DNA of 64,000 nucleotides, taken from NCBI RefSeq assembly GCF_026239655.1, contig NZ_JAPIVO010000001.1, positions 124,001 to 188,000 on the forward strand, read 5' to 3'. The DNA comes from Pedobacter sp. MR2016-24 (GTDB taxonomy: Bacteria; Bacteroidota; Bacteroidia; Sphingobacteriales; Sphingobacteriaceae). The position numbers and the translations under genes are program-made. Numbering within the stretch: the stretch's first letter is position 1; each line of letters begins with the position of its first letter. This document shows positions 1 to 64,000 of the stretch, piece by piece. The notes under the pieces are model-generated. The model made no database searches and was not told where the DNA came from. It worked only from the letters and a program-made list of their open reading frames with translations.

Positions 1-20
1 TTAAATTCATTCTTAGTTTA

Positions 21-3000
21 ATGAATAGCAGCTACGAACTTTTAATTTCAAAGATTAATGAATTCACAAGGAAGTTTTACTTAAATAAGCTTCTCAGAGG
101 AACGATCTATACGCTGGCAACATTACTATCCACCTTCCTCCTGTTATTCGTTCTTACGTACTGTTTTAATCCTGGAATTATTGTCAAAACAATTTTATTT
201 TACGCCTACCTATTCCTTTTTATTTTATCTTTTACGGCCGGTATCATCAAACCAGCCCTCGCCTACTTCCGGATCATTAAAAACATAAGTCCGAAAGAAT
301 CAGCTCTGTTGATAGGCGCGCACTTTTCAGCAATCAGAGATAAACTCTTAAATACACTGCAGCTGAAAGAACTTGCAGAATTATCATCCCATCAAAATGA
401 ACTGATCCTTGCTGGCATAGATCAGAAAATAAATGAACTCAGACCTATTCCATTCAGCAGTGCAATTCATTTGCAGGACAACAGGAAATATATAAAATAC
501 TTGCTGACCCCACTCCTTATAATTATAATTATTGGTTTGGTTGCGCCAGTGGTATTAAAACAAGGAACCAGGAGTTTTGTACAATACGACAGAGAAATTT
601 TGCCTGCCGCACCTTTTACTTTTGAACTGCTGAATAAAAAACTGGTTGTTGCACAAGGAGACAGTCTTCGTCTTGAACTGCAGTTAAAGGGCGACGAATT
701 TCCTCAGGATATCTATATCATAGAAGGAAAGAATACCTTCAAATTTGAGAAGGACAATACCAGCAAATTTCACTACACCTTCAAAAATCTGCAAAAGGAC
801 AAGCGCATTATCTTTAGTGGTGGTGGTTTCTCATCTGCTTCCCATCAGCTCCGGGTAAAACCAAGGCCGGGGATTCTGACGATTTCTGCTAGTTTAGTAT
901 TTCCTCCCTATCTGAACAAACGCAGTGAGCGGATACAAAATTCAGGAGACTTATTGATTCCTGAAGGCACTACAGTCACCTGGGAGATTAAAACAGAAAA
1001 TAGTGATCAGTTAGATTTTAAGCTGGACAAAACAATCCGAAAGCTTAAAATAGAAGATAACAGTGCGACTTTTAAATCGCGTTTGCTGGCCAGTACCACT
1101 TATGAAATTATGCCTGTAAATAAATTTGCCGGAGCAAAAGATTCCATACAGCATAAAATTGAAGTGATTGCGGACCTTCATCCGGAGATCAGCGTGATAG
1201 AAAAGGCAGATTCATTAAGTAGTAAAGTCCTGTATTTTACGGGAAATATCAATGATGATCATGGTTTTAAGGACCTGAAATTTGTTTACCAGCTAACTGA
1301 AGCCGGAGCAGCAACGAGAAAAACAAGCATTACCCTTCCCATAAAAAAAACACAGACTGAAGAATCATTTTTTTATTTCTGGGATTTGAAAAAGATCGGA
1401 TTAAAACCCGGTCAGCAGCTGACCTACTTTTTTGAAGTGGCCGACAATGATGGGGTAAATGGTTATAAAATCACACGTTCACCTGTTAGCACCTATGCAG
1501 TACCTCATCCGCAACAAATAGCAAAACAGCTGGATAATAGTAGCAGTAGCTTAAAAAAGAAAATGGAGAATGCCATTAAACTTGCTGCTACGGTAGAAAA
1601 AGAAAGCAAAAAATTAGGAGAAAGTCTGCTCAACAAACAATCGCTCTCCTTTGAGGATAAAAAAGAAATTGCCGGTCTCCTGGAAAAACAGAAGAAGCTG
1701 GAAGCTGCGGTACAGGATATTAAAAACACGAAAGAAAAGAACTCATTTCAGCAAAACGAAGAGAACCAGGTTAAAGAAGAACTGGCCGAAAAACAGAAAC
1801 AGATAGATGATTTATTCAACAATGTATTAGATCCCAAAACTAAAGCGTTGCTGGAAAAACTGCAGGCGCTGATGGACCAGAACAGAAAAGATGATACCCG
1901 GGATGAGTTATCAAAAATGAACATGGACAATAAATCTTTGAAAAAGGAGCTGGACAGGATACTGGAATTATATAAACAACTTGAATTTGAGCAGGGTTTG
2001 CAAAATAAAATTGATCGTTTGACCGCTCTTGCTGCAGAGCAGAAGAAGCTTGCCGGAAAATCAGGAAACAAAAAAGACGCACAGCAGGAGCTCAAAAAAG
2101 AGCAGCAGCAACTGGCGTCAGATTTCAGCGAACTCAAAAAAGAACTCGATCAGCTGGACCAAAAGAACCAGTTGCTGGAGAAACCGAATGCTTTCGAGAA
2201 TCCGGATAAAGAAAGTAAAGATATTCAAAAACAACAGCAGGAAAGTATACAGCAACTGGATAAAAATGAAGCCCAAAAAGCGGCTGGAACGCAGAAAAAA
2301 GCAGCAGAACAAATGCAGCAACTCGCTGAAAAATTAACAGCATCCCAGCAGCAGTCTGCTGAAATGGAAAATAATGTAAATGCCGAAAGCCTGCGGATAT
2401 TGTTGCAAAATTTGCTGCATAGCTCATTTGAGCAGGAGAAAGTCATGTTGAATCTGAAAAAGATTAGCAATAGTGATCCTTCTTATTTATCGAGCGTTCA
2501 GACACAACGCACCATCAAAGATAATATGAAAACTATCGCTGACAGTTTAACGTCACTTAGCAAAAGGGTACCGCAGATTGAAAGTACAGTGAATGAAGAA
2601 ATGCAGAAAATCAATTTTAATATTGATAAAAGTCTGGATAACCTGGGAGAACGTCGCACTGCGGAAGCACTTAAAAATCAGCAATATACCATGACCTCTA
2701 TCAATAATCTCTCACTGATGCTCAATGAAGCGCTTGAACAGCTGGAAAAGAATCAGAAAAATGCGAAACAGGGTGGAAAAGGAAATAAAAAGCAGTCGAT
2801 GCAGCAGTTGCAGCAAATGCAGCAGCAGCTGAATAAAAATATGCAGCAGGCTAAAGATCAGCTCCAGAAAGAAGGAAATAAAGGCAGCGTACCTAAAGGT
2901 AAACAAAGTGAAGAATTTGCTAAAATGGCACAGCAGCAACAACTGATCAGGGAGGCACTACAAAAAATAAACTCTTCAGATAACAAAGACGGAAAAGGAA

Positions 3001-3332
3001 GTCTGGGCAACCTGAACCAACTGATCAAAGAGATGAAGGCAACGGAATCCGATCTGGTCAACAAAAGAATCGAGCAGGAAACACTAAACCGTCAAAAAGC
3101 TATCCTGAATAAATTGCTTGACGCAGATCAGGCCGACCGGGAACAAAACGAAGATCAAAAAAGGGAGAGTAAATCAGGCAGAGACCTTCCTCCTTCTTAC
3201 CGTAAAATGCTGGAAGAGTTTAAGAAAAAACAAGTGAACGAGCTGGAACTCATACAGAAATTACCGCCGGATCTGAATTACTATTACAAAAATAAGATCT
3301 CTGATTATTTTAAATTGCTAAATTTGCATTAA
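21..3332 (+). CDS. DUF4175-type large coiled-coil membrane protein
   Basis: A 1103-residue protein of unknown function. Two hydrophobic helices lie near residues 29-48 and 53-76 and a third near 158-178. A probable extracytoplasmic beta-rich part runs to about residue 490. The rest, about 500-1060, is a very long Gln/Lys/Glu-rich coiled coil with many QQ and KK runs. This order (N-terminal membrane helices, middle region, long helical tail) fits the Bacteroidota DUF4175 family, which I recognise by architecture only. It may be a surface-reaching or scaffold protein, but that is inference. ybeY follows after 16 bp, so the two may be co-transcribed. Low-complexity helical sequence explains the many spurious ORFs on the opposite strand. 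Confidence 0.85.
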   Translation: MNSSYELLISKINEFTRKFYLNKLLRGTIYTLATLLSTFLLLFVLTYCFNPGIIVKTILFYAYLFLFILSFTAGIIKPALAYFRIIKNISPKESALLIGAHFSAIRDKLLNTLQLKELAELSSHQNELILAGIDQKINELRPIPFSSAIHLQDNRKYIKYLLTPLLIIIIIGLVAPVVLKQGTRSFVQYDREILPAAPFTFELLNKKLVVAQGDSLRLELQLKGDEFPQDIYIIEGKNTFKFEKDNTSKFHYTFKNLQKDKRIIFSGGGFSSASHQLRVKPRPGILTISASLVFPPYLNKRSERIQNSGDLLIPEGTTVTWEIKTENSDQLDFKLDKTIRKLKIEDNSATFKSRLLASTTYEIMPVNKFAGAKDSIQHKIEVIADLHPEISVIEKADSLSSKVLYFTGNINDDHGFKDLKFVYQLTEAGAATRKTSITLPIKKTQTEESFFYFWDLKKIGLKPGQQLTYFFEVADNDGVNGYKITRSPVSTYAVPHPQQIAKQLDNSSSSLKKKMENAIKLAATVEKESKKLGESLLNKQSLSFEDKKEIAGLLEKQKKLEAAVQDIKNTKEKNSFQQNEENQVKEELAEKQKQIDDLFNNVLDPKTKALLEKLQALMDQNRKDDTRDELSKMNMDNKSLKKELDRILELYKQLEFEQGLQNKIDRLTALAAEQKKLAGKSGNKKDAQQELKKEQQQLASDFSELKKELDQLDQKNQLLEKPNAFENPDKESKDIQKQQQESIQQLDKNEAQKAAGTQKKAAEQMQQLAEKLTASQQQSAEMENNVNAESLRILLQNLLHSSFEQEKVMLNLKKISNSDPSYLSSVQTQRTIKDNMKTIADSLTSLSKRVPQIESTVNEEMQKINFNIDKSLDNLGERRTAEALKNQQYTMTSINNLSLMLNEALEQLEKNQKNAKQGGKGNKKQSMQQLQQMQQQLNKNMQQAKDQLQKEGNKGSVPKGKQSEEFAKMAQQQQLIREALQKINSSDNKDGKGSLGNLNQLIKEMKATESDLVNKRIEQETLNRQKAILNKLLDADQADREQNEDQKRESKSGRDLPPSYRKMLEEFKKKQVNELELIQKLPPDLNYYYKNKISDYFKLLNLH
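3319..3327 (+). promoter_or_regulatory. -7-like box before ybeY
   Basis: TAAATTTGC matches the Bacteroidota -7 consensus TAnnTTTG inside the last codons of the upstream gene, about 22 bp before the ybeY start. No clear -33 TTTG is seen, so an internal promoter is only possible. Confidence 0.25.
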
Positions 3333-3348
3333 AATATGACATGCCCTG

Positions 3349-3783
3349 ATGAGTAAACCTCCTATAAATTTTTTTACAGAAGAGATCAAGTACAACCTTC
3401 AACAAAAAACTAAAATCAGAACCTGGATTGAAAATACGATTAAGGCAGAAGGGTACGTTTTAGAGGAGTTGAATTTTATATTCTGTTCTGACGAATATTT
3501 ATTGGCGATAAACCAGCAATACCTTCAGCATGATACTTATACCGACGTAATCACTTTTGATAACTCAGAGGTGCTTAAAACGATTACGGGTGATATTTTT
3601 ATCAGTATTGAACGGATACAGGAAAATGCCAGAAACTATAAGGGGAAAACTGCAGATGAATTATGCCGTGTAATGATACATGGTACACTTCATTTGCTGG
3701 GCTATAAGGATAAAGGGAAGACAGCTAAAACTTTAATGACGCAAAAAGAAGATCATTATTTATCTCAATTGTCTAATTATTAA
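3349..3783 (+). CDS. ybeY: Endoribonuclease YbeY (rRNA maturation factor)
   Basis: YbeY is a metal-dependent endoribonuclease that acts in 16S rRNA 3'-end maturation and ribosome quality control. The 144-residue length is normal. The family motif HGxLHLxGYxx is present as HGTLHLLGYKD with H111 and H115. The position of the third canonical metal-binding histidine is Asp121; I believe this is common in Bacteroidota YbeY. The upstream part carries the expected motif TYTDVITFDN. It starts 16 bp after the large coiled-coil gene. The next gene is 146 bp away. Confidence 0.93.
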   Translation: MSKPPINFFTEEIKYNLQQKTKIRTWIENTIKAEGYVLEELNFIFCSDEYLLAINQQYLQHDTYTDVITFDNSEVLKTITGDIFISIERIQENARNYKGKTADELCRVMIHGTLHLLGYKDKGKTAKTLMTQKEDHYLSQLSNY

Positions 3784-3929
3784 TTAGTTATAATTAATTC
3801 CTGGTCAGAACTGCTGTTTATCTTATACATCAGCTGAATTAAACTGAATGTTTAAACACATTACATAATACCATTATTTACTTAATTTGCAGGTCTTTAT
3901 CAAATCTGTTAATCCGTTAAACAAATACT

Positions 3930-5795
3930 TTGAGCACACTAATAGCAGCAGAAAATTTAGGCCATGCCTATAACGATGAATGGTTATTCAAAAATTTGAC
4001 TTTAGGGATCCAAACTGGTCAGCGTGTAGCGCTGGTAGGTATCAATGGAGCCGGCAAAAGTACATTATTAAAATTATTAGCCGAACGTTTCAATCCTCTT
4101 GAAGGAAAAATCGTAAAAAATAAAGCAGTTAGAATTGGTTTTCTGGATCAGGAACCCTCCTTCCCTGATGGCTACTCTATTAGTGATTTTATTTTTTCCC
4201 TTGAGAATAAACAGCAGCAGCTGATCAAGGAATATGAAGAAATTATAGAGGATCCTAATCCCGATGAAAAAACGCTGAACAGGTTATATGAGGAATTAAG
4301 CGAGCACAATGCCTGGGAGTACGAACACGAAATCAAAACGATTTTGAGTCGCATGGGTATTAATCATTTACAACAACAGATTTCTACGCTATCAGGCGGA
4401 CAAAAAAAGCGTATAGCTTTAGCGAAATTACTGATCGAAGATCCTGAAATTTATGTTCTGGATGAGCCTACGAATCATCTCGACATTGATACCATTGAAT
4501 GGTTAGAGAAGCTCCTTACTTCAGGTAATAAAACGATTTTATTAGTGACGCATGATCGCTATTTCCTGGATAATGTTTGTAATACCATCGTAGAACTTGA
4601 CCGTGGTAAGATCTACAATTACAGTGGTAACTACGCGTATTTTCTGGAAAAGAAATCTGAGAGAGAAGCTTCCGATGAAAGTACATTCCACAAAAATAAA
4701 AACCTGCTCAAAAAAGAATTGGAGTGGATGCGCAGAATGCCTCAGGCCAGGGGAACAAAATCTCAGGCCAGGATTGACGCTTTTTATGATTTAGATAGTA
4801 AAACCAAACAGCGTACCGATAACCAGAATATCACGTTAAATGTAAAGATGTCCCGCCAGGGTAATAAGATTCTTGAGCTGGAAAATGTGGGACAATCTTT
4901 TGATGAAAAGAATATCATTAACGACTTTACTTATACTTTTAAAAAGGCAGACCGTATTGGACTGGCTGGAAAAAACGGTACAGGTAAGTCTACCCTACTT
5001 AATATCATTACGGGTTATTTAACACCTGAAAAAGGAAAAGTAAGTACTGGTGATACCACTGTTTACGGTTATTATAAACAAGGTGGTTTAGCTTTCAATG
5101 AAAAAGAACGAGTAATAGATATTGTAAAATCAGAAGCTGAATATATCAAAATGGCCGATGGTCAGACGATCTCTGCTTCACAATTGCTCACCCTGTTTTT
5201 ATTCCCACCAAAGAAGCAGCATGGAATGGTTGAAAAATTAAGTGGTGGGGAGAAAAAGCGTTTACATCTGATGAAGGTACTGATGCTAAACCCAAACTTT
5301 TTAATCCTGGATGAGCCGACCAATGATTTGGATATTGATACTTTAAATGTACTGGAAGAATTTTTGGAGAACTTCCCTGGCGTATTGATTTTGGTTTCCC
5401 ACGATAGGTATCTGCTGGATAAAATGAGCGATCAGTTATTTATTATGGAAGGAAACGGAGAGGTTAATATTTATAACGGAAACTATTCTGAGTACAGAAT
5501 TAGCCTGGAAACGCCAAAAGAAAAAACAGTAAGCAAAGAATCTAAGCCTAGAGCTTCTGCTGATATGGCTATTCCAAAGAAGCTTACATTTAATGAGCAA
5601 AAGGAATTGGAAGATTTAGAAAACAAGATCAGTACTACTGAAACGGAAATAGATCAACTGACAAATTCGCTGATTGATATAGATAGCGCAAACTATCAGG
5701 AGATACAGGCGGTTACGAAATCTATTGAAACACTAAATAAAGATCTGGAAAAAATAATGGAACGTTGGGTAGAACTTTCAGAGAAAGTAAACTAA
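3930..5795 (+). CDS. ABC-F family ATPase (Uup/EttA-like)
   Basis: A soluble protein with two ABC ATPase domains and no membrane helices, as in ABC-F proteins that act on the ribosome. Domain 1 has Walker A GINGAGKS (about 37-44), signature LSGGQKKR (about 154) and Walker B VLDEPTNHLD. Domain 2 has GKNGTGKS (about 347), LSGGEKKR (about 438) and ILDEPTNDLD. The inter-domain linker is basic. The last 80 residues form a charged coiled coil like the Uup C-terminal domain. The start codon is TTG; this start gives the expected N-terminus directly before the first beta strand. Whether it is Uup, EttA-like or an antibiotic-protection factor cannot be settled here. It is unlinked to resistance genes, so a housekeeping role is likely. 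Confidence 0.92.
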   Translation: MSTLIAAENLGHAYNDEWLFKNLTLGIQTGQRVALVGINGAGKSTLLKLLAERFNPLEGKIVKNKAVRIGFLDQEPSFPDGYSISDFIFSLENKQQQLIKEYEEIIEDPNPDEKTLNRLYEELSEHNAWEYEHEIKTILSRMGINHLQQQISTLSGGQKKRIALAKLLIEDPEIYVLDEPTNHLDIDTIEWLEKLLTSGNKTILLVTHDRYFLDNVCNTIVELDRGKIYNYSGNYAYFLEKKSEREASDESTFHKNKNLLKKELEWMRRMPQARGTKSQARIDAFYDLDSKTKQRTDNQNITLNVKMSRQGNKILELENVGQSFDEKNIINDFTYTFKKADRIGLAGKNGTGKSTLLNIITGYLTPEKGKVSTGDTTVYGYYKQGGLAFNEKERVIDIVKSEAEYIKMADGQTISASQLLTLFLFPPKKQHGMVEKLSGGEKKRLHLMKVLMLNPNFLILDEPTNDLDIDTLNVLEEFLENFPGVLILVSHDRYLLDKMSDQLFIMEGNGEVNIYNGNYSEYRISLETPKEKTVSKESKPRASADMAIPKKLTFNEQKELEDLENKISTTETEIDQLTNSLIDIDSANYQEIQAVTKSIETLNKDLEKIMERWVELSEKVN

Positions 5796-5869
5796 TACCT
5801 CTCCTATTTTAAGGCGTTTTAAGCACTTCTTTTATCCAGATACCGTGGATGGATATTGAGAAAAACAAA

Positions 5870-5885
5870 TGTTCCACGTGAAACC
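5870..5885. other. parS-like centromere site 1
   Basis: TGTTCCACGTGAAACC differs from the classical parS sequence TGTTCCACGTGAAACA only in the last base. parS sites bind ParB and organise the origin region. It is non-coding and lies 64 bp upstream of mnmG. Binding is not shown. Confidence 0.7.
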
Positions 5886-5915
5886 TCTTCGCTTGAGAGC
5901 GTGAATTAACATGAA

Positions 5916-5931
5916 AGTTCCACGTGGAACA
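5916..5931. other. parS-like centromere site 2
   Basis: AGTTCCACGTGGAACA contains the perfect 14-bp palindrome GTTCCACGTGGAAC, the symmetric form of parS. Its centre is 46 bp from that of site 1. A small hairpin, CGCT-TGAG-AGCG, sits between the two sites. The site ends 18 bp before mnmG. Confidence 0.7.
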
Positions 5932-5949
5932 ATTTAAAAATTAGACAAG

Positions 5950-7812
5950 ATGTTTAAAGAATATGATGTAATTGTAGTTGGGGCAGGTCACGCCGGATGT
6001 GAAGCTGCTGCCGCTGCTGCGAATATGGGATCCTCAGTTTTATTGATTACAATGAACATGGAAACCATTGCGCAAATGAGTTGTAACCCTGCAATGGGTG
6101 GAGTGGCAAAAGGACAAATTGTAAGAGAAATTGATGCAATGGGTGGATACTCTGGAATCATCAGTGACAAAACAACGCTGCAGTTTAGAATGCTGAACCT
6201 TTCCAAAGGACCAGCAATGTGGAGTCCCCGCGCACAGAATGACAGGAAAAGATTTGCCGAAGAATGGAGACTGGCATTAGAACGTACACCTAATGTTGAC
6301 TTCTGGCAAGACATGGTAAGCAGCCTGATCATTAAAGATAATCAGGTAAAAGGAGTTAAAACATCGATTGGTGTTGAGATCAGAGCAAAGAGTGTGGTGC
6401 TGACAAATGGCACCTTTTTAAATGGCCTTATCCATATTGGCGAAAAGAAATTTGGCGGTGGCCGTACAGGTGAAAAAGCAGCCACTGGCTTAACTGAACA
6501 ACTGACATCAATAGGTTTTGAAGCAGGCAGAATGAAAACAGGTACCCCTCCCCGGGTGGATGGCAGATCACTGAATTATTCCCTGATGGAAGAACAATGG
6601 GGTGATGAAAATCCCGGTCGTTTTTCTTACACCAATGTAGATAGACCTACAGAACAACGCTGCTGCTGGATTACCTATACCAACTCAAATGTACACGAAA
6701 CATTAAAAGAAGGATTTGAAAAATCACCAATGTTTACGGGTAGAATCAAGGGTCTTGGTCCGAGATACTGTCCATCAATTGAGGATAAAATTAACCGTTT
6801 TGCAGAGCGTGAAAGACACCAGATTTTCGTAGAACCGGAAGGCTGGAATACTTGCGAAATTTATGTGAATGGCTTTTCAACTTCACTCCCGGAAGACGTA
6901 CAATATAGGGCACTGATCCAGATCCCGGGATTTGAAAATGCGAAAATGTTCAGACCTGGTTATGCGATCGAGTATGATTTTTTTCCACCTACACAGTTGA
7001 CGCTTACACTGGAGACCAAATTAATACAGAATTTGTATTTTGCAGGACAGATTAATGGCACAACCGGATACGAAGAGGCTGCTAGTCAGGGTTTTATAGC
7101 AGGAATTAATGCGCATTTGAAGATAAATGATCAGCATGAGCTGATCATGAAACGTTCTGAATCCTATATTGGTGTATTGATAGACGATCTGGTAACCAAG
7201 GGAACTGAAGAACCGTATCGAATGTTTACCTCGCGTGCAGAACACAGATTATTGTTACGTCAGGATAATGCTGACATCAGGCTCTCCCCTATCGGCCATG
7301 CCCTGGGACTGATTAGTGATGAGCGATTAGAAATCGTTAAAAAGAAAGTGACCGACTCTGACGACATTGTAGCTTATACCCGGAAACAAAGTATAGAAAT
7401 GTCTGAAGCCAACGAGATGCTTGAAAGTTTAAATTCCAGCGCACTTACACAGAACGTAAAATTATTCGGCGTACTGAGCAGACCACAGGTTGGAATCGAA
7501 GACTTAAGAAAAGTAAGTACAGCCTTTAATGATTACCTGAATCAATACGATCAGGTAACAGTAGAGCAGGCGGAAATCAAAATTAAATATGAAAGCTACT
7601 TTTTAAAAGAGCAGGAGATTGTAAATAAAATGCAGAAGATGGAAGACAAGGACATCAATCCTGATTTTGACTATTCGCAGCTGGTTTCTCTTTCTAAAGA
7701 AGCCAGAGAGAAATTATTGAAAATAAAACCGCGGACTCTAGGTCAGGCCTCAAGAATTTCAGGGGTTTCACCTTCAGACATTTCAGTTTTAATGGTTCAT
7801 ATAAGTAAGTAA
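5950..7812 (+). CDS. mnmG: tRNA uridine-34 5-carboxymethylaminomethyl modification enzyme MnmG (GidA)
   Basis: MnmG is the FAD-binding subunit that, with the GTPase MnmE, adds the cmnm5 group to wobble uridine-34 of tRNAs. The dinucleotide motif [10 protein letters not shown] starts at residue 11. Other family blocks are present: [47 protein letters not shown] and the C-terminal [17 protein letters not shown]. The length of 620 residues is normal. In many bacteria this gene lies near oriC; the two parS-like sites directly upstream agree with that. A hairpin with a T-rich tail follows the gene. Confidence 0.97.
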
Positions 7813-7844
7813 CTGTTTATTAATACGTTACATTAAAAATAAAG

Positions 7845-7896
7845 ACGCCTAAAAATGACGCATTTTAATTAGTTTTAAGGCGTTTTTATTTTTTGT
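7845..7896 (+). terminator. Probable intrinsic terminator after mnmG
   Basis: Arms ACGCC-TAAAA and TTTTAAGGCGT pair with one bulge, enclose a smaller AAAATG-ACG-CATTTT hairpin and are followed by TTTTATTTTTTG. Confidence 0.65.
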
Positions 7897-7944
7897 ACAA
7901 CATATTTATCCAAAACAATTAAAAGTTCATCAGATCTAATATAA

Positions 7945-9579
7945 ATGACTAAAAACAGCTATATAAAAATCATAAAGGCCGCCTTGTGTTGCTTTTTTGG
8001 ATTTTTACTGATTACAGGTTGTGCAAGTATCGGTGCGGGCCCTCAGGGCGGTCCAAAAGACTCAATTCCGCCAAAAATTTTGTCTATGCTTCCGCTAAAT
8101 CAAAGCACAAATTTTAAAGCTAAAAAAATCGTGATCCAGTTTGATGAATATTTTAAATTGAATGATCAGTTCAAACAATTTTCTATTTCACCAGAACTGG
8201 AGGTACTCCCTACCCTCACGGTGAAAAAGAAAAACCTGGAAATTGAATTTACAGATTCCCTGGAAAAAAACACAACTTATACCTTAAACTTCGGAAAGTC
8301 TGTGGTGGACATTAATGAGAGTAATGCGCTTAAAAATTTCACTTATGTATTTGCTACCGGTCCCACTATTGATTCACTCAATATTTCAGGAACTATAAAA
8401 AATGCATTAACAGGTAAGCCGGAAATAGAAGCCCTTGCTTTTATCTTTCCACTATCGAGAGATAGTCTGTTCGGAAAAAAGAGAGCTTCAGTTTATGCTT
8501 TAACAGATAGCAGCGGAAACTTCAAAATCAGCAATCTGAAAGCTGATACTTATAAGATCTATGCATTGAAAGAACAAAACGGAGATAAAACTTACCAGCA
8601 AAGTTCCGATGAAATCGGCTTTTTGAAAGATCCGATAGTCCTAAAAAAGGATACACAAAATATCAATATGGTCATTTTTAAAGAAGATGCCACTGAATTC
8701 AGGGTTAACGAAAGAAGGTTAAATAATGATGGAAGTATCAGCATTTCCTTAAACCAGAAACTGAAAGATCCGGGTATTACGATCATCGAACCTAAAGAAC
8801 TGGATGTATCGAAAAAAGTTAAGTTCAATAAGGTAGGTGATTCCGTAAAATTGTGGCTGACCGACATGAGTTTTGACTCCACAAAAGTGAGTATAACTGA
8901 TGCGGGTAAACTACTCCAGACGGTAACATTCAGAAGAGGAAAAAAAGAAACTTATACCAGAAATGTAACCGCTACAGATAACATCGAAGGCAATCTGCTT
9001 AATCCAAATAAGACATTAAAATTAACCTTTGGTATTCCGGTAGAAACTATAGACCAGTCAAAAATTACTTTGCTGGAAGACTCTGTAGCCAATACCAATT
9101 TTACCCTGGTTAAGGACACTGCAGATTTTCTTTCTTACAATTTTAATTATGCCTGGCGGGCCAATACCATCTATGAAATCAAATTTGCCGCAGGAGCTTT
9201 TACCGCCATTTTCAATACCAAAAATAAAGAGTTTACAAAAAAGTTTGAACTGGCGAAAAGGGATGACTATGGTACCTTAAAATTAAAAATAGTCACCCCC
9301 GAACCTAATAAACAGTATGTATTAGAAGTGATCAATGAAGCCAAAGCTATAGTCAATACACTGGTAGTTGCAAAAGATACCACAGTAACATTTGCCAACT
9401 ACAGGGCCGGAAAATACTTCATCAGGGTAATATATGACAATAACAAAAATGGTCAGTGGGACACGGGAAATGTCAGACAAGGCATACAACCTGAAAAGAT
9501 ATACAATGAATCAAAAGAGCTGTCTATTCGCGCTAACTGGGATAGAAATGAAACCATCACACTCCCAAAGGAGCAGTAA
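7945..9579 (+). CDS. Ig-like domain lipoprotein
   Basis: A 544-residue predicted lipoprotein. The N-terminus has a basic stretch, a hydrophobic core and the lipobox LITGC with Cys26, so it is probably anchored in the inner or outer membrane. Residues about 37-135 look like the bacterial Ig-like (SbsA-type) domain, starting with GPQGGPKDSIPPKI and containing a KKIVIQFDEYF strand, which is typical of a conserved Bacteroidota lipoprotein family. Further beta-rich repeats follow, one resembling a carboxypeptidase-regulatory fold (LTDSSGNFKISNLKADTYKIYAL). Its job is unknown. It converges on the carbonic anhydrase gene with only 5 bp between the stop codons. Confidence 0.8.
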   Translation: MTKNSYIKIIKAALCCFFGFLLITGCASIGAGPQGGPKDSIPPKILSMLPLNQSTNFKAKKIVIQFDEYFKLNDQFKQFSISPELEVLPTLTVKKKNLEIEFTDSLEKNTTYTLNFGKSVVDINESNALKNFTYVFATGPTIDSLNISGTIKNALTGKPEIEALAFIFPLSRDSLFGKKRASVYALTDSSGNFKISNLKADTYKIYALKEQNGDKTYQQSSDEIGFLKDPIVLKKDTQNINMVIFKEDATEFRVNERRLNNDGSISISLNQKLKDPGITIIEPKELDVSKKVKFNKVGDSVKLWLTDMSFDSTKVSITDAGKLLQTVTFRRGKKETYTRNVTATDNIEGNLLNPNKTLKLTFGIPVETIDQSKITLLEDSVANTNFTLVKDTADFLSYNFNYAWRANTIYEIKFAAGAFTAIFNTKNKEFTKKFELAKRDDYGTLKLKIVTPEPNKQYVLEVINEAKAIVNTLVVAKDTTVTFANYRAGKYFIRVIYDNNKNGQWDTGNVRQGIQPEKIYNESKELSIRANWDRNETITLPKEQ

Positions 9580-9584
9580 TTTAT

Positions 9585-10097
9585 TTAGCGAAACCAGTCG
9601 GAATACATAATATAATTATCCGGCAATTTATTTAATAAAGCCCGTTGCTCTTCAGTAATGGGCTTTATTTTTTTCGCAGGCGTTCCTGCATAAATATATC
9701 CGCTTTCACACAACGTATTTTCCAGTACAACAGATCCGGCAGCAATAATGCAGTAACTTTCTACGACTACGTTATCCATTACAATAGCGCCCATACCAAC
9801 CAGTACATGATCTTTAAGGGTACAGCCATGTACAATCGCATTATGCCCTACAGAGACCCTGTTACCGATACTGGTAGCTGCTTTCTGATAGGTAGCATGG
9901 ATCACAGCACCATCCTGTATATTACTGTCATTACCAATCGTAATAGTATTCACATCTCCCCTGACTACTGCATTGAACCATACCGAACAATTAGTCCCTA
10001 TGGTTACATCCCCTACGATGGTTGCGTTTGGTGCAATAAAACAATTCTCACCCCATGAAGGGTATTTATCTAAGACTGGTAATATAATAGCTGCCAT
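9585..10097 (-). CDS. Gamma-class carbonic anhydrase family protein
   Basis: A 170-residue left-handed beta-helix protein built of hexapeptide repeats, such as the IVGDVTIG and IGNDSNIQ types. Residues HATYQ and the pair in VSVGHNAIVHG supply the three histidines that bind the trimer metal in gamma carbonic anhydrases, so CO2 hydration or a related activity is likely. Families with this fold (YrdA, PaaY, CaiE) are hard to separate by sequence. nadB lies 5 bp upstream on the same strand and the two may share a transcript. Confidence 0.88.
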   Translation of the reverse strand: MAAIILPVLDKYPSWGENCFIAPNATIVGDVTIGTNCSVWFNAVVRGDVNTITIGNDSNIQDGAVIHATYQKAATSIGNRVSVGHNAIVHGCTLKDHVLVGMGAIVMDNVVVESYCIIAAGSVVLENTLCESGYIYAGTPAKKIKPITEEQRALLNKLPDNYIMYSDWFR

Positions 10098-10102
10098 AAT
10101 AA

Positions 10103-11689
10103 TTAAAAAATAGTATCCGTGAGTGTTGTTGTGTGTTTTGGATAATCTGTTGTAAAATGTAATCCCCTGCTCTCTTTACGCGCCATGGCTGATTTAATAA
10201 CGATGAACGCAACTTGTATTACATTTCTGAGCTCACATAGCTTTACAGAGACCTTATTACGCTTATAAAACTCTTCCGTTTCCTCGTGTAATAAAAACAA
10301 GCGCCGCATCGCTCTGTCTAACCTAAAATCAGAACGTACAATACCTACATAGTCGCTCATTAATTTTTGCGTTTCACGTAAGTTATGCGTCACTAAAATA
10401 TCTTCATCAGATTGCACAACACCTTCATCATTCCAGTCCGGAATATGATCTGGTATGACCACCTGATTGAATCTTTCGATGGCGTCCAGGAAAATACGGT
10501 GAGCAAATACCGGCGCCTCCAGTAAAGAATTTGAAGCGAGTCGGTTTGCACCATGTAAACCGGTAGAAGAACATTCCCCGCAAGCATATAAATTATTGAT
10601 AGAAGACCGCCCAAATTCATCAACTAAAATTCCGCCACACATATAATGTGCCGCAGGCGTAACCGGAATTAAATCTTTTGTCATATCAATTCCGATAGAT
10701 AAACACTTCGCATATATATTTGGAAAGTGTGCCAGAATGTCAGACTTTTTTTTGTTTCTGATATCCAGATAAACAAAATCTTCACCTGATTTTTTCATCT
10801 CTGCATCTATTGCCCGCGCGACAATATCACGTGGTGCAAGGGATCCGCGTTTGTCATATTCATACATAAATTCCTCTCCATTCTTCCGTCTCAGAACGCC
10901 TCCAAAGCCCCTTACAGCTTCCGAAATTAAGAAGGATGGATACTCTCCAGGGTTATATAAAGCGGTTGGATGGAACTGAATGAATTCCATATTCCTCACT
11001 TTTCCTTTTGCACGGTACACCATTGCCATTCCGTCTCCAGTAGCAATTACAGGATTTGTAGTGCTCGAATAGATGTGGCCAGCGCCGCCGGACGCCAGAA
11101 CAGTCACCTTTGCTAATATCTTTTCCACATCGTTAAGCTCTGTGTTAAAGGCATATATACCAAAACAGTTAATATCTTTAGAGCTTTTGTCAACAAACTC
11201 ACCGAGGTGATGTTGGGTGATTAACTCCAGACAGAAGTAATGTGTTAATATCTCTATGTTATCATTTTCATGAATTTGCTTCAGCAAAACACTCTCAATT
11301 TCATAGCCGGTTACATCCTTATAATGTAAAACACGATGCTCTGAATGCCCGCCTTCTTTTGCCAGATCATATACCCCCGCCGTATTCTTGTCAAAGTTGA
11401 TTCCGTAGTCTATAATCTCCTGTATACGCTGAGGGCCCTCTGTGACCACAATTTCCACGATTTTCGGATCACATAGTCCATCTCCGGCAATTAAAGTATC
11501 ATCTATATGTTTTTCAAAAGAATCATCTTTGTTAACAACTACAGCAACTCCACCCTGGGCATATTTTGTATTTGATTCGTCCTCATTTGACTTGGTAACG
11601 ATGATTACCTTTCCGAATTTTGCGGCCTTCAAAGCGAAGCTTAAACCCGCTATACCCGACCCTATCACTAAAAAATCTGCTTTTCTCAT
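10103..11689 (-). CDS. nadB: L-aspartate oxidase NadB
   Basis: NadB oxidises L-aspartate to iminoaspartate with FAD, the first step of de novo NAD synthesis. The FAD motif GSGIAGLSFALKAAKFG is at about residues 8-24. The succinate dehydrogenase/fumarate reductase-like signatures are present: KYAQGGVAVV, EGGHSEHRVLHYKDVTG, MEFIQFHPTALY and TGLHGANRLASNSLLEA. Length is 528 residues. It is transcribed away from nadA, which makes the next enzyme, across a 398-bp spacer that probably controls both. Confidence 0.96.
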   Translation of the reverse strand: MRKADFLVIGSGIAGLSFALKAAKFGKVIIVTKSNEDESNTKYAQGGVAVVVNKDDSFEKHIDDTLIAGDGLCDPKIVEIVVTEGPQRIQEIIDYGINFDKNTAGVYDLAKEGGHSEHRVLHYKDVTGYEIESVLLKQIHENDNIEILTHYFCLELITQHHLGEFVDKSSKDINCFGIYAFNTELNDVEKILAKVTVLASGGAGHIYSSTTNPVIATGDGMAMVYRAKGKVRNMEFIQFHPTALYNPGEYPSFLISEAVRGFGGVLRRKNGEEFMYEYDKRGSLAPRDIVARAIDAEMKKSGEDFVYLDIRNKKKSDILAHFPNIYAKCLSIGIDMTKDLIPVTPAAHYMCGGILVDEFGRSSINNLYACGECSSTGLHGANRLASNSLLEAPVFAHRIFLDAIERFNQVVIPDHIPDWNDEGVVQSDEDILVTHNLRETQKLMSDYVGIVRSDFRLDRAMRRLFLLHEETEEFYKRNKVSVKLCELRNVIQVAFIVIKSAMARKESRGLHFTTDYPKHTTTLTDTIF

Positions 11690-12087
11690 TAAAATCTGTT
11701 AATTCGACGTGTTTGTTAACAACGTTAGAAAAATGTTAATTACTTGTCTAAATAAATAGAGCAACTATTTAAGAATGTTTAAAGCTAAGGTAAAATGAGA
11801 ATTAGACACAATATTTTAAGTTATTTTTGAGCAACTTTGCAAGAGTTATTAACTTTTTACCCCCAACTAACTAATAAACATATTGATATTGATAAGTATT
11901 TCAGCAAAAAAATATCTCGTTGTATATCAGCTGATATTTTCAGAAAAAAATCAATGTTACTGTTAATAACTATATAACAACTCATAAAAACGAATTTAAA
12001 ATCGAGAGTTACAAACATTACTAACACACTAATAAACAATAGAAGTCTATTTATATTAAATAATTATTAATTATTGAAACGTTTAAA
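11690..12087. promoter_or_regulatory. Divergent nadB/nadA control spacer
   Basis: This gene-free stretch is very AT-rich and separates two divergent NAD-synthesis genes. It contains a perfect 14-bp palindrome (11924-11937). It also contains two near-identical 17-bp direct copies, TATTTCAGCAAAAAAAT at 11897 and TATTTTCAGAAAAAAAT at 11935, 38 bp apart. No ORF with coding character is visible. Promoters for both genes must lie here, but I cannot place them with confidence. Confidence 0.5.
11924..11937. promoter_or_regulatory. Perfect palindrome, candidate operator of nadA/nadB
   Basis: ATATCAGCTGATAT is self-complementary over 14 bp, a size and symmetry typical of a dimeric repressor site. The regulator is unknown, and the sequence does not obviously match a NAD regulator motif I know. 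Confidence 0.35.
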
Positions 12088-13080
12088 ATGGATACCTTAG
12101 AAGAATTAAATAGAAGAGGATTTATCGAAGAAAGTATCGACCCAACACTTGATCTTTTTGAAGAAATTGAAAAGTTAAAAAAAGAGAAAAATGCAATTGT
12201 ATTAGCACATTACTATCAAGAACCTGATATTCAGGATATTGCGGACTATATTGGGGACAGTTTGGGACTTTCCCAGGAAGCTGCAAAAACAGAAGCTGAT
12301 GTAATTGTGTTCGCTGGTGTGCATTTTATGGCCGAAACCGCTAAAATACTTTCTCCGGAGAAAACGGTTTTATTACCAGATTTGAAGGCAGGCTGTTCAT
12401 TAGCAGATAGTTGTCCTCCACATTTGTTTAAAAAATTTAAAGAGAAATACCCGGATCACCTGGTGATTACTTACGTGAATTGTACAGCAGAACTGAAAGC
12501 AATGAGTGACATAGTTTGTACTTCAACCAATGCAGTACAGATTGTAGAAAGTCTGCCAAAAGAGCAGAAGATTATTTTCGGTCCGGATAAAAATCTGGGT
12601 GCCTGGGTAGCGAAAAAAACTGGCAGGGACCTGGTGCTTTGGAATGGAGCATGTATGGTGCATGAAATATTTTCGAGAGAGAAAATAACAAAATTAAAAT
12701 CACGTCATCCGGGTGCTGTGTTTTTGGCCCATCCGGAATGTGAAGAAGCGGTATTGGAGCTGGCAGATTATATCGGATCTACTACAGGGATATTGAATTA
12801 TGCGACAAAAAGTAATGCAAAGGAATTTATTGTAGCTACGGAAAGTGGAATTATCCACCAGATGGAAAAAGCGAATCCTACAAAAACCTTTATACCGGCG
12901 CCGCCAAATAATAACTGCGCATGTAACGATTGTCCGTATATGAAAAGAAATACACTGGAAAAACTGTATTTGTGTATCAAAAATGGTTTACCAGAGGTGA
13001 CAGTGCCAGCTGATATTATCAGGGAAGCAAGAAAACCGATAGAAAGAATGCTTGAAATATCAGCCAGTCTTGGTTTATAG
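12088..13080 (+). CDS. nadA: Quinolinate synthase NadA
   Basis: NadA condenses iminoaspartate with dihydroxyacetone phosphate to quinolinate using a 4Fe-4S cluster. Of 330 residues, the block [20 protein letters not shown] lies at about 39-58. Candidate cluster ligands are Cys103 in AGCSLAD, Cys189 in NGACMVHE, and a cysteine of the C-terminal group [10 protein letters not shown] (277, 279, 282). This matches the NadA family with a short C-terminal cysteine cluster. Together with NadB it forms the quinolinate pathway; nadC is not in the window. Confidence 0.97.
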
Positions 13081-13112
13081 AACAGATAGGATGATGATTA
13101 AAGAATAAAATT

Positions 13113-14153
13113 ATGTTTGAAAACAAAGAGCGTACAGATCTGGCAGAATTAGGTGAATTTGGCTTAATTCAGCATTTAACAGATAATTTTAAAATAAGAC
13201 ACGACAGTAGTGTTAAAGGGATTGGTGATGATGCTGCAGTCTTAAATTTTGGAGATAAAGAAATGCTGATTTCTACAGATTTATTGCTGGAAGGAATCCA
13301 TTTTGATTTAGCCTATGTGCCCTTAATGCATTTGGGTTATAAGGCTGTTCAGGTCAATCTAAGCGATATTTACGCGATGAACGGGGTGGCTACCCAAATT
13401 ACATTTTCTATTGGCTTGTCGAGCAAATTTCCGCTGGAAGCTGTGGAAGAAATTTACAAAGGGGTAGAACTGGCCTGCAATAAGTTCAATATAGACCTGA
13501 TTGGGGGCGACACTTCTTCGAGTAAACAGGGATTGGTGATCAGTGTCACCAGTATCGGTTATGCTGATAAAAAAGAAATCTGCTACAGAAATGGTGCTCA
13601 GGAAGGTGATTTATTGTGTGTTTCGGGAGATTTAGGTGGTGCTTATGTAGGACTGCAGATTCTGGAGCGTGAAAAACAGATTTTCCTTGAAAATCCTAAT
13701 ATTCAGCCTGATCTGGAAGGAAAAGATTATATAATTGAGCGGCAGCTTAAACCAGAAGGCAGAAGGGATATCGTTGACTTGCTGGCACAAATGAAAATTG
13801 TTCCGACGTCAATGATCGATGTTTCTGACGGACTGGCATCAGAAATTATGCATATCTGCAAGCAATCTGAAAAGGGCTGTACGCTGTATGAAGATAAATT
13901 ACCCATTGATCCGATGACTTATGAAACAGCCAGGGAATTGGGACTGGATCCAACTGTTTGCGCTTTAAATGGCGGAGAAGATTATGAATTAATGTTCACC
14001 ATCAAACAGGAAGATTATACCAAATTAAAACATGATGTAGACATCAGTGTAATCGGTCATATCACTGATAAAGCTTCTGGCTGTAAAATGGTTTCAAAAT
14101 CAAATGTGGTGCACGAATTGAAAGCACAGGGATGGAACGCGTTTAAATTATAA
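13113..14153 (+). CDS. thiL: Thiamine-monophosphate kinase ThiL
   Basis: ThiL phosphorylates thiamine monophosphate to the active cofactor thiamine diphosphate. The 346-residue protein has the AIRS/PurM-like fold signatures: GIGDDAAVL, STDLLLEGIHFDL, NLSDIYAMNG, GGDTSSS, DVSDGLASEIMHI and GGEDYELMFTI. It starts 32 bp after nadA, so both may be on one transcript. Its stop codon overlaps that of rmuC on the other strand in the palindrome TTATAA. Confidence 0.95.
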   Translation: MFENKERTDLAELGEFGLIQHLTDNFKIRHDSSVKGIGDDAAVLNFGDKEMLISTDLLLEGIHFDLAYVPLMHLGYKAVQVNLSDIYAMNGVATQITFSIGLSSKFPLEAVEEIYKGVELACNKFNIDLIGGDTSSSKQGLVISVTSIGYADKKEICYRNGAQEGDLLCVSGDLGGAYVGLQILEREKQIFLENPNIQPDLEGKDYIIERQLKPEGRRDIVDLLAQMKIVPTSMIDVSDGLASEIMHICKQSEKGCTLYEDKLPIDPMTYETARELGLDPTVCALNGGEDYELMFTIKQEDYTKLKHDVDISVIGHITDKASGCKMVSKSNVVHELKAQGWNAFKL

Positions 14154-15470
14154 GCTTTCATCATCTAATAAAGCAGGGTCCAAAAACTTATGATCAATCT
14201 GTTTCGTAGTTTTTGCACCCAGCTTTTTAATTTTTTCTGAGGTATTAGCCAGATTCCCCGTACCGGTGGAAAGCTTGCCCAAAGCTTTATCGTAGGCATC
14301 CTGACTCTGCCTGATATTCCTGCCAATATTTTCCATATCAGTCACAAAACCTACAAATTTATCATACATGCTGCCACTCAGACGGGCAATCTCGAGTACA
14401 TTTCTGTTTTGTCTTTCCTGTTTCCATATACTGGAGATCGTTCGCAGGGTTGCCAGTAGTGTAGATGGGCTTACCATGACCACCTTCCTATCCCATGCAT
14501 AGTTAAAGAGCTCTGCATCTTTTTGTACGGCAATGCCAAAAGAAGATTCTATAGGAATAAAAAGTAATACAAAATCCGGAGAATTGATCTGGTAGAGTGA
14601 CTGATAATTTTTTGCCGCAAGCTCCTGTATATGGTTTTTCAGTGAAAGTAAATGCTGTTTAATATAAACCTGCGTTTCTTCGTCGGTCTCGGCAGTGACC
14701 GACCTTTCATAGGCAATTAAAGAAACTTTTGAATCGATCACAATGTGTTTATCGTCAGGGAGGTCAATAATCACATCTGGCTGTAACCTGTTTCCGCCGA
14801 AACTGTTAAAACTGGACTGAATACGATATTCCTGGTCTTTTACCAGTCCTGAACGTTCCAAAATACGCTCTAAAATTACTTCGCCCCAGTTTCCCTGTTT
14901 TTTACTGTCACCTTTTAAAGCTTTCGTAAGGTTATTTGCATCTTCCTGAATCTGCTTACTCTGTATCATGAGCTGAGAAATTACTCCCTTGAGTATATTG
15001 CGCTCGTCAGACTCACTCTTATAGACCCGGTCTACCTTGGCCTCGAACGCTTTAATATTTTCCTTTAGTGGGCTTAAAATGATGTCGAGGTTTACCTTAT
15101 TCTGTTCTGTAAATTTTGAAGTTTTTTCATCCAAAACTTTATTGGCGATATTTTCGAATTCCAGCTGGAATTTCTGCTGAAGTTCAGCAATATATTTTTC
15201 CTGTTCCAGTTGTCTTTTAAGTTGTGCATTGAGTACTTCTTCTGCCTTGATGGCCCGCGTTCTTTCATTCATAAAACCCATCCTGAGATCTACGAGTTCA
15301 TCTTCCAGTCTTTGTTTTTCTTCTTTGTAAATGGATAAGGTTTTTTGGTGCTCAGCTTCTTTTAATTCCAGCAGCGGGTACAGATCTGTTTGTTTTGCAG
15401 ATTTTCTAAAGACAATCAAAAGGAGAAGAAGAATAACTACAGCGAGTAAAGCACTAAAAAGAATATCCAT
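14148..15470 (-). CDS. rmuC: RmuC family DNA recombination protein
   Basis: RmuC limits DNA inversions and is predicted to be a nuclease-fold protein. One membrane helix is at about residues 4-21, followed by a coiled coil to about 150. The conserved core has GDSKKQGNWGEVILERILE, then LQPDVIIDLPDDKHIVIDSK, the PD-(D/E)XK-like block with Asp and Lys. The end has SPSTLLATLRTI and KLGAKTTKQID, all usual for RmuC. Length is 440 residues. The gene is convergent with thiL, with overlapping stops and no space for a terminator. Confidence 0.93.
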   Translation of the reverse strand: MDILFSALLAVVILLLLLIVFRKSAKQTDLYPLLELKEAEHQKTLSIYKEEKQRLEDELVDLRMGFMNERTRAIKAEEVLNAQLKRQLEQEKYIAELQQKFQLEFENIANKVLDEKTSKFTEQNKVNLDIILSPLKENIKAFEAKVDRVYKSESDERNILKGVISQLMIQSKQIQEDANNLTKALKGDSKKQGNWGEVILERILERSGLVKDQEYRIQSSFNSFGGNRLQPDVIIDLPDDKHIVIDSKVSLIAYERSVTAETDEETQVYIKQHLLSLKNHIQELAAKNYQSLYQINSPDFVLLFIPIESSFGIAVQKDAELFNYAWDRKVVMVSPSTLLATLRTISSIWKQERQNRNVLEIARLSGSMYDKFVGFVTDMENIGRNIRQSQDAYDKALGKLSTGTGNLANTSEKIKKLGAKTTKQIDHKFLDPALLDDESL

Positions 15471-15539
15471 TTGCTAATTTTTTTATCAAAAATCTGTATT
15501 ATAAATCATTTTAACAAATTTGTTAGTATGTATTTAATT

Positions 15540-15625
15540 GACCAGGGGGTTCTCTTTTAAGTACATTCGGGGATAATTCGCAAATTGGGGAAATTGAATT
15601 GTGCATAATTTGGGGCGGCGGTTAT
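15540..15625. repeat. Possible degenerate 11-bp-period array in the rmuC/peptidase spacer
   Basis: TTCGGGG (15566), TTCGCAA (15577), TTGTGCA (15599) and TTGGGGC (15610) lie at exact multiples of 11 bp, with one unit (15588) not recognisable. The spacer separates divergent genes, like the two clear arrays elsewhere in the window. The match is weak. Confidence 0.35.
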
Positions 15626-15681
15626 TTTAAAAAGCGGACTGAAGGCCCATAAGTAAGGCTTTTCAATTTTTAGCCGGTGAT

Positions 15682-16434
15682 ATGGTTGATTGGGAACAAT
15701 TTTTGATTTATGTGGATCAGGAAAGTTTATATTTAAAGATGGGAGCCTATTTGTTTTTTATAATTCCAATGCTGATCATCAGCATGTTTGTGCAATGGAA
15801 ATTTCGAAGTAAGTTTTCCAAATATGCTGAAATGCAACTGAATTCCGGGTTTTCCGGTAAAGAAGTTGCCGAAAAAATGCTGCATGATAACGGAATATAC
15901 GATGTACGTGTGATGAATGCTGATGGTCAATTGACTGATCACTATAATCCGGAAGATAAAACAGTTAATTTAAGCACTGATGTTTATTATGGAAGAAGTG
16001 TGGCCGCAGCAGCTGTAGCAGCGCATGAATGCGGACATGCTGTGCAGCATACCAAATCTTATCACTGGTTGCAATTCAGGAGCAGTATGGTGCCTGTAGT
16101 CAGCATCTCTTCCAATTTATTGCAATGGGTTTTAATTATTGGTATTTTATTAATAGGATTTACGGGGAACCCCGTTGTGCTGGGTATTGGTGTAATTGGA
16201 CTGGCCATTATTACCATCTTCAGTTTCATTACGCTTCCTGTTGAATTTGACGCCAGTAAAAGGGCATTGATCTGGCTAAAGAATAACCATAAGGTCATGT
16301 ATACCGAAGAGGAAAATGCGCAGGCTAAAGACGCACTATGGTGGGCGGCAATGACTTATGTAGTGGCAGCTTTAGGTGCTTTGTCTAACCTGCTGTATTA
16401 TGCATCAATGTTATTCGGCAGAAACAGGGATTAG
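15682..16434 (+). CDS. Membrane zinc metallopeptidase (YugP-like)
   Basis: A 250-residue integral membrane protein. The zinc motif HECGH is at residues 115-119 in AAHECGHAVQH. Helices are predicted near 20-38, 135-155, 160-183 and 220-245. A conserved LPVEFDASKRA follows; its Glu may be the third zinc ligand. This is the YugP/DUF zinc metallopeptidase family of unknown substrate. It starts 211 bp from the divergent rmuC gene. The TAG stop overlaps the TAA stop of apaG on the other strand by 3 bp. Confidence 0.88.
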   Translation: MVDWEQFLIYVDQESLYLKMGAYLFFIIPMLIISMFVQWKFRSKFSKYAEMQLNSGFSGKEVAEKMLHDNGIYDVRVMNADGQLTDHYNPEDKTVNLSTDVYYGRSVAAAAVAAHECGHAVQHTKSYHWLQFRSSMVPVVSISSNLLQWVLIIGILLIGFTGNPVVLGIGVIGLAIITIFSFITLPVEFDASKRALIWLKNNHKVMYTEEENAQAKDALWWAAMTYVVAALGALSNLLYYASMLFGRNRD

Positions 16435-16817
16435 TTTAATCTGTAAGGAACAATCAGCTGAAATTCAGGAATATTCACAGTAAAATCTATATCATCGGCC
16501 ATTCTGTGCATCAGGTAACTGCCGCTCATGGAGCCAATATCTGTAGTGAGGTTGCAACCGGAAACATAAGAATAGCTTTCGCCCGATTCTATGACAGGCT
16601 GCAAACCAACAACACCTTCACCTTCTACTTCTCTCTGCGTTCCATTGGAATCAAAGATAAACCACTGACGGCGCATAAGCTGAATGGTATATTCTGTTAA
16701 ATTTTCTACAGTGATCTGGTATGCGAACATGAAATGTTCTTTCTCAGGATTAGAGTATTCATCCTGATAAACTGTATCTACTGATATTTTTATGCCTTCT
16801 GTAATCGCTGTAACCAT
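16431..16817 (-). CDS. apaG: ApaG domain protein
   Basis: A small beta-sandwich protein (fibronectin-III-like ApaG/DUF525 domain) linked in other bacteria to Co2+/Mg2+ resistance and nucleotide polyphosphate metabolism; its biochemical activity is unclear. Recognisable blocks are FMFAYQITVEN, QLMRRQWFIFDSNG, GEGVVGLQPVIESGESYSY and the end GSMSGSYLM. I chose the ATG that gives MVTAIT, 128 residues, the usual family length; an upstream in-frame start would add 10 residues with no family similarity. Confidence 0.93.
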   Translation of the reverse strand: MVTAITEGIKISVDTVYQDEYSNPEKEHFMFAYQITVENLTEYTIQLMRRQWFIFDSNGTQREVEGEGVVGLQPVIESGESYSYVSGCNLTTDIGSMSGSYLMHRMADDIDFTVNIPEFQLIVPYRLN

Positions 16818-16850
16818 TGTAAAATAATTATGGATTGTATTTTTCAAAAA

Positions 16851-17858
16851 TCAAGCCACTTCGCTTTCAATTTGAATGTACTGATATTTATCTGACACTT
16901 CGTCTAAAATGCTGTGAATAATTTCAATATTGTCTTCTTTGACAAGTAGCATCCGGTAAGGTTTAAAATCTGGCAGTCCTTTGAAATAATTCGCATAATG
17001 ACGTCTCATTTCAAAAATACCTAATTTCGGACCTTTCCAGGCGATAGATTTATCCAAATGCGTTCTGCAGGCAACTACTCTTTCCTGTAGTGTCGGACCA
17101 GCAAGTTTTTCGCCAGTTTTGAAGAAATGATTGATTTCTCTGAATATCCAGGGATAACCGATAGCTGCCCTTCCAATCATGATGCCATCAACTTCAAATT
17201 CCCTGCGCCAGTCCAGCGCCTTTTGCGGACTATCTATATCACCATTACCAAATATTGGAATCTTGATTCTGGGATTTCTTTTAATCTCACGGATCATGCG
17301 CCAGTCGGCCTCACCTTTATACATCTGCGACCTGGTCCTGCCATGGATAGTTAATGCCTGTATACCGATATCTTGTAGTCTTTCAGCTACGATATCTACA
17401 TTTTTGGTATTATCGTCCCATCCTAAGCGTGTTTTAACAGTAACTGGTAAATGTGTCGCTTTAACTACTGCTTCAGTCATTTTAACCATCTTGTCTATAT
17501 CCTGCAGCAATGCAGAACCTGCACCTTTACAGGCCACCTGTTTTACAGGACAGCCGTAATTGATATCGATCAGATCGGGACCGGCCAGGGTAGCAATTTC
17601 AGTAGCTTCCCGCATAGATTGGATGTCACTACCAAAAATCTGGATGCCAATTGGGCGTTCATACTCAAAAATATCCAGTTTCTGGCGACTTTTAGCAGCA
17701 TCTCTGATGAGTCCTTCTGAAGAAATAAATTCAGTATACATCATGTCTACCCCGCTTTGTTTACATACAAAACGGAATGGCGGATCGCTTACATCTTCCA
17801 TCGGTGCGAGCAATAAAGGGAAGTCTCCCAAATCTATATTTCCTATCTTTACAGACAT
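16851..17858 (-). CDS. dusB: tRNA-dihydrouridine synthase DusB
   Basis: An FMN-dependent TIM-barrel enzyme that reduces uridine to dihydrouridine in the tRNA D-loop. Characteristic blocks are LLLAPMEDVSD near the start, DINYGCPVKQV with the catalytic cysteine, VTVKTRLGW, IHGRTRSQMY, FGNGDI and DGIMIGRAAIGYPW. I prefer the ATG giving MSVKIGN (335 residues) over an upstream TTG, because it matches the family N-terminus and leaves a -7 box at 17888-17895 about 30 bp upstream. Only 33 bp separate it from apaG downstream. Confidence 0.95.
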   Translation of the reverse strand: MSVKIGNIDLGDFPLLLAPMEDVSDPPFRFVCKQSGVDMMYTEFISSEGLIRDAAKSRQKLDIFEYERPIGIQIFGSDIQSMREATEIATLAGPDLIDINYGCPVKQVACKGAGSALLQDIDKMVKMTEAVVKATHLPVTVKTRLGWDDNTKNVDIVAERLQDIGIQALTIHGRTRSQMYKGEADWRMIREIKRNPRIKIPIFGNGDIDSPQKALDWRREFEVDGIMIGRAAIGYPWIFREINHFFKTGEKLAGPTLQERVVACRTHLDKSIAWKGPKLGIFEMRRHYANYFKGLPDFKPYRMLLVKEDNIEIIHSILDEVSDKYQYIQIESEVA

Positions 17859-17887
17859 TTTTCTATCTTCAAACAAATTTTAAAATA

Positions 17888-17895
17888 CAAAGGTA
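17888..17895 (-). promoter_or_regulatory. -7 box for dusB
   Basis: On the minus strand TACCTTTG is an exact TAnnTTTG match in the 52-bp spacer to the divergent CPBP gene. No TTG is seen at the expected 19-21 bp upstream. Confidence 0.4.
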
Positions 17896-17910
17896 CAAAA
17901 ATCCTCAATA

Positions 17911-18834
17911 ATGAATTTTATTCCGGCACAGCGCACAGAAAATAGTGCTTATATACAGTTACTTATCCTGGCTTCCTACGTACTTGCAGGATTAATTGCG
18001 GGTACGATCTTAAGTTTTGCTGTATTATTCGGGATGTATGGAATGGAAATTTTTAATAATCCGCTTGCTCTTGCAGGTGATGATTCCCATTATATTTCCG
18101 GATTAAAAGCTGCACAGGTAATTACCACAGTTTTTATGTTTTTATTGCCTCCTGTATTGCTGGCCATCACAGAAAGGACCAAAATCACGGTATTTTATGG
18201 TTTCAAAAAACCGAAGCTCTTCATAATACTGATTGTATTCATGATCATGGCTTGCTCGCTTCCGCTGATGGAATGGTTAAGTGCAGCCAATCAGAAAATG
18301 GTATTGCCCGAATTCCTGAAGACAGTTGAAAACTGGATGAGAGAGAAGGAAGACGCAGCCATGAAAATGACGGTTTTATTACTTACTATAAATAATGTTT
18401 GGGATTTTTTAATCAATATTGGAATGATTGCCCTGTTGCCTGCAATCAGCGAAGAACTATTATTCCGGGGAGGTGTGCAGCGCTCTTTCCAAAAAATGTT
18501 TAACAATCCTCATGTAGCCATATGGTTGTCGGCCTTTATATTTAGCGCCATACATATGCAGTTTTTTGGCTTTTTCCCAAGAATGATATTAGGTGCGGCT
18601 TTTGGTTATATTTATTTGTGGACAGGCAGTTTATGGTATGCAATGCTCGCTCACTTTTTAAACAATGCATATGCTGTTTGTGTAGCCTGGTATCTGCAAT
18701 TGCATCATATACCGCTGTCAGAAGCAGATAATTCTACAAATTTTAAATGGTATGGTTATTTAATTAGCTTAATTTTGACCATATTTTTATTCCAATACTT
18801 AAAGAAAAAAACGAATGGAAACCAACTGGACTAA
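17911..18834 (+). CDS. CPBP family intramembrane metalloprotease
   Basis: A polytopic membrane protein of 307 residues with about eight hydrophobic segments. The three CPBP (CAAX protease/bacteriocin-processing, ABI) motifs are present: EELLFRG with the EExxxR pattern, FIFSAIHMQFFGF with FxxxH, and LAHFLNN. Members are glutamic-type or metal proteases of membrane peptides, but the substrate here is unknown. The last 20 bp overlap the next gene, so CPBP, DUF2007 and cdsA form one tight operon. Confidence 0.9.
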   Translation: MNFIPAQRTENSAYIQLLILASYVLAGLIAGTILSFAVLFGMYGMEIFNNPLALAGDDSHYISGLKAAQVITTVFMFLLPPVLLAITERTKITVFYGFKKPKLFIILIVFMIMACSLPLMEWLSAANQKMVLPEFLKTVENWMREKEDAAMKMTVLLLTINNVWDFLINIGMIALLPAISEELLFRGGVQRSFQKMFNNPHVAIWLSAFIFSAIHMQFFGFFPRMILGAAFGYIYLWTGSLWYAMLAHFLNNAYAVCVAWYLQLHHIPLSEADNSTNFKWYGYLISLILTIFLFQYLKKKTNGNQLD

Positions 18835-19024
18835 AGTGTACACTACAGAAAACCCTGTAACAGCAGAAATTATTAAACAGGGATTAATTGAAAATGATAT
18901 TGCTGCGGTGATTATGAATAAAAAGGATTCTTCTTATCAGACATTTGGCGTAATCGAAGTACTGGTCAACAAGAAAGACGTAGAAAAGGCAGAAGCATTT
19001 ATTCAATCTTCTGATTCGGAATGA
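18815..19024 (+). CDS. DUF2007 family protein (putative signal-transducing protein)
   Basis: A 69-residue soluble protein. The pattern WTKVYTTENPVTAEIIKQGL and the end VNKKDVEKAEAFIQ are typical of DUF2007, a small alpha/beta domain proposed to act in signalling or as a PII-like partner. It overlaps the CPBP gene by 20 bp and cdsA by 4 bp (ATGA), so translation is probably coupled. Function unknown. Confidence 0.85.
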   Translation: METNWTKVYTTENPVTAEIIKQGLIENDIAAVIMNKKDSSYQTFGVIEVLVNKKDVEKAEAFIQSSDSE

Positions 19025-19830
19025 AAACCAGAGCAATAACGGCATTCTTTTTTACGATAGTAATGTTGGGTTCCATGTTCCTTGGTGCCTATACTTTCAC
19101 CGCTTTTTACCTGTTGCTGAGCGTTTTCAGTCTGGCAGAATTTTATAAACTGATTAAAACATCCGGGATCAGGCCGCACCGTAATATTGCTTTAGCAGTA
19201 GGCGCATTGATATTTTTGGTCACCGCAGGTTATCATTTTCTGCAGTTTGAAACAAAATATTTGCTGATACTGATTCCATTAATTTTCTCTGTTTTTGTGG
19301 GAGAACTGTATAAAAAAGATAAAATTCCCTTTGCCAATATCTCCTATACTTTTGTAGGCTTTATTTACGTGACTATTCCTTTCTGTTTTTTCTATTCCCT
19401 CGGGTTTTTAAACAGCTGGACGACTTATAATTTTCATTTGCCACTGGCTTTCCTGCTCTTGTTATGGGCTAATGATACCGGCGCATATCTGTTTGGCAGG
19501 AAATTAGGAAGCCATAAGCTTTTCGAACGCCATTCGCCTAAAAAAACATGGGAAGGCTTTTTTGGAGGAATGCTGACCAGTTTATTGGTTTCATTTATCA
19601 TCTCAACCTTTTTCAAGGAAATTTCCCCGTTGATATGGGCTGGAATGTCTATTCTGGTCGTGAGTTTCGGAACACTTGGAGACCTGGTTGAATCAATGCT
19701 GAAAAGAAGTTTAAATGCAAAAGACTCGGGCAGTTTACTACCTGGCCATGGGGGCTTATTAGACCGCTTTGACGGCTTATTAATCGCTGCACCGGTAGTT
19801 TATGCCTATTTATATCTATTACTTAGCTAA
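19021..19830 (+). CDS. cdsA: Phosphatidate cytidylyltransferase CdsA
   Basis: CdsA makes CDP-diacylglycerol from phosphatidic acid and CTP, the branch point of phospholipid synthesis in the inner membrane. The 269-residue protein has about seven membrane helices. The complete C-terminal family signature is seen in two parts, RSLNAKDSGSLLPGHGG followed by LLDRFDGLL, with the metal-binding KD and HGG/DRxD groups. SPKKTWEGFFGG precedes it. It overlaps the DUF2007 gene by 4 bp. Its later-pathway relative psd lies 21 kb away. Confidence 0.96.
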   Translation: MKTRAITAFFFTIVMLGSMFLGAYTFTAFYLLLSVFSLAEFYKLIKTSGIRPHRNIALAVGALIFLVTAGYHFLQFETKYLLILIPLIFSVFVGELYKKDKIPFANISYTFVGFIYVTIPFCFFYSLGFLNSWTTYNFHLPLAFLLLLWANDTGAYLFGRKLGSHKLFERHSPKKTWEGFFGGMLTSLLVSFIISTFFKEISPLIWAGMSILVVSFGTLGDLVESMLKRSLNAKDSGSLLPGHGGLLDRFDGLLIAAPVVYAYLYLLLS

Positions 19831-19855
19831 ATTTCATTAAAGGAATATAATAGTT

Positions 19856-20332
19856 ATGCTGGTTGACATTATATTTAAAGGGAATCTCGCTTCTTTAAAC
19901 CTGCAATTTTTGAAAGACTTTCTTTTCGATTTTAAGAAAGTTCAGGTTCATTATCCAGAAGATAGTGTTCCTGAAAGTTTTGAGGAGATTGGAGTTATTC
20001 TTAATGATAATGTCTATGTTGATTTAACGATTGCAACAGATTTTTTGAATATAAATGAGATATTAGTTGAAAAAGTCTTCATTGGTTTTACCAAAAACTA
20101 TGAAAATTTTGAATTACTTTTCTTTTTTGATATTCGTGACCTGAAACATTTGAATATTAAGGAGGCATTTGGTGAATTAATATATTGGACTGATTTTTTT
20201 ACAACTAAGTATAGTTTCAACCACTATGTTTGCCAGATGGACAATGGAAATAAAAATGAGTATTATTTCGACATAAACGGTCTGGGTCCGTTGTATAAAG
20301 AGGCAATTGCCGATTTTGAAGCTAATTTATAA
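19856..20332 (+). CDS. Hypothetical protein, 158 residues
   Basis: I do not recognise this protein. It is soluble, acidic and rich in Phe, Asp and Asn, with no signal peptide or membrane helix. The start is 26 bp after cdsA, preceded by AAAGGAA, a plausible ribosome binding site, so it could be the last gene of that operon. Its TAA stop and the stop of the DUF3820 gene share the palindrome TTATAA. Confidence 0.75.
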   Translation: MLVDIIFKGNLASLNLQFLKDFLFDFKKVQVHYPEDSVPESFEEIGVILNDNVYVDLTIATDFLNINEILVEKVFIGFTKNYENFELLFFFDIRDLKHLNIKEAFGELIYWTDFFTTKYSFNHYVCQMDNGNKNEYYFDINGLGPLYKEAIADFEANL

Positions 20333-20545
20333 AGATCTGTTTCTTAAAGGTTTTAACAGGTATTCCAAACCGTTCAGTCTGATCTCATACATGGTGCCCA
20401 GTAACTCTCCCAATTTACCCGGAGGCAAACCTTTACTTTGAAACCAGACCAGGTAAGTCTCCGGCAAGTCACAGATCAATTTGCCTTTATATTTACCAAA
20501 AGGCATCTGGAAGGTCACCAGGTCATTTAACAGCTGTGGGTTCAT
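20327..20545 (-). CDS. DUF3820 family protein
   Basis: A 72-residue protein with the family motif MPFGKYKGKLICDLPETYLVWF followed in sequence by GLPPGKLGELL. The MPFGKYKG element resembles a loop in exonuclease-associated domains, so a nucleic-acid role is guessed, not shown. It lies 8 bp after mfd on the same strand and is probably co-transcribed with it. Confidence 0.88.
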   Translation of the reverse strand: MNPQLLNDLVTFQMPFGKYKGKLICDLPETYLVWFQSKGLPPGKLGELLGTMYEIRLNGLEYLLKPLRNRSL

Positions 20546-20553
20546 GTAAGAGC

Positions 20554-23500
20554 TTATTGGGCGATCATTTCTAACATTTCTATTGCTTCATCTACCGTAT
20601 TCAGATTTTCAAAAGCTATTCTTAAAGTATCTTTGACCTCTTTGAGGTTACACATCCGCGGATGCTGTTGTGCAAAAGCCAGTATTTTACCAAACATAGG
20701 AGAATCGAAGAAATTGGATTGTTTATTGGAGATAAAATAACCTCTGAGTACGCCTTTTTTAAAACTCAGCTTTTCAAAGCCCAGTCTTTTGGCCGACCAT
20801 TGCAGGCGCAGCACTTTTAACATGGTTTTAACAGGCTTAGGTACATTGCCGAACCGGTCTTTCAATGACGTTTCAAAGGCTTCCAGCTGCTTTTCATCAT
20901 CCAGCTTGGATAATTCTGTATAGAGGTTATACCGTTCTGTGATGTTCGTTACATAGTCGTCCGGAATATAAAGCTCCAGATCAGTATCTATCTGTGTAAA
21001 GGTAACAAAGGGACGTTCTTTCTCGTCTTTAAAGAGATCCTTGAATTCATCTGATTTTAATTCCTGAATCGCTTCATCTAAAATCTTATGATACATTTCA
21101 AAGCCTATTTCTGCGATGAAACCACTTTGTTCTGCACCAAGTAAATTACCACTTCCACGGATATCCAAATCGCGCATAGCGATATTGAAACCACTGCCTA
21201 AATCAGAAAATTCTTCAATAGCACTGAGTCTTTTCCTTGCTTCAGAAGTCAGTGTAGAGAGCGGCGGACTCAGTAAATAACAGAAAGCCTTTTTATTTGA
21301 CCTTCCTACCCTGCCACGCATCTGATGAAGGTCACTCAGACCAAACATATGAGCATGGTTGATAATTATGGTATTTGCATTTGGAATGTCCAGACCGGCT
21401 TCAATAATAGTTGTAGCCACCAGCACATCCTTTTCTCCATTGATAAAATCGAGCATTACATCCTCCAGGGCATCCCCATCCAGTTGCCCGTGGGCAATAC
21501 CGATCCTGGCTTTGGGCACCAGGGTTTGTATCAGTCCGCCCAGCTGAGGAAGATCATTCACCCTGTTATGGATAAAAAATACCTGTCCTCCCCTGTCCAG
21601 TTCAAACTGAACAGCTTCCTGTATCAGTTTATCATTGAAAACATGTAATTCCGTATTTACTGCCTGTCTGTTTGGAGGTGGCGTACTCATGATAGAAAGA
21701 TCCCTTGCACCCATTAAGGAGAAATGAAGGGTTCTCGGAATTGGCGTTGCCGTCAATGTAAGCGTATCTACGTTGACTCTTAAAGCACGCAGTTTCTCTT
21801 TGGAAGTTACCCCAAATTTCTGCTCTTCATCAATGATCATGATGCCCAGATCCTTGAACTTGACATCCTTACTCAGTAAACGGTGTGTGCCGATTACTAT
21901 GTCTACTTTACCTTCTGCAAGTTGCGCTAAGGTTTCTTTGATCTGCTTATTTGTTTTGAAACGATTGATATAGTCAACCTTACATGGAAAGTCCTTTAAA
22001 CGGCCTGAAAACGTCTTGAAATGCTGCAATGCCAGAATGGTGGTAGGTACAAGAACTGCCGCCTGTTTACCATTGGCTACGGCTTTAAAAGCAGCCCTTA
22101 TGGCAATTTCTGTTTTTCCGAAACCCACATCCCCGCAAACCAGCCTGTCCATCGGATGTGGTGCTTCCATATCCTTTTTCACGTCGTTAGTCGCCTTCAT
22201 CTGATCCGGCGTATCTTCATAAATAAATGAAGCTTCCAGTTCTGTTTCCAGGTAGCCGTCAGGATCGAACGCAGTGCCCACCTGTGCCTTTCTCAATGCA
22301 TACAACTTGATCAGGTCGCGGGCAATATCTTTAACTTTTTTTTTAGTCGTTTTTTTAAGTTTGTCCCAGGCCTCGGTACCCAGTTTATTCATTTTCGGGG
22401 CAGTCCCATCTTTTCCGCTATACTTAGCAATACGGTTAAGGGAGTTGATATTGACATACAGCAGGTCATTATCTGCATATACCAGACGAATCATCTCCTG
22501 TGTTTTGCCACTTACTTCTACCTTTTCCAGACCTGCATATTTACCGATACCGTGGTCTATATGCGTTACGAAATCGCCGGGTTTAAGGTCGCGCAGCTCC
22601 TTGAGGGTGATCGACTGACTACGCTGGTACCCCCTTTTGAGCTTGTATTTATAAAAACGGTCAAATATCTGGTGATCCGTATAAAAAGCCACCTGTTGAG
22701 CCGGATCTATAAATCCTTCCCTCAGCTGAATATTGAGCGGAATAAATTTGGCCGACTTGTCTATATCATCTAAAATTGCATACAGGCGTTCTGTCTGTTT
22801 GGCAGAAGAACTGCAGATGAAATTATGTACACCCTGTTTCTCATTCTCTTTCAGATTATGGATCAGCAGGTTGAAATCCTTGTTAAAAGAAGGCTGCGGT
22901 TTGGTATCAAAATGAATGACGTGATCTGTCTGATAAAAAAACTGCTTGCCAAATTCTACCATAGGGAAGTCGTGCAGGATATCCCCGATCATTTTCTCAT
23001 CCGAAAATGCAAACTTCGGATCTATCCAGTCCATGTTCTCCTGCTTTTCTTTTGCAGGCAATGCTTTCCATAATTCCGTTGCTTTTTTATAGCCTGTTTT
23101 GATGACATCTAAAGCAAATGCAACATCCTTAAACCATAACTGTGTATCCTTTTCTATATAATCGAGCAGGTTGATATTACTTTCCGTGAGGTATTTCGAC
23201 TGTACATTAGGGATAATCGTCAGGCTCTTTACATCTTCCACAGAAAGCTGACTTTCAATTTCAAATGTACGGATGCTTTCAATTTCGTCACCAAAAAATT
23301 CAATCCTGTAAGGCAGATCATGTGAGAAAGAGAAAATATCTACAATTCCTCCGCGGATAGAGAACTGGCCGGGTTCATAAACAAAATCACGACGTTCAAA
23401 ATTATAATCAAACAGGAACTCATTGATAAAATCTATTCCAAGTTTGATACCAAGGCTGATTTCCAGTGTATTGTTTTCCAGTACGGATCTGTTGATGACC

Positions 23501-23895
23501 TTCTCTGCCAATGCTTCGGGATAGGTAACTACAATCTTGCCGTATTCGGAATGATGGTTCAATTCGTTCAGCACCTCTGCCCTGGCCAGCACGTTTGCAG
23601 TATCTACCTGGGTAAAATCAAAAGCCTTGCGGAAAGAGGAAGGAAACAACAATACCTCCTTCTCCAGGATACTCTCCAGATCTGACATAAAGTAGGCTGC
23701 CTCTTCCCTGTCCGGTAAAATAAACAACTGTGGTTTATGCAGCAGGAAATAGGTAGCTACAGCAATAGTCGCATCGGCAGAACCGACAAGACCTTTTAAC
23801 TGCAATTTAGTACCTTTAGCCGAATTGAGTGCTTTTGCCAGTTCGACAATGCGCTCATCTGTTTTGTATCTGTTGATCAGGTCGCGGATATTCAC
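20554..23895 (-). CDS. mfd: Transcription-repair coupling factor Mfd
   Basis: Mfd removes RNA polymerase stalled at DNA lesions and recruits UvrA. The 1113-residue protein has an N-terminal UvrB-like region (to about 340), a CarD-like RNA-polymerase-binding domain with DFVTHIDHGIGKYAGL (about 440-455), and a RecG-like helicase: Walker A GDVGFGKTE (about 590), DEEQ (about 688), TATPIPRTL (about 714), TTIIEAGLDIPNA (about 827) and QMRGRVGRS. A TRCF C-terminal domain follows. The start codon is GTG, preceded at 3 bp by a -7-like box, so the mRNA may lack a leader. Confidence 0.97.
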   Translation of the reverse strand: MNIRDLINRYKTDERIVELAKALNSAKGTKLQLKGLVGSADATIAVATYFLLHKPQLFILPDREEAAYFMSDLESILEKEVLLFPSSFRKAFDFTQVDTANVLARAEVLNELNHHSEYGKIVVTYPEALAEKVINRSVLENNTLEISLGIKLGIDFINEFLFDYNFERRDFVYEPGQFSIRGGIVDIFSFSHDLPYRIEFFGDEIESIRTFEIESQLSVEDVKSLTIIPNVQSKYLTESNINLLDYIEKDTQLWFKDVAFALDVIKTGYKKATELWKALPAKEKQENMDWIDPKFAFSDEKMIGDILHDFPMVEFGKQFFYQTDHVIHFDTKPQPSFNKDFNLLIHNLKENEKQGVHNFICSSSAKQTERLYAILDDIDKSAKFIPLNIQLREGFIDPAQQVAFYTDHQIFDRFYKYKLKRGYQRSQSITLKELRDLKPGDFVTHIDHGIGKYAGLEKVEVSGKTQEMIRLVYADNDLLYVNINSLNRIAKYSGKDGTAPKMNKLGTEAWDKLKKTTKKKVKDIARDLIKLYALRKAQVGTAFDPDGYLETELEASFIYEDTPDQMKATNDVKKDMEAPHPMDRLVCGDVGFGKTEIAIRAAFKAVANGKQAAVLVPTTILALQHFKTFSGRLKDFPCKVDYINRFKTNKQIKETLAQLAEGKVDIVIGTHRLLSKDVKFKDLGIMIIDEEQKFGVTSKEKLRALRVNVDTLTLTATPIPRTLHFSLMGARDLSIMSTPPPNRQAVNTELHVFNDKLIQEAVQFELDRGGQVFFIHNRVNDLPQLGGLIQTLVPKARIGIAHGQLDGDALEDVMLDFINGEKDVLVATTIIEAGLDIPNANTIIINHAHMFGLSDLHQMRGRVGRSNKKAFCYLLSPPLSTLTSEARKRLSAIEEFSDLGSGFNIAMRDLDIRGSGNLLGAEQSGFIAEIGFEMYHKILDEAIQELKSDEFKDLFKDEKERPFVTFTQIDTDLELYIPDDYVTNITERYNLYTELSKLDDEKQLEAFETSLKDRFGNVPKPVKTMLKVLRLQWSAKRLGFEKLSFKKGVLRGYFISNKQSNFFDSPMFGKILAFAQQHPRMCNLKEVKDTLRIAFENLNTVDEAIEMLEMIAQ

Positions 23896-23898
23896 GCT

Positions 23899-23907
23899 GT
23901 AAAGATA
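23899..23907 (-). promoter_or_regulatory. -7-like box 3 bp before mfd
   Basis: Minus strand TATCTTTAC then AGC then the GTG start. It differs from TAnnTTTG only in the last G. The same nonamer stands at the same distance before the gene at 24672. Confidence 0.4.
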
Positions 23908-23972
23908 ATATTTATGATTTGCTATCCTGTAACATTGCGGCCATTTATAACTCTAAAATTCAAAACCTTAAG

Positions 23973-24290
23973 ATGAACAGATTTCCTGCGGAGCTCATTT
24001 TCTGGACAACAGCCTTAGTTTTACTCGCTACCGCTGAACCTCATCATCACCTGCAGGAGCATCATTTTACCTTTTGTCCCCTGGCCAATATGGGTATAGA
24101 CTGGTGTCCGGGATGTGGATTGGGCAGGTCAGTTACCCAGCTTTTTCATGGGAACCTGCAGGAAAGTTTTAAAATGCACTGGTTTGGTGTGCCGGCAACA
24201 CTGATTATCATGTATAGAATCGGAGTGTTAGGCAGGAATCAGTTTAAAAAGAATGTACTATTAAAGAATAAGGAGAATGATTATGTATAA
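23973..24290 (+). CDS. DUF2752 domain membrane protein
   Basis: About 105 residues from the ATG giving MNRFPAEL; a longer reading frame from 23919 adds 18 residues without similarity. Two hydrophobic segments flank the family motif CPLANMGIDWCPGCGLGRS, whose cysteines may bind metal or form disulfides. A HHHLQEHH run after the first helix is unusual. The function is unknown. It overlaps the next gene by 14 bp, so the two small membrane proteins are probably translated together. Confidence 0.8.
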   Translation: MNRFPAELIFWTTALVLLATAEPHHHLQEHHFTFCPLANMGIDWCPGCGLGRSVTQLFHGNLQESFKMHWFGVPATLIIMYRIGVLGRNQFKKNVLLKNKENDYV

Positions 24291-24648
24291 CTCACCATTT
24301 ATGATGCTTCCGGGCATCTCACCACAGGAATTTTCTTACCTGCAAACGGCTACTACAGGTTTCAGTGAGCAACAGCTGAATGGGTTTTTAATGGTTTATA
24401 ATAGCAAAAGGAGAAATCCGGACGATATGATCCTTTATTGTGTACTTGGGTTCTTTGTACCGGGTTTACCAAGATTTTTAACCAACCAGATCGGTTTGGG
24501 TATTTTGTATATGCTGACTTACGGATTGTGTGCCATAGGAACCATTATTGACCTGGTAAATTATAAAAGCCTGGCTTTTGAATACAACCAAAGAATGGTT
24601 TTTGAGAGCCTTCAGCTGGTAAAAATGGGAACAATAGCGCAATCTTAA
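24277..24648 (+). CDS. TM2 domain-containing protein
   Basis: A 123-residue protein. A soluble first half with SGISPQ-like and LNGFLMVYNSKRRNPDD segments precedes two helices joined by a short turn, VLGFFVPGLPRFLTNQ and GILYMLTYGLCAIGTIIDL, which is the TM2 pattern. TM2 proteins are widespread and of unknown function. The overlap with the DUF2752 gene suggests a joint role; these two families are often neighbours in Bacteroidota as far as I know. Confidence 0.82.
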   Translation: MIMYNSPFMMLPGISPQEFSYLQTATTGFSEQQLNGFLMVYNSKRRNPDDMILYCVLGFFVPGLPRFLTNQIGLGILYMLTYGLCAIGTIIDLVNYKSLAFEYNQRMVFESLQLVKMGTIAQS

Positions 24649-24659
24649 AAACCTAGTCT

Positions 24660-24668
24660 TATCTTTAC
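24660..24668 (+). promoter_or_regulatory. -7-like box 3 bp before the Nif3-like gene
   Basis: TATCTTTAC, then TGC, then ATG. Sequence and spacing are the same as before mfd. Confidence 0.4.
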
Positions 24669-24671
24669 TGC

Positions 24672-25769
24672 ATGAGATTATCCGTGCTGATTAAACATCT
24701 GGAAGAATATGCGCCACTGAATTATCAGGAAGATTATGATAATTCGGGATTGCTTGCGGGAAATCCTGATCAGGAAATTACGGGGGCCATGGTGGCACTG
24801 GACTGTCTGGAAGAAGTGGTTGATGAAGCTATTGCGCATAACTTTAACCTGGTCATCACCCACCACCCTATTGTTTTTAAAGGTTTGAAAAAGCTGACCG
24901 GGAAAAATTATGTGGAGCGTGTGCTGTTAAAAGCGATCAGGAATAATATTGCCTTATATGCCACCCATACTAATTTGGACAGTGTGTCGAATGGTGTAAA
25001 TGGCGTGATCTGTAACAGACTGGGCTTACAGCAGGCTAAAATTCTGAGTCCCAAAAGTGGATTACTGAAAAAACTGGTTACTTTTTGTCCGCTTGCACAG
25101 GCAGGGATGCTGCGGGAAGCTTTATTTGCTGCCGGTGCGGGACATATTGCAAATTACAGTGAATGCAGTTTCAATGCAGAAGGTTTCGGAACCTTTAAGG
25201 CAGGTGAAAATACTGACCCCTTTGCGGGTGCTAAAGGTTTACAGCACCAAGAGCCGGAAGTACGGATTGAAACGATATTTCCAGCGCAGCTGGAGCGGAA
25301 AGTGCTGCTGTCCCTGTTGGAAAATCATCCTTATGAAGAGGTCGCCTATGATATTTATCCCTTGGAAAATAAATTAGCTACTGTGGGTGCAGGAATGATT
25401 GGGTGGCTGACAGATGAAATGGAGCTGAACGACTTTCTGCATTTTGTGAAGGACAGGATGAATGTAACTTTAATCAGGCATACACAAGATACCGGCAAAA
25501 AAATAAAGAAAGTAGCCGTTTGTGGTGGTTCTGGCAGTTTTTTGCTGAATCATGCCCTGGCTGCGGGGGCAGATGCTTTTATCACTGCTGATTTCAAATA
25601 CCATGAATTTTTTGATGCAGATGGAAAACTGGTGATCGCAGATATCGGACACTTTGAAAGTGAACAATTTACATCTGATTTGTTGATTGATATTATTCGG
25701 GAAAAATTTCCTAACTTTGCGATCCGTTTAACGGAGCATAATACAAACCCCATAAATTATTTCATTTAA
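24672..25769 (+). CDS. Nif3-like dinuclear metal-centre protein (YqfO/YbgI family)
   Basis: A 365-residue member of the Nif3 family, which forms hexameric toroids with two metals per subunit; the substrate is disputed (GTP cyclohydrolase I type 2 is often annotated). Metal-binding motifs are FNLVITHHPIVFKGLKKL, YATHTNLDS and, at the C-terminus, IADIGHFESEQF. A PII-like insertion domain, here with LLSLLENHPYEEVAYDIYPLE, separates the halves as in YqfO. The last base is shared with the start of the zinc-ribbon gene, so the two genes form a coupled operon. Confidence 0.92.
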   Translation: MRLSVLIKHLEEYAPLNYQEDYDNSGLLAGNPDQEITGAMVALDCLEEVVDEAIAHNFNLVITHHPIVFKGLKKLTGKNYVERVLLKAIRNNIALYATHTNLDSVSNGVNGVICNRLGLQQAKILSPKSGLLKKLVTFCPLAQAGMLREALFAAGAGHIANYSECSFNAEGFGTFKAGENTDPFAGAKGLQHQEPEVRIETIFPAQLERKVLLSLLENHPYEEVAYDIYPLENKLATVGAGMIGWLTDEMELNDFLHFVKDRMNVTLIRHTQDTGKKIKKVAVCGGSGSFLLNHALAAGADAFITADFKYHEFFDADGKLVIADIGHFESEQFTSDLLIDIIREKFPNFAIRLTEHNTNPINYFI

Positions 25770-26512
25770 TGGAACAAACTGTAGAGCAAAAGCTAAAGGC
25801 TTTATACGAATTACAAACCCTTCATACAAAAATTGATAAAATACGTCAGATCCGTGGTGAATTACCAATGGAAGTGGCTGATTTAGAAGATGAGGTTGCA
25901 GGATTGGAAACGCGTATACAAAAATTCAAGGCTGAATTGGATGAAACTGAAGATGCCATTGTAACGCGTAAAAACATGATCAAAGAATCTCAAAATTTGA
26001 TCAAAAAGTATGACACGCAGTTAAAAGAAGTTAAAAATAATCGTGAATACGATGCTTTGACTAAAGAAGTTGAAATACAATCTCTTGAAATTCAGGTTTG
26101 TGAAAAGAAAATCAGAGAGCATGGATTTGAAATTGCTTCTAAAACTGAAATCTATGAAAAAGCACTTGCTGATCTTGAATCAAGAAAAAATGACTTAGAC
26201 ATCAAAAAAAGTGAGTTGCAAACGATTACTTCTGAAACAGAGAAAGACGAACTGGCTTTATCTAAAAAAGCGGAAAAAGCTGAAGGAGTAATTGATGAGC
26301 GTTTATTAATCGCCTACAGAAGATTGAGAGGAAATGCAAGTAATGGTCTGGCAGTAGTTACGATTGACCGTGATTCTTGTTCAGGTTGTTTCAATCAGAT
26401 TCCACCTCAGCGTCAGTTAGACATTCGTCAACGTAAAAAAATCATTGTATGTGAGCATTGCGGAAGGGTTTTAGTAGATGAGGCTTTAACACAAGAGTCT
26501 GTTGCTGTATAA
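25769..26512 (+). CDS. Coiled-coil zinc-ribbon protein (CT398-like)
   Basis: A 247-residue protein. Residues about 1-185 are one long helical hairpin-type coiled coil. The C-terminus is a C4 zinc ribbon with CSGCFNQIPPQ and CEHCGRVLVDE. This is the CT398/HP0958 type, whose Chlamydia and Helicobacter members bind RNA, sigma-54 or flagellar factors; the role in this lineage is unknown. Nif3-like and zinc-ribbon genes are a conserved pair in many bacteria. Confidence 0.88.
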   Translation: MEQTVEQKLKALYELQTLHTKIDKIRQIRGELPMEVADLEDEVAGLETRIQKFKAELDETEDAIVTRKNMIKESQNLIKKYDTQLKEVKNNREYDALTKEVEIQSLEIQVCEKKIREHGFEIASKTEIYEKALADLESRKNDLDIKKSELQTITSETEKDELALSKKAEKAEGVIDERLLIAYRRLRGNASNGLAVVTIDRDSCSGCFNQIPPQRQLDIRQRKKIIVCEHCGRVLVDEALTQESVAV

Positions 26513-26534
26513 TTAAGCATCAAAATATATCAGA

Positions 26535-26563
26535 AAGGTCAGATTTTTATCTGGCCTTTTTTT
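26535..26563 (+). terminator. Intrinsic terminator after the Nif3-like/zinc-ribbon operon
   Basis: AAGGTCAGAT-TTTT-ATCTGGCCTT pairs over 10 bp (one G-T) and runs into TTTTTTT. Confidence 0.85.
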
Positions 26564-26621
26564 GTTTTAAATTTCCGCATTCAAAACAAAAATCGTCATT
26601 GGGAGTTATATTGATCATATT

Positions 26622-28139
26622 ATGATATCTTCTGTTATTGCCAAAAGTCCTGTCAGCCGGCTTTTCAAATTGTCACTTTTATCTGTTTTCCTTTTCTTTC
26701 CAGCTGCCGTTAAGGCAAATTTTGATTTCAATGCGAATTGCTTGAAAGCATATCAGTACATTTTTGAACTGAAGCTGAATGCAGCGAGACAGTTGATCAG
26801 CAATGAAAAAAGAATCCATCCGAAGAATGCAATCGTACCGCTTTTAGAAAATTATGTGGACTATTTCCATCTGATCACGACAGAGAGCAAAGCTGATTTT
26901 GACCGGCTTAAAGAAAAAAAATCTGTACGGATAGATCAGATTGAGGATGAAGATGATAACTCTCCCTACTATCTGTATGCTCAGGCAGAAATTAACCTGC
27001 AATGGGCACTCATCAGAGGTCGTTACGGGGAATTTTTTGCGGCGGCAAGAGAAATAAAAAAGGCGAATTCACAATTGCTGGAAAACAGTAAAAAATATCC
27101 TGGTTTCCATCTGAATGGTAAAGGACTGGGCATGATTAATATATTTTTAGGTAATTTACCAGATGGTGTGCTGAAGAGTACCTTATCCACCTTTGGCATC
27201 AGAGGGAATGTGCAGACAGGTATAATGATGCTGGATAAGCTGGCTCAGAACCTGCCTAAATCTTCCTATGAGCCATTTTATGAAGAGGTTGTCTTCTATT
27301 ATGCATTTGTTTTATCGGATCTGGTCCATGCACCCGATGCTTATGCGAAAACAATGCGTTATACTGCACGAATATCGGATCAGAGTTTATTAAAGGCCTA
27401 TCTGCAGGCCTATGTATGTGCAAGAAATGGCCATACAGATGAAGCGATTACTATTTTGGGCGACAGGCCTACGGGGGAAGCCTACCAGCCATTTGCATAC
27501 CTGGAGCTGCTCACGGGGATCGCCAAGCTCAATAAACTGGATTATTCTGCCGCTGCCAATTTCAAAAGATTTTTACAGCTAAATAAAGGTGATAACCATA
27601 TCAAAGATGCTAACCTTCATCTTGGATGGGTAGCCCTCTTAAATGGCGACACAGGGCTTTATAATGCCGCTGTTATCAAAGTTAAGCAGTCGGGGTATAC
27701 TTACAGTGACAAAGATAAGCAGGCACTAAATGAAGCTAATGCTTTGCGGCCCGATACGGAGCTGCTCAAAGCCAGGTTATTATTTGACGGAGGTTATTAT
27801 CAAAAGGCACTGAAAGCGCTCTCAGATGTCAATACTGATCGGTTTAAGAATGACAGGGATAAGGTTGAATACCAGTACCGTTTAGGGCGTATCCATGATG
27901 AGCTGGGCAGAGACGATGAAGCGTTACAGGATTACCAGCGAACCATCAATGCAGGAAAAAGTCTTAAATATTACTACGCAGCTACGGCTGCGGTTAATAT
28001 GGGAAAAATATACCTGAAGAAAAAGAATAGTGCTAAGGCAAAGGCGTATTTTAATCTCGCTATCAATATGAAAAACCATGAATATGAAAACAGCATAGAA
28101 GCTCAGGCCAAAGATGGCCTGAGACATCTGTCTGACTAA
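26622..28139 (+). CDS. Secreted tetratricopeptide-repeat protein
   Basis: A 505-residue protein with a signal peptide (hydrophobic core LSLLSVFLFFPAAVKA, cleavage near residue 32). The C-terminal third has clear TPR-like helices: LLFDGGYYQKALKALSD, YRLGRIHDELGRDDEALQDY and AAVNMGKIYLKKKNSAKAKAY. The N-terminal part is also helical. No enzyme motif is seen, so it is probably a periplasmic scaffold. The stop codon directly abuts that of the convergent lipoprotein gene (0 bp spacing). Confidence 0.82.
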   Translation: MISSVIAKSPVSRLFKLSLLSVFLFFPAAVKANFDFNANCLKAYQYIFELKLNAARQLISNEKRIHPKNAIVPLLENYVDYFHLITTESKADFDRLKEKKSVRIDQIEDEDDNSPYYLYAQAEINLQWALIRGRYGEFFAAAREIKKANSQLLENSKKYPGFHLNGKGLGMINIFLGNLPDGVLKSTLSTFGIRGNVQTGIMMLDKLAQNLPKSSYEPFYEEVVFYYAFVLSDLVHAPDAYAKTMRYTARISDQSLLKAYLQAYVCARNGHTDEAITILGDRPTGEAYQPFAYLELLTGIAKLNKLDYSAAANFKRFLQLNKGDNHIKDANLHLGWVALLNGDTGLYNAAVIKVKQSGYTYSDKDKQALNEANALRPDTELLKARLLFDGGYYQKALKALSDVNTDRFKNDRDKVEYQYRLGRIHDELGRDDEALQDYQRTINAGKSLKYYYAATAAVNMGKIYLKKKNSAKAKAYFNLAINMKNHEYENSIEAQAKDGLRHLSD

Positions 28140-28961
28140 TTATTTGTGGTTTTTTTCTGTCAACGCCGCATCTGTGGCAACCAGTGCTCCGGTAGCACCA
28201 ACAAGAGCTACCCCCACCATTGCTTTTCCGAATCCGGTAGTTCTTGAATTGTAAATAACATTGCCTGGTTTTGCGGCGTAATCTGTCAGGGCTGATGGAT
28301 TAGCTCCCGTCCTGATCATACCGGAAACAAAAAATTCATGCTGATAAGCAAACATTTGTGGCTGATTGCCTTTTAAAGTATACAGAGTCAGGTAACTTCT
28401 GAATTTCAGTGGAGAATTTGCGGCTGAAAAACCAGCTTCTTTTACATGTACTATACCAGTGCCATCATTATAGTTCAGGGCAGATTTTTTAAATAACGAA
28501 TCAGGAACTTTATACATTTCAACCTGATTTAAAGTGTAGGTGGTCCTGCTCACTTTAGATTTAGGTGGAATAAAGCTTTCTTCTTTGGAAAGTTTCGCGG
28601 TCGCATTGATGTTTCCGTCTGTATACGTGCTGCCGTGATAATATCTCGTACTGCTGGAAGAGGTTTCGCCGGTAATTTTTACTTCATCGTCAACAAAGCT
28701 ATAGGATTTATCGCCTACAATTACTGCAGAACGCTGCCAGTTGACGTATAAAGGCTCATTCAATTTATTGTAAACGTCCACGTGCATAGGTGCATTATCA
28801 CCTGTAAAACTGTAACTGATTCGAAGTGAATCGTTTTCCAGGTTAAAGGTTCCGGTGGAATCAGGTTGAGCACTCCCCGAACTGGAAACTGTGCTGAGCA
28901 GATAGGATGTGCAGGAGGATAGCATGGCTACCGCACCGAATAAGAGAAATAATTTTTTCAT
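28140..28961 (-). CDS. Hypothetical lipoprotein
   Basis: A 273-residue protein with a type II signal peptide ending in MLSSC (Cys17), so it is lipid-anchored. The mature part is Ser/Thr-rich and beta-strand-rich with no motif I know; a glycine/alanine-rich hydrophobic segment (AMVGVALVGATGALVATDAAL) near the C-terminus could be a membrane helix. The start codon lies inside a 17-bp inverted repeat (arms 28951-28967 and 28994-29010), which may affect expression. Function unknown. Confidence 0.78.
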   Translation of the reverse strand: MKKLFLLFGAVAMLSSCTSYLLSTVSSSGSAQPDSTGTFNLENDSLRISYSFTGDNAPMHVDVYNKLNEPLYVNWQRSAVIVGDKSYSFVDDEVKITGETSSSSTRYYHGSTYTDGNINATAKLSKEESFIPPKSKVSRTTYTLNQVEMYKVPDSLFKKSALNYNDGTGIVHVKEAGFSAANSPLKFRSYLTLYTLKGNQPQMFAYQHEFFVSGMIRTGANPSALTDYAAKPGNVIYNSRTTGFGKAMVGVALVGATGALVATDAALTEKNHK

Positions 28962-29010
28962 GGTTTTCTATTTGTGTAACCGAATATAAATAAAAAACCA
29001 TGAAAAAATT
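28951..29010 (-). repeat. 17-bp inverted repeat over the lipoprotein start codon
   Basis: AATTTTTTCATGGTTTT (28951-28967) and AAAACCATGAAAAAATT (28994-29010) are perfect reverse complements with a 26-bp spacer. In the mRNA this would be a hairpin whose 3' arm holds the AUG. It lies between the KAS III-like gene and the lipoprotein gene, so it could be a weak terminator instead. Confidence 0.6.
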
Positions 29011-29019
29011 AATTGTAAC

Positions 29020-30102
29020 TTAAAATTTATATATGAATGCATTGATGTGCATTCCCGCCCCTACAGAGGTAAAGACGGCATATTCTCCTTTATTTACTTT
29101 GTAGCCTTCTACCTGGCCTTTGCGTACCAAATCCAGCAATGTGGGTATAGTTGCTACCGAACTGTTACCTAACCAGGAAATCGTCATCGGCACCAGATTT
29201 TCTGGTACCGCATCCAGATCGTACAATTTAAACAGCCTTTTCATGATGGCATTGTCCATCTTGCCATTAGCCTGGTGTATAAAAACGGTTCTGATATCTT
29301 CAATAGAAAGACCTGCTTTATCTATAGCCATTTTTACCACTTGGGGTACATTGATAACGGCAAACTCATATAATTTACGACCGTTCATTTTAAGATAGGT
29401 ATTGCCATCTTTCAACTCCGGGTTGAAGCTGTTGCCCATCACCAGTAAGGATGCGAAATTACCGGCAAATGTTTGTGTTTTATGGGCGATAATACCTGTA
29501 GGCTCGTCACTTTCTGCAGCTTCAAAAACTACTGCACCAGCGCCGTCAGAGAAAATCATGCTGTCACGGTCATGTGGATCAATGATCCTGGAAAGGGTTT
29601 CTGCACCGATCACGAGTACACGTTTGGCATCGCCACTTTTAATCAGGTAATCTGCCTGTATAGAGCCCTGAACCCATCCTGGACAACCGAAGATAATGTC
29701 ATAACAAACACAGTCAGGATTATTGATCTCCAGCTGCTGTTTAACCTTTGCAGCCAGGGAAGGCAAAATGTCCATGCGGTTACTGCCATGATGAATATCA
29801 CCAAAATTGTGGCAAAAGATAATGTGGTCTAACGTCTCCTTGTCGATACCAGCGTCATCTATCGCTCTTTGTGCAGCTATTGCGCCGATATTACTGTTGA
29901 GCAGATGATCATCTACATAACGTCTTTCTATAATTTCAGTGATGTCTGAAAACTTACTGATAATTTCAGTGATATCTTTTTCAATCAGGACGCCATTTTC
30001 GTAAAAAGTGGAAGTTAAAAAAGATTCCCCCGAAATAACTTTCTCCGGGATATAACTCCCTGTACCTGCTATTACTGAATGTAGATGCTTATTATTACTC
30101 AT
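29020..30102 (-). CDS. 3-oxoacyl-ACP synthase III-like enzyme
   Basis: A thiolase-fold condensing enzyme of 360 residues. The KAS III catalytic triad is complete: Cys about 139 in FGCPGWVQG, His about 275 in FIHQANGKM and Asn about 310 in WLGNSSVATIP. It is longer than FabH (about 320) because of an insert near residues 30-60, so it may use an unusual primer in lipid or secondary metabolism rather than normal fatty acid initiation. The LUD gene lies 64 bp upstream on the same strand. fabH proper is usually near plsX/rpmF, which are absent here. Confidence 0.85.
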   Translation of the reverse strand: MSNNKHLHSVIAGTGSYIPEKVISGESFLTSTFYENGVLIEKDITEIISKFSDITEIIERRYVDDHLLNSNIGAIAAQRAIDDAGIDKETLDHIIFCHNFGDIHHGSNRMDILPSLAAKVKQQLEINNPDCVCYDIIFGCPGWVQGSIQADYLIKSGDAKRVLVIGAETLSRIIDPHDRDSMIFSDGAGAVVFEAAESDEPTGIIAHKTQTFAGNFASLLVMGNSFNPELKDGNTYLKMNGRKLYEFAVINVPQVVKMAIDKAGLSIEDIRTVFIHQANGKMDNAIMKRLFKLYDLDAVPENLVPMTISWLGNSSVATIPTLLDLVRKGQVEGYKVNKGEYAVFTSVGAGMHINAFIYKF

Positions 30103-30166
30103 TTTGAACCGTATACTGTTTTAGTCTTTAGTATAAAATTACTATAAATATCTTAATAATAAAAAT

Positions 30167-30832
30167 TTAAGAAAAATCATCAATTAAAAAAACGAACAAT
30201 TCCTTGGGTCCATGTGCACCTAAGACCAATGTTTTTTCAATATCTGCAGTCCGGCTCGGACCGGTGATGGTGCTGATCATTGAAGGAATCTGTGCGCCGT
30301 ATTTATTTTTGATCAGTTGAAATCCATCCTTCAGATTCATTACCATCTGGCCTGTTCTGGCAATGACGATGTGGTGATGAGGAAAGATGCTTAGCCTCCT
30401 GCCAGCCTCGTTTTGATTCGACACCAAAATAGAGCCGTTTCTGGCAATTAAAGCCTCACACATAGTAATTCCAACTTCGGCCATTTCGAAGTCCTTATCC
30501 GTCTTGTAAAAAGGAAATTCGTAGTTAGCCAGCAGCTGCTGAAGCTCGGGTTCCCAGCAATAGATCTTTCTCCATTTGAAGCGTTCTGCCAGTTCCAGGA
30601 TGTTCTCTATGAATTCAACACCGTTTTCGCAAAAAATAAAATTGCCGGAAACAGCAGTAAGCTGTTCGGCAAATAAAATTTCTGGAATTTCTTCAGTGGG
30701 TTTATAGAGCGGGGTTTCTTCTAAATTGGGATAGGGGCTGTCTCTTTTTTCAAGTAAAGCCTTCCTGATCTTTTTTAGCATTAATTCTTTCGAAGAAATA
30801 TTCTCTTTCATATCAAATGGATTTGCTGTCAC
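30167..30832 (-). CDS. LUD domain protein (LutC/YkgG-like)
   Basis: A 221-residue member of the LutC/YkgG family. The family end pattern is present, TITGPSRTADIEKTLVLG then AHGPKELFVFLI, and the middle block GITMCEALIARNGSILVS. LutC acts with LutA and LutB in lactate oxidation, but neither partner is here; the gene stands 37 bp after ftsH on the same strand. A different, possibly Bacteroidota-specific role is likely. Confidence 0.88.
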   Translation of the reverse strand: MTANPFDMKENISSKELMLKKIRKALLEKRDSPYPNLEETPLYKPTEEIPEILFAEQLTAVSGNFIFCENGVEFIENILELAERFKWRKIYCWEPELQQLLANYEFPFYKTDKDFEMAEVGITMCEALIARNGSILVSNQNEAGRRLSIFPHHHIVIARTGQMVMNLKDGFQLIKNKYGAQIPSMISTITGPSRTADIEKTLVLGAHGPKELFVFLIDDFS

Positions 30833-30869
30833 CCTGTTTAGCGGATGACAGCTCCATAAAAATTAATTA

Positions 30870-32963
30870 CTATAATTCTGTTTGAGCAGGATTAATGGAA
30901 GCGTTAGGATCAGTAGTTTCTCCTACACCTTCATGAAGCAATCCTTCTGCTGCAGGCTTCTGATCACCGGTGCCGTTTACAAACTCATCATAAGTAGTAC
31001 GGTTGTCAAATGGACGTTTACCTAAAATTTCTTCCAAATCTGCCTGGAATAAGATTTCTTTCTCCAGTAGTTTTTCAGCTAATTTCTCCAGTCCTTCTCT
31101 TTTTTCAACCAATAACTGCATTGTTCTTTCATAAACCTCACCAATCAGTTTACGCACTTCAACATCGATCAGTTCAGAAGTTTTTTCCGAGTATGGTTTG
31201 TTAAAGTTGTACTCATTTTGAGGGTCATGAAAAGATACATTACCTACTGCTGCGTTCATGCCATAAATGGTGACCATCGCATAAGATAATTTAGTGATTC
31301 TTTCCAGGTCATTCTGTGCACCAGTGGAGATCTTTCCAAAAACAAGGTCCTCTGCAACACGTCCGCCCATTGTCATACACATCCCGTCAGTAAGCTGCTC
31401 TGTCGTATATAGGAACTGCTCTTTAGGCAGGTATTGTGCATACCCCAAGGCTGCAACGCCACGTGGCACAATAGATACTTTCACCAATGGATCTGCATGC
31501 TCAAGGAACCAGCCGGCAATAGCGTGACCCGCTTCATGATAGGCAACTATTCTCTTCTCTTCAGGAGAGATGATTTTATTTTTCTTCTCGAGACCACCAA
31601 TTACACGATCAATCGCATCCTGGAAATCCTGCATATCTACAAATTCTTTGTTTTTTCTGGCTGCAATCAGTGCTGCCTCATTACAAACATTCGCGATTTC
31701 AGCACCGGCAAAACCCGGAGTCTGTGCAGATAGTTTTTTTGCATCTACAACGATATCCGTTTTAATAGGTTTAAGGTGGACCTTAAAGATCTGCTCTCTG
31801 CCTACTAAATCTGGTTTATCAATAGAAATCTGTCTGTCAAATCTTCCCGGACGCAATAATGCTGTATCCAGTACATCAGGACGGTTGGTTGCTGCTAAAA
31901 TGATAATTCCTGAATCTGTTCCGAAACCATCCATTTCCACTAACAACTGGTTTAATGTGTTTTCACGCTCATCATTACCACCCATCATACTGTTTTTACC
32001 ACGGGCGCGACCAATTGCGTCTACCTCGTCAATAAAAATAATACATGGTGCTTTATCTTTAGCCTGTTTAAACAAGTCACGCACACGGGATGCACCAACA
32101 CCTACAAACATCTCCACAAAGTCAGAACCTGACAGGGAGAAGAAAGGTACCTGGGCTTCACCCGCTACAGCCTTCGCCAGCAGCGTTTTACCAGTTCCGG
32201 GAGAACCTACCAGTAGTGCACCTTTAGGAATTTTACCTCCCAGGTTGGTGTACTTTTTAGGGTTTTTAAGGAAATCTACAATTTCCATCACTTCCTGTTT
32301 TGCTTCTTCAAGACCGGCAACATCGTTAAACGTTACATTTACCTGGCTTTCTTTATCAAATAAAGTTGCTTTGGACTTTCCGATATTAAATATCTGTCCG
32401 CCACCACCACCTGCGCCGCCGCCCATTTTCCGCATAATAAATATCCAGAATCCGATAAATAACAACACAGGGATAATTACCGTGAAGAACCATGAATTGA
32501 AAGTACTCTGCCTGGTTTCTTTTTCTGCCTGAACCTGACTGTCTGCCGGCACATCAACCTGTGAATCCTTCAGCTGTTTATCCAGTGCATCCATTGATCC
32601 TGCAGTAAATGATACAGTAGGTCCGCCGGTAGAACCAAAATTACTTTTAGTCTGGTATTTTTTATATTTCTCCTGATTCAGACGGTCTGCTTTAATAAAA
32701 ACATCAGCCCTTACCAGATCCTCATATTTATAGGCAACAATTTTCTGTACATCGCCAGGGCGTAACATGTTCGTTTCGAATTCCCTGTAAGTAATGGTTT
32801 TGCTCGTGTCGTTATTAAATAAAACAGATACCAGGATCAGTCCTAAAATGATAGCGGCATAAACCCAGAATATATTAAAATTAGATCCTTTTTGAGGTTT
32901 TTTGGGAATATTTGGAATCCTCTTAATTAATTTGGGTTTCGTATTTTCTTTCTCTTTCATCAT
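30870..32963 (-). CDS. ftsH: ATP-dependent zinc metalloprotease FtsH
   Basis: FtsH is a membrane-anchored AAA+ protease that degrades unassembled membrane proteins and regulatory proteins. Two membrane helices (about 31-49 and 157-177) flank a periplasmic domain. The AAA module has Walker A GSPGTGKT (about 250), Walker B FIDEVDAIG and the second region of homology ATNRPDVLDTALLRPGRFDR. The zinc site HEAGH is at about 475. Length is 697 residues. Two consecutive Met codons make the start uncertain by one residue. rsfS lies 30 bp upstream on the same strand. Confidence 0.97.
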   Translation of the reverse strand: MMKEKENTKPKLIKRIPNIPKKPQKGSNFNIFWVYAAIILGLILVSVLFNNDTSKTITYREFETNMLRPGDVQKIVAYKYEDLVRADVFIKADRLNQEKYKKYQTKSNFGSTGGPTVSFTAGSMDALDKQLKDSQVDVPADSQVQAEKETRQSTFNSWFFTVIIPVLLFIGFWIFIMRKMGGGAGGGGGQIFNIGKSKATLFDKESQVNVTFNDVAGLEEAKQEVMEIVDFLKNPKKYTNLGGKIPKGALLVGSPGTGKTLLAKAVAGEAQVPFFSLSGSDFVEMFVGVGASRVRDLFKQAKDKAPCIIFIDEVDAIGRARGKNSMMGGNDERENTLNQLLVEMDGFGTDSGIIILAATNRPDVLDTALLRPGRFDRQISIDKPDLVGREQIFKVHLKPIKTDIVVDAKKLSAQTPGFAGAEIANVCNEAALIAARKNKEFVDMQDFQDAIDRVIGGLEKKNKIISPEEKRIVAYHEAGHAIAGWFLEHADPLVKVSIVPRGVAALGYAQYLPKEQFLYTTEQLTDGMCMTMGGRVAEDLVFGKISTGAQNDLERITKLSYAMVTIYGMNAAVGNVSFHDPQNEYNFNKPYSEKTSELIDVEVRKLIGEVYERTMQLLVEKREGLEKLAEKLLEKEILFQADLEEILGKRPFDNRTTYDEFVNGTGDQKPAAEGLLHEGVGETTDPNASINPAQTEL

Positions 32964-32993
32964 TGATTAAAAAAATGTATGTGGTTGTAAGTT

Positions 32994-33368
32994 TTAGGCG
33001 CTTTGATAGGAAGTAGTCTGAGCATCGCCCCATAAATCTTCAATACCGTAAAAATCTCTTTTTTCCGTCTTAAATATATGGATAACTACATCAAAGTAGT
33101 CTAATATTATCCATTCTGCATTTTCCAGCCCTTCTTTCCGCCATGGATTCAACTGTGTATTCTTATAAACCTCGTCTTCAACGCTGTCAGCAATAGCTTT
33201 AACTTGTGTAGAGGAATCTGCATTACAAACGATGAAGTAGTCGGAGACAGAACTGTTTAATTCTCTTAAGTCAAGACGGACAATATCATGTCCCTTTTTT
33301 TCCTGCATGCCGTGTACGGCTATTTCTGATAGGTAGGTAGAAAGGTTTACCAATTTCTTTTTTACCAT
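32994..33368 (-). CDS. rsfS: Ribosomal silencing factor RsfS
   Basis: RsfS binds ribosomal protein L14 and blocks subunit joining when nutrients are scarce. The 124-residue protein has the family blocks DIVRLDLRELNSSVSDYFIVC, with CNADSSTQVKAIADSV after it, and PWRKEGLENAEWIILDYFDVVIHIF followed by Tyr-Gly and DLWGDA. It heads the minus-strand series rsfS-ftsH-LUD-KAS III and is divergent from birA over 44 bp. Confidence 0.95.
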   Translation of the reverse strand: MVKKKLVNLSTYLSEIAVHGMQEKKGHDIVRLDLRELNSSVSDYFIVCNADSSTQVKAIADSVEDEVYKNTQLNPWRKEGLENAEWIILDYFDVVIHIFKTEKRDFYGIEDLWGDAQTTSYQSA

Positions 33369-33412
33369 TAAAATGTTTTATTTTTGATAAATAACAATTA
33401 TAAAATCAACTA

Positions 33413-34195
33413 TTGCAAAATAACACTTTTTCAACACTATTTGTTGGTCAAAATCTTATCAAATTATCAGCGGTCGATTCTACTAATAATTTTCTTAAAA
33501 GGATGTTGTCAAATTCCGAGCCATTACCCGAAGGGACTGTTATTATGGCAGACAATCAATTTGAGGGTCGCGGGCAGCAGGAGAGCCGCTGGCATGCAGA
33601 ACCTGGAAAGAATCTGACCTTCAGTATTCTCCTTCGTCCGGCATTTTTAGCTATCGCTGACCAGTTTCTGCTGAATATGGCAGTGAGTAATGCCTTGTAT
33701 ATTGCTGTAAAAGATTTGGTTGGAGAAGGCTTAACCGTTAAATGGCCGAATGACCTTTATTTTAACGATAATAAAATAGGCGGGATGCTGATTGAAAATA
33801 TAATTTCCGGTAGCAGTATCAGAGCCTGTATCGTGGGTATAGGACTTAATGTGAATCAGGCACACTTTAAAGACGGGCTGGAAGGCATAGCAGGCTCTCT
33901 TTGGCAAATTTTACACCGCGATGTCAATTTAATTGAGCTGTTAGCACAAATTTGCAGTCAAATAGAGGCTGCTTATTTAAAACTGAAGGCTGGAACAGCG
34001 GCTGGTTTGCGTGAAACTTATCTGAATCACCTTTACCAGTACAATGTAATGGCCGCTTACCGTCAGAATGGCGAGATTATTGAAGGGAAAATAGTTGACG
34101 TGAGTGAAAAAGGGCTATTAAGTATGGAAACCAGGATTGGTTTGCAGACGTATAATTTTAAAGAGATAGAATTTATTAAAACACACAAAAAATGA
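33413..34195 (+). CDS. birA: Biotin-[acetyl-CoA-carboxylase] ligase BirA
   Basis: BirA activates biotin to biotinyl-AMP and attaches it to the carboxylase carrier protein. The catalytic domain is complete: DSTNNFLKRM, GRGQQESRWHAEPGKNLTFS with the GRGxxxxxW loop, KWPNDLYFNDNKIGGMLIE and GIGLNVNQ. At 260 residues it lacks an N-terminal DNA-binding domain, so it is a non-regulatory group I enzyme. The start codon is TTG; no later ATG keeps the first beta strands. The stop overlaps the next start by 4 bp (ATGA). Confidence 0.95.
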   Translation: MQNNTFSTLFVGQNLIKLSAVDSTNNFLKRMLSNSEPLPEGTVIMADNQFEGRGQQESRWHAEPGKNLTFSILLRPAFLAIADQFLLNMAVSNALYIAVKDLVGEGLTVKWPNDLYFNDNKIGGMLIENIISGSSIRACIVGIGLNVNQAHFKDGLEGIAGSLWQILHRDVNLIELLAQICSQIEAAYLKLKAGTAAGLRETYLNHLYQYNVMAAYRQNGEIIEGKIVDVSEKGLLSMETRIGLQTYNFKEIEFIKTHKK

Positions 34196-34641
34196 AACAG
34201 ATCACATTAGTACTTACGCTATTATTTTTCACGGCAGCCGGTGCATTCGCACAGATCGAAACGCCTGTAACCTGGTCTTACGCACAAAAGAAAATCAGTA
34301 AGACAGAAGCTATTGTTTACCTGAAAGCAACTATTCAGGACGGATGGCATATCTATTCACAAAATGTAAAACCGGGTGGCCCCGTAAAAACTACAATCAA
34401 ATTCGCGCCTTCCAAGGATTTCGTTAAGGTAGGGACTACTGCAGAACCGAAGCCATTAAGCAAGTTTGAAAAGGTTTTTGACATGAATGTAGGTTATTTT
34501 GTAAAACAAGTTATTTTTCAGCAAAAGATTAAGTTAAACAAACCTGAAACGCTGGTTAAAGGAACAATTGAATTTATGGTTTGCGATGAATCAAGATGTC
34601 TTCCTCCGGATGAAGTTCAATTTTCTGTGCAGGTAAAATAA
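34192..34641 (+). CDS. DsbD N-terminal-domain protein (periplasmic disulfide carrier)
   Basis: A 149-residue secreted protein with a signal peptide ending near AGAFA. The rest matches the alpha domain of DsbD (DsbC family, immunoglobulin-like), ending in MVCDESRCLPPDEV, with the CxxxxC active-site pair that receives electrons from the membrane domain. In E. coli this domain is fused to DsbD; here it is a separate gene 250 bp before the membrane part, with a terminator between them. Confidence 0.85.
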   Translation: MKQITLVLTLLFFTAAGAFAQIETPVTWSYAQKKISKTEAIVYLKATIQDGWHIYSQNVKPGGPVKTTIKFAPSKDFVKVGTTAEPKPLSKFEKVFDMNVGYFVKQVIFQQKIKLNKPETLVKGTIEFMVCDESRCLPPDEVQFSVQVK

Positions 34642-34660
34642 AAAGATGGTAATTATTTTA

Positions 34661-34695
34661 AAAAGAGCGGCAGGATTTTCTGCCGCTCTTTTTTT
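34661..34695 (+). terminator. Intrinsic terminator after the DsbD N-domain gene
   Basis: AAAAGAGCGGCAG and CTGCCGCTCTTTT form a strong stem around GATTTT, ending in a T-run. It separates birA and the alpha-domain gene from dsbD. Confidence 0.9.
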
Positions 34696-34805
34696 GTTTT
34701 AGCGCATAGCTAATATCGGATTATAGTAAAATATTAGTGATGGCAGGTTTACAGGGGTTCTTAAACAAGAAATAATCTGTAATTTCACGGCCAGATAAAG
34801 GTAAG

Positions 34806-34865
34806 ATGAAACCTGCATGAGCTGATGGCTCAAAAAGGACAGATTAAAGCTGATGCAGGCTTCAT
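34806..34865 (+). promoter_or_regulatory. Candidate structured leader of dsbD
   Basis: ATGAAACCTGCAT (34806-34818) and ATGCAGGCTTCAT (34853-34865) pair at 12 of 13 positions. They enclose a GAGC-TGATG-GCTC hairpin (34819-34831) and AAAAAGGA plus a short CAG/CTG pair. The element ends 26 bp before the dsbD start and lies after the preceding terminator, so it is probably in the 5' leader. It matches no riboswitch class I recognise. Confidence 0.45.
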
Positions 34866-34891
34866 GACAGATAAAAAACAATAATATACGA

Positions 34892-36592
34892 ATGAAAAAA
34901 TTAATTTTGATGCTTGGCCTTGTGCTGGTTATGGTTTCTTTTCATAATGCACAGGTTTTTGCTTTTGTGCAAAGCCAGGACACCACTGCTGCCGTAGATG
35001 AAGATATTCAGTTTACAGAAATCGGTTCTCCTGCTGATAGTGCTGCAAATGTGGTTGTTGCCGATACAGTAAAAAAAGATACGGTGGTGGCTGCGGCTAC
35101 AGTGCCGGCAGCAAATGTGGCCACTACACAGAATGAACAGGAAAAAACTTTGTGGCAGACCTTTATTCAGGGACTTGTTGGTGGTTTCATCGCTTTCCTG
35201 ATGCCTTGTATCTTTCCTATGGTACCGTTAACGGTCAGCTACTTCACCAAAAGGGCAGGCAGCAGAAATAAAGGAATAGGGCAGGCACTGATCTATGGTA
35301 TTTCCATTATCATCATTTATGTAGCCTTTGGTCTGTTCATTACCCTTGTATTCGGATCCGCAAAACTAAACGAGTTGAGCAGTAGCGGATGGTTTAATTT
35401 TATATTCTTTATTTTACTGGTTGTGTTTGCAGTCTCCTTCTTTGGAGCATTTGAAATTACCCTTCCAAGTTCGATCGTAAATAAAATAGACCAGAAGGCT
35501 GACGACAGTAAAGGACTGGGTGGGATTTTCTTTATGGCTGCTTCATTGGCCTTAGTGTCTTTCTCCTGCACGGGACCTATTATAGGAACACTGTTGGTAC
35601 AGGCGAGTTCTAAAGGTGAAGTCCTTGCGCCCGCCATCGGGATGTTTGGTTTTGCTTTAGCACTGGCATTGCCGTTTACTTTATCTGCAATTTTCCCGGG
35701 TTTTCTGAACAGCATGCCTAAATCAGGCGGATGGCTGAACAGTCTGAAAGTATGTCTTGGTTTCCTTGAGCTGGCGCTGGCGTTGAAGTTTTTATCGGCG
35801 GCCGACCTGGTATGGCACTGGGAGTGGTTTGACCGTGAAATCTTCTTGTGCCTGTGGATCGTCATATTTATACTGATGGGCATCTATATATTAGGGAAAA
35901 TCAAATTCTCACATGATAGCGATGTACCTTTTGTATCGGTACCGCGACTATTTTTTGCGATTATCTCTCTGTCTTTTGCGATGTACCTGGTACCCGGATT
36001 ATGGGGAGCCCCGGTGAATATATTAAGTGGTATCGCACCGCCGTTAAATACGCAGGACTTTATCCTTGGCGGCAATACTTCATCAGCAGTGCAGGGAAGT
36101 ACAGAATTCCCGGCTACTGTGAAATACAATGATGTGCTGCATCCGCCACATGGATTTAATGCATTTTTTGACCTCGATGAGGGAATGGCTTATGCAAAAA
36201 AAGTAAATAAACCTATTCTGATTGATTTTACAGGACATGCCTGTGTGAATTGCAGAAAGATGGAAGATAAAGTATGGATTGATCCGGAAGTAGGACACCT
36301 GATCAAAGATGAATTTGTATTGATTCAGCTTTACGTTGATGAACGTTCAGTGAAAATGCCTGCGGAAAAAGTTCATTATTCTAAGATCCTGCGTACAACC
36401 ACAGATGATCTCGGAAGATGGAATGGTGATTTCCAGGCAACGAATTATAATTCTAATTCGCAACCTTTTTATGTGATGACCGGTCAGGATCTAAAGCCGC
36501 TTGTTGCACCTCAGGGAGCGATATTTGAAGCTAAGGACTATGCTGCCTACCTGAAAAGCGGACTTGATAAATTTAAAGCATCCAATAAATAA
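34892..36592 (+). CDS. dsbD: Thiol:disulfide interchange protein DsbD (membrane and thioredoxin domains)
   Basis: DsbD passes electrons from cytoplasmic thioredoxin to periplasmic proteins. A signal-like N-terminus and an Asp/Val/Thr-rich linker are followed from about residue 85 by the CcdA-like membrane domain with eight helices. It carries the paired cysteines of LMPCIFPMVPLT and SCTGPIIGTLL. The C-terminal thioredoxin-like domain has ACVNC in DFTGHACVNCRKMED. The N-terminal alpha domain is missing and encoded separately upstream. Length is 566 residues. pfkA follows after 12 bp. Confidence 0.93.
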   Translation: MKKLILMLGLVLVMVSFHNAQVFAFVQSQDTTAAVDEDIQFTEIGSPADSAANVVVADTVKKDTVVAAATVPAANVATTQNEQEKTLWQTFIQGLVGGFIAFLMPCIFPMVPLTVSYFTKRAGSRNKGIGQALIYGISIIIIYVAFGLFITLVFGSAKLNELSSSGWFNFIFFILLVVFAVSFFGAFEITLPSSIVNKIDQKADDSKGLGGIFFMAASLALVSFSCTGPIIGTLLVQASSKGEVLAPAIGMFGFALALALPFTLSAIFPGFLNSMPKSGGWLNSLKVCLGFLELALALKFLSAADLVWHWEWFDREIFLCLWIVIFILMGIYILGKIKFSHDSDVPFVSVPRLFFAIISLSFAMYLVPGLWGAPVNILSGIAPPLNTQDFILGGNTSSAVQGSTEFPATVKYNDVLHPPHGFNAFFDLDEGMAYAKKVNKPILIDFTGHACVNCRKMEDKVWIDPEVGHLIKDEFVLIQLYVDERSVKMPAEKVHYSKILRTTTDDLGRWNGDFQATNYNSNSQPFYVMTGQDLKPLVAPQGAIFEAKDYAAYLKSGLDKFKASNK

Positions 36593-36604
36593 GAAAAAGA
36601 ACTA

Positions 36605-37588
36605 ATGAGTGAAATTAAAAACATAGCTGTATTAACATCAGGAGGAGATGCACCGGGTATGAATGCTGCCATAAGGGCAGTAGTCAGAGCGGGTATATAC
36701 TATGATTTAACCGTTACAGGTGTACTACGTGGTTACGAAGGTTTAATTTGTGGTGATTTTATACCGATGGACCGTAAGTCTGTCGCCAATATTATTCAGC
36801 GCGGAGGGACGATCCTGAAGACAGCAAGAAGTGATAACTTCCGCACCGTTGAAGGAAGACAGAAAGCCTACGATCACCTCATCAGTAATGGAATTGACGC
36901 TTTAGTGGTAATTGGAGGTGACGGTACTTTTACCGGTGCCAATCTCTTCACCAAAGAACATAATTTCCCGGTAATAGGTTTACCCGGCACAATTGATAAC
37001 GACCTTGCCGGTACTGATTTTACCATTGGTTATGATACTGCTATTAATACGGTTGTAAACGCGATTGATAAAATCAGGGACACAGCAGAGTCGCACGACC
37101 GTCTTTTTATTGTAGAGGTAATGGGTCGTGATTCTGGCTTAATTGCTTTGAGAAGCGGTATTGGTGTCGGTGCTGAGGCAATCATGATCCCGGAAGCTAA
37201 TATGGGCGTTGAAGGATTGGCTAAACGTCTGGAGTACGGCCGTAAAGATAAAGCCTCTAAAATTATTATTGTAGCCGAAGGTGATGAAATAGGCGGTGCT
37301 TTTAATGTCGGAGAAGTCCTTAAAGACAGGTTTCCGAACTATGATATCCGCGTATCCGTTCTGGGACATATTCAGCGCGGAGGAAAACCGAGCTGTATGG
37401 ACCGTGTGCTGGCCAGCCGTTTTGGTGTCTCCGCAGTAGAGGGTTTGCTAAACGGTCACTCTGGTGAGATGGTTGGGCAAGTGAACAGGGAGATTCTATT
37501 CACACCATTTGATCATGCCATTAAACACATTGATGCTGAAGAAGTAACACCGGCCTGGTTAAAATTAGTAGAGATCCTTTCGCTGTAA
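36605..37588 (+). CDS. pfkA: ATP-dependent 6-phosphofructokinase
   Basis: PfkA phosphorylates fructose 6-phosphate in glycolysis. Motifs are TSGGDAPGMNAAIRAV, VIGGDGTFTGA, PGTIDNDLAGTDFTIGYDTA and VLGHIQRGGKPS. The Gly in GGDGT (where PPi-dependent enzymes have Asp) and the Gly in PGTIDND (where they have Lys) mark ATP as phosphoryl donor. The 327-residue length is normal. A terminator-like hairpin follows. Confidence 0.97.
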   Translation: MSEIKNIAVLTSGGDAPGMNAAIRAVVRAGIYYDLTVTGVLRGYEGLICGDFIPMDRKSVANIIQRGGTILKTARSDNFRTVEGRQKAYDHLISNGIDALVVIGGDGTFTGANLFTKEHNFPVIGLPGTIDNDLAGTDFTIGYDTAINTVVNAIDKIRDTAESHDRLFIVEVMGRDSGLIALRSGIGVGAEAIMIPEANMGVEGLAKRLEYGRKDKASKIIIVAEGDEIGGAFNVGEVLKDRFPNYDIRVSVLGHIQRGGKPSCMDRVLASRFGVSAVEGLLNGHSGEMVGQVNREILFTPFDHAIKHIDAEEVTPAWLKLVEILSL

Positions 37589-37608
37589 TACACCTCTTAA
37601 ATATAGTG

Positions 37609-37640
37609 CAGCCCCGTAAAAATCGTGGGGCTGTTATTTA
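37609..37640 (+). terminator. Intrinsic terminator after pfkA
   Basis: CAGCCCC and GGGGCTG pair perfectly over 7 bp around an 11-base loop, then TTATTT. Confidence 0.75.
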
Positions 37641-37653
37641 AATATATTGCATC

Positions 37654-37685
37654 TTGTTAATCATTAGTATTTTACTTACTTTTGC
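37654..37685 (+). promoter_or_regulatory. Promoter of rpsP
   Basis: TTG at 37654-37656 and TACTTTTGC at 37677-37685 match the Bacteroidota -33/-7 pattern with about 20 bp between. The box lies 57 bp before rpsP and after the pfkA terminator. Confidence 0.6.
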
Positions 37686-37741
37686 ATCCCCGCAAGCATG
37701 CAGCTCCGGGAACTATGTTGAATACATAAACTTATACAAAA

Positions 37742-38290
37742 ATGGCAACTAAAATCAGATTGCAAAGATTCGGTAAAAAAGGGAAACCTTTTTTCCACGT
37801 AGTGGTAGCAGATTCCCGCTCACCAAGAGATGGTAAATTTATTGAGCGTTTAGGTTCTTATAACCCAAACACCAATCCTGCAACTATCGAAATCAATTTC
37901 GAAAAAACGTTAGACTGGGTAAACAAAGGTGCTGAGCCTACGGATACTTGTCGTGCTATCCTTTCTTACAAAGGTGTTTTATACAAAAAACACTTAGAAG
38001 GTGGTGTTAAAAAAGGTGCTTTAACTGCAGAACAGGCTGATGCTAAATTTGCTGAATGGTTAAGTGCTAAAGACGGTAAAATCGAAGGTAAAAAAGAAAA
38101 CCTTGTAAAATCTAAAGGTGAAGTGAAACAAGCTGCCTTAGCTGCTGAAGCTAAGAAAAATGCTGATCGTGAAGCTGCACTTGCATTGAAAAATGCACCG
38201 GTCGAAGAAGAAGTTGTTGCTGAAGAAGAAGTAACAGAAGAAACTCCTGCTGCAGAAGAAACTACAGAAGAAAAAACAGAAGAAGCATAG
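37742..38290 (+). CDS. rpsP: Small ribosomal subunit protein bS16
   Basis: The first 80 or so residues are normal S16, a structural protein of the 30S 5' domain: [20 protein letters not shown] and [14 protein letters not shown]. The protein is 182 residues, about twice the common length. After residue 130 comes a Lys/Ala-rich segment, then a very acidic tail of repeated Glu-Glu with Thr, Val and Ala. Long S16 tails are known in Bacteroidota. The gene heads the rpsP-rimM-trmD series. Confidence 0.97.
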
Positions 38291-38308
38291 TATTTGTTAT
38301 TCTTGATT

Positions 38309-38358
38309 ATAGCGAAGAATCTTTCTTTAAGGAATGATTTTCTTCGCTATTTTTATTT
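38309..38358 (+). terminator. Terminator or attenuator between rpsP and rimM
   Basis: ATAGCGAAGAATC pairs with GATTTTCTTCGCTAT (2-base bulge) and runs into TTTTATTT. As rimM follows at 38370, partial termination could make S16 in excess over RimM. Confidence 0.7.
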
Positions 38359-38369
38359 AAAAAAAGACC

Positions 38370-38897
38370 ATGACGCACGAAGAGGCATTTTATATAGGAT
38401 ATATTACCAAGACAAAAGGGTTAAAAGGCGAAGTTCAGCTGTACTTTGAATATGATGAACCAGAGTTACTGGATCTGGATGTTGTATTTGCTGATATCAA
38501 TGGTAAAATGGTTCCTTTCTTCGTGTCAGTCTGCAAAATGCAGCCTAATAATACAGGTAATATTTATTTCGACGATATCGATCATATCGATAAGGCACAG
38601 CCCCTGCTGAAAAAGAAGATCTATCTGCCATTGAGCAAAATGCCGGATCGTTCTGATGATGATTTTCACTATAATGATTTGAAAGGTTTCATTGTTTCTG
38701 ATGAAACAAAAGGAGAACTGGGCGAGATCATCGAGATTAATGAATATCCGCAACAATTCGTAGCTACCGTTTCTTACCAGAACAAGGAGGTCATGTTTCC
38801 TCTAAATGAGGATCTGATCGTGGAAATTGATGAGGATGAAGGCACATTACTTGTTGATTTGCCTGACGGCTTATTGGATCTTTACCTTTCAAATTAA
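38370..38897 (+). CDS. rimM: Ribosome maturation factor RimM
   Basis: RimM binds S19 and helps assemble the 30S head. The 175-residue protein has the N-terminal [18 protein letters not shown] block and the PRC-barrel domain with [16 protein letters not shown] and ending in [10 protein letters not shown]. Its position between rpsP and trmD is the standard order. trmD starts 13 bp later. Confidence 0.95.
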
Positions 38898-38910
38898 TCC
38901 CCCCTTTCCT

Positions 38911-39588
38911 ATGCGTTTCGACATCATTACTGTTTTGCCAGATTTACTGGAAAGTCCTTTTGCACATTCTATTTTACAAAGGGCGCAGACCAAAGGAATT
39001 GCAGAGATTGTAGTACACAGTCTGCGGGATTACTCCACGAATAAACAGCGTAGTGTAGATGACTATCCTTACGGCGGCGGAAGTGGTATGGTAATGTCTA
39101 TCGAACCTTTTGCACGGTGTATCGAAGCGCTGAAAGCAGAAAGGGAATATGACGAAGTGATCTTCATGAGTCCCGATGGTGTTACCTTAAACCAGAGCAT
39201 GGCGAATGAGCTATCCGGTAAAGGCAATGTGATTATTCTTTGCGGGCACTACAAAGGAATTGACCAGCGGATCAGGGATATCTATGTAACCCGTGAAATC
39301 TCGATTGGAGATTATGTGCTGTCTGGCGGAGAACTACCCGCTGCGGTGCTTGTAGATGCCGTGGTGCGATTAATACCGGGTGTACTGAATGATGAGACCT
39401 CTGCGCTTTCTGATAGTTTTCAGGGAGGATTACTGGATGCGCCTATCTATACGCGTCCGGCCGACTGGAAAGGTCACAAGGTGCCGGACATTCTGCTCAG
39501 CGGGCATGAATCTAAAATCAATAACTGGAGGCATGAACAAGCTGTTGCAAGAACGCTTAAACGCCGTCCTGATTTATTAGAAGATTAG
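38911..39588 (+). CDS. trmD: tRNA (guanine-37-N1)-methyltransferase TrmD
   Basis: TrmD methylates G37 next to the anticodon to prevent frameshifting, using S-adenosylmethionine bound in a trefoil knot. Knot motifs are [12 protein letters not shown] and [14 protein letters not shown]; the start [13 protein letters not shown] and the block [13 protein letters not shown] are typical. I chose the ATG at 38911 (225 residues), not the longer frame from 38827, which would overlap rimM and add 28 unrelated residues. Confidence 0.96.
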
Positions 39589-39805
39589 GTTTCTTTTTTT
39601 ATTAGTCAAAACCATATTGTAAATTATTGATATGCAGAAGGTTGTATTTTAAATCCGATTGTATGTTAATATTTCCGGCAATAACATATTTTTTTTAGCC
39701 AAATAAATTTATTTATAGAAATTATTTGTATTTTTACGAAAGTAAAGGTCGCTGAGTTGCGAGACACATTTTTTATAAATTTAAATCTTTGTTGAGAGAA
39801 TAGTT

Positions 39806-40081
39806 ATGGCTGAAAAAATTGAAAAATACAAAATTAATGAATTCTTAGATAAGCTGACAGTAAAGGAATATAAGTTTGCCATGAGGAAGATCCCGGCTAT
39901 ACTTAAGATTTCGACGAACACCTTTCATAATTACCGTCATATCAAGCTGAAAGAGAAACAGGATATCCCTTATGAAAAGGTAAAAAAAATGGAAATTATA
40001 TTCAGCACAAAAGTTGGGGGGCTGGAGAATAGAAAAATTTCAGGTAAAAGCCTCTCAGACATGATTAAAGAGCTGAAATAG
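39806..40081 (+). CDS. Small basic HTH-like protein between trmD and rplS
   Basis: A 91-residue basic protein that I do not recognise by family. Residues about 27-65 have the shape of a helix-turn-helix: AILKISTNTFHNYRHI would be the turn and recognition helix. DIPYEKVKKMEIIF matches the helix that follows the HTH in many small regulators. It lies inside what is normally an uninterrupted rpsP-rimM-trmD-rplS series, with spacers of 217 and 162 bp on each side, so it probably has its own promoter. Its target is unknown; regulating the neighbouring ribosomal genes is only a guess. Confidence 0.7.
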   Translation: MAEKIEKYKINEFLDKLTVKEYKFAMRKIPAILKISTNTFHNYRHIKLKEKQDIPYEKVKKMEIIFSTKVGGLENRKISGKSLSDMIKELK

Positions 40082-40243
40082 ACATATTTTTTGTTGGTTT
40101 CCAATTGTATCTTTAACCTGAACGGATGTGGAAATCATAAAGAATGTGGAAAAAAACAAAAATCACTTTTTTTTATAAAATAAAATTCTTAATATTGCAG
40201 TCCGATTTTAAACAACAAAAAGTCGGCTTAATAGCTTAAAATC

Positions 40244-40591
40244 ATGGATTTAGTAAAATTTGTTGAAGAGCAGGTAATCGCAAAGAACGAGTTTCCTGCA
40301 TTCAAATCAGGAGATACAGTGAGTGTTCACTATAAAATTCGCGAAGGTAATAAAGAACGTGTTCAAATTTACCAGGGCGTAGTCTTACAACGTAATAGCG
40401 TAGGTGCTAATGAGACGTTTACAGTTCGTAAAATGTCTAATGGTGTTGGTGTAGAGCGTATATTCCCTATAAACTCTCCAAACATCGCTAAAATTGAAGT
40501 TAACAGCCACGGTAAAGTGCGTAGAGCGAAATTATTCTATCTACGTGAACTTACTGGTAAAGCTGCTCGTATCAAGTCAAAAAGAGTTTAA
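40244..40591 (+). CDS. rplS: Large ribosomal subunit protein bL19
   Basis: L19 sits at the 30S-50S interface. The 115-residue protein has the conserved [20 protein letters not shown] block, then YQGVVL, and the signature [24 protein letters not shown] interrupted only at expected positions, ending in a basic tail. It is separated from trmD by the small HTH-like gene. A TAATATTGC sequence at 40190 may be part of its own promoter. Confidence 0.97.
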
Positions 40592-40607
40592 TCACTCAAC
40601 AGCATAT

Positions 40608-40640
40608 AAGCCTTTCCGATTACATCGGGAGGGCTTTTTT
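40608..40640 (+). terminator. Intrinsic terminator after rplS
   Basis: AAGCCTTTCCGAT and ATCGGGAGGGCTT pair over 13 positions (G-T included) around a TAC loop and run into TTTTT. Confidence 0.9.
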
Positions 40641-40849
40641 GTGCGTCTGAATTTTCACATACAGGCCGGTGCAGAAGACATTTTAGGATGACCTGTCTTT
40701 CTTAAATGCGCTTTCCTCCTGTTTGACATGAGTGATCTGTTTAACCACAATTCAATCCCTGGTTGCGGGAATGTTTTGGAGCCTGAAACAGGATAGGGTA
40801 CAGGACATGCCGGGAAGATATAATTTTGTGGTAATGGCTGTAAACGAAG
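40641..40849. other. Gene-free part of the rplS/psd spacer
   Basis: No coding signal. It holds an 8-bp inverted pair, TCCTGTTT (40717-40724) and AAACAGGA (40786-40793), and several CTGTT-type words, but no regular period. Nothing else is recognised. Confidence 0.4.
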
Positions 40850-40906
40850 AAAGCCTGCACCATTTGAATGATACAGGCTTTGAATGATATCATAGGCTTT
40901 GCCTAT
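40850..40906 (-). terminator. Two hairpins after psd
   Basis: AAAGCCTG (40850-40857) pairs perfectly with CAGGCTTT (40874-40881), and ATAGGC-TTT-GCCTAT (40892-40906) forms a second hairpin. They follow psd on the minus strand but lack a strong T-run there. Confidence 0.45.
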
Positions 40907-40923
40907 TTTAAATAGTTTGAAGC

Positions 40924-41583
40924 TTATACAAGTTCCGCAAGAACAGTAATACCTCCCTTAACCACCTGGTTAAGCTCAAGATTTATTTTAGTTTCCAGAG
41001 GAAGAAAGATATCTACTCTGGATCCGAATTTGATGAATCCGAATTCTTTGCTCTGTTCTACGACATCACCTTCTTTAACGTACCATACAATCCGTCTGGC
41101 TAAGGCACCAGCAATCTGGCGGAATAACACCGGCGTTCCGTTTTGATGTTCTACAACGACTGTTGTGCGCTCATTTTCGGTAGATGACTTCGGGTTCCAG
41201 GCAGCAAGATATTTTCCGGGATGATATTTAAAGAATTTTACCACTCCTGAGATTGGATTTCTATTGATATGTACATTTACAGGTGACATGAAAATGGAAA
41301 CCTGTAATCTTTTGTCTTTGAAATACTCTCCTTCTTCTGTTTCTTCAATCACTACAACTTTACCATCTGCAGGGCAGATTACAAGATTGTTGCCGGTATG
41401 AAATGATCTCGACGGATTTCTGAAAAATTGTAGTACAGTAATAAATAATGCAAAGGAAGCAATATATCCAAACCATCTTAACCAGAAGATATCTGCAAAT
41501 CTGTAATCAATAACAGCATTTAAGATAAATATAAAAAGCAGGGAGAGCGCTATGGTCGTATAGCCTTCTTTATGTATTGTCAT
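40924..41583 (-). CDS. psd: Phosphatidylserine decarboxylase
   Basis: This enzyme makes phosphatidylethanolamine from phosphatidylserine. It is a short (219-residue) pyruvoyl-type form. Two N-terminal membrane helices lie near 9-48. The self-cleavage site is GSR at 187-189 in KFGSRVDIFLP, where the serine becomes the pyruvoyl group. Other blocks are CPADGKVVVIEE and SIFMSPVNVHINRNP. hpt lies 65 bp upstream on the same strand. Confidence 0.95.
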   Translation of the reverse strand: MTIHKEGYTTIALSLLFIFILNAVIDYRFADIFWLRWFGYIASFALFITVLQFFRNPSRSFHTGNNLVICPADGKVVVIEETEEGEYFKDKRLQVSIFMSPVNVHINRNPISGVVKFFKYHPGKYLAAWNPKSSTENERTTVVVEHQNGTPVLFRQIAGALARRIVWYVKEGDVVEQSKEFGFIKFGSRVDIFLPLETKINLELNQVVKGGITVLAELV

Positions 41584-41648
41584 TTTATTGAATAAATAAT
41601 TTTGAGTTGCAAAATTGTGAAAATTTATTGGGAAAAGATCAAGTATTA

Positions 41649-42188
41649 TTAAGGGATTGCCTTGTAGATGTCTTTTAGGTTTCTGCCCAGGCCATTATAG
41701 TCTAAACCATAGCCTACTACAAATTCATTAGGAATCTCAAATCCTACGTATTCCAGCTCGTCAATTTGTGTCTGAATCGCATCCGGTTTATATAACAGCG
41801 TGCATACACGTACAGAAGCAGGTTGCTGTAAATGTACTTTTTCCAGGATATATTTCAGGGTAAAGCCGGTATCCACAATATCCTCCACAAGGATCACATC
41901 ACGGTCTTTCAGCGTATCTGGCAAACCAAAGGTCTCCCTGACCGTTCCTGTGCTTGCTGTACCTTTATAGGATGATACGCGGATAAATCCTACCTCACAT
42001 GGAATTTCTATTTCTTTTAACAGGTCTGCCATAAACAGGAAACTTCCGTTTAAGACCCCTATAAAAACAGGACAGCGGTTTTCATAATCTACATTCATTT
42101 GAATGCCGATCAGGCGTGTACGTTTATTGATATTGTCATTTTCAATCAGCAGTTCAAATTTTTTGTCTGCAACCTCAACTGTATTCAT
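41649..42188 (-). CDS. hpt: Hypoxanthine phosphoribosyltransferase
   Basis: A purine salvage enzyme that makes IMP or GMP from hypoxanthine or guanine and PRPP. The PRPP-binding loop is VILVEDIVDTGFTLKYIL. Family blocks FIGVLNGSFLFMADL and EFVVGYGLDYN are present, and the 179-residue length is normal. It is 27 bp after the GT51 gene on the same strand. Confidence 0.94.
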   Translation of the reverse strand: MNTVEVADKKFELLIENDNINKRTRLIGIQMNVDYENRCPVFIGVLNGSFLFMADLLKEIEIPCEVGFIRVSSYKGTASTGTVRETFGLPDTLKDRDVILVEDIVDTGFTLKYILEKVHLQQPASVRVCTLLYKPDAIQTQIDELEYVGFEIPNEFVVGYGLDYNGLGRNLKDIYKAIP

Positions 42189-42215
42189 CTATCTGTATTT
42201 TTCAAAAATTATAAG

Positions 42216-44372
42216 CTAATTCTGCTGCGCTTTTTCCTGTTCTTTCTCTCTTCTCCGCCTCTCCCTGCGTTCCTGTCTGAGCTCTTTATTTGTTTTGGGA
42301 ATACTGTCTGGTTTGATCTGCTGACGGGCAACAGAATCTTTTTTAGGTTTGCCAAATAACCTGTCGAAAAGATTTTTAGACTCATCCTGCATTTTAACCG
42401 GTGCATCTGTATCTGCATCAAAAGCGGTAGTATCCACCTGAGCAGAATCAGGAAGGAGATACTGACGTAAACCCTCACGAAGTCTCACATTGTAAAACCC
42501 GTAACCGCTGGTGTCTGCGGGCGTTAGACCGCGTCTTGCCATAATTCTGCCCATATACCTGAAGTAAGGCAGCATGTAGTCTTTCAAACCACCATCCCCG
42601 CGAAACTTAAACATAGCAATCTTGGGACGGGGTACAATATTGGCCAGAAAGATACCCTCACCTATGCTCAGGTCTGCCGGACTCTTACCAAAATACTGTC
42701 TGGAAGCTTCACCGATACCATAAATGTTCTTACCCATTTCTATGATATTGAAGTAGACTTCAAGCATCCGCTGTTTACTGATCAGCCTGTTGTTCTCTAT
42801 TAACCAGACAATCAGTATTTCTTCTGCTTTACGTGCAAGCGTTTTATTACGGCTTAAAAACACGTTTTTTACCAGTTGCATCGAAATGGTACTACCGCCC
42901 CTCACGAACCTTTTCTCTTTAAAATTGATGACAAAAGATTTGCGGATAGACTCTTCTACAAAACCTTTATGGCTAAAAAATGAAGGGTCTTCGGAAGTAA
43001 GCAGTGCATTTTTGAAGTTACTGGATATTTGTGATAAGGGGGTATAATTGGGGTTAGATGGCCCAATCGTGATATCCCGCATCGGTTTACCATACTCGTA
43101 AGGTGTATAAACAAATACGTCATTGATTTTCTGAAGATTGATTTTCCCCCACTTCATAATTTTGAAATTATACGGAGTAAGTGTTGAATTGAATTTCAGG
43201 CTGTCTGGCTCGCTGCTGTCCAGATAGAAATTAAGATCATACCTGATCTTTCCTTTTACCTGCAGGCCTTCGAGCGACTCAAACAGTCCCTGCGGAAAGG
43301 CATTCAGTACATTTTGGGCATCCTGCTCATCTGCGTGCAGTTTTACCTCATATATTTTATTTGGTGAAAGGGTATATTTTAAAAACGGGTGTATGGCTGC
43401 ATCTTTCAGGTAAACAGTAGATGTGCTATCCAGAGCAATAAAATTGGAACCGATCAGCAAATCTGCATCCAGTCGTGCATCCTTAACAACAATATCATTT
43501 GCCGCTATCTTTTCGTGATTAATCAACAGGTTTTTGACCGACCATGATCCCGTAATTTTGAAATTATCACCGCTATAATCTGCGCTTTTTAGTTCCGTCC
43601 TTACCGTATCAAAGCTGAACTTTGCATGCAGTTTCTGATCAAGGTAAGGCAGCTCTACCTTTTTATTATCAGCGAAAAACAAAACATCCATTTGTTTCTT
43701 GCCGGGGTAAACCTTACCATTCAGGTGCCAGCGGGCTTCGTTATTATTTACAATTATAGTAGAATGGAGATCCCCATCATCTATCGTGGCGGTGGTGGTC
43801 ATGAAGTTTAATCTTGCCGTATCATTATCATTCAGGGTGAACAATAAATTCTTCACCTCCATGTCGTCAGGAATCTTATTAAGTACCTGATTCAGCAGGT
43901 CGTGCGCCAGTTCACTCAGGTCTACCTTGTTCTTTTTTTCCGGGTTATCCTTCTTCTTTCTTTTTAGAAAGAAATCCAGGTTAGTAAGGCTGTCTTTTAC
44001 GACAATACTTACCTTCCCTGTATTTAATACCACTTCAGCCAGCTTTACATCGCCAAAAAGTAAGGGGAAAATTTTAACACCAATCGTAAGATCTTCTACA
44101 GTGGAAAGGGTATCCCTGTCCTTGGGTACAACAGAAATATGCCTCATATGCACTGTGCTTAAGCCATTAAAGCCCGCTTCCCCAATCTTCACACTTAATC
44201 CGTAGTCCCGGTCTGCTTTAGTAATAGCGCGGGCTATCACTTTTTTTAAAAGCGCTTCACGCTTGCTGTAGGCAATGGCACCAAGGATAATAAGGAGGAC
44301 GACAAATATCCCTAAAATCCATGCACCAGCTTTGATGTATTTTTTAGGGATGTTAATTTTTGGAAGACGCAT
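42216..44372 (-). CDS. AsmA-like/GT51 peptidoglycan glycosyltransferase fusion
   Basis: A 718-residue membrane protein with one N-terminal helix (about 16-34). Residues about 40-420 are beta-rich and show an AsmA-like pattern, for example VEDLTIGVKIFPLLFGDVKL followed by AEVVLNTGKVSIV. Residues about 455-610 are a GT51 glycosyltransferase: SEDPSFFSHKGF with catalytic Glu, RGGSTISMQLVKN, KAEEILIVWLIE and YFNIIEMGKNIYGIGEASRQ. No transpeptidase domain follows; the C-terminus is a basic, Arg/Glu-rich tail. It is probably a monofunctional enzyme that polymerises lipid II. Confidence 0.85.
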   Translation of the reverse strand: MRLPKINIPKKYIKAGAWILGIFVVLLIILGAIAYSKREALLKKVIARAITKADRDYGLSVKIGEAGFNGLSTVHMRHISVVPKDRDTLSTVEDLTIGVKIFPLLFGDVKLAEVVLNTGKVSIVVKDSLTNLDFFLKRKKKDNPEKKNKVDLSELAHDLLNQVLNKIPDDMEVKNLLFTLNDNDTARLNFMTTTATIDDGDLHSTIIVNNNEARWHLNGKVYPGKKQMDVLFFADNKKVELPYLDQKLHAKFSFDTVRTELKSADYSGDNFKITGSWSVKNLLINHEKIAANDIVVKDARLDADLLIGSNFIALDSTSTVYLKDAAIHPFLKYTLSPNKIYEVKLHADEQDAQNVLNAFPQGLFESLEGLQVKGKIRYDLNFYLDSSEPDSLKFNSTLTPYNFKIMKWGKINLQKINDVFVYTPYEYGKPMRDITIGPSNPNYTPLSQISSNFKNALLTSEDPSFFSHKGFVEESIRKSFVINFKEKRFVRGGSTISMQLVKNVFLSRNKTLARKAEEILIVWLIENNRLISKQRMLEVYFNIIEMGKNIYGIGEASRQYFGKSPADLSIGEGIFLANIVPRPKIAMFKFRGDGGLKDYMLPYFRYMGRIMARRGLTPADTSGYGFYNVRLREGLRQYLLPDSAQVDTTAFDADTDAPVKMQDESKNLFDRLFGKPKKDSVARQQIKPDSIPKTNKELRQERRERRRREKEQEKAQQN

Positions 44373-44478
44373 GCTGTAAAATAGATGTTTAATTGCTAAA
44401 CGTTAAATGCAAATGTTTATTTCGTGTTAAAATTACACTTAAAAAGCCTAAAATCAATTAATTGTACTGTCCTTTTGC

Positions 44479-44487
44479 TAATTTTGG
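44479..44487 (+). promoter_or_regulatory. -7 box 6 bp before apbC
   Basis: TAATTTTGG is an exact TAnnTTTG match, 6 bases before the ATG. No -33 TTG is seen at standard spacing. Confidence 0.4.
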
Positions 44488-44493
44488 GGAATC

Positions 44494-45558
44494 ATGATAA
44501 GTAACGAACAAGTTTTATCAGCTTTAAAAAATGTTGAAGACCCTGATCTTAAAAAAGATCTGGTGACTTTAAACATGATTAAAGACCTGAATATAGAAGG
44601 TAAAAAAGTCAGCTTTACACTGGAACTGACTACGCCGGCCTGCCCAATGAAAGATATGCTGAAGAATGCCTGTACCAATGCGATTAAGTATTTTGTAGAC
44701 AACGAGGCAGAAATAAATATCAATATCACTTCAAGAGTGACCAAACCAGCAGATACGACACAGTTAAAGGCGATCAAAAATATTATCCTTGTTTCGTCGG
44801 GAAAAGGCGGGGTTGGAAAATCTACTGTAGCCAGCAATCTGGCCATTACACTGGCTGAGGATGGTGCGAAGGTAGGGTTGATTGATGCAGATATCTACGG
44901 ACCATCAGTACCTACCATGTTTGGTCTTGTAGGTGGTAAGCCGAGTGCAAGAGAAACAGAGGATGGAAAAACGCTGATCCTGCCGATAGAAAAATACGGA
45001 ATCAAATTACTTTCTTTAGGCTTCTTTGCTGATCCGGATCAACCTGTACCCTGGCGTGGACCAATGGCCTCTAACGCGATTAAGCAGTTATTTAATGATG
45101 CCGACTGGGGAGAACTGGATTACCTGATCGTAGACCTTCCTCCGGGAACGGGTGATATTCATATCACGATTACGCAAAGTTTCCCGATTGCCGGTGCGGT
45201 GATTGTGACTACACCGCAACAGGTAGCGCTTGCCGATACCAGAAAAGGTCTTGCCATGTTCAAGATGCCGAGCATTAATATCCCGGTATTGGGCGTTATT
45301 GAAAACATGTCTTATTTTACCCCGGCAGAATTACCCGAAAATAAATATTATATTTTTGGTAAAGATGGCGGAAAAGCGCTTGCAACATCATTTGAAGTAC
45401 CTTTTCTGGGTGAAATACCTATCGTACAAAGTATTTCTGAGGCAGGCGATAATGGTACGCCAATTGCACTGAATAAAGAAAGTATAGTGTCGCAGGCCTT
45501 TTCAGCAATAGCTGGCAGGATCGCGCAACAGATAGCAATACATAATGCACAGCAATAA
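44494..45558 (+). CDS. apbC: Iron-sulfur cluster carrier ATPase ApbC/Mrp
   Basis: A P-loop NTPase that carries Fe-S clusters to target proteins. Residues 1-90 are a MIP18-type (DUF59) domain with LELTTPACPMKDM. The deviant Walker A SSGKGGVGKSTVASNLA is near residues 96-112, followed by LIDADIYGPSVP and VDLPPGTGDIHI. Length is 354 residues. The NifU-like gene starts 41 bp later, so both make a small Fe-S operon. Confidence 0.95.
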   Translation: MISNEQVLSALKNVEDPDLKKDLVTLNMIKDLNIEGKKVSFTLELTTPACPMKDMLKNACTNAIKYFVDNEAEININITSRVTKPADTTQLKAIKNIILVSSGKGGVGKSTVASNLAITLAEDGAKVGLIDADIYGPSVPTMFGLVGGKPSARETEDGKTLILPIEKYGIKLLSLGFFADPDQPVPWRGPMASNAIKQLFNDADWGELDYLIVDLPPGTGDIHITITQSFPIAGAVIVTTPQQVALADTRKGLAMFKMPSINIPVLGVIENMSYFTPAELPENKYYIFGKDGGKALATSFEVPFLGEIPIVQSISEAGDNGTPIALNKESIVSQAFSAIAGRIAQQIAIHNAQQ

Positions 45559-45599
45559 TTTGCTGAAAAATTACTAAATTTATATTTTAAAATTTAATC

Positions 45600-45845
45600 A
45601 TGAATCTAACCGAACAAGTTGAGCAAGCCTTAGAAACTATCCGTCCCTATCTTATTGCAGATGGCGGAGACGTAGCTATAGAAGAGATAACGTCAGATAA
45701 TGTAGTTAAATTGAAATTACTGGGGAATTGCGGATCATGCAAAATGAGCTTCATGACCATGAAAGCCGGCATTGAGCAGGCGATCATGAAAGCCGTACCT
45801 GAAATTACTGCAGTAGAAGCAATCAACCTGACTGAGTCAGTTTAG
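45600..45845 (+). CDS. NifU C-terminal-domain Fe-S scaffold protein
   Basis: An 81-residue Nfu-type protein consisting of the NifU C-terminal domain only. The cluster-binding CxxC is Cys44-Cys47 in LGNCGSCKMS, and the block YLIADGGDVAIEEI is typical. Nfu proteins hold and deliver 4Fe-4S clusters; the apbC neighbour fits this. A terminator follows. Confidence 0.93.
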   Translation: MNLTEQVEQALETIRPYLIADGGDVAIEEITSDNVVKLKLLGNCGSCKMSFMTMKAGIEQAIMKAVPEITAVEAINLTESV

Positions 45846-45865
45846 GTAATTTAACACAATTTAAC

Positions 45866-45894
45866 TAGCCGGGATTTTTATAACGGCTATTTTT
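45866..45894 (+). terminator. Terminator after the nifU-like gene
   Basis: TAGCCG and CGGCTA pair around a 12-base loop, then TTTTT. Its 3' end overlaps the -7-like box of the next gene. Confidence 0.65.
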
Positions 45895-45896
45895 GG
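45888..45896 (+). promoter_or_regulatory. -7 box 3 bp before the 45900 gene
   Basis: TATTTTTGG is an exact TAnnTTTG match, followed by CTG and the ATG. Confidence 0.4.
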
Positions 45897-45899
45897 CTG

Positions 45900-46538
45900 A
45901 TGAAATACATTTTCACGTTGATTTCCATATTTTTTACCTTGGGGGTTTTTGCACAGCAAACACCTGCAGGGAAAAAACTGGTCCAATTTTCGGGTATCAT
46001 CACTGATGCAGACAGCAATTTTGTGGTTCCTTATGTGACGATTACCAACCTTTCCAATCAGGAGCAGCGTTATGGTGCCAATTATAAGGGCTTTTTCTCA
46101 TTTGTTGCGCATCCCGGCGATGTGCTGCAGTTTAATGCAATCGGTTATGGTGATAAAACCATTACCCTGCCTGAAGTAATTAAAGAGGAAAAGTATACAG
46201 AAATGGTAAAGATGAAGTCTGAGATCGTTTATCTGCCGGCTGTACGTGTTTATCCATGGGCAACAGTGGAGGAATTCACCAAAGATTTCCTGTCGATGAA
46301 AATTGCCGATGATGATATGGAAATAGCGAAAAGAAACCTATCCAGGGAATCATTAAACGGAATGATGAGAACCCTGCCCAGAGACGGGGGAGAAATCTCT
46401 AAAAGTAATTTCAGAATGGATCAGGAGCGTGAATTAAACAGGAACTTGGTTCAGTCTAATCCACTATTAAATCCATTTGCCTGGGGTAAACTGATGCAGC
46501 AAATTTTTAATGGCGACAAAAGTCGCCAGTTGAACTAG
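45900..46538 (+). CDS. Secreted carboxypeptidase-regulatory-like protein
   Basis: A 212-residue protein with a signal peptide (to about FAQQ, residue 20). Residues about 27-100 look like a CarboxypepD_reg-like beta-sandwich: FSGIITDADSNFVVPYVTI, YGANYKGFFSF and HPGDVLQFNAIGYGDKTI. The C-terminal half is helical and basic and has no known motif. Such domains stand alone or precede TonB-dependent receptors in Bacteroidota; here no receptor follows. The TAG stop shares the palindrome CTAG with the stop of def. Confidence 0.75.
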   Translation: MKYIFTLISIFFTLGVFAQQTPAGKKLVQFSGIITDADSNFVVPYVTITNLSNQEQRYGANYKGFFSFVAHPGDVLQFNAIGYGDKTITLPEVIKEEKYTEMVKMKSEIVYLPAVRVYPWATVEEFTKDFLSMKIADDDMEIAKRNLSRESLNGMMRTLPRDGGEISKSNFRMDQERELNRNLVQSNPLLNPFAWGKLMQQIFNGDKSRQLN

Positions 46539-47095
46539 CGTTTTTTACGCTGCTGCGGGAATTTCATTTTATAATCTGCGCGTACATCTCCTCTGGAAAT
46601 AGAGTCCAGTTTAGACTTCAGCATTCTTTTACGTAATACACCTAAGGTATCTGTAAATAATTTGCCCTGAATATGGTCATATTCGTGCTGAATCACACGT
46701 GCAGGCATACCAGTTACTTCCTCTTCATGTAACATCCAGTTTTCATCATAATATTTAACAAGGATATTAGGCTTGCGCATCACATCTTCCCTGATATCAG
46801 GAATACTTAAACATCCTTCCGTAAAAGCCCAGGGCTCACCCGTTTCTTCAAGAATTTCTGCATTAATAAATACTTTTTTGTAACCAGCGTTGCCCTCTTC
46901 ATCTTCACCAGTATCAACGATAAATAACCTGATCGGGAGGCCGACCTGTGGTGCTGCCAATCCTACGCCACTTGCTGAATACATCGTATCAAACATATTA
47001 CTGATCAGTTTAGCCAGATCAGGGTAATTTTCATCTATGCTTACACATACTTTCCTTAATACTGGATCGCCGTAGGCAACAATAGGTAGTTTCAT
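46535..47095 (-). CDS. def: Peptide deformylase
   Basis: Removes the formyl group from nascent N-terminal methionine, using Fe2+ or Zn2+. The three motifs are complete: GVGLAAPQVG (43-52), EGCLSIPD with metal ligand Cys95, and HEYDH (137-141). Length is 186 residues. It lies downstream of the M16 peptidase gene on the same strand (43 bp). Confidence 0.96.
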   Translation of the reverse strand: MKLPIVAYGDPVLRKVCVSIDENYPDLAKLISNMFDTMYSASGVGLAAPQVGLPIRLFIVDTGEDEEGNAGYKKVFINAEILEETGEPWAFTEGCLSIPDIREDVMRKPNILVKYYDENWMLHEEEVTGMPARVIQHEYDHIQGKLFTDTLGVLRKRMLKSKLDSISRGDVRADYKMKFPQQRKKR

Positions 47096-47138
47096 CTGCT
47101 TATTTTAATGTTTTCGTTGAGATACAAAAGTACGAATA

Positions 47139-48368
47139 TTACCCTAAAGGGTAAAACGTAAGTGTACTTAGATTTTTTTCGTCCAGAATTTCCTCTGCAA
47201 TTGCAGCCATTTCAGTAGTGGTGACAGCCTCGATCTTTTTAAAGACAGTCTCCAGGCTATCAATTTTGTCATAGTCGATCAGGCTCTTCGCCATAGAAAC
47301 GATTAAACCAATCCTGTTTTCCTCACCAAGGGCAATCTGGCCGATAAACTTATTCTTTGATTTCTGCAGTTGACTTTCAGTAAGTGGCTTCTCTTTAATC
47401 TTCTTGAACTCTTTATAAATCAGCGATAATGCTTTTTCTACTTTTTCCTTATCCGTGCCGAAATACAAAGTGAATATGCCTGTATCGCTCAAAGGACTGT
47501 AACCCGATTCTATACTGTAAGCAATACCATGTTTCTCTCTGATCTGTAAGTTAAGGATTGAGCTCATTCCCGTGCCGCATAGCAGGTTATTTAGCAACAG
47601 CAGTCCTGTTTTATAGGGATGGTGTAATGAGTAAGCCTGAGAGCCGATAATAGTATGGGCCTGGGAGATTGGTTTGGGAAATTGATCATTAAAAAAAGGA
47701 GCAGGTACCGGCGCTTTCCTGTCTGGCCGATGCAGATTTTCTTTGATACGGGCATAATGTTTTTCGCCAATCTTCACCACTTTGGAAAGCGGATAGTTGC
47801 CCAGTACTGCAACTACCATTTTATCCGTATGGTAATTTGTTGCGATAAAATCCTTAATGTCTTTCCTGGAAAGCTTTTCTACGCTTTCTGTTGTTCCAAG
47901 GATGTTTCTGCCCAGCGGGTGACCTGCAAAAACAAGATCTTCAAAGTCGTCATATATCGCTTCTTCAGGCTGGTCCAGATAAGAGGCGATTTCATCCAGG
48001 ATCACACCTTTTTCCTTCTCCAGTTCATCTTCCGGAAAAGTTGAATGAAATACAATATCATTAAAAAGTTCCAGCGTTCTTTCCAGGTAAGGATTCAGAA
48101 ATGAAGCATGGATGCAGGTATATTCTTTAGTGGTATAAGCATTCAGATCTGCCCCAACATCTTCAAGCCTGCTTAATATCTGGTTGGTACTGCGTTTTTC
48201 TGTGCGTTTGAAGATCAAATGCTCAATAAAATGTGCTAAACCAGCCTGGTCAGCCGTTTCATCTCTTGATCCGCTATTCACGATAATACAGGCGTGAGAA
48301 ATAGCTGATGCTGATGGTACATGAAGCAGGCGGATGCCATTAGGCAGTGTGTGTACGTTGTATTCCAT
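47139..48368 (-). CDS. M16 family zinc peptidase (insulinase-like)
   Basis: A single-unit M16 peptidase of about 409 residues. The inverted zinc motif HFIEH is at 46-50, with a downstream acidic helix (KGVILDEIASYLDQPEEA) that supplies the further Glu. The second half is a non-catalytic M16C domain. It resembles YmxG/processing-peptidase-like enzymes of unknown substrate. I use the ATG giving MEYNVHTLPNG; an upstream GTG start would overlap a perfect -7 box and is unlikely. Confidence 0.92.
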   Translation of the reverse strand: MEYNVHTLPNGIRLLHVPSASAISHACIIVNSGSRDETADQAGLAHFIEHLIFKRTEKRSTNQILSRLEDVGADLNAYTTKEYTCIHASFLNPYLERTLELFNDIVFHSTFPEDELEKEKGVILDEIASYLDQPEEAIYDDFEDLVFAGHPLGRNILGTTESVEKLSRKDIKDFIATNYHTDKMVVAVLGNYPLSKVVKIGEKHYARIKENLHRPDRKAPVPAPFFNDQFPKPISQAHTIIGSQAYSLHHPYKTGLLLLNNLLCGTGMSSILNLQIREKHGIAYSIESGYSPLSDTGIFTLYFGTDKEKVEKALSLIYKEFKKIKEKPLTESQLQKSKNKFIGQIALGEENRIGLIVSMAKSLIDYDKIDSLETVFKKIEAVTTTEMAAIAEEILDEKNLSTLTFYPLG

Positions 48369-48374
48369 TGACTT

Positions 48375-48383
48375 GCAAAGATA
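48375..48383 (-). promoter_or_regulatory. -7 box 6 bp before the M16 peptidase gene
   Basis: Minus strand TATCTTTGC, an exact TAnnTTTG match, then AAGTCA and ATG. Confidence 0.45.
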
Positions 48384-48417
48384 CAGAATCACATTGCTAA
48401 GCGATTGTAATTTTTAC

Positions 48418-49593
48418 TTAAAATCCACTGCTTGAGCCACCCCCGCCAAAATCACCCCCGCCAAATCTGTTTTCTGCAGGTGCAGGACCATCCGAAAAGG
48501 TTTCGGTGATCAGCAGGGACTCTACATTGATTTTATCCAGCATATGATTTTCGTTCAGGTCTTCATAGGTAAAACCATGTTTAGGGGTCTTTAAATACCT
48601 TCTGATGGTGTAGGATATGGCAAGAAAAGCAGCGCCGCCAAGGGCTAAAGTCACTTCAATAGGTGCCACATGATAGTATATTTTAAAAGTGAATACCGCA
48701 GCAGCAATCAGCAGCATGCCTGCCCTGAGCATAATTACATCTTTCTTTTTTAGTCCCCAGCCGATGTAAACAAAAGGAAGTAAGACCGACCATATCCAGA
48801 AGAAAGGTGCAAAGGGAAGCGAACCCGGACTATCTTCATTGGTATCAAACAACATATTGCCCAGGTTTTGAACTACAAAGTAATTGCCGGCAAGATAAAG
48901 TGTAAGGAGACTAATGATTTGCACTACATCCAGACAGGAAAGATAATAGATGGCTTTGGCACTCTTCCCTGCCATGCGGGCGAAGAACCAGCTGGCAAAA
49001 GAGACTGCAATCAGCAAAAAGGGCAGCGTTGCAGAGCCAAAGGCACCAATACGATTCCATTCCATCGCAATGAAGGCAAAAAATGCCAGAAAGCAAACCG
49101 CGGCGGCTAATGCATCCGAAAAACGCAGCGTATAATATAAGCCCAGCAGACAAACTACTCCTGCAACGGATAAAAAGTAAGACGTATCATCAATTGTAGA
49201 ATGTGAAAATGCAGGCCAGAGAAAAGCGCTTAAAAAGAATCCTGCAGAAATCCAGATCAAAGCATCATCAATCCCGGAGCGGTAATGTTTATTGGTTTTA
49301 ACCACAAATTCCAGTGCGGCATAACTGATAAGTCCCAGGACAAGAATATAACCCCAATTATCTACTAAATTTGAGAGCATAAGTGAAATCAATCCGACAG
49401 AGAAAGAAACAGTAATACAGGTCAGTATAAAGAGACCACTCCGGATAAAGAAATTAGGGGTGTAAAAAGAAACAGGATAAGCGGCAGACACTTTTTTTAA
49501 CTCGTCATTATCCATCATATTCATATGCAGCGCATTACTGGCTTGCTGTTGTATAATCAGGTTGTCCAGATTGGTTTTATCATAAATAATCAT
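48418..49593 (-). CDS. Polytopic membrane protein with Gly-rich tail (DUF2157 partner)
   Basis: I do not recognise the family. The 391-residue protein has about ten membrane helices from residue 48 to 330, a short polar C-terminal domain, and ends in GGGDFGGGGSSSGF. Tails of this type occur in TPM-domain and DUF2207 membrane proteins; the similarity is only of composition. The start overlaps the stop of the DUF2157 gene as ATGA, so the two are coupled and probably form one complex. Confidence 0.75.
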   Translation of the reverse strand: MIIYDKTNLDNLIIQQQASNALHMNMMDNDELKKVSAAYPVSFYTPNFFIRSGLFILTCITVSFSVGLISLMLSNLVDNWGYILVLGLISYAALEFVVKTNKHYRSGIDDALIWISAGFFLSAFLWPAFSHSTIDDTSYFLSVAGVVCLLGLYYTLRFSDALAAAVCFLAFFAFIAMEWNRIGAFGSATLPFLLIAVSFASWFFARMAGKSAKAIYYLSCLDVVQIISLLTLYLAGNYFVVQNLGNMLFDTNEDSPGSLPFAPFFWIWSVLLPFVYIGWGLKKKDVIMLRAGMLLIAAAVFTFKIYYHVAPIEVTLALGGAAFLAISYTIRRYLKTPKHGFTYEDLNENHMLDKINVESLLITETFSDGPAPAENRFGGGDFGGGGSSSGF

Positions 49594-50570
49594 ACCTCTT
49601 TTATTTTTTTATTTAACCGGATTAAAAATATAACAAGCCCTATTGACGAAAGTGTAAAATACAGGAAGCCAAAAATGATATTATCATTATCGCGCATACT
49701 GTCGAGTCCCCTGATAACCAAACTGCTAATCGTAAAATAGCTGTAAAGTATGGTCAGCAGCAGGAAATAAAAGGATTTATTTTTTACGGCATCCAGATAT
49801 AAGAGATAAGCCAGAACAAAAACACCTAACAGCCATAAAACACATGATGGCTGCTCATAATGGAAGAAATAACCGCTTAACAGGGAAATAAATCCAATAT
49901 GAACACCAAAGTGGAGATAGTTGAATTTGAAATGTTTTTTGAAATTGTAACGTTCCGAAAGGAAGGCAACGGCCAATAATATAATGGCCAGCAGTAAGTA
50001 AACATTAATCAGCGATGGATCATCATAAGTTCCAGCGCTCAGTAATGCTTTAGGTGTTGCGGCTACCCCCATGTAAATGGCCATGTTGGTAATGGCTAGC
50101 CCCAGTATTCCCTGATGATCAAACTGATAAGCAACATAATACAATACCAGCATAGGGATGAGCGTGGCGAGCCCGTAATGGTCGCCGAAGACAGTATACT
50201 GAAACTGCAGATAACCCAGAAAGCTGACAAAACTCAGGCAGCCCAATAGCAGGATATAATCAAAAAATGAGTCAGGTGATTTTACTTTTTCCCTGTCAAA
50301 AGTTTTTTTCCTTTTAAAGCAGTAAAAAAAACAGCTGGCACTCAGGAGGGCAATCATTAATAAGATCACCTGGTGACCAATAGTATCAATGTTTTTGTAA
50401 ATCAATATTCCTAAACCGGAGCTCAGTAACATCACGCCTAAATACAAAAGCGTTTTCAACTCCCAGTGTACAGAAAATAGGGGATGATCATGTCTTTCTT
50501 TCACTTTTGCAAGTGATGTATCACTGATCAGTCCTTCCTCATGTAATTTTTTATATAAGTCAAAATTCAT
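49590..50570 (-). CDS. DUF2157 domain membrane protein
   Basis: A 326-residue protein. A soluble N-terminus (LYKKLHEEGLISDTSLAKV) resembles the usual DUF2157 start, followed by eight or nine membrane helices from about residue 40. The function is unknown. It is the first gene of a two-gene unit with the Gly-tailed partner. It is divergent from htpG over a long spacer that holds the repeat array described separately. Confidence 0.8.
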   Translation of the reverse strand: MNFDLYKKLHEEGLISDTSLAKVKERHDHPLFSVHWELKTLLYLGVMLLSSGLGILIYKNIDTIGHQVILLMIALLSASCFFYCFKRKKTFDREKVKSPDSFFDYILLLGCLSFVSFLGYLQFQYTVFGDHYGLATLIPMLVLYYVAYQFDHQGILGLAITNMAIYMGVAATPKALLSAGTYDDPSLINVYLLLAIILLAVAFLSERYNFKKHFKFNYLHFGVHIGFISLLSGYFFHYEQPSCVLWLLGVFVLAYLLYLDAVKNKSFYFLLLTILYSYFTISSLVIRGLDSMRDNDNIIFGFLYFTLSSIGLVIFLIRLNKKIKEV

Positions 50571-50834
50571 ATCAGACAGGCAATATATTATTCAATTATG
50601 TAATCATACGAAAAAGATTTTGTTAAATTGAGGGCGACTGAAAAAATTGAAAAACAGGATTGAAAAACTTATCTTTAATCCCGGGCATATTTAGCCTGAC
50701 TATTCTTTTTATCCATCAATGGCTTTTTCAGGACAAGGCCAGAATTTACAGGTGCTGTTCTGAAAATCAGAAAGGTACTGTTTCCAGTAGTGCTGGTATT
50801 CAGGCTCTGGTTTTACTCATAATTTGAACGGATA

Positions 50835-50960
50835 TACGACGAGAGTAAGTCGGGATGGAAGCACATTGGAAGCAGGGTGGAAGCACGTTAAAAGCACGTT
50901 TTTCCAGAGAAACCTGCTTTTGACGTGCTTGCATCATTCATCGTGTCTGCTTGCAATGCA
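50835..50960. repeat. 11-bp-period array forming an inverted repeat
   Basis: Left half: GGAAGCA-type words start at 50857, 50868, 50879 and 50890, exactly 11 bp apart (units GGAAGCACATT, GGAAGCAGGGT, GGAAGCACGTT, AAAAGCACGTT). Right half: the complement TGCTT is at 50915, 50926 and 50948, also in an 11-bp register. The inner arms 50881-50901 and 50910-50930 match at 19 of 21 positions around an 8-base loop. Confidence 0.8.
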
Positions 50961-51101
50961 CACTATACCCACGCTACATCCCATACCCTTCCGGCTTAAT
51001 CTTGGGGCAGACCCAAGCCTGCCTTAACCCTGTTCCTTTAGTAAACATACAATCCCTTTCGTGTATCCTTTTACCGGAAAACATATTCCTAAGCAAATTA
51101 C

Positions 51102-51114
51102 TGTCAATTTGACA
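51102..51114. promoter_or_regulatory. Inverted repeat before htpG
   Basis: TGTCA-ATT-TGACA, 61 bp upstream of the start codon; possible operator. Confidence 0.3.
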
Positions 51115-51124
51115 AAAAAAATGT

Positions 51125-51141
51125 TTGGAACATCCCTTGAT
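51125..51141 (+). promoter_or_regulatory. Sigma-54-like -24/-12 sequence before htpG
   Basis: TTGGAAC and TTGAT have the -24 GG and -12 G at the right spacing (12 bp), but the -12 element is GA instead of GC. It lies about 34 bp before the start. Confidence 0.25.
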
Positions 51142-51174
51142 ATGGCTGGTATGTACTTAAAAATGAGTTAATAT

Positions 51175-53064
51175 ATGAGCATAGAAGAAAAGGGAAGTAT
51201 TTCCATACACACCGAAAACATTTTTCCCATTATTAAGAAGTTCCTTTACTCTGATAATGAGATATTCCTGCGTGAATTAGTTTCCAATGCAGTTGATGCG
51301 GTACAAAAGATCAAACGTTTAGCTGCACTGGGTCAGTATGATGGAGAGCTGGGCAATCCAATTGTTGAAGTAGCTTTGGATGAAGAGAAAAAAACAATTA
51401 CCATTAGTGATAGTGGTTTGGGGATGACAGCTGAAGAGATCAAGAAATATATCAACCAGGTAGCATTTTCGGGCGCAAGCGAATTTGTAGAGAAATTCAA
51501 GGATGCTAAAGATGCCAATGAAATCATCGGTAAATTTGGATTGGGTTTCTATTCTGCATTTATGGTAGCTGATCTGGTTGAAATACAGACTTTATCCTAC
51601 CAGGAAGGTGCTGAGCCGGCACGTTGGGTTTGTGATGGCAGTACAACTTATGAAATCACTGAAGGTAGCCGCACCACTCGTGGAACGGATATTATTCTGC
51701 ATATCAATACTGAATCTGAAGAATTCCTGAGCAAAAGCAAACTGGAAGAGATTCTTGATAAATATGGTAAGTTCTTACCTGTGCCGATTAAATTTGGTAC
51801 TAAAACAGAACAAATTCCTGATGGCGAAGATGAAGAAGGCAAGCCTAAACATGTTGCGGTAGAAACTGATAATATTATCAATACCACTAACCCGATATGG
51901 ACAAAAGCACCTGCAGATTTGTCAGATCAGGATTATCTTGATTTTTATAAACAATTATATCCTTTCTCTGAAGATCCTTTGTTCTGGATTCACCTGAATG
52001 TTGATTATCCTTTTAACTTAACGGGAGTACTTTACTTCCCGAAAGTGAAAAACGACTTCGATATGCAGCGCAATAAGATCAAATTGTTTAGTCGCCAGGT
52101 ATTCATTACTGATGAGGTTAAAGACATCGTTCCTGAATTCCTGATGTTATTACATGGTGTGATCGATTCTCCTGATATTCCACTTAACGTATCAAGAAGC
52201 TTCCTGCAGGCAGATAGTAATGTGAAGAAGATCAATAGCTATATCACTAAAAAAGTAGCTGATAAATTACATGAGCTCTTCAATAAAGACCGTAAAGGCT
52301 ATGAAGAAAAATGGGGTGATATCGGACTTTTCGTAAAATACGGAATGGTGAGCGAAGAGAAATTCAATGATAAAGCGAAGGACTTTGCACTGTTGACCAA
52401 TACTAAAAACGAGCATTTCACATTAGATGAATACCGTGAAAAAGTACAGGCGATACAGACTGATAAAAATGGTCAGGTGGTGTATATCTACAGTAATGAT
52501 CCTGCTAAACAGGATAGCTTTATTCAGGCTGCAAACAAAAAAGATTATGATGTATTGCTGATGAACTCTGCAATTGATAATCACTTTGTCAGCTTCCTGG
52601 AAAATAAACTGGAGAAAACATTATTGAAGCGTGTTGATTCAAGCGTGGCCAGTAAACTGATTGAAAAAGATGAGCTGGTGGAATCTGTATTAACAGAAGA
52701 ACAGTCGGCCAAAGTGAAAGAAGTTTTCGAGAAAGCAATTGTTAAACCAGGTTTCCAGGTAGAGATTGTAGGTCTTAACCCGGAAGAATTTCCTGTTACA
52801 GTGACTATGGACGAATTTATGCGCCGCATGAAAGATATGGCACAAATGGGTGGAGGAATGAGTTTCTATGGGAATATGCCAGATAGCTATAAAGTGGCGA
52901 TCAACGGTAACCATAAACTCGTGAACCGAATTCTGAAAACTGAAGATGCAGATGAGCAAAGTGCTTTAGCTAAACAAGCTGTAGATCTTGCCTTACTTTC
53001 ACAAGGAATGTTAACCGGAGCAGAATTAACGGCATTTGTTAACCGCTCTGTAGAGTTAATCTAA
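51175..53064 (+). CDS. htpG: Molecular chaperone HtpG (Hsp90)
   Basis: HtpG is the bacterial Hsp90. The 629-residue protein has the N-terminal GHKL ATP-binding blocks: FLRELVSNAVDAVQKI (with Val where most have Ser), ISDSGLGMTAEEI and IGKFGLGFYSAFMVA. Middle-domain motifs such as NVSRSFLQAD and a dimerisation domain follow. It is preceded by a long regulatory spacer and followed by a strong bidirectional hairpin. Confidence 0.97.
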   Translation: MSIEEKGSISIHTENIFPIIKKFLYSDNEIFLRELVSNAVDAVQKIKRLAALGQYDGELGNPIVEVALDEEKKTITISDSGLGMTAEEIKKYINQVAFSGASEFVEKFKDAKDANEIIGKFGLGFYSAFMVADLVEIQTLSYQEGAEPARWVCDGSTTYEITEGSRTTRGTDIILHINTESEEFLSKSKLEEILDKYGKFLPVPIKFGTKTEQIPDGEDEEGKPKHVAVETDNIINTTNPIWTKAPADLSDQDYLDFYKQLYPFSEDPLFWIHLNVDYPFNLTGVLYFPKVKNDFDMQRNKIKLFSRQVFITDEVKDIVPEFLMLLHGVIDSPDIPLNVSRSFLQADSNVKKINSYITKKVADKLHELFNKDRKGYEEKWGDIGLFVKYGMVSEEKFNDKAKDFALLTNTKNEHFTLDEYREKVQAIQTDKNGQVVYIYSNDPAKQDSFIQAANKKDYDVLLMNSAIDNHFVSFLENKLEKTLLKRVDSSVASKLIEKDELVESVLTEEQSAKVKEVFEKAIVKPGFQVEIVGLNPEEFPVTVTMDEFMRRMKDMAQMGGGMSFYGNMPDSYKVAINGNHKLVNRILKTEDADEQSALAKQAVDLALLSQGMLTGAELTAFVNRSVELI

Positions 53065-53099
53065 TCATTTACCTGTGCATAGATTGCACATATAAACAT

Positions 53100-53134
53100 A
53101 AACCCCGCAGTCTGATAAAGGCTGCGGGGTTTTT
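53100..53134. terminator. Bidirectional terminator between htpG and the S9 peptidase gene
   Basis: AAACCCCGCAG and CTGCGGGGTTT pair perfectly over 11 bp around an 11-base loop, with T-runs or A-runs on both sides, so it can serve both converging genes. Confidence 0.9.
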
Positions 53135-53147
53135 ACTGGCATTTAAT

Positions 53148-55295
53148 TTATTTGCTAATGCCTTCCAAAGCGAAGAGGAAAGCATAATTGAGCGCAATAT
53201 CCTTTAAATAATCAAACCTGCCAGAGGCACCACCATGCCCAAATTCCATATTGGTTTTAAGGAGCAGGATATTCTTATCCGTTTTTTCGGCGCGTAATTT
53301 TGCTACCCATTTAGCCGGTTCAAAATATTGTACCTGGCTGTCATGCAGTCCCGTAGTCACCAGCATATTAGGGTATGCCTTTTTCTGGATATTCTCATAT
53401 GGAGAATAACTTTTCATGTAATGGTATGCATCTGCTTTTTTAGGATTTCCCCATTCATCAAATTCATTGGTGGTCAGTGGAATACTTTCATCCAGCATGG
53501 TATTCACCACATCAACAAAAGGTACCTGTGCAATTATACCATTCCACAGCTCAGGCTCAAGATTGATGATTGCACCCATTAAGAGTCCCCCGGCACTGCC
53601 ACCCTGTGCATACAGGTGCGCCGGACTAGTGAATTTTTCTGCGACGAGATACTTTCCGCAATCGATAAAATCGGTGAAGGTGTTCATTTTTTTCATCAGT
53701 TTACCTTCTTCGTACCAGGCCCTGCCCATTTCCTGTCCGCCACGGATATGTGCAATAGCGTACACAAAACCTCTGTTGAGCAGGCTCAGGTTATTGATGG
53801 AGAATGCCGCATCGATACTATGACCATAAGAGCCATAAGCATATAAAAGCAGTGGCGCATTTCCGTCCTTTACAAGGCCTTTTTTATAGACAATAGATAT
53901 CGGAACCTTAGTTCCGTCTTTTGCTGTCGCATATAAGCGCTCAGTAGTATAATCTTCCGCATTATAACCACCTACTACTACCTGCTGCTTCATCAATTTC
54001 TTCGCCTTGGTCTCCATATCATAATCAAATGTGGATACCGGGGTCGTCATCGAAGTATAAATATAACGCAAGGTCTTACTGTTATATTCCGGATTGTTTC
54101 CTACAGCAGCAGTATAAGCGGGTTCTTCAAATTCAATATAATGTTCGTTGCCATTTACATTCCGGATTCTTAATTGTGCCAATCCGTTTTTACGTTCTGA
54201 GATGACGATGAAATCTTTGAATTCATCAACTCCTTCCACCAGGACATCCTTACGGTGAGCAATCACTTCTTTCCAGTGCGCTTTACCTGTCTGATCCAGC
54301 GGGCATTCCATTAGTCTAAAGTTTTTTGCATTCCAATTGGTCAGGATCAGGAATTTATCTGCCAGTGGGGTAACACTGTATAAGACGTCTTTTGTTCTTG
54401 GTGTAAAAACGGTGAAGGCAGCATCAGGCTGATCAGCAGGAATCATCCTGGCTTCTGAAGATAAAGTAGCAGAAGAATAAATAAAGATATACTTGCCTGA
54501 TTTAGATTTATCTACGCCAATATAATTTGATTTGTCTTTTTCTTCATATACAACAGGATCTTTTGTAGCATCAGTTCCCAGACGGTGTTTCTGAATTTTC
54601 TCGCTTAATAAAGTTACAGGATGTTTGGCTGTATAAAATAAAGTCTTGTTATCCGCCGCCCAAACAGGATCACCCTCTGTATTCTGGATATGGTCCGCTA
54701 ACATGGCTCCCGTTTCCAGATTTTTGACCTGGATGGTGTATTGTCTCCGGGAGACATTGTCTACGCCGTAAGCCAGTAATTTATTGTCAGGACTAATACT
54801 GAAGCCTGTAGCGGAATAATAGGAATGGTCCTTTGCCAAATCATCGATATCAAGCAAAACTTCTTCTGTGGCAGTCAGGCTGCCTTTTTTACGGCAGTAT
54901 TTAAAATACTGTTTGCCTTCTTCTGTTTTGGAATAATAGTAATAGCCGTTCTTAAACACGGGCACAGACTCATCCTTTTCTTTGATCCTGCCCTTCATCT
55001 CTTTAAAAAGATCGGACTGCAGGGCATCAGTACCTTTCATGATCTGATCCAGATAAGTATTCTCTGCTTTCAGATAATCTACCACCTTTGTGCTGTCGGG
55101 ACCCTTTTTAAAATAGTCGATCATCCAGTAGTAATTATCAGTTACGGTATCTCCATGTAAAATTCTGGTGGTAGGTTTGATTTCTGCAACGGGCGCTTTA
55201 ACGTCCGGCCATTTATAAATTTCCATTTTCTTATCTTTGTTTGTACAAGCTATAGTCATGCTAAGTAAGAGCATTCCAGGTAAAATTCTCTTCAT
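53148..55295 (-). CDS. S9 family prolyl oligopeptidase (PtrB-like) lipoprotein
   Basis: A serine peptidase of 715 residues that cuts short peptides. A lipobox near MTIAC (Cys17) suggests membrane anchoring in the periplasm. An N-terminal beta-propeller (about 70-440) is followed by the alpha/beta hydrolase. It has the nucleophile Ser (about 566) in GGSAGGLLMG, a block YGSYGHSIDAAF, RGGQEMGRAWYEEGKLMKK, and His in EFGHGGASGRF. The order and motifs fit oligopeptidase B; specificity for basic residues is inferred, not shown. Confidence 0.92.
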   Translation of the reverse strand: MKRILPGMLLLSMTIACTNKDKKMEIYKWPDVKAPVAEIKPTTRILHGDTVTDNYYWMIDYFKKGPDSTKVVDYLKAENTYLDQIMKGTDALQSDLFKEMKGRIKEKDESVPVFKNGYYYYSKTEEGKQYFKYCRKKGSLTATEEVLLDIDDLAKDHSYYSATGFSISPDNKLLAYGVDNVSRRQYTIQVKNLETGAMLADHIQNTEGDPVWAADNKTLFYTAKHPVTLLSEKIQKHRLGTDATKDPVVYEEKDKSNYIGVDKSKSGKYIFIYSSATLSSEARMIPADQPDAAFTVFTPRTKDVLYSVTPLADKFLILTNWNAKNFRLMECPLDQTGKAHWKEVIAHRKDVLVEGVDEFKDFIVISERKNGLAQLRIRNVNGNEHYIEFEEPAYTAAVGNNPEYNSKTLRYIYTSMTTPVSTFDYDMETKAKKLMKQQVVVGGYNAEDYTTERLYATAKDGTKVPISIVYKKGLVKDGNAPLLLYAYGSYGHSIDAAFSINNLSLLNRGFVYAIAHIRGGQEMGRAWYEEGKLMKKMNTFTDFIDCGKYLVAEKFTSPAHLYAQGGSAGGLLMGAIINLEPELWNGIIAQVPFVDVVNTMLDESIPLTTNEFDEWGNPKKADAYHYMKSYSPYENIQKKAYPNMLVTTGLHDSQVQYFEPAKWVAKLRAEKTDKNILLLKTNMEFGHGGASGRFDYLKDIALNYAFLFALEGISK

Positions 55296-55355
55296 TGCTG
55301 GTTCGGTGTGAAGATTTAGGATAATGCAAATTAAGATTTTATAATCATATCTGAC

Positions 55356-55937
55356 ATGAAGAAATTAATTACGAGAAAGAATATTATCAATGTGATTTTT
55401 GCCGGGCTGCTGCTGATCCTGTTATTTTTGCCCTCGGCGAAAGCAATGGTATTACAGGGACTAATGGGTATTGGTTTTTTCAAGCCTGATACGAATATGG
55501 CGAAAAAGGAGCCTGAAGCAGGGCTTTCGGGAGTTTTATTTAAAGATGCATCTGGCAAGGTGGTTGATCTGGGAGCGTTGAAAGGTAAGGTGGTTTTCCT
55601 GAATTTCTGGGCTGCCTGGTGTCCGCCATGTTTAGCTGAAATGCCTTCAATAAATAAGCTTTATGAACAGTTTAAGGACGACAAAAATGTAGTTTTTATT
55701 TTTGTAGATGCGGATAGTGATTTGCCGAAGGCCAGGGAGTTTATGGAGAGGAGGAAATACCAGCTACCTATTTATGCCGTGGCCAGTGAAATTCCTGATC
55801 AGCTTTTTAAGGGCTCCTTACCCACCACTGTTGTATTAGATAAACAAGGTCGGATAAGTTATAATGAATCAGGCGCCGCAAATTACGGCGACAACAAGTT
55901 TATCGCATTTATGACAAAGCTAAGGGATACGAATTAG
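55356..55937 (+). CDS. TlpA-like thioredoxin-fold protein
   Basis: A 193-residue membrane-anchored thiol-disulfide protein. One helix is at about 12-35, so the catalytic domain is periplasmic. The active site is WCPPC with Cys89 and Cys92 in NFWAAWCPPCLAEMPS. It also has the cis-Pro loop GSLPTTVVLDKQG. Its likely job is cytochrome c maturation or general disulfide reduction, perhaps with the DsbD system 20 kb away. It is divergent from the S9 peptidase over 60 bp. Confidence 0.92.
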   Translation: MKKLITRKNIINVIFAGLLLILLFLPSAKAMVLQGLMGIGFFKPDTNMAKKEPEAGLSGVLFKDASGKVVDLGALKGKVVFLNFWAAWCPPCLAEMPSINKLYEQFKDDKNVVFIFVDADSDLPKAREFMERRKYQLPIYAVASEIPDQLFKGSLPTTVVLDKQGRISYNESGAANYGDNKFIAFMTKLRDTN

Positions 55938-55945
55938 TATATTTG
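55938..55945 (+). promoter_or_regulatory. -7 box before the 55980 gene
   Basis: TATATTTG is an exact TAnnTTTG match directly after the stop of the TlpA-like gene, 34 bp before the next start. Confidence 0.35.
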
Positions 55946-55979
55946 TACACTGATTCATCATTAAACGAATAAAACAACA

Positions 55980-56240
55980 ATGCAAGAACCATTTGATATT
56001 ACTATCGGAACTATTGATTATGCAATTTTTCCTGAAGGGAATGATACTTACGTAGTTTTTAAAGACGGTAAAGAATATTTACAGATACAGAAAGATACGG
56101 AATCTACCTGGCTGAAGCTGGATCCTGAGACTGCACTGCCTTTGTTTGAAGAAAATGCTGAGATCAATGCTATTGGTCAGGCTATCGTTGCTTATGTATC
56201 GGAGCCGGAAGAGGATGAAGATCTGGAGGAAGAATTGTAA
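55980..56240 (+). CDS. Small acidic hypothetical protein
   Basis: An 86-residue acidic protein without a signal peptide. DYAIFPEGNDTYVVFKDGKEYLQI suggests a small beta sheet, followed by a helix and a Glu/Asp-rich tail (EPEEDEDLEEEL). I do not know the family. It ends immediately before the yifB stop on the other strand (0 bp between). Confidence 0.72.
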   Translation: MQEPFDITIGTIDYAIFPEGNDTYVVFKDGKEYLQIQKDTESTWLKLDPETALPLFEENAEINAIGQAIVAYVSEPEEDEDLEEEL

Positions 56241-57779
56241 TCAGCCCGACCAATGATCGCGGTCCAGGCTGCGATAATGAATGGCCTCGGCCAGATGTTC
56301 GATTTCAATGTTTTCACTCCCGGCGAGGTCTGCTATCGTACGGGATACTTTTAAAATCCGGTCATATGCCCTTGCCGAAAGACCAAGTCTCTCCATTGCT
56401 TTTTTAATTAAGGCACGTCCCTGATCATCTATCAGACAGATTTTTCTCACGCTATTTGGGCTCATTTGAGCATTATAGTGAATATCCGGATGGGCATTAA
56501 AGCGCAGGTCCTGTTTTTCCCTTGCATTAATTACTCTTTGCCGGATCACCTCACTTTTTTCTGCCGGTTGCAAAGAGGTGAGGGCATTAAAATTTACCGG
56601 TGTCACTTCTACATGGAGGTCAATCCTGTCCATCAATGGGCCTGAGATTTTATTCAGGTATTTCTGTACCAAACCTGGCGGACAGGTGCATTCTTTCTCC
56701 GGATGGTTATAAAAGCCGCAAGGGCAAGGGTTCATAGACGCAATGAGCATAAAACTGGCTGGGTATTCTACACTGAGACGGGCCCTGGAAATCGTTACTT
56801 TCCTGTCTTCCAATGGCTGTCGCATCACCTCCAGTACACTTCTTTTAAATTCCGGCAGTTCATCCAGAAACAGTACACCATTATGGGCAAGTGAGATTTC
56901 CCCCGGTTGCGGATTGGCACCACCGCCTACAAGGGCAACATCGGATATCCCATGATGCGGACTCCGGTAGGGGCGTTCTGTCATCAAGGCGCTTGCGGCA
57001 TTTAATTTTCCTGCTACTGAATGGATTTTGGTGGTTTCCAGTGCCTCTGATAAATTCAGGGGCGGAAGGATAGTGGGCAGCCGCTTTGCCAGCATGGTTT
57101 TTCCTGAACCGGGAGGACCAATCAATATCAGGTTGTGGCCCCCGGCTGCGGCGATCTCCAGTGCCCTCTTGATACTTTCCTGACCCTTAACATCCGAAAA
57201 ATCCTGATCATAATTACTGCTGTTTTTCAGAAACTCATCCGCTGTATTGACAATTACAGGTTCAAATGATTGCTTCCCATTGAAGAAACTGATGACCTCT
57301 GCAAGATTTTTCATGCCGTAGATAATCAGACCACCTACTATCGCAGCTTCTACTGCATTCTCTGACGGAAGGATGAAACCCTTAAAACCTGCTCTTAAAG
57401 CTTCAACAGCAATTGGCAATACACCTTTCATGGGCTGCAGGCCGCCGTCTAAGGATAATTCTCCCATAATGAAGTAATGACCTGCATCTTTACTTGTAAT
57501 CTGCCCGGAAGCTGCTAAAATGCCAATAGCTATTGGCAAATCATATCCTGTCCCTTCCTTCCTGATATCTGCAGGGGAAAGGTTGACTACGATCTTTTGT
57601 CGCGGCATTCTTAACCCTGAGGATTGAATAGCACTTTCTATCCTTCTTAAACTTTCCTTTATTGCATTGTCCGGCAAACCGACGATATGGTATTTATTAC
57701 CACTCCCAATGCTTACCTCAATGGTAATCGTAATTGCATTTACCCCGAAAACGGCACTTCCATAAGTTTTTATCAGCAT
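56241..57779 (-). CDS. YifB family Mg-chelatase-like AAA+ ATPase
   Basis: A 512-residue ComM/YifB-type protein. The N-terminal ChlI-like region starts VFGVNAITITIEVSIGSG; Walker A is GPPGSGKTMLAKRL (about 220) and the Mg-chelatase-type ATPase has NGVLFLDELPEFKRSVLEVM. Cys pairs CPCGFYNHPEKECTCPPG may bind zinc. A C-terminal helical domain follows. ComM, the best-known member, helps branch migration in natural transformation; that role here is inference. Length is typical. Confidence 0.94.
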   Translation of the reverse strand: MLIKTYGSAVFGVNAITITIEVSIGSGNKYHIVGLPDNAIKESLRRIESAIQSSGLRMPRQKIVVNLSPADIRKEGTGYDLPIAIGILAASGQITSKDAGHYFIMGELSLDGGLQPMKGVLPIAVEALRAGFKGFILPSENAVEAAIVGGLIIYGMKNLAEVISFFNGKQSFEPVIVNTADEFLKNSSNYDQDFSDVKGQESIKRALEIAAAGGHNLILIGPPGSGKTMLAKRLPTILPPLNLSEALETTKIHSVAGKLNAASALMTERPYRSPHHGISDVALVGGGANPQPGEISLAHNGVLFLDELPEFKRSVLEVMRQPLEDRKVTISRARLSVEYPASFMLIASMNPCPCGFYNHPEKECTCPPGLVQKYLNKISGPLMDRIDLHVEVTPVNFNALTSLQPAEKSEVIRQRVINAREKQDLRFNAHPDIHYNAQMSPNSVRKICLIDDQGRALIKKAMERLGLSARAYDRILKVSRTIADLAGSENIEIEHLAEAIHYRSLDRDHWSG

Positions 57780-57837
57780 CTGCTAACTTATTTCCAAAAA
57801 AGTTATGGATGGTAATTTATTTTAAAATAGCAGGCAT

Positions 57838-57873
57838 AAAAAAATGGCTGCCACCAAACCGGTAACGGCCATT
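57838..57873 (-). terminator. Terminator after osmC
   Basis: On the minus strand AATGGCCGTTACC pairs with GGTGGCAGCCATT (one mismatch, two G-T) and runs into TTTTT. Confidence 0.75.
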
Positions 57874-57887
57874 CTTCGTGTTTTATT

Positions 57888-58301
57888 TTAAACTAAAGAT
57901 GCATCCAATGAAATCTGTAAGGCAGCATATGCTTTACTTACCGGGCAGCCCTCTTTGGCACCTGCGGCAATCTCCTGAAACTGCTCTTCAGTAATTCCCT
58001 CTATTTTGGCTTTAAGAACCAGTTCAGATTTAGTGATTACACCCTCTTCCAGTGAGATATTACAGGTAGTTTCCAAAGACTCAGGATTAAATCCTGCCGT
58101 AGTTAAATCAAGGCTCAGTTTCATGGTGAAACATCCTGCATGTGCAGCAGCCATCAATTCTTCAGGATTTGTTCCTACTCCATCAGCAAAACGGCTGTTG
58201 AAAGAATATTGAGTGTTGTTTAATGTAGTGCTTTGTGTGGTGATATGACCTTTTCCTTCTTTAATTGTTCCGTTCCAAACGGCAGTTGCATTACGTTTCA
58301 T
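57888..58301 (-). CDS. OsmC family peroxiredoxin
   Basis: A 137-residue OsmC-type enzyme that reduces organic hydroperoxides. The two catalytic cysteines are in AAHAGCFTMKLS and EGCPVSKAYAAL. The start MKRNATAVWNGTIKEGKGHI is typical of the OsmC (not Ohr) subgroup. It has its own terminator. Confidence 0.92.
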   Translation of the reverse strand: MKRNATAVWNGTIKEGKGHITTQSTTLNNTQYSFNSRFADGVGTNPEELMAAAHAGCFTMKLSLDLTTAGFNPESLETTCNISLEEGVITKSELVLKAKIEGITEEQFQEIAAGAKEGCPVSKAYAALQISLDASLV

Positions 58302-58420
58302 CCTGTTTTATATTTAAATGATTTAATACTCAAATGTACATGCTCAGAATAGATCGGTCAATGGATTATATTCCCTATTTATTGGATAATTTTCCCGACG
58401 GCCGCTATTACTGCAATTGG

Positions 58421-59761
58421 CTACATTCTTCCTTGTGGCATTTTAGGCATTCCACGCATTAGTTTAGCGGCTGCTGCCGGATTAGAAAACTGTTTCATCA
58501 CCTTACGCATATCTTCAAACTGTTTGATCAGTTTAGTTACCTCTTCAATTTTATTACCTGATCCTTTTGCAATACGCATACGTCTGCTTTGCTGGATGCT
58601 GTCCGGATTTTCGCGTTCGTATTTCGTCATCGATTGAATGATGGCTTCCACATTTTTGAAAGCATCGTCTTCAATTTCCACGTTTTTCATCATTTTACTT
58701 ACACCGGGAATCATGCCCATCAAATCTTTCATGTTACCCATTTTTTTGATTTGCTGGATCTGGTTGTAAAAGTCGTTGAAGTCAAACTTATTTTTACGGA
58801 TCTTTTTCTGTAGTTCAGCAGCTTCTTTCTCATCAAACTGCTCCTGAGCACGTTCAACCAGGGAAACCACATCACCCATACCCAGGATACGTGACGCCAT
58901 CCTGTCCGGATAAAACACGTCAAGTGCCTCCATTTTCTCTCCTGTACCTACAAACTTGATTGGCTTGTTCACTACAGATTTGATCGAAAGGGCTGCACCA
59001 CCGCGGGTATCACCATCCAGTTTTGTCAGCACTACACCTGTAAAATCAAGACGATCGTTAAATGCTTTGGCTGTATTAACCGCATCCTGTCCGGTCATGG
59101 CATCAACAACGAACAGGATTTCGTGCGGTTTAGTATTTAATTTTACATCCGCAATCTCATTCATCATTTGCTCGTCAATCGCTAAACGACCCGCAGTATC
59201 AATGATAATTACGTTGTTATTCTGTTTTTTACCTTCAGCAATACCTTCCAGTGCAATTGCAACAGGGTCTTTGGATTCTTTATTCGCATAAACCGGAACA
59301 CCGATTTGTCCCCCTAAAACCTGTAACTGGTCAATTGCTGCAGGACGGTATACGTCGCCCGCCACCAATAGCGGCTTTTTACCTTTACTTTTCAGGTAGT
59401 TTGCCAGTTTTCCGGAGAAAGTAGTTTTACCCGCACCATTTAAACCAGCAATCAATATAATTGTAGGGTTGTTCTTTAAGTCTAATTCTGTAACCTCACC
59501 ACCCATTAAGGCTGTAAGCTCATCGTTCATTACTTTGGTTAACAACTGTCCCGGAGAAACCGCAGTCAGTACATTCAAGCCCAATGCTTTTTCCTTTACC
59601 TCATCAGTAAAAGTTTTTGCTGTTTTATAATTTACGTCGGCGTCCAGCAAAGCTTTACGAATTTCCTTCATGGTTTCGGCCACGTTGATCTCTGAAATGC
59701 TTCCTTGTCCTTTTAGAACTTTAAATGCGCGGTCTAGTTTATCCTGTAAATTTTCAAACAT
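58421..59761 (-). CDS. ffh: Signal recognition particle protein Ffh
   Basis: Ffh binds 4.5S RNA and signal sequences and targets proteins to the SecYEG membrane channel. The N domain is followed by the GTPase: GLNGAGKTTFSGKLANYL, DTAGRLAIDEQMM and TKLDGDTRGG. The M domain has RMRIAKGSGNK and a Met-rich tail. I chose the ATG giving MFENLQDKL (446 residues). It is preceded by AAAAAGGAG at 7 bp, a strong ribosome binding site; a longer frame from 59839 adds 26 unrelated residues. Confidence 0.97.
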   Translation of the reverse strand: MFENLQDKLDRAFKVLKGQGSISEINVAETMKEIRKALLDADVNYKTAKTFTDEVKEKALGLNVLTAVSPGQLLTKVMNDELTALMGGEVTELDLKNNPTIILIAGLNGAGKTTFSGKLANYLKSKGKKPLLVAGDVYRPAAIDQLQVLGGQIGVPVYANKESKDPVAIALEGIAEGKKQNNNVIIIDTAGRLAIDEQMMNEIADVKLNTKPHEILFVVDAMTGQDAVNTAKAFNDRLDFTGVVLTKLDGDTRGGAALSIKSVVNKPIKFVGTGEKMEALDVFYPDRMASRILGMGDVVSLVERAQEQFDEKEAAELQKKIRKNKFDFNDFYNQIQQIKKMGNMKDLMGMIPGVSKMMKNVEIEDDAFKNVEAIIQSMTKYERENPDSIQQSRRMRIAKGSGNKIEEVTKLIKQFEDMRKVMKQFSNPAAAAKLMRGMPKMPQGRM

Positions 59762-60209
59762 TATCTTTACTCCTTTTTGCTCAATTATTGTAAGTAACAA
59801 AGTTATTAAATTTTGCCTGAAAGAATTGAATATCATCAACCTTTATTCATTTGAAATTTATTTCGGGCATTATTTTGATTGTTGTAGTATATCTTCTGAT
59901 AGTCAGGTATGAAATAATGGGTAAATGAATAGCGGTTGACAGGGGCTCTGCTTTGGGACTATTTTTATTTAGCGGTATTTTGAAAAGTAGTTGAAAGTCT
60001 GTTAAATAGCCGTTAACGGGGCTACAGACCTATCAAAGCCCTATTAATACCTTGTCGATGACTTGTCAAGGCCCTGTCAACCTATACCTGTCCCATACGA
60101 GTTCCCAATTGAACCCGGTACACAGCCATTTGCCTTATATGGTAAAAAATAGCTCTTGTTATTGCAACATCTAAGAAAAAGGAGTGTCTCATAGACATAA
60201 CTATTTTCT
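59762..60209. other. Gene-free spacer between ffh and the DUF5916 gene
   Basis: This 448-bp divergent spacer contains an 11-bp-period array (59936-60080) and a small inverted repeat around the DUF5916 start (60189-60213). The part next to ffh (to about 59900) is AT-rich with nothing recognised. No ORF with coding character is seen, including for a 4.5S RNA that I cannot detect. Confidence 0.55.
59936..60080. repeat. 11-bp-period array forming an inverted repeat
   Basis: Left half: TTGA or TTAA starts at 59980, 59991, 60002 and 60013, plus 59936 (44 bp earlier, four periods). Right half: the complement TATCAA, TATTAA, TGTCGA, TGTCAA and TGTCAA starts at 60031, 60042, 60053, 60064 and 60075. 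Every step is 11 bp. The outer ends TTGACAGGG (59936) and CCCTGTCAA (60072) are perfect complements. The inner pair TTAACGGGGCT (60013) and AGCCCTATTAA (60037) matches at 9 of 11. Confidence 0.8.
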
Positions 60210-60213
60210 ATGA
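60189..60213 (+). repeat. Inverted repeat around the DUF5916 start codon
   Basis: TCATAGA (60189-60195) and TCTATGA (60207-60213) pair over 7 bp around an 11-base loop. The AUG is in the second arm, and the only Shine-Dalgarno-like AAAGGAG lies before the first arm. Confidence 0.4.
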
Positions 60214-62645
60214 AGCGGCTCTTTTTGTTAGTGATTTGCCTATTGACTACCATTTGTAGTGTAGCGCAAACTGTACCTGTTAAAAAGGAACTCGCCGCGG
60301 TGAGAGCTGCAATTATGCCTAAGATTGATGGACTATTAACTGATAACGTATGGTCTGGGGTGGCGGTGGCAACGGATTTTGTGGAGAACAGACCTGTTCC
60401 GGGGCGACATGAAGTGCAGGCTCAGCGAACAGAGATCAGGGTTTTATATGACGACAATGCGATTTATGTAGCAGCAAGAATGTATGATGCGCCGGATAGC
60501 GTGGTGCAGGAACTGGTGTCGAGAGATAATATTGGCAATGCAGATTTTATCGGACTCATCTTCGATACTTTTTCTGACGGAATGAATGGAAATGGTTTTT
60601 ATGTCACTGCTGCTGGTGTGCAGTTCGATGCTAAATATTCCCAGGTCGGTGATGAAGACGTCAATTGGAATGCTGTTTGGGAAAGTGCCGTAAAACACGA
60701 TGAGCAGGGCTGGACGGCAGAGTTCCGGATACCTTATTCGGCATTGCGGTTTTCGGGCAAAGAGGTGCAAAACTGGGGACTGAATATCGTAAGGAGAAGA
60801 CAAAAGGCGAACAGTCAGCTTTTTTGGAATTTCGTTGATCCTAAGGTAAGCGGGTTAATTAACCAGAGTGGGGTCTGGAAAGGATTGACGGGCATTAAAC
60901 CGGGTGTGCGTTTATCCTTTTCACCCTATTTATCTACTTATCTCAATCATTATCCCAACAACATTCCAGGGGTAAAAAATACGACCAGCTCTTTTAATGG
61001 GGGGATGGATGTGAAATATGGGATCAACAAAAGTTTTACCTTAGATATGACGCTGGTACCCGATTTCGGGCAGGTGCAGGCAGACAATAGAATTCTGAAT
61101 TTAACACCTTTTGAAGTAAAGTTTGATGAACGCAGGCAGTTTTTCACTGAGGGAACAGAGTTATTTAATAAAGGAGATTTGTTTTACTCCAAAAGAATTG
61201 GCTCTATCCCGGCCTACTTCAAAGATGTATCCACAGGCCTTAATACCGGTGAAACAGTGATAAAATCTCCTCAGGAAGGTAAGGTATTAAACGCGACAAA
61301 AATCTCCGGCAGAACTGCTGGCGGATTGGGGATAGGACTTTTTAATGCGATTACCAATAAAATGAATGCCGTAATTGAAGATGCGGAAGGTCATCAGCGC
61401 GAAACAGAGCGTCAGCCGCTTACGAACTATAATGTCATCGTACTGGATCAATCGCTTAAAAATAACAGCTCCGTTACGCTGATTAATACCAATGTATTGC
61501 GACAGGGAGCGGATTACGATGCGAATGTTACGGCTTTTCTCTTCAATCTTAATGATAAAAACAACAAGTATTTTATCAAAGGAGCGGGTAAAATGAGTTA
61601 TCTGACCCTGACTGAAGACAAAAAAAATGCATATGGATTTAATACTGAACTGGAACTGGGTAAACAAAGCGGAAACTGGACCTGGAGTTATGAATTGAAA
61701 CTGGCAGATGATCAATTCGATCCTTCTGATATGGGCTTTTTTACCAATAACAACTTCCTGGATCATGAGATTGAATTAGGTTACCAGGAATATAAACCCG
61801 GGAAATGGTATAATCAATGGCAAAGCTGGGCGAATATACAGTACTCACGCAGGTACAATCCGGATGCTTATCAGAATTTTAATATTGATGGAGGTTATTA
61901 TGTGCAGTTTAAAAATTTCTGGACGTTTGAAACAGACCTGGAATGGCGGAGAGACGGGCAGGATTTTTATGAGGCAAGAAATAAAGGGCGACTGTTTAAA
62001 ACCGGGGCGACTTTTAACGCGCAGATTTATGTAAATCCCGACCGGACAAAAGCGTATAATTTTGGCGGAAATCTGGGCTACCGGAAAAATGAGCTGTTTG
62101 ACGGGAAAGGGTATGATGCATATTTATATCAGAATTTCCGGCTGAATGACAGGATTTCTTTCGGATCAGACCTGACTTATCAGCCCAGATATAATTACGC
62201 CGGCTGGGTGGCTGCCCAGGAGAGCGAAATCCTTTTTTCGCGGTATGACCGACAAACGGTAGAGAATGCTATAGATGCAAAATACAGTTTCAGTAATAAA
62301 ATGGGACTTTCTTTAAGGATCCGGCATTATTGGTCGGATCGCAGAAATAAATCGTTTTATTTATTAAACCAAAATGGCACCCTCAGTCCTTATGCAGCTA
62401 CGGCACCAAAAGATACCGACAGAGATTACAATGTTTTTAATGCGGAGTTCATCTACTTATGGCAATTCGCACCAGGCAGCGAACTGAGCATTGCCTATAA
62501 AAATGCAGCAGAGCTAAGTGAAAACAGCTACAGAAAGAAATACGCGCGTAATTTCGACTTTATATTGTCCGGTCCACAGAACAATAGCTTATCCATTAAA
62601 GTGCTGTATTATATTGATTACCTTGATTTGAAAAAGAAGAAATAA
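60210..62645 (+). CDS. DUF5916 outer-membrane protein with CBM9-like domain
   Basis: An 811-residue secreted protein with a signal peptide (cleavage near CSVAQ, residue 19). Residues about 30-200 resemble the carbohydrate-binding family 9 fold: MPKIDGLLTDNVWSGVAVAT and WTAEFRIPYSALRF. The remaining part has many alternating aromatic beta strands, as in outer-membrane barrels (DUF5916), ending in a hydrophobic strand. Function unknown, possibly surface polysaccharide handling. It has 8 bp to the convergent DUF3078 gene. Confidence 0.87.
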   Translation: MKRLFLLVICLLTTICSVAQTVPVKKELAAVRAAIMPKIDGLLTDNVWSGVAVATDFVENRPVPGRHEVQAQRTEIRVLYDDNAIYVAARMYDAPDSVVQELVSRDNIGNADFIGLIFDTFSDGMNGNGFYVTAAGVQFDAKYSQVGDEDVNWNAVWESAVKHDEQGWTAEFRIPYSALRFSGKEVQNWGLNIVRRRQKANSQLFWNFVDPKVSGLINQSGVWKGLTGIKPGVRLSFSPYLSTYLNHYPNNIPGVKNTTSSFNGGMDVKYGINKSFTLDMTLVPDFGQVQADNRILNLTPFEVKFDERRQFFTEGTELFNKGDLFYSKRIGSIPAYFKDVSTGLNTGETVIKSPQEGKVLNATKISGRTAGGLGIGLFNAITNKMNAVIEDAEGHQRETERQPLTNYNVIVLDQSLKNNSSVTLINTNVLRQGADYDANVTAFLFNLNDKNNKYFIKGAGKMSYLTLTEDKKNAYGFNTELELGKQSGNWTWSYELKLADDQFDPSDMGFFTNNNFLDHEIELGYQEYKPGKWYNQWQSWANIQYSRRYNPDAYQNFNIDGGYYVQFKNFWTFETDLEWRRDGQDFYEARNKGRLFKTGATFNAQIYVNPDRTKAYNFGGNLGYRKNELFDGKGYDAYLYQNFRLNDRISFGSDLTYQPRYNYAGWVAAQESEILFSRYDRQTVENAIDAKYSFSNKMGLSLRIRHYWSDRRNKSFYLLNQNGTLSPYAATAPKDTDRDYNVFNAEFIYLWQFAPGSELSIAYKNAAELSENSYRKKYARNFDFILSGPQNNSLSIKVLYYIDYLDLKKKK

Positions 62646-62653
62646 CACCTTTT

Positions 62654-63679
62654 TTACCTTGGAAAGATAAACATGAAGCCCATAGCGAGCGTTTGGCTAC
62701 CCTGAATCTTAGAATCCGTATTCCTGTCGTATAAACCTACACCTGTAAGAGAAACGTTCATAAATCTATTGATTTTTGCTGTAACAGCCACATCCAGACG
62801 ATGATTGATATATCCGAAGTTATTGTAGGGTACGAAAACTGCATATCTGGTTTTAAGATTCACGTTTTGAAACACATCTTTTTCAAATGCTGTTACGACC
62901 TGAAAAGCGAGGTCATTTCTGAAAGTGGATCCAATAGGTACACCGTAAAAATCAGTTTTTGTAGAAGGGTTATTTGGGTCTCTTGCCTCATCCGCAGCTA
63001 AAAGACCTTCATTATCTAACACGAAAGTCTGTCTCGCTGTACCTGTACCAATCCTGGTCGAGAAATATTTGCTTGGTTTGTATTCAAAACCGACAGATTC
63101 TGTCAGGTAACCGGGCGACATAAATCTTGAAATCAAGGTTGGAACTTCACCATCTGTTCCTCCAGCATAAGAGAATCCATTGTCAAACTGCGATTCAAAT
63201 GTAACTGAACCAAAGAAATACCAGTTCTTTGATAATTGTAAGGCGGCCTTGTTATCCCAGAAAATCCGGTCATTGTTTTTTTTCTGCAGTTGATTTTTAT
63301 TCTTGATCTTTCCGTACTGCAGCACAACTTCGCTCACGTAGCTATAGCTGTCCTTATTATATTCTGCTTTATAATTTACTAATCCACCAACAGCCAGTGA
63401 GTTTACACCACCACCTTTCCAGTTATCACTAAAAGAAGCCTGGTTAATGTTAATCCCTATAGATGTTTTAGTTTTCCAGTAATTGATTTTGGTACTAACG
63501 ATTACCGGACTGATTTCAACAGGTTTAAATTCGATACTTCCTTTTATGACAGGCAACGGACTTCTTTTCAACTTAAGATCCATGTCCTTAATCTCGATAG
63601 GGATGGTATCAACCTCCTGTGCAATACTCTGTGTTGAAACTGCAAATACAATTAGTAAACAAGCATATATACCTTTCAT
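62654..63679 (-). CDS. DUF3078 family protein
   Basis: A 341-residue exported protein with a signal peptide (to about QSIAQ, residue 21). The mature part starts with KTKTSIGININQASFSDNWKGG, then GGVNSLAVGGLVNYKAEYNK, and continues with alternating beta strands of an outer-membrane barrel, ending in Phe-Pro-Arg. This is the DUF3078 pattern of Bacteroidota. Function unknown. Confidence 0.88.
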   Translation of the reverse strand: MKGIYACLLIVFAVSTQSIAQEVDTIPIEIKDMDLKLKRSPLPVIKGSIEFKPVEISPVIVSTKINYWKTKTSIGININQASFSDNWKGGGVNSLAVGGLVNYKAEYNKDSYSYVSEVVLQYGKIKNKNQLQKKNNDRIFWDNKAALQLSKNWYFFGSVTFESQFDNGFSYAGGTDGEVPTLISRFMSPGYLTESVGFEYKPSKYFSTRIGTGTARQTFVLDNEGLLAADEARDPNNPSTKTDFYGVPIGSTFRNDLAFQVVTAFEKDVFQNVNLKTRYAVFVPYNNFGYINHRLDVAVTAKINRFMNVSLTGVGLYDRNTDSKIQGSQTLAMGFMFIFPR

Positions 63680-63716
63680 TGTTACAAAGAAAAAGAAAAA
63701 TGTTCTTATTGAAGAA

Positions 63717-63998
63717 TTAAAACAGAAAAGTTAACCATGAATAAAGCTTCCTGGTTTTCAAATAATTCAGATTATAGTCGTTCGCATACGCTTCACGCTC
63801 AAAACTGATCATAAAATAAGCTTTAGAATGATTTTTATAGCGAACCAGATTTAACAGATAATTCAATAAATACAGTACATAAAATGGAAGTATCAATAAT
63901 TCCAGTTGTTGATGGAAGTGAATCTTTTCATGATTGATAATCACGAGGTTCTTTTTCAAACCTGCATTTTTAAAAATCATAAATGGGAATAGTGCCAT
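63717..63998 (-). CDS. Partial membrane metallopeptidase-like protein at the window edge
   Basis: At least 93 residues. The frame has a Met at 63998 but probably continues beyond the window. It has HEKIHFHQQLELL, an HExxH zinc motif, followed by two hydrophobic segments and by FEREAYAND, in which a Glu could be a further ligand. Similar to small membrane metallopeptidases, but the family is not certain. The stop is at 63717, 37 bp from the DUF3078 start. Confidence 0.6.
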   Translation of the reverse strand: MALFPFMIFKNAGLKKNLVIINHEKIHFHQQLELLILPFYVLYLLNYLLNLVRYKNHSKAYFMISFEREAYANDYNLNYLKTRKLYSWLTFLF

Positions 63999-64000
63999 TG

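Follow-up and report, generated by a model that had tools for sequence, protein, structure and literature searches.

An array of units spaced exactly 11 bp apart, arranged in two mirror-image arms, occupies the spacer upstream of htpG in this Pedobacter genome, and it is one member of a dispersed family of Pedobacter arrays, some of which lie on the 5' side of genes of the DUF6266 family. We tentatively read these arrays as DNA-level protein platforms belonging to DUF6266 cassettes, with the copy at htpG standing solo, a reading that we hold to be quite possible, if short of probable, and in which the bound protein is putative. The earlier note on this DNA had offered three explanations, namely a binding platform for a filament-forming protein, a structured RNA, or a slippage product kept by selection; the first is the one that survives, as a putative platform for a candidate protein. 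The family is characterized by a conserved spacing without a conserved sequence, such that unrelated-looking units keep exactly 11 bp, often with mirrored arms. If confirmed, the platform would give a handle on the function of the uncharacterized DUF6266 and would represent a testable case of a one-turn-per-unit DNA platform in a chromosome. The arrays also caution against taking every long palindrome in a Bacteroidota spacer for a terminator or an RNA.

An 11-bp array with mirrored arms lies upstream of htpG

The features of the divergent spacer and its neighbours are given below in the coordinates of the window, i.e. the whole 64-kb stretch of DNA that was analyzed.

49590 to 50570, minus strand: DUF2157 membrane protein, left neighbour of the array, divergent from htpG
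50848 to 50970, no strand assigned: core common to the htpG array and four other copies in the same genome (79–85% identity over 73–123 bases, no internal gap)
50856 to 50904, plus strand: left arm, units TGGAAGCACAT, TGGAAGCAGGG, TGGAAGCACGT, and TAAAAGCACGT, period exactly 11 (TRF, inverted-repeat search, and direct count)
50907 to 50955, minus strand: right, mirrored arm (TGCTT at 50915, 50926, and 50948), 73% complementary to the left arm
51175 to 53064, plus strand: htpG (Hsp90), right neighbour of the array

The array is held in the 604-bp spacer between the DUF2157 gene and htpG. Of the four GGAAGCA units at 11-bp steps that had been reported previously, those at 50857, 50868, and 50879 are exact, and the fourth, at 50890, reads AAAAGCA. 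The recurrence of TGCTT in the same period on the right was confirmed at all three positions described, with TTCAT in its place at 50937, and the inner arms indeed match at 19 of 21 positions (50881–50901 against 50910–50930). TRF assigned the array a period of 11 with 4.1 copies (50856–50900). Chance agreement, which the earlier note had named as a possible refutation, does not account for the period: the 11-bp score of the array was reached by 0/2000 dinucleotide shuffles of the 604-bp spacer, its 26 of 33 lag-11 matches were also reached by 0/2000, and 26 matches at any lag from 7 to 16 were likewise reached by 0/2000.

The longer htpG spacer points to an insertion, or to loss in all relatives

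Comparison with related genomes revealed an insertion that holds the array, which goes beyond what had been seen from the window itself. In 12/12 relatives that have the same divergent gene pair, the spacer measures 97–177 bp compared with 604 bp here, and, in the 900 bp upstream of htpG in 29 relatives, a score of at least 1.0 was found in 0/29 (highest 0.99, compared with 1.58 in our genome). The short spacers and the absence of an array in the relatives imply either that an insertion of roughly 430–500 bp brought the array in or that it has disappeared from all the other lineages.

50636 to 51095, no strand assigned: lineage-specific insertion bearing the array, approximate extent (edges placed by eye from the short spacers of relatives)
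51097 to 51174, plus strand: block upstream of htpG conserved in relatives by eye (CTGTCAATTTGACA and what follows), outside the insertion

The conserved block is probably the native htpG promoter region. We note that CTGTCAATTTGACA itself (51097–51110), an imperfect palindrome common to relatives (loci L371, L373, and L382), is likely a heat-shock operator or part of the promoter.

Period 11 stands out in noncoding Pedobacter DNA

The autocorrelation check at lag 11 proposed in the earlier note was run, and 11 emerged as the outlying period in the noncoding DNA of the same and related genomes. In a unit-blind period survey of nine Pedobacter genomes (~1.6 Mb, of which 185 kb noncoding; coding mask, ORFs of at least 120 aa), in which some stretches had been picked for an already known array, a 5-unit score of at least 1.1 at period 11 was reached by 15 clusters in noncoding DNA and by none in coding DNA; we set the score thresholds and drew up the array lists ourselves. 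The corresponding noncoding/coding counts were 1/1 at period 10, 2/14 at period 12, and 0/0 at period 13, and period 7, for which the scored stretch is shortest, gave 13 noncoding and 30 coding clusters. At period 11, no noncoding cluster was found in the 35 kb of noncoding DNA sampled from six genomes belonging to other families of Bacteroidia. Five further Pedobacter genomes, sampled at 80 kb (51 kb noncoding), form an independent sample, whereas the other scoring, by unit profile, took in arrays that had trained the profile; a convincing array was found in one of the five (G023), with a weak one in G051, indicating that the family is patchy. The window holds a second array:

60026 to 60080, no strand assigned: more degenerate 11-bp array in the divergent spacer 59840–60209, with minus-strand units like TTGACAGGGCC

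Of 49 long hairpins found in noncoding DNA of the Pedobacter samples, most look like ordinary terminators, and their excess at lag 11 is slight (0.312 compared with 0.263–0.298 at other lags). A mirror score of at least 14 was reached by 9/18 arrays compared with 30/200 random noncoding sites, a modest gain indicating that a good mirror arm is not present in every 11-bp array (e.g. L347).

Copies are dispersed in the same genome and in the genus

The absence of similar elements elsewhere in the genome would have spoken against the earlier description, but they are present both in the same genome and in the genus. A search of the same genome with the 221-bp core gave four further locations at 79–85% identity (C1:783576, C1:334, C20:747, and C21:424590), a sixth core match at C20:785 being the C20 copy read on the other strand, and three of the own-genome copies are alike over 317–508 bp at 75–77%. 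The core has no match among plasmids and phages. In a blastn search of 40 other genomes, a clear match was seen only in G018 (E 2.3e-6; next 0.02), and the G018 element in turn matches 9/145 genomes of the genus at E ≤0.01, including itself and the genome of the window. Further arrays reached via the G018 element have the same build with other units (TTGGAAGGGGG, TTGGAACGGCG, CGTATACTGTT, GGTATAGTTGC, and others). When 56 stretches were read by eye, a mirrored array was recognized only in that of Pedobacter westerhofensis. The pattern of the outer unit gave 0/301 genomes, with G018 and G141, the bearers of that unit, not among the rows listed. G141 has at least six copies of one ~270-bp element, each in a different sequence context, and two of the six are 91% identical. 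Both flanks of one G141 copy were found in 15/15 Pedobacter relatives, in which the element is absent; the two genes that flank this copy are non-adjacent in the relatives, and there is thus no clean empty site.

Several side observations were made. Contigs C1 and C20 start alike (L003:1-36 and L004:1-36), in each case within a few hundred bases of an array copy, which probably reflects a repeat that broke the assembly. In G018, an IS3-type transposase gene (L011:1725-2648, named by eye) ends ~70–100 bases from one array, and an inverted repeat with ~30 bp per arm, perfect by eye, adjoins an array (L256, ~1325-1392).

Arrays are found on the 5' side of DUF6266 genes

A link to DUF6266 genes, of which the earlier note had no inkling, is new. 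Among the genes flanking 35 arrays, 6/65 encode DUF6266 (L246, L292, L347, and L443, and, by profile, L253 and L264), and the C21 copy of our genome adds a seventh case, in which the gene for a 263-aa partner stands between the array and DUF6266. All seven arrays lie 5' of DUF6266, and 28/35 arrays examined do not adjoin DUF6266. The partner lies directly upstream of DUF6266 (L288:4808-5599 in C21), and similar genes are seen in the DUF6266 loci L472 and L474; it gave no match in Pfam, NCBIfam, or PHROGs.

The link was also seen from the side of the gene. The genome of the window has 28 DUF6266 matches, and 17 upstream regions, mostly one per gene pair, were fetched. A score of at least 1.1 was found in 11/17 of these regions (two of the 11 being a duplicated pair on C16 and C18), compared with 4/274 control genes and 3/45 controls with spacers of at least 250 bp; a score of at least 1.2 was found in 8/17 compared with 3/274 and 3/45, respectively, and periods 9, 10, 12, and 13 reached 1.2 in 0/17. 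The partner gene intervenes in two of the six array-negative loci, and 4/15 loci without an intervening partner gene show no array. Full mirrored hairpins stand upstream of DUF6266 at L476, L480, L481, and L483. The C16/C18 pair (L484/L485) is 95% identical over 334 bp, from the gene to ~20 bp past the array, and unrelated beyond; past the 3' end of the gene, the similarity soon stops, 70 bases into the stretch that was fetched. That the likeness ends just past the array implies that array and gene were copied as a unit of which the array is the 5' edge. At the 3' edges of duplicated DUF6266 cassettes (L489 and L490), we note hairpins at the same place after the gene, the stems of which differ by eye between copies (around ACCGAAAT...GTGTAA).

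Across 14 genomes, array density correlated with DUF6266 copy number (rho 0.54, p=0.047) in a sample without five stretches chosen for a known array and without the array of the window itself. The genomes without DUF6266 (G057 and G064) had no array in their samples; G018, with 24 DUF6266 copies, had no array in 220 kb after leaving out the known one. DUF6266 is present in 89/201 sampled genomes of the bacterial family. Searches for relatives of the proteins gave 0 families for four proteins in PHROGs and NCBIfam and 0 entries in a PDB sequence search with the DUF6266 profile. A fold search with the DUF6266 model matched an FN3-like sandwich in the C-terminal half only, the N-terminal part being barely tested, and one viral model without assigned function (E 7.5e-5).

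A degenerate unit is held in constant register

Expectation maximization (EM) over 20 arrays (near-duplicates left out), free in strand and phase, yielded the weak consensus YNNCAACNNYR with a score of 54.4 compared with a null of 38.1 ± 3.5 (60 column permutations, maximum 46.7), which implies that seemingly unrelated arrays share a degenerate unit. Within an array, the units are homogenized and mirrored between the arms, including unit-specific variants (e.g. L301). The six dispersed G141 copies align over 276 columns with no gap, and their 250-column core contains at least 157 substitutions and 0 indels. A TA step occurs at 17 successive 11-bp positions in these copies (94/102 cells), and the four phases around it, which were picked post hoc, have 53/68 invariant columns compared with 46/117 elsewhere (p=3e-7); in G141 alone, the 11-bp autocorrelation of column conservation gave p=0.043. 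Phased direct repeats in constant register, the mark of iterons and partition sites, are what the period survey and the G141 copies show. As a separate observation, the arrays L247 (G006) and L248 (G103) occupy equivalent syntenic positions in two species, flanked by a dnaA-like and an OsmC/Ohr-like gene (named by eye), and their units have changed in both arms.

A protein platform and its closest rivals

In the reading that we favour, the two mirror-image arms of exact 11-bp units would form a DNA docking strip along which a predicted protein would line up head to tail, with each turn of the helix taking one copy, and read the unit on one face of the DNA. The reader may be the protein encoded by the DUF6266 gene, that encoded by the partner gene, or another factor that works with DUF6266 cassettes, and the array may regulate or mobilize the cassette. 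At htpG, the copy would be an orphan that a DUF6266 cassette left behind or that spread from one, and any effect of this solo array on htpG is putative. The predicted FN3-like sandwich of the DUF6266 model is not a known DNA-binding fold, which argues against the platform. The 28/35 arrays away from DUF6266, the 4/15 DUF6266 loci that lack an array, the patchiness of the family, the modest correlation with copy number, and the noncoding clusters at period 7 also count against it.

The reading that competes most closely is that of a purely selfish element of MITE type, in which the mirrored arrays would be end sites for a trans-supplied transposase and the DUF6266 genes frequent passengers, with nothing gained by the host; we consider this unlikely, though a serious contender. 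Like MITEs, the arrays are short, noncoding inverted repeats whose dispersed copies have unrelated flanks, and the longer htpG spacer in our genome only, out of it and 12 relatives, as well as the duplicated DUF6266 cassette with an array at its edge, agree with such an origin. So does the gene context, which resembles background: 29 distinct classified arrays are in 14 tandem, 10 divergent, and 5 convergent spacers compared with 177, 109, and 40 background spacers (counted from 39 rows minus 8 at contig edges and minus repeats, the list having one G006 locus twice, as L301 and L259, and two own-genome copies twice). Unlike MITEs, the arrays have internally periodic arms and are tied to one gene family; no target-site duplication was recognized by eye in the six G141 copies, the edges of which are not sharp, and the 25 families most common among the 65 array neighbours include no transposase. 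Furthermore, units private to each array are unlike the sites of a single transposase.

The large differences in unit between arrays also make it hard to imagine one protein with one site. A further variant is that each DUF6266 cassette carries a private mirrored array recognized by its own product, and that matched pairs spread as cassettes in Sphingobacteriaceae, solo arrays such as that at htpG being landing sites or captured operators. We regard this variant as distinctly unlikely; if true, it would be a case of DNA–protein recognition in which the helical spacing is fixed and the unit sequence is free to diversify.

Slippage, RNA, and wrapping

Slippage, as proposed in the earlier note, is disfavoured. 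A neutral origin, in which template switching or slippage primed by hairpins happened to run in 11-bp steps, is favoured by the homogenization of units within an array and their mirroring between arms, as in L301; however, periods 10, 12, and 13 are nearly absent from noncoding DNA, the G141 core has accumulated its at least 157 substitutions without an indel in 250 columns, and an association with DUF6266 is not expected, leaving this explanation improbable.

The proposed structured RNA is unsupported and, in our view, very improbable. The transcript would form a long double-stranded hairpin, and 11 bp per turn is the pitch of A-form RNA. The folds are very stable, the plus strand of the htpG array reaching -47.9 kcal/mol (z -5.2; 0/200 shuffles as low) and a 400-base stretch reaching -152 kcal/mol. 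However, 24 pairs are changed on both sides in the six G141 copies compared with 28.5 ± 3.0 in shuffles, and compensatory change is at or near shuffles on all five measures. Mismatches between arms over 30 rows (L301 and L259 being one locus counted twice) comprise 102 G.T and 116 A.C (heterogeneity p=0.32), or 101 and 113 without the twice-counted locus. The lack of covariation and of a G.T excess over A.C argues against an RNA hairpin, as do the 0 Rfam matches in the 64-kb window and the lack of a favoured gene orientation around arrays. Constraint without covariation in G141 rather implies that the palindrome resembles two mirrored sets of sites and not a selected stem.

Least probable of all is a DNA-wrapping site, e.g. 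a strong gyrase site with arms bending in phase, which would suit the symmetric arms and near-helical period and recalls the E. coli gyrase motif (described in an excerpt of PMC6379681 as symmetric and 130 bp long, its two flanks alternating in GC at 10.75-bp intervals, gyrase also cutting BIME palindromes), but no bending signature was seen by GC (first harmonic not raised; Stouffer p 0.97, 28 arrays) or by the phasing of pyrimidine–purine steps (no enrichment; z between -0.7 and 1.5, 20 arrays).

Relation to known systems

Among the literature matches listed, judged by title and abstract opening, none describes such arrays or DUF6266. In parC of plasmid R1, 11-bp iterons in two sets are bound by ParR, which assembles along the DNA. 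The arrays likewise consist of two sets of 11-bp iterons that follow each other at one turn of the helix, but the two sets are mirrored, the unit varies from array to array, and the assembling reader protein is only predicted. Integron attC sites, at the borders of mobile gene cassettes, are imperfect palindromes; the arrays share the imperfect palindrome at a cassette edge and differ in being at the 5' edge and periodic at 11 bp. PhoB/PhoP boxes, according to an excerpt of PMC4832192, are direct repeats of a 7-bp motif plus a 4-bp spacer that are bound cooperatively. They have the same 11-bp step, but the arrays consist of mirrored arms of several units with no shared consensus recognized, and cooperative binding is here only a prediction. 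The passages of PMC4060949 consulted contain 0 mentions of Pedobacter.

A REP/RAYT origin was rejected. REPs and BIMEs, which accompany RAYT (Y1) transposases, are similarly intergenic, palindromic, and dispersed, but a REP is a short palindrome of 20–40 bp in the excerpt of PMC3733652, whereas the arrays have much longer arms, mostly of 24 to 139 aligned bases and built of 11-bp units. The Y1 transposase gene (PF01797) is missing from most array genomes: among eight of them, it gave 0 matches in G000, G018, G023, G083, G084, G103, and G141 and a 58-position fragment in G006, and, among array-poor genomes, it is present in G008, G009, G043, G057, and G064 and absent from G019 and G051.

Finally, we note a direct repeat in many Alphaproteobacteria (Henriciella, Robiginitomaculum, Maricaulis, and others; L067–L122, e.g. 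L073:2928, L078:1675, and L122:881), in which no mirror arm was seen by eye. It takes the form TTGGAAGCA-NN-TTGGAAGCA, sometimes with three units at 11 bp and often beside similar flanks.
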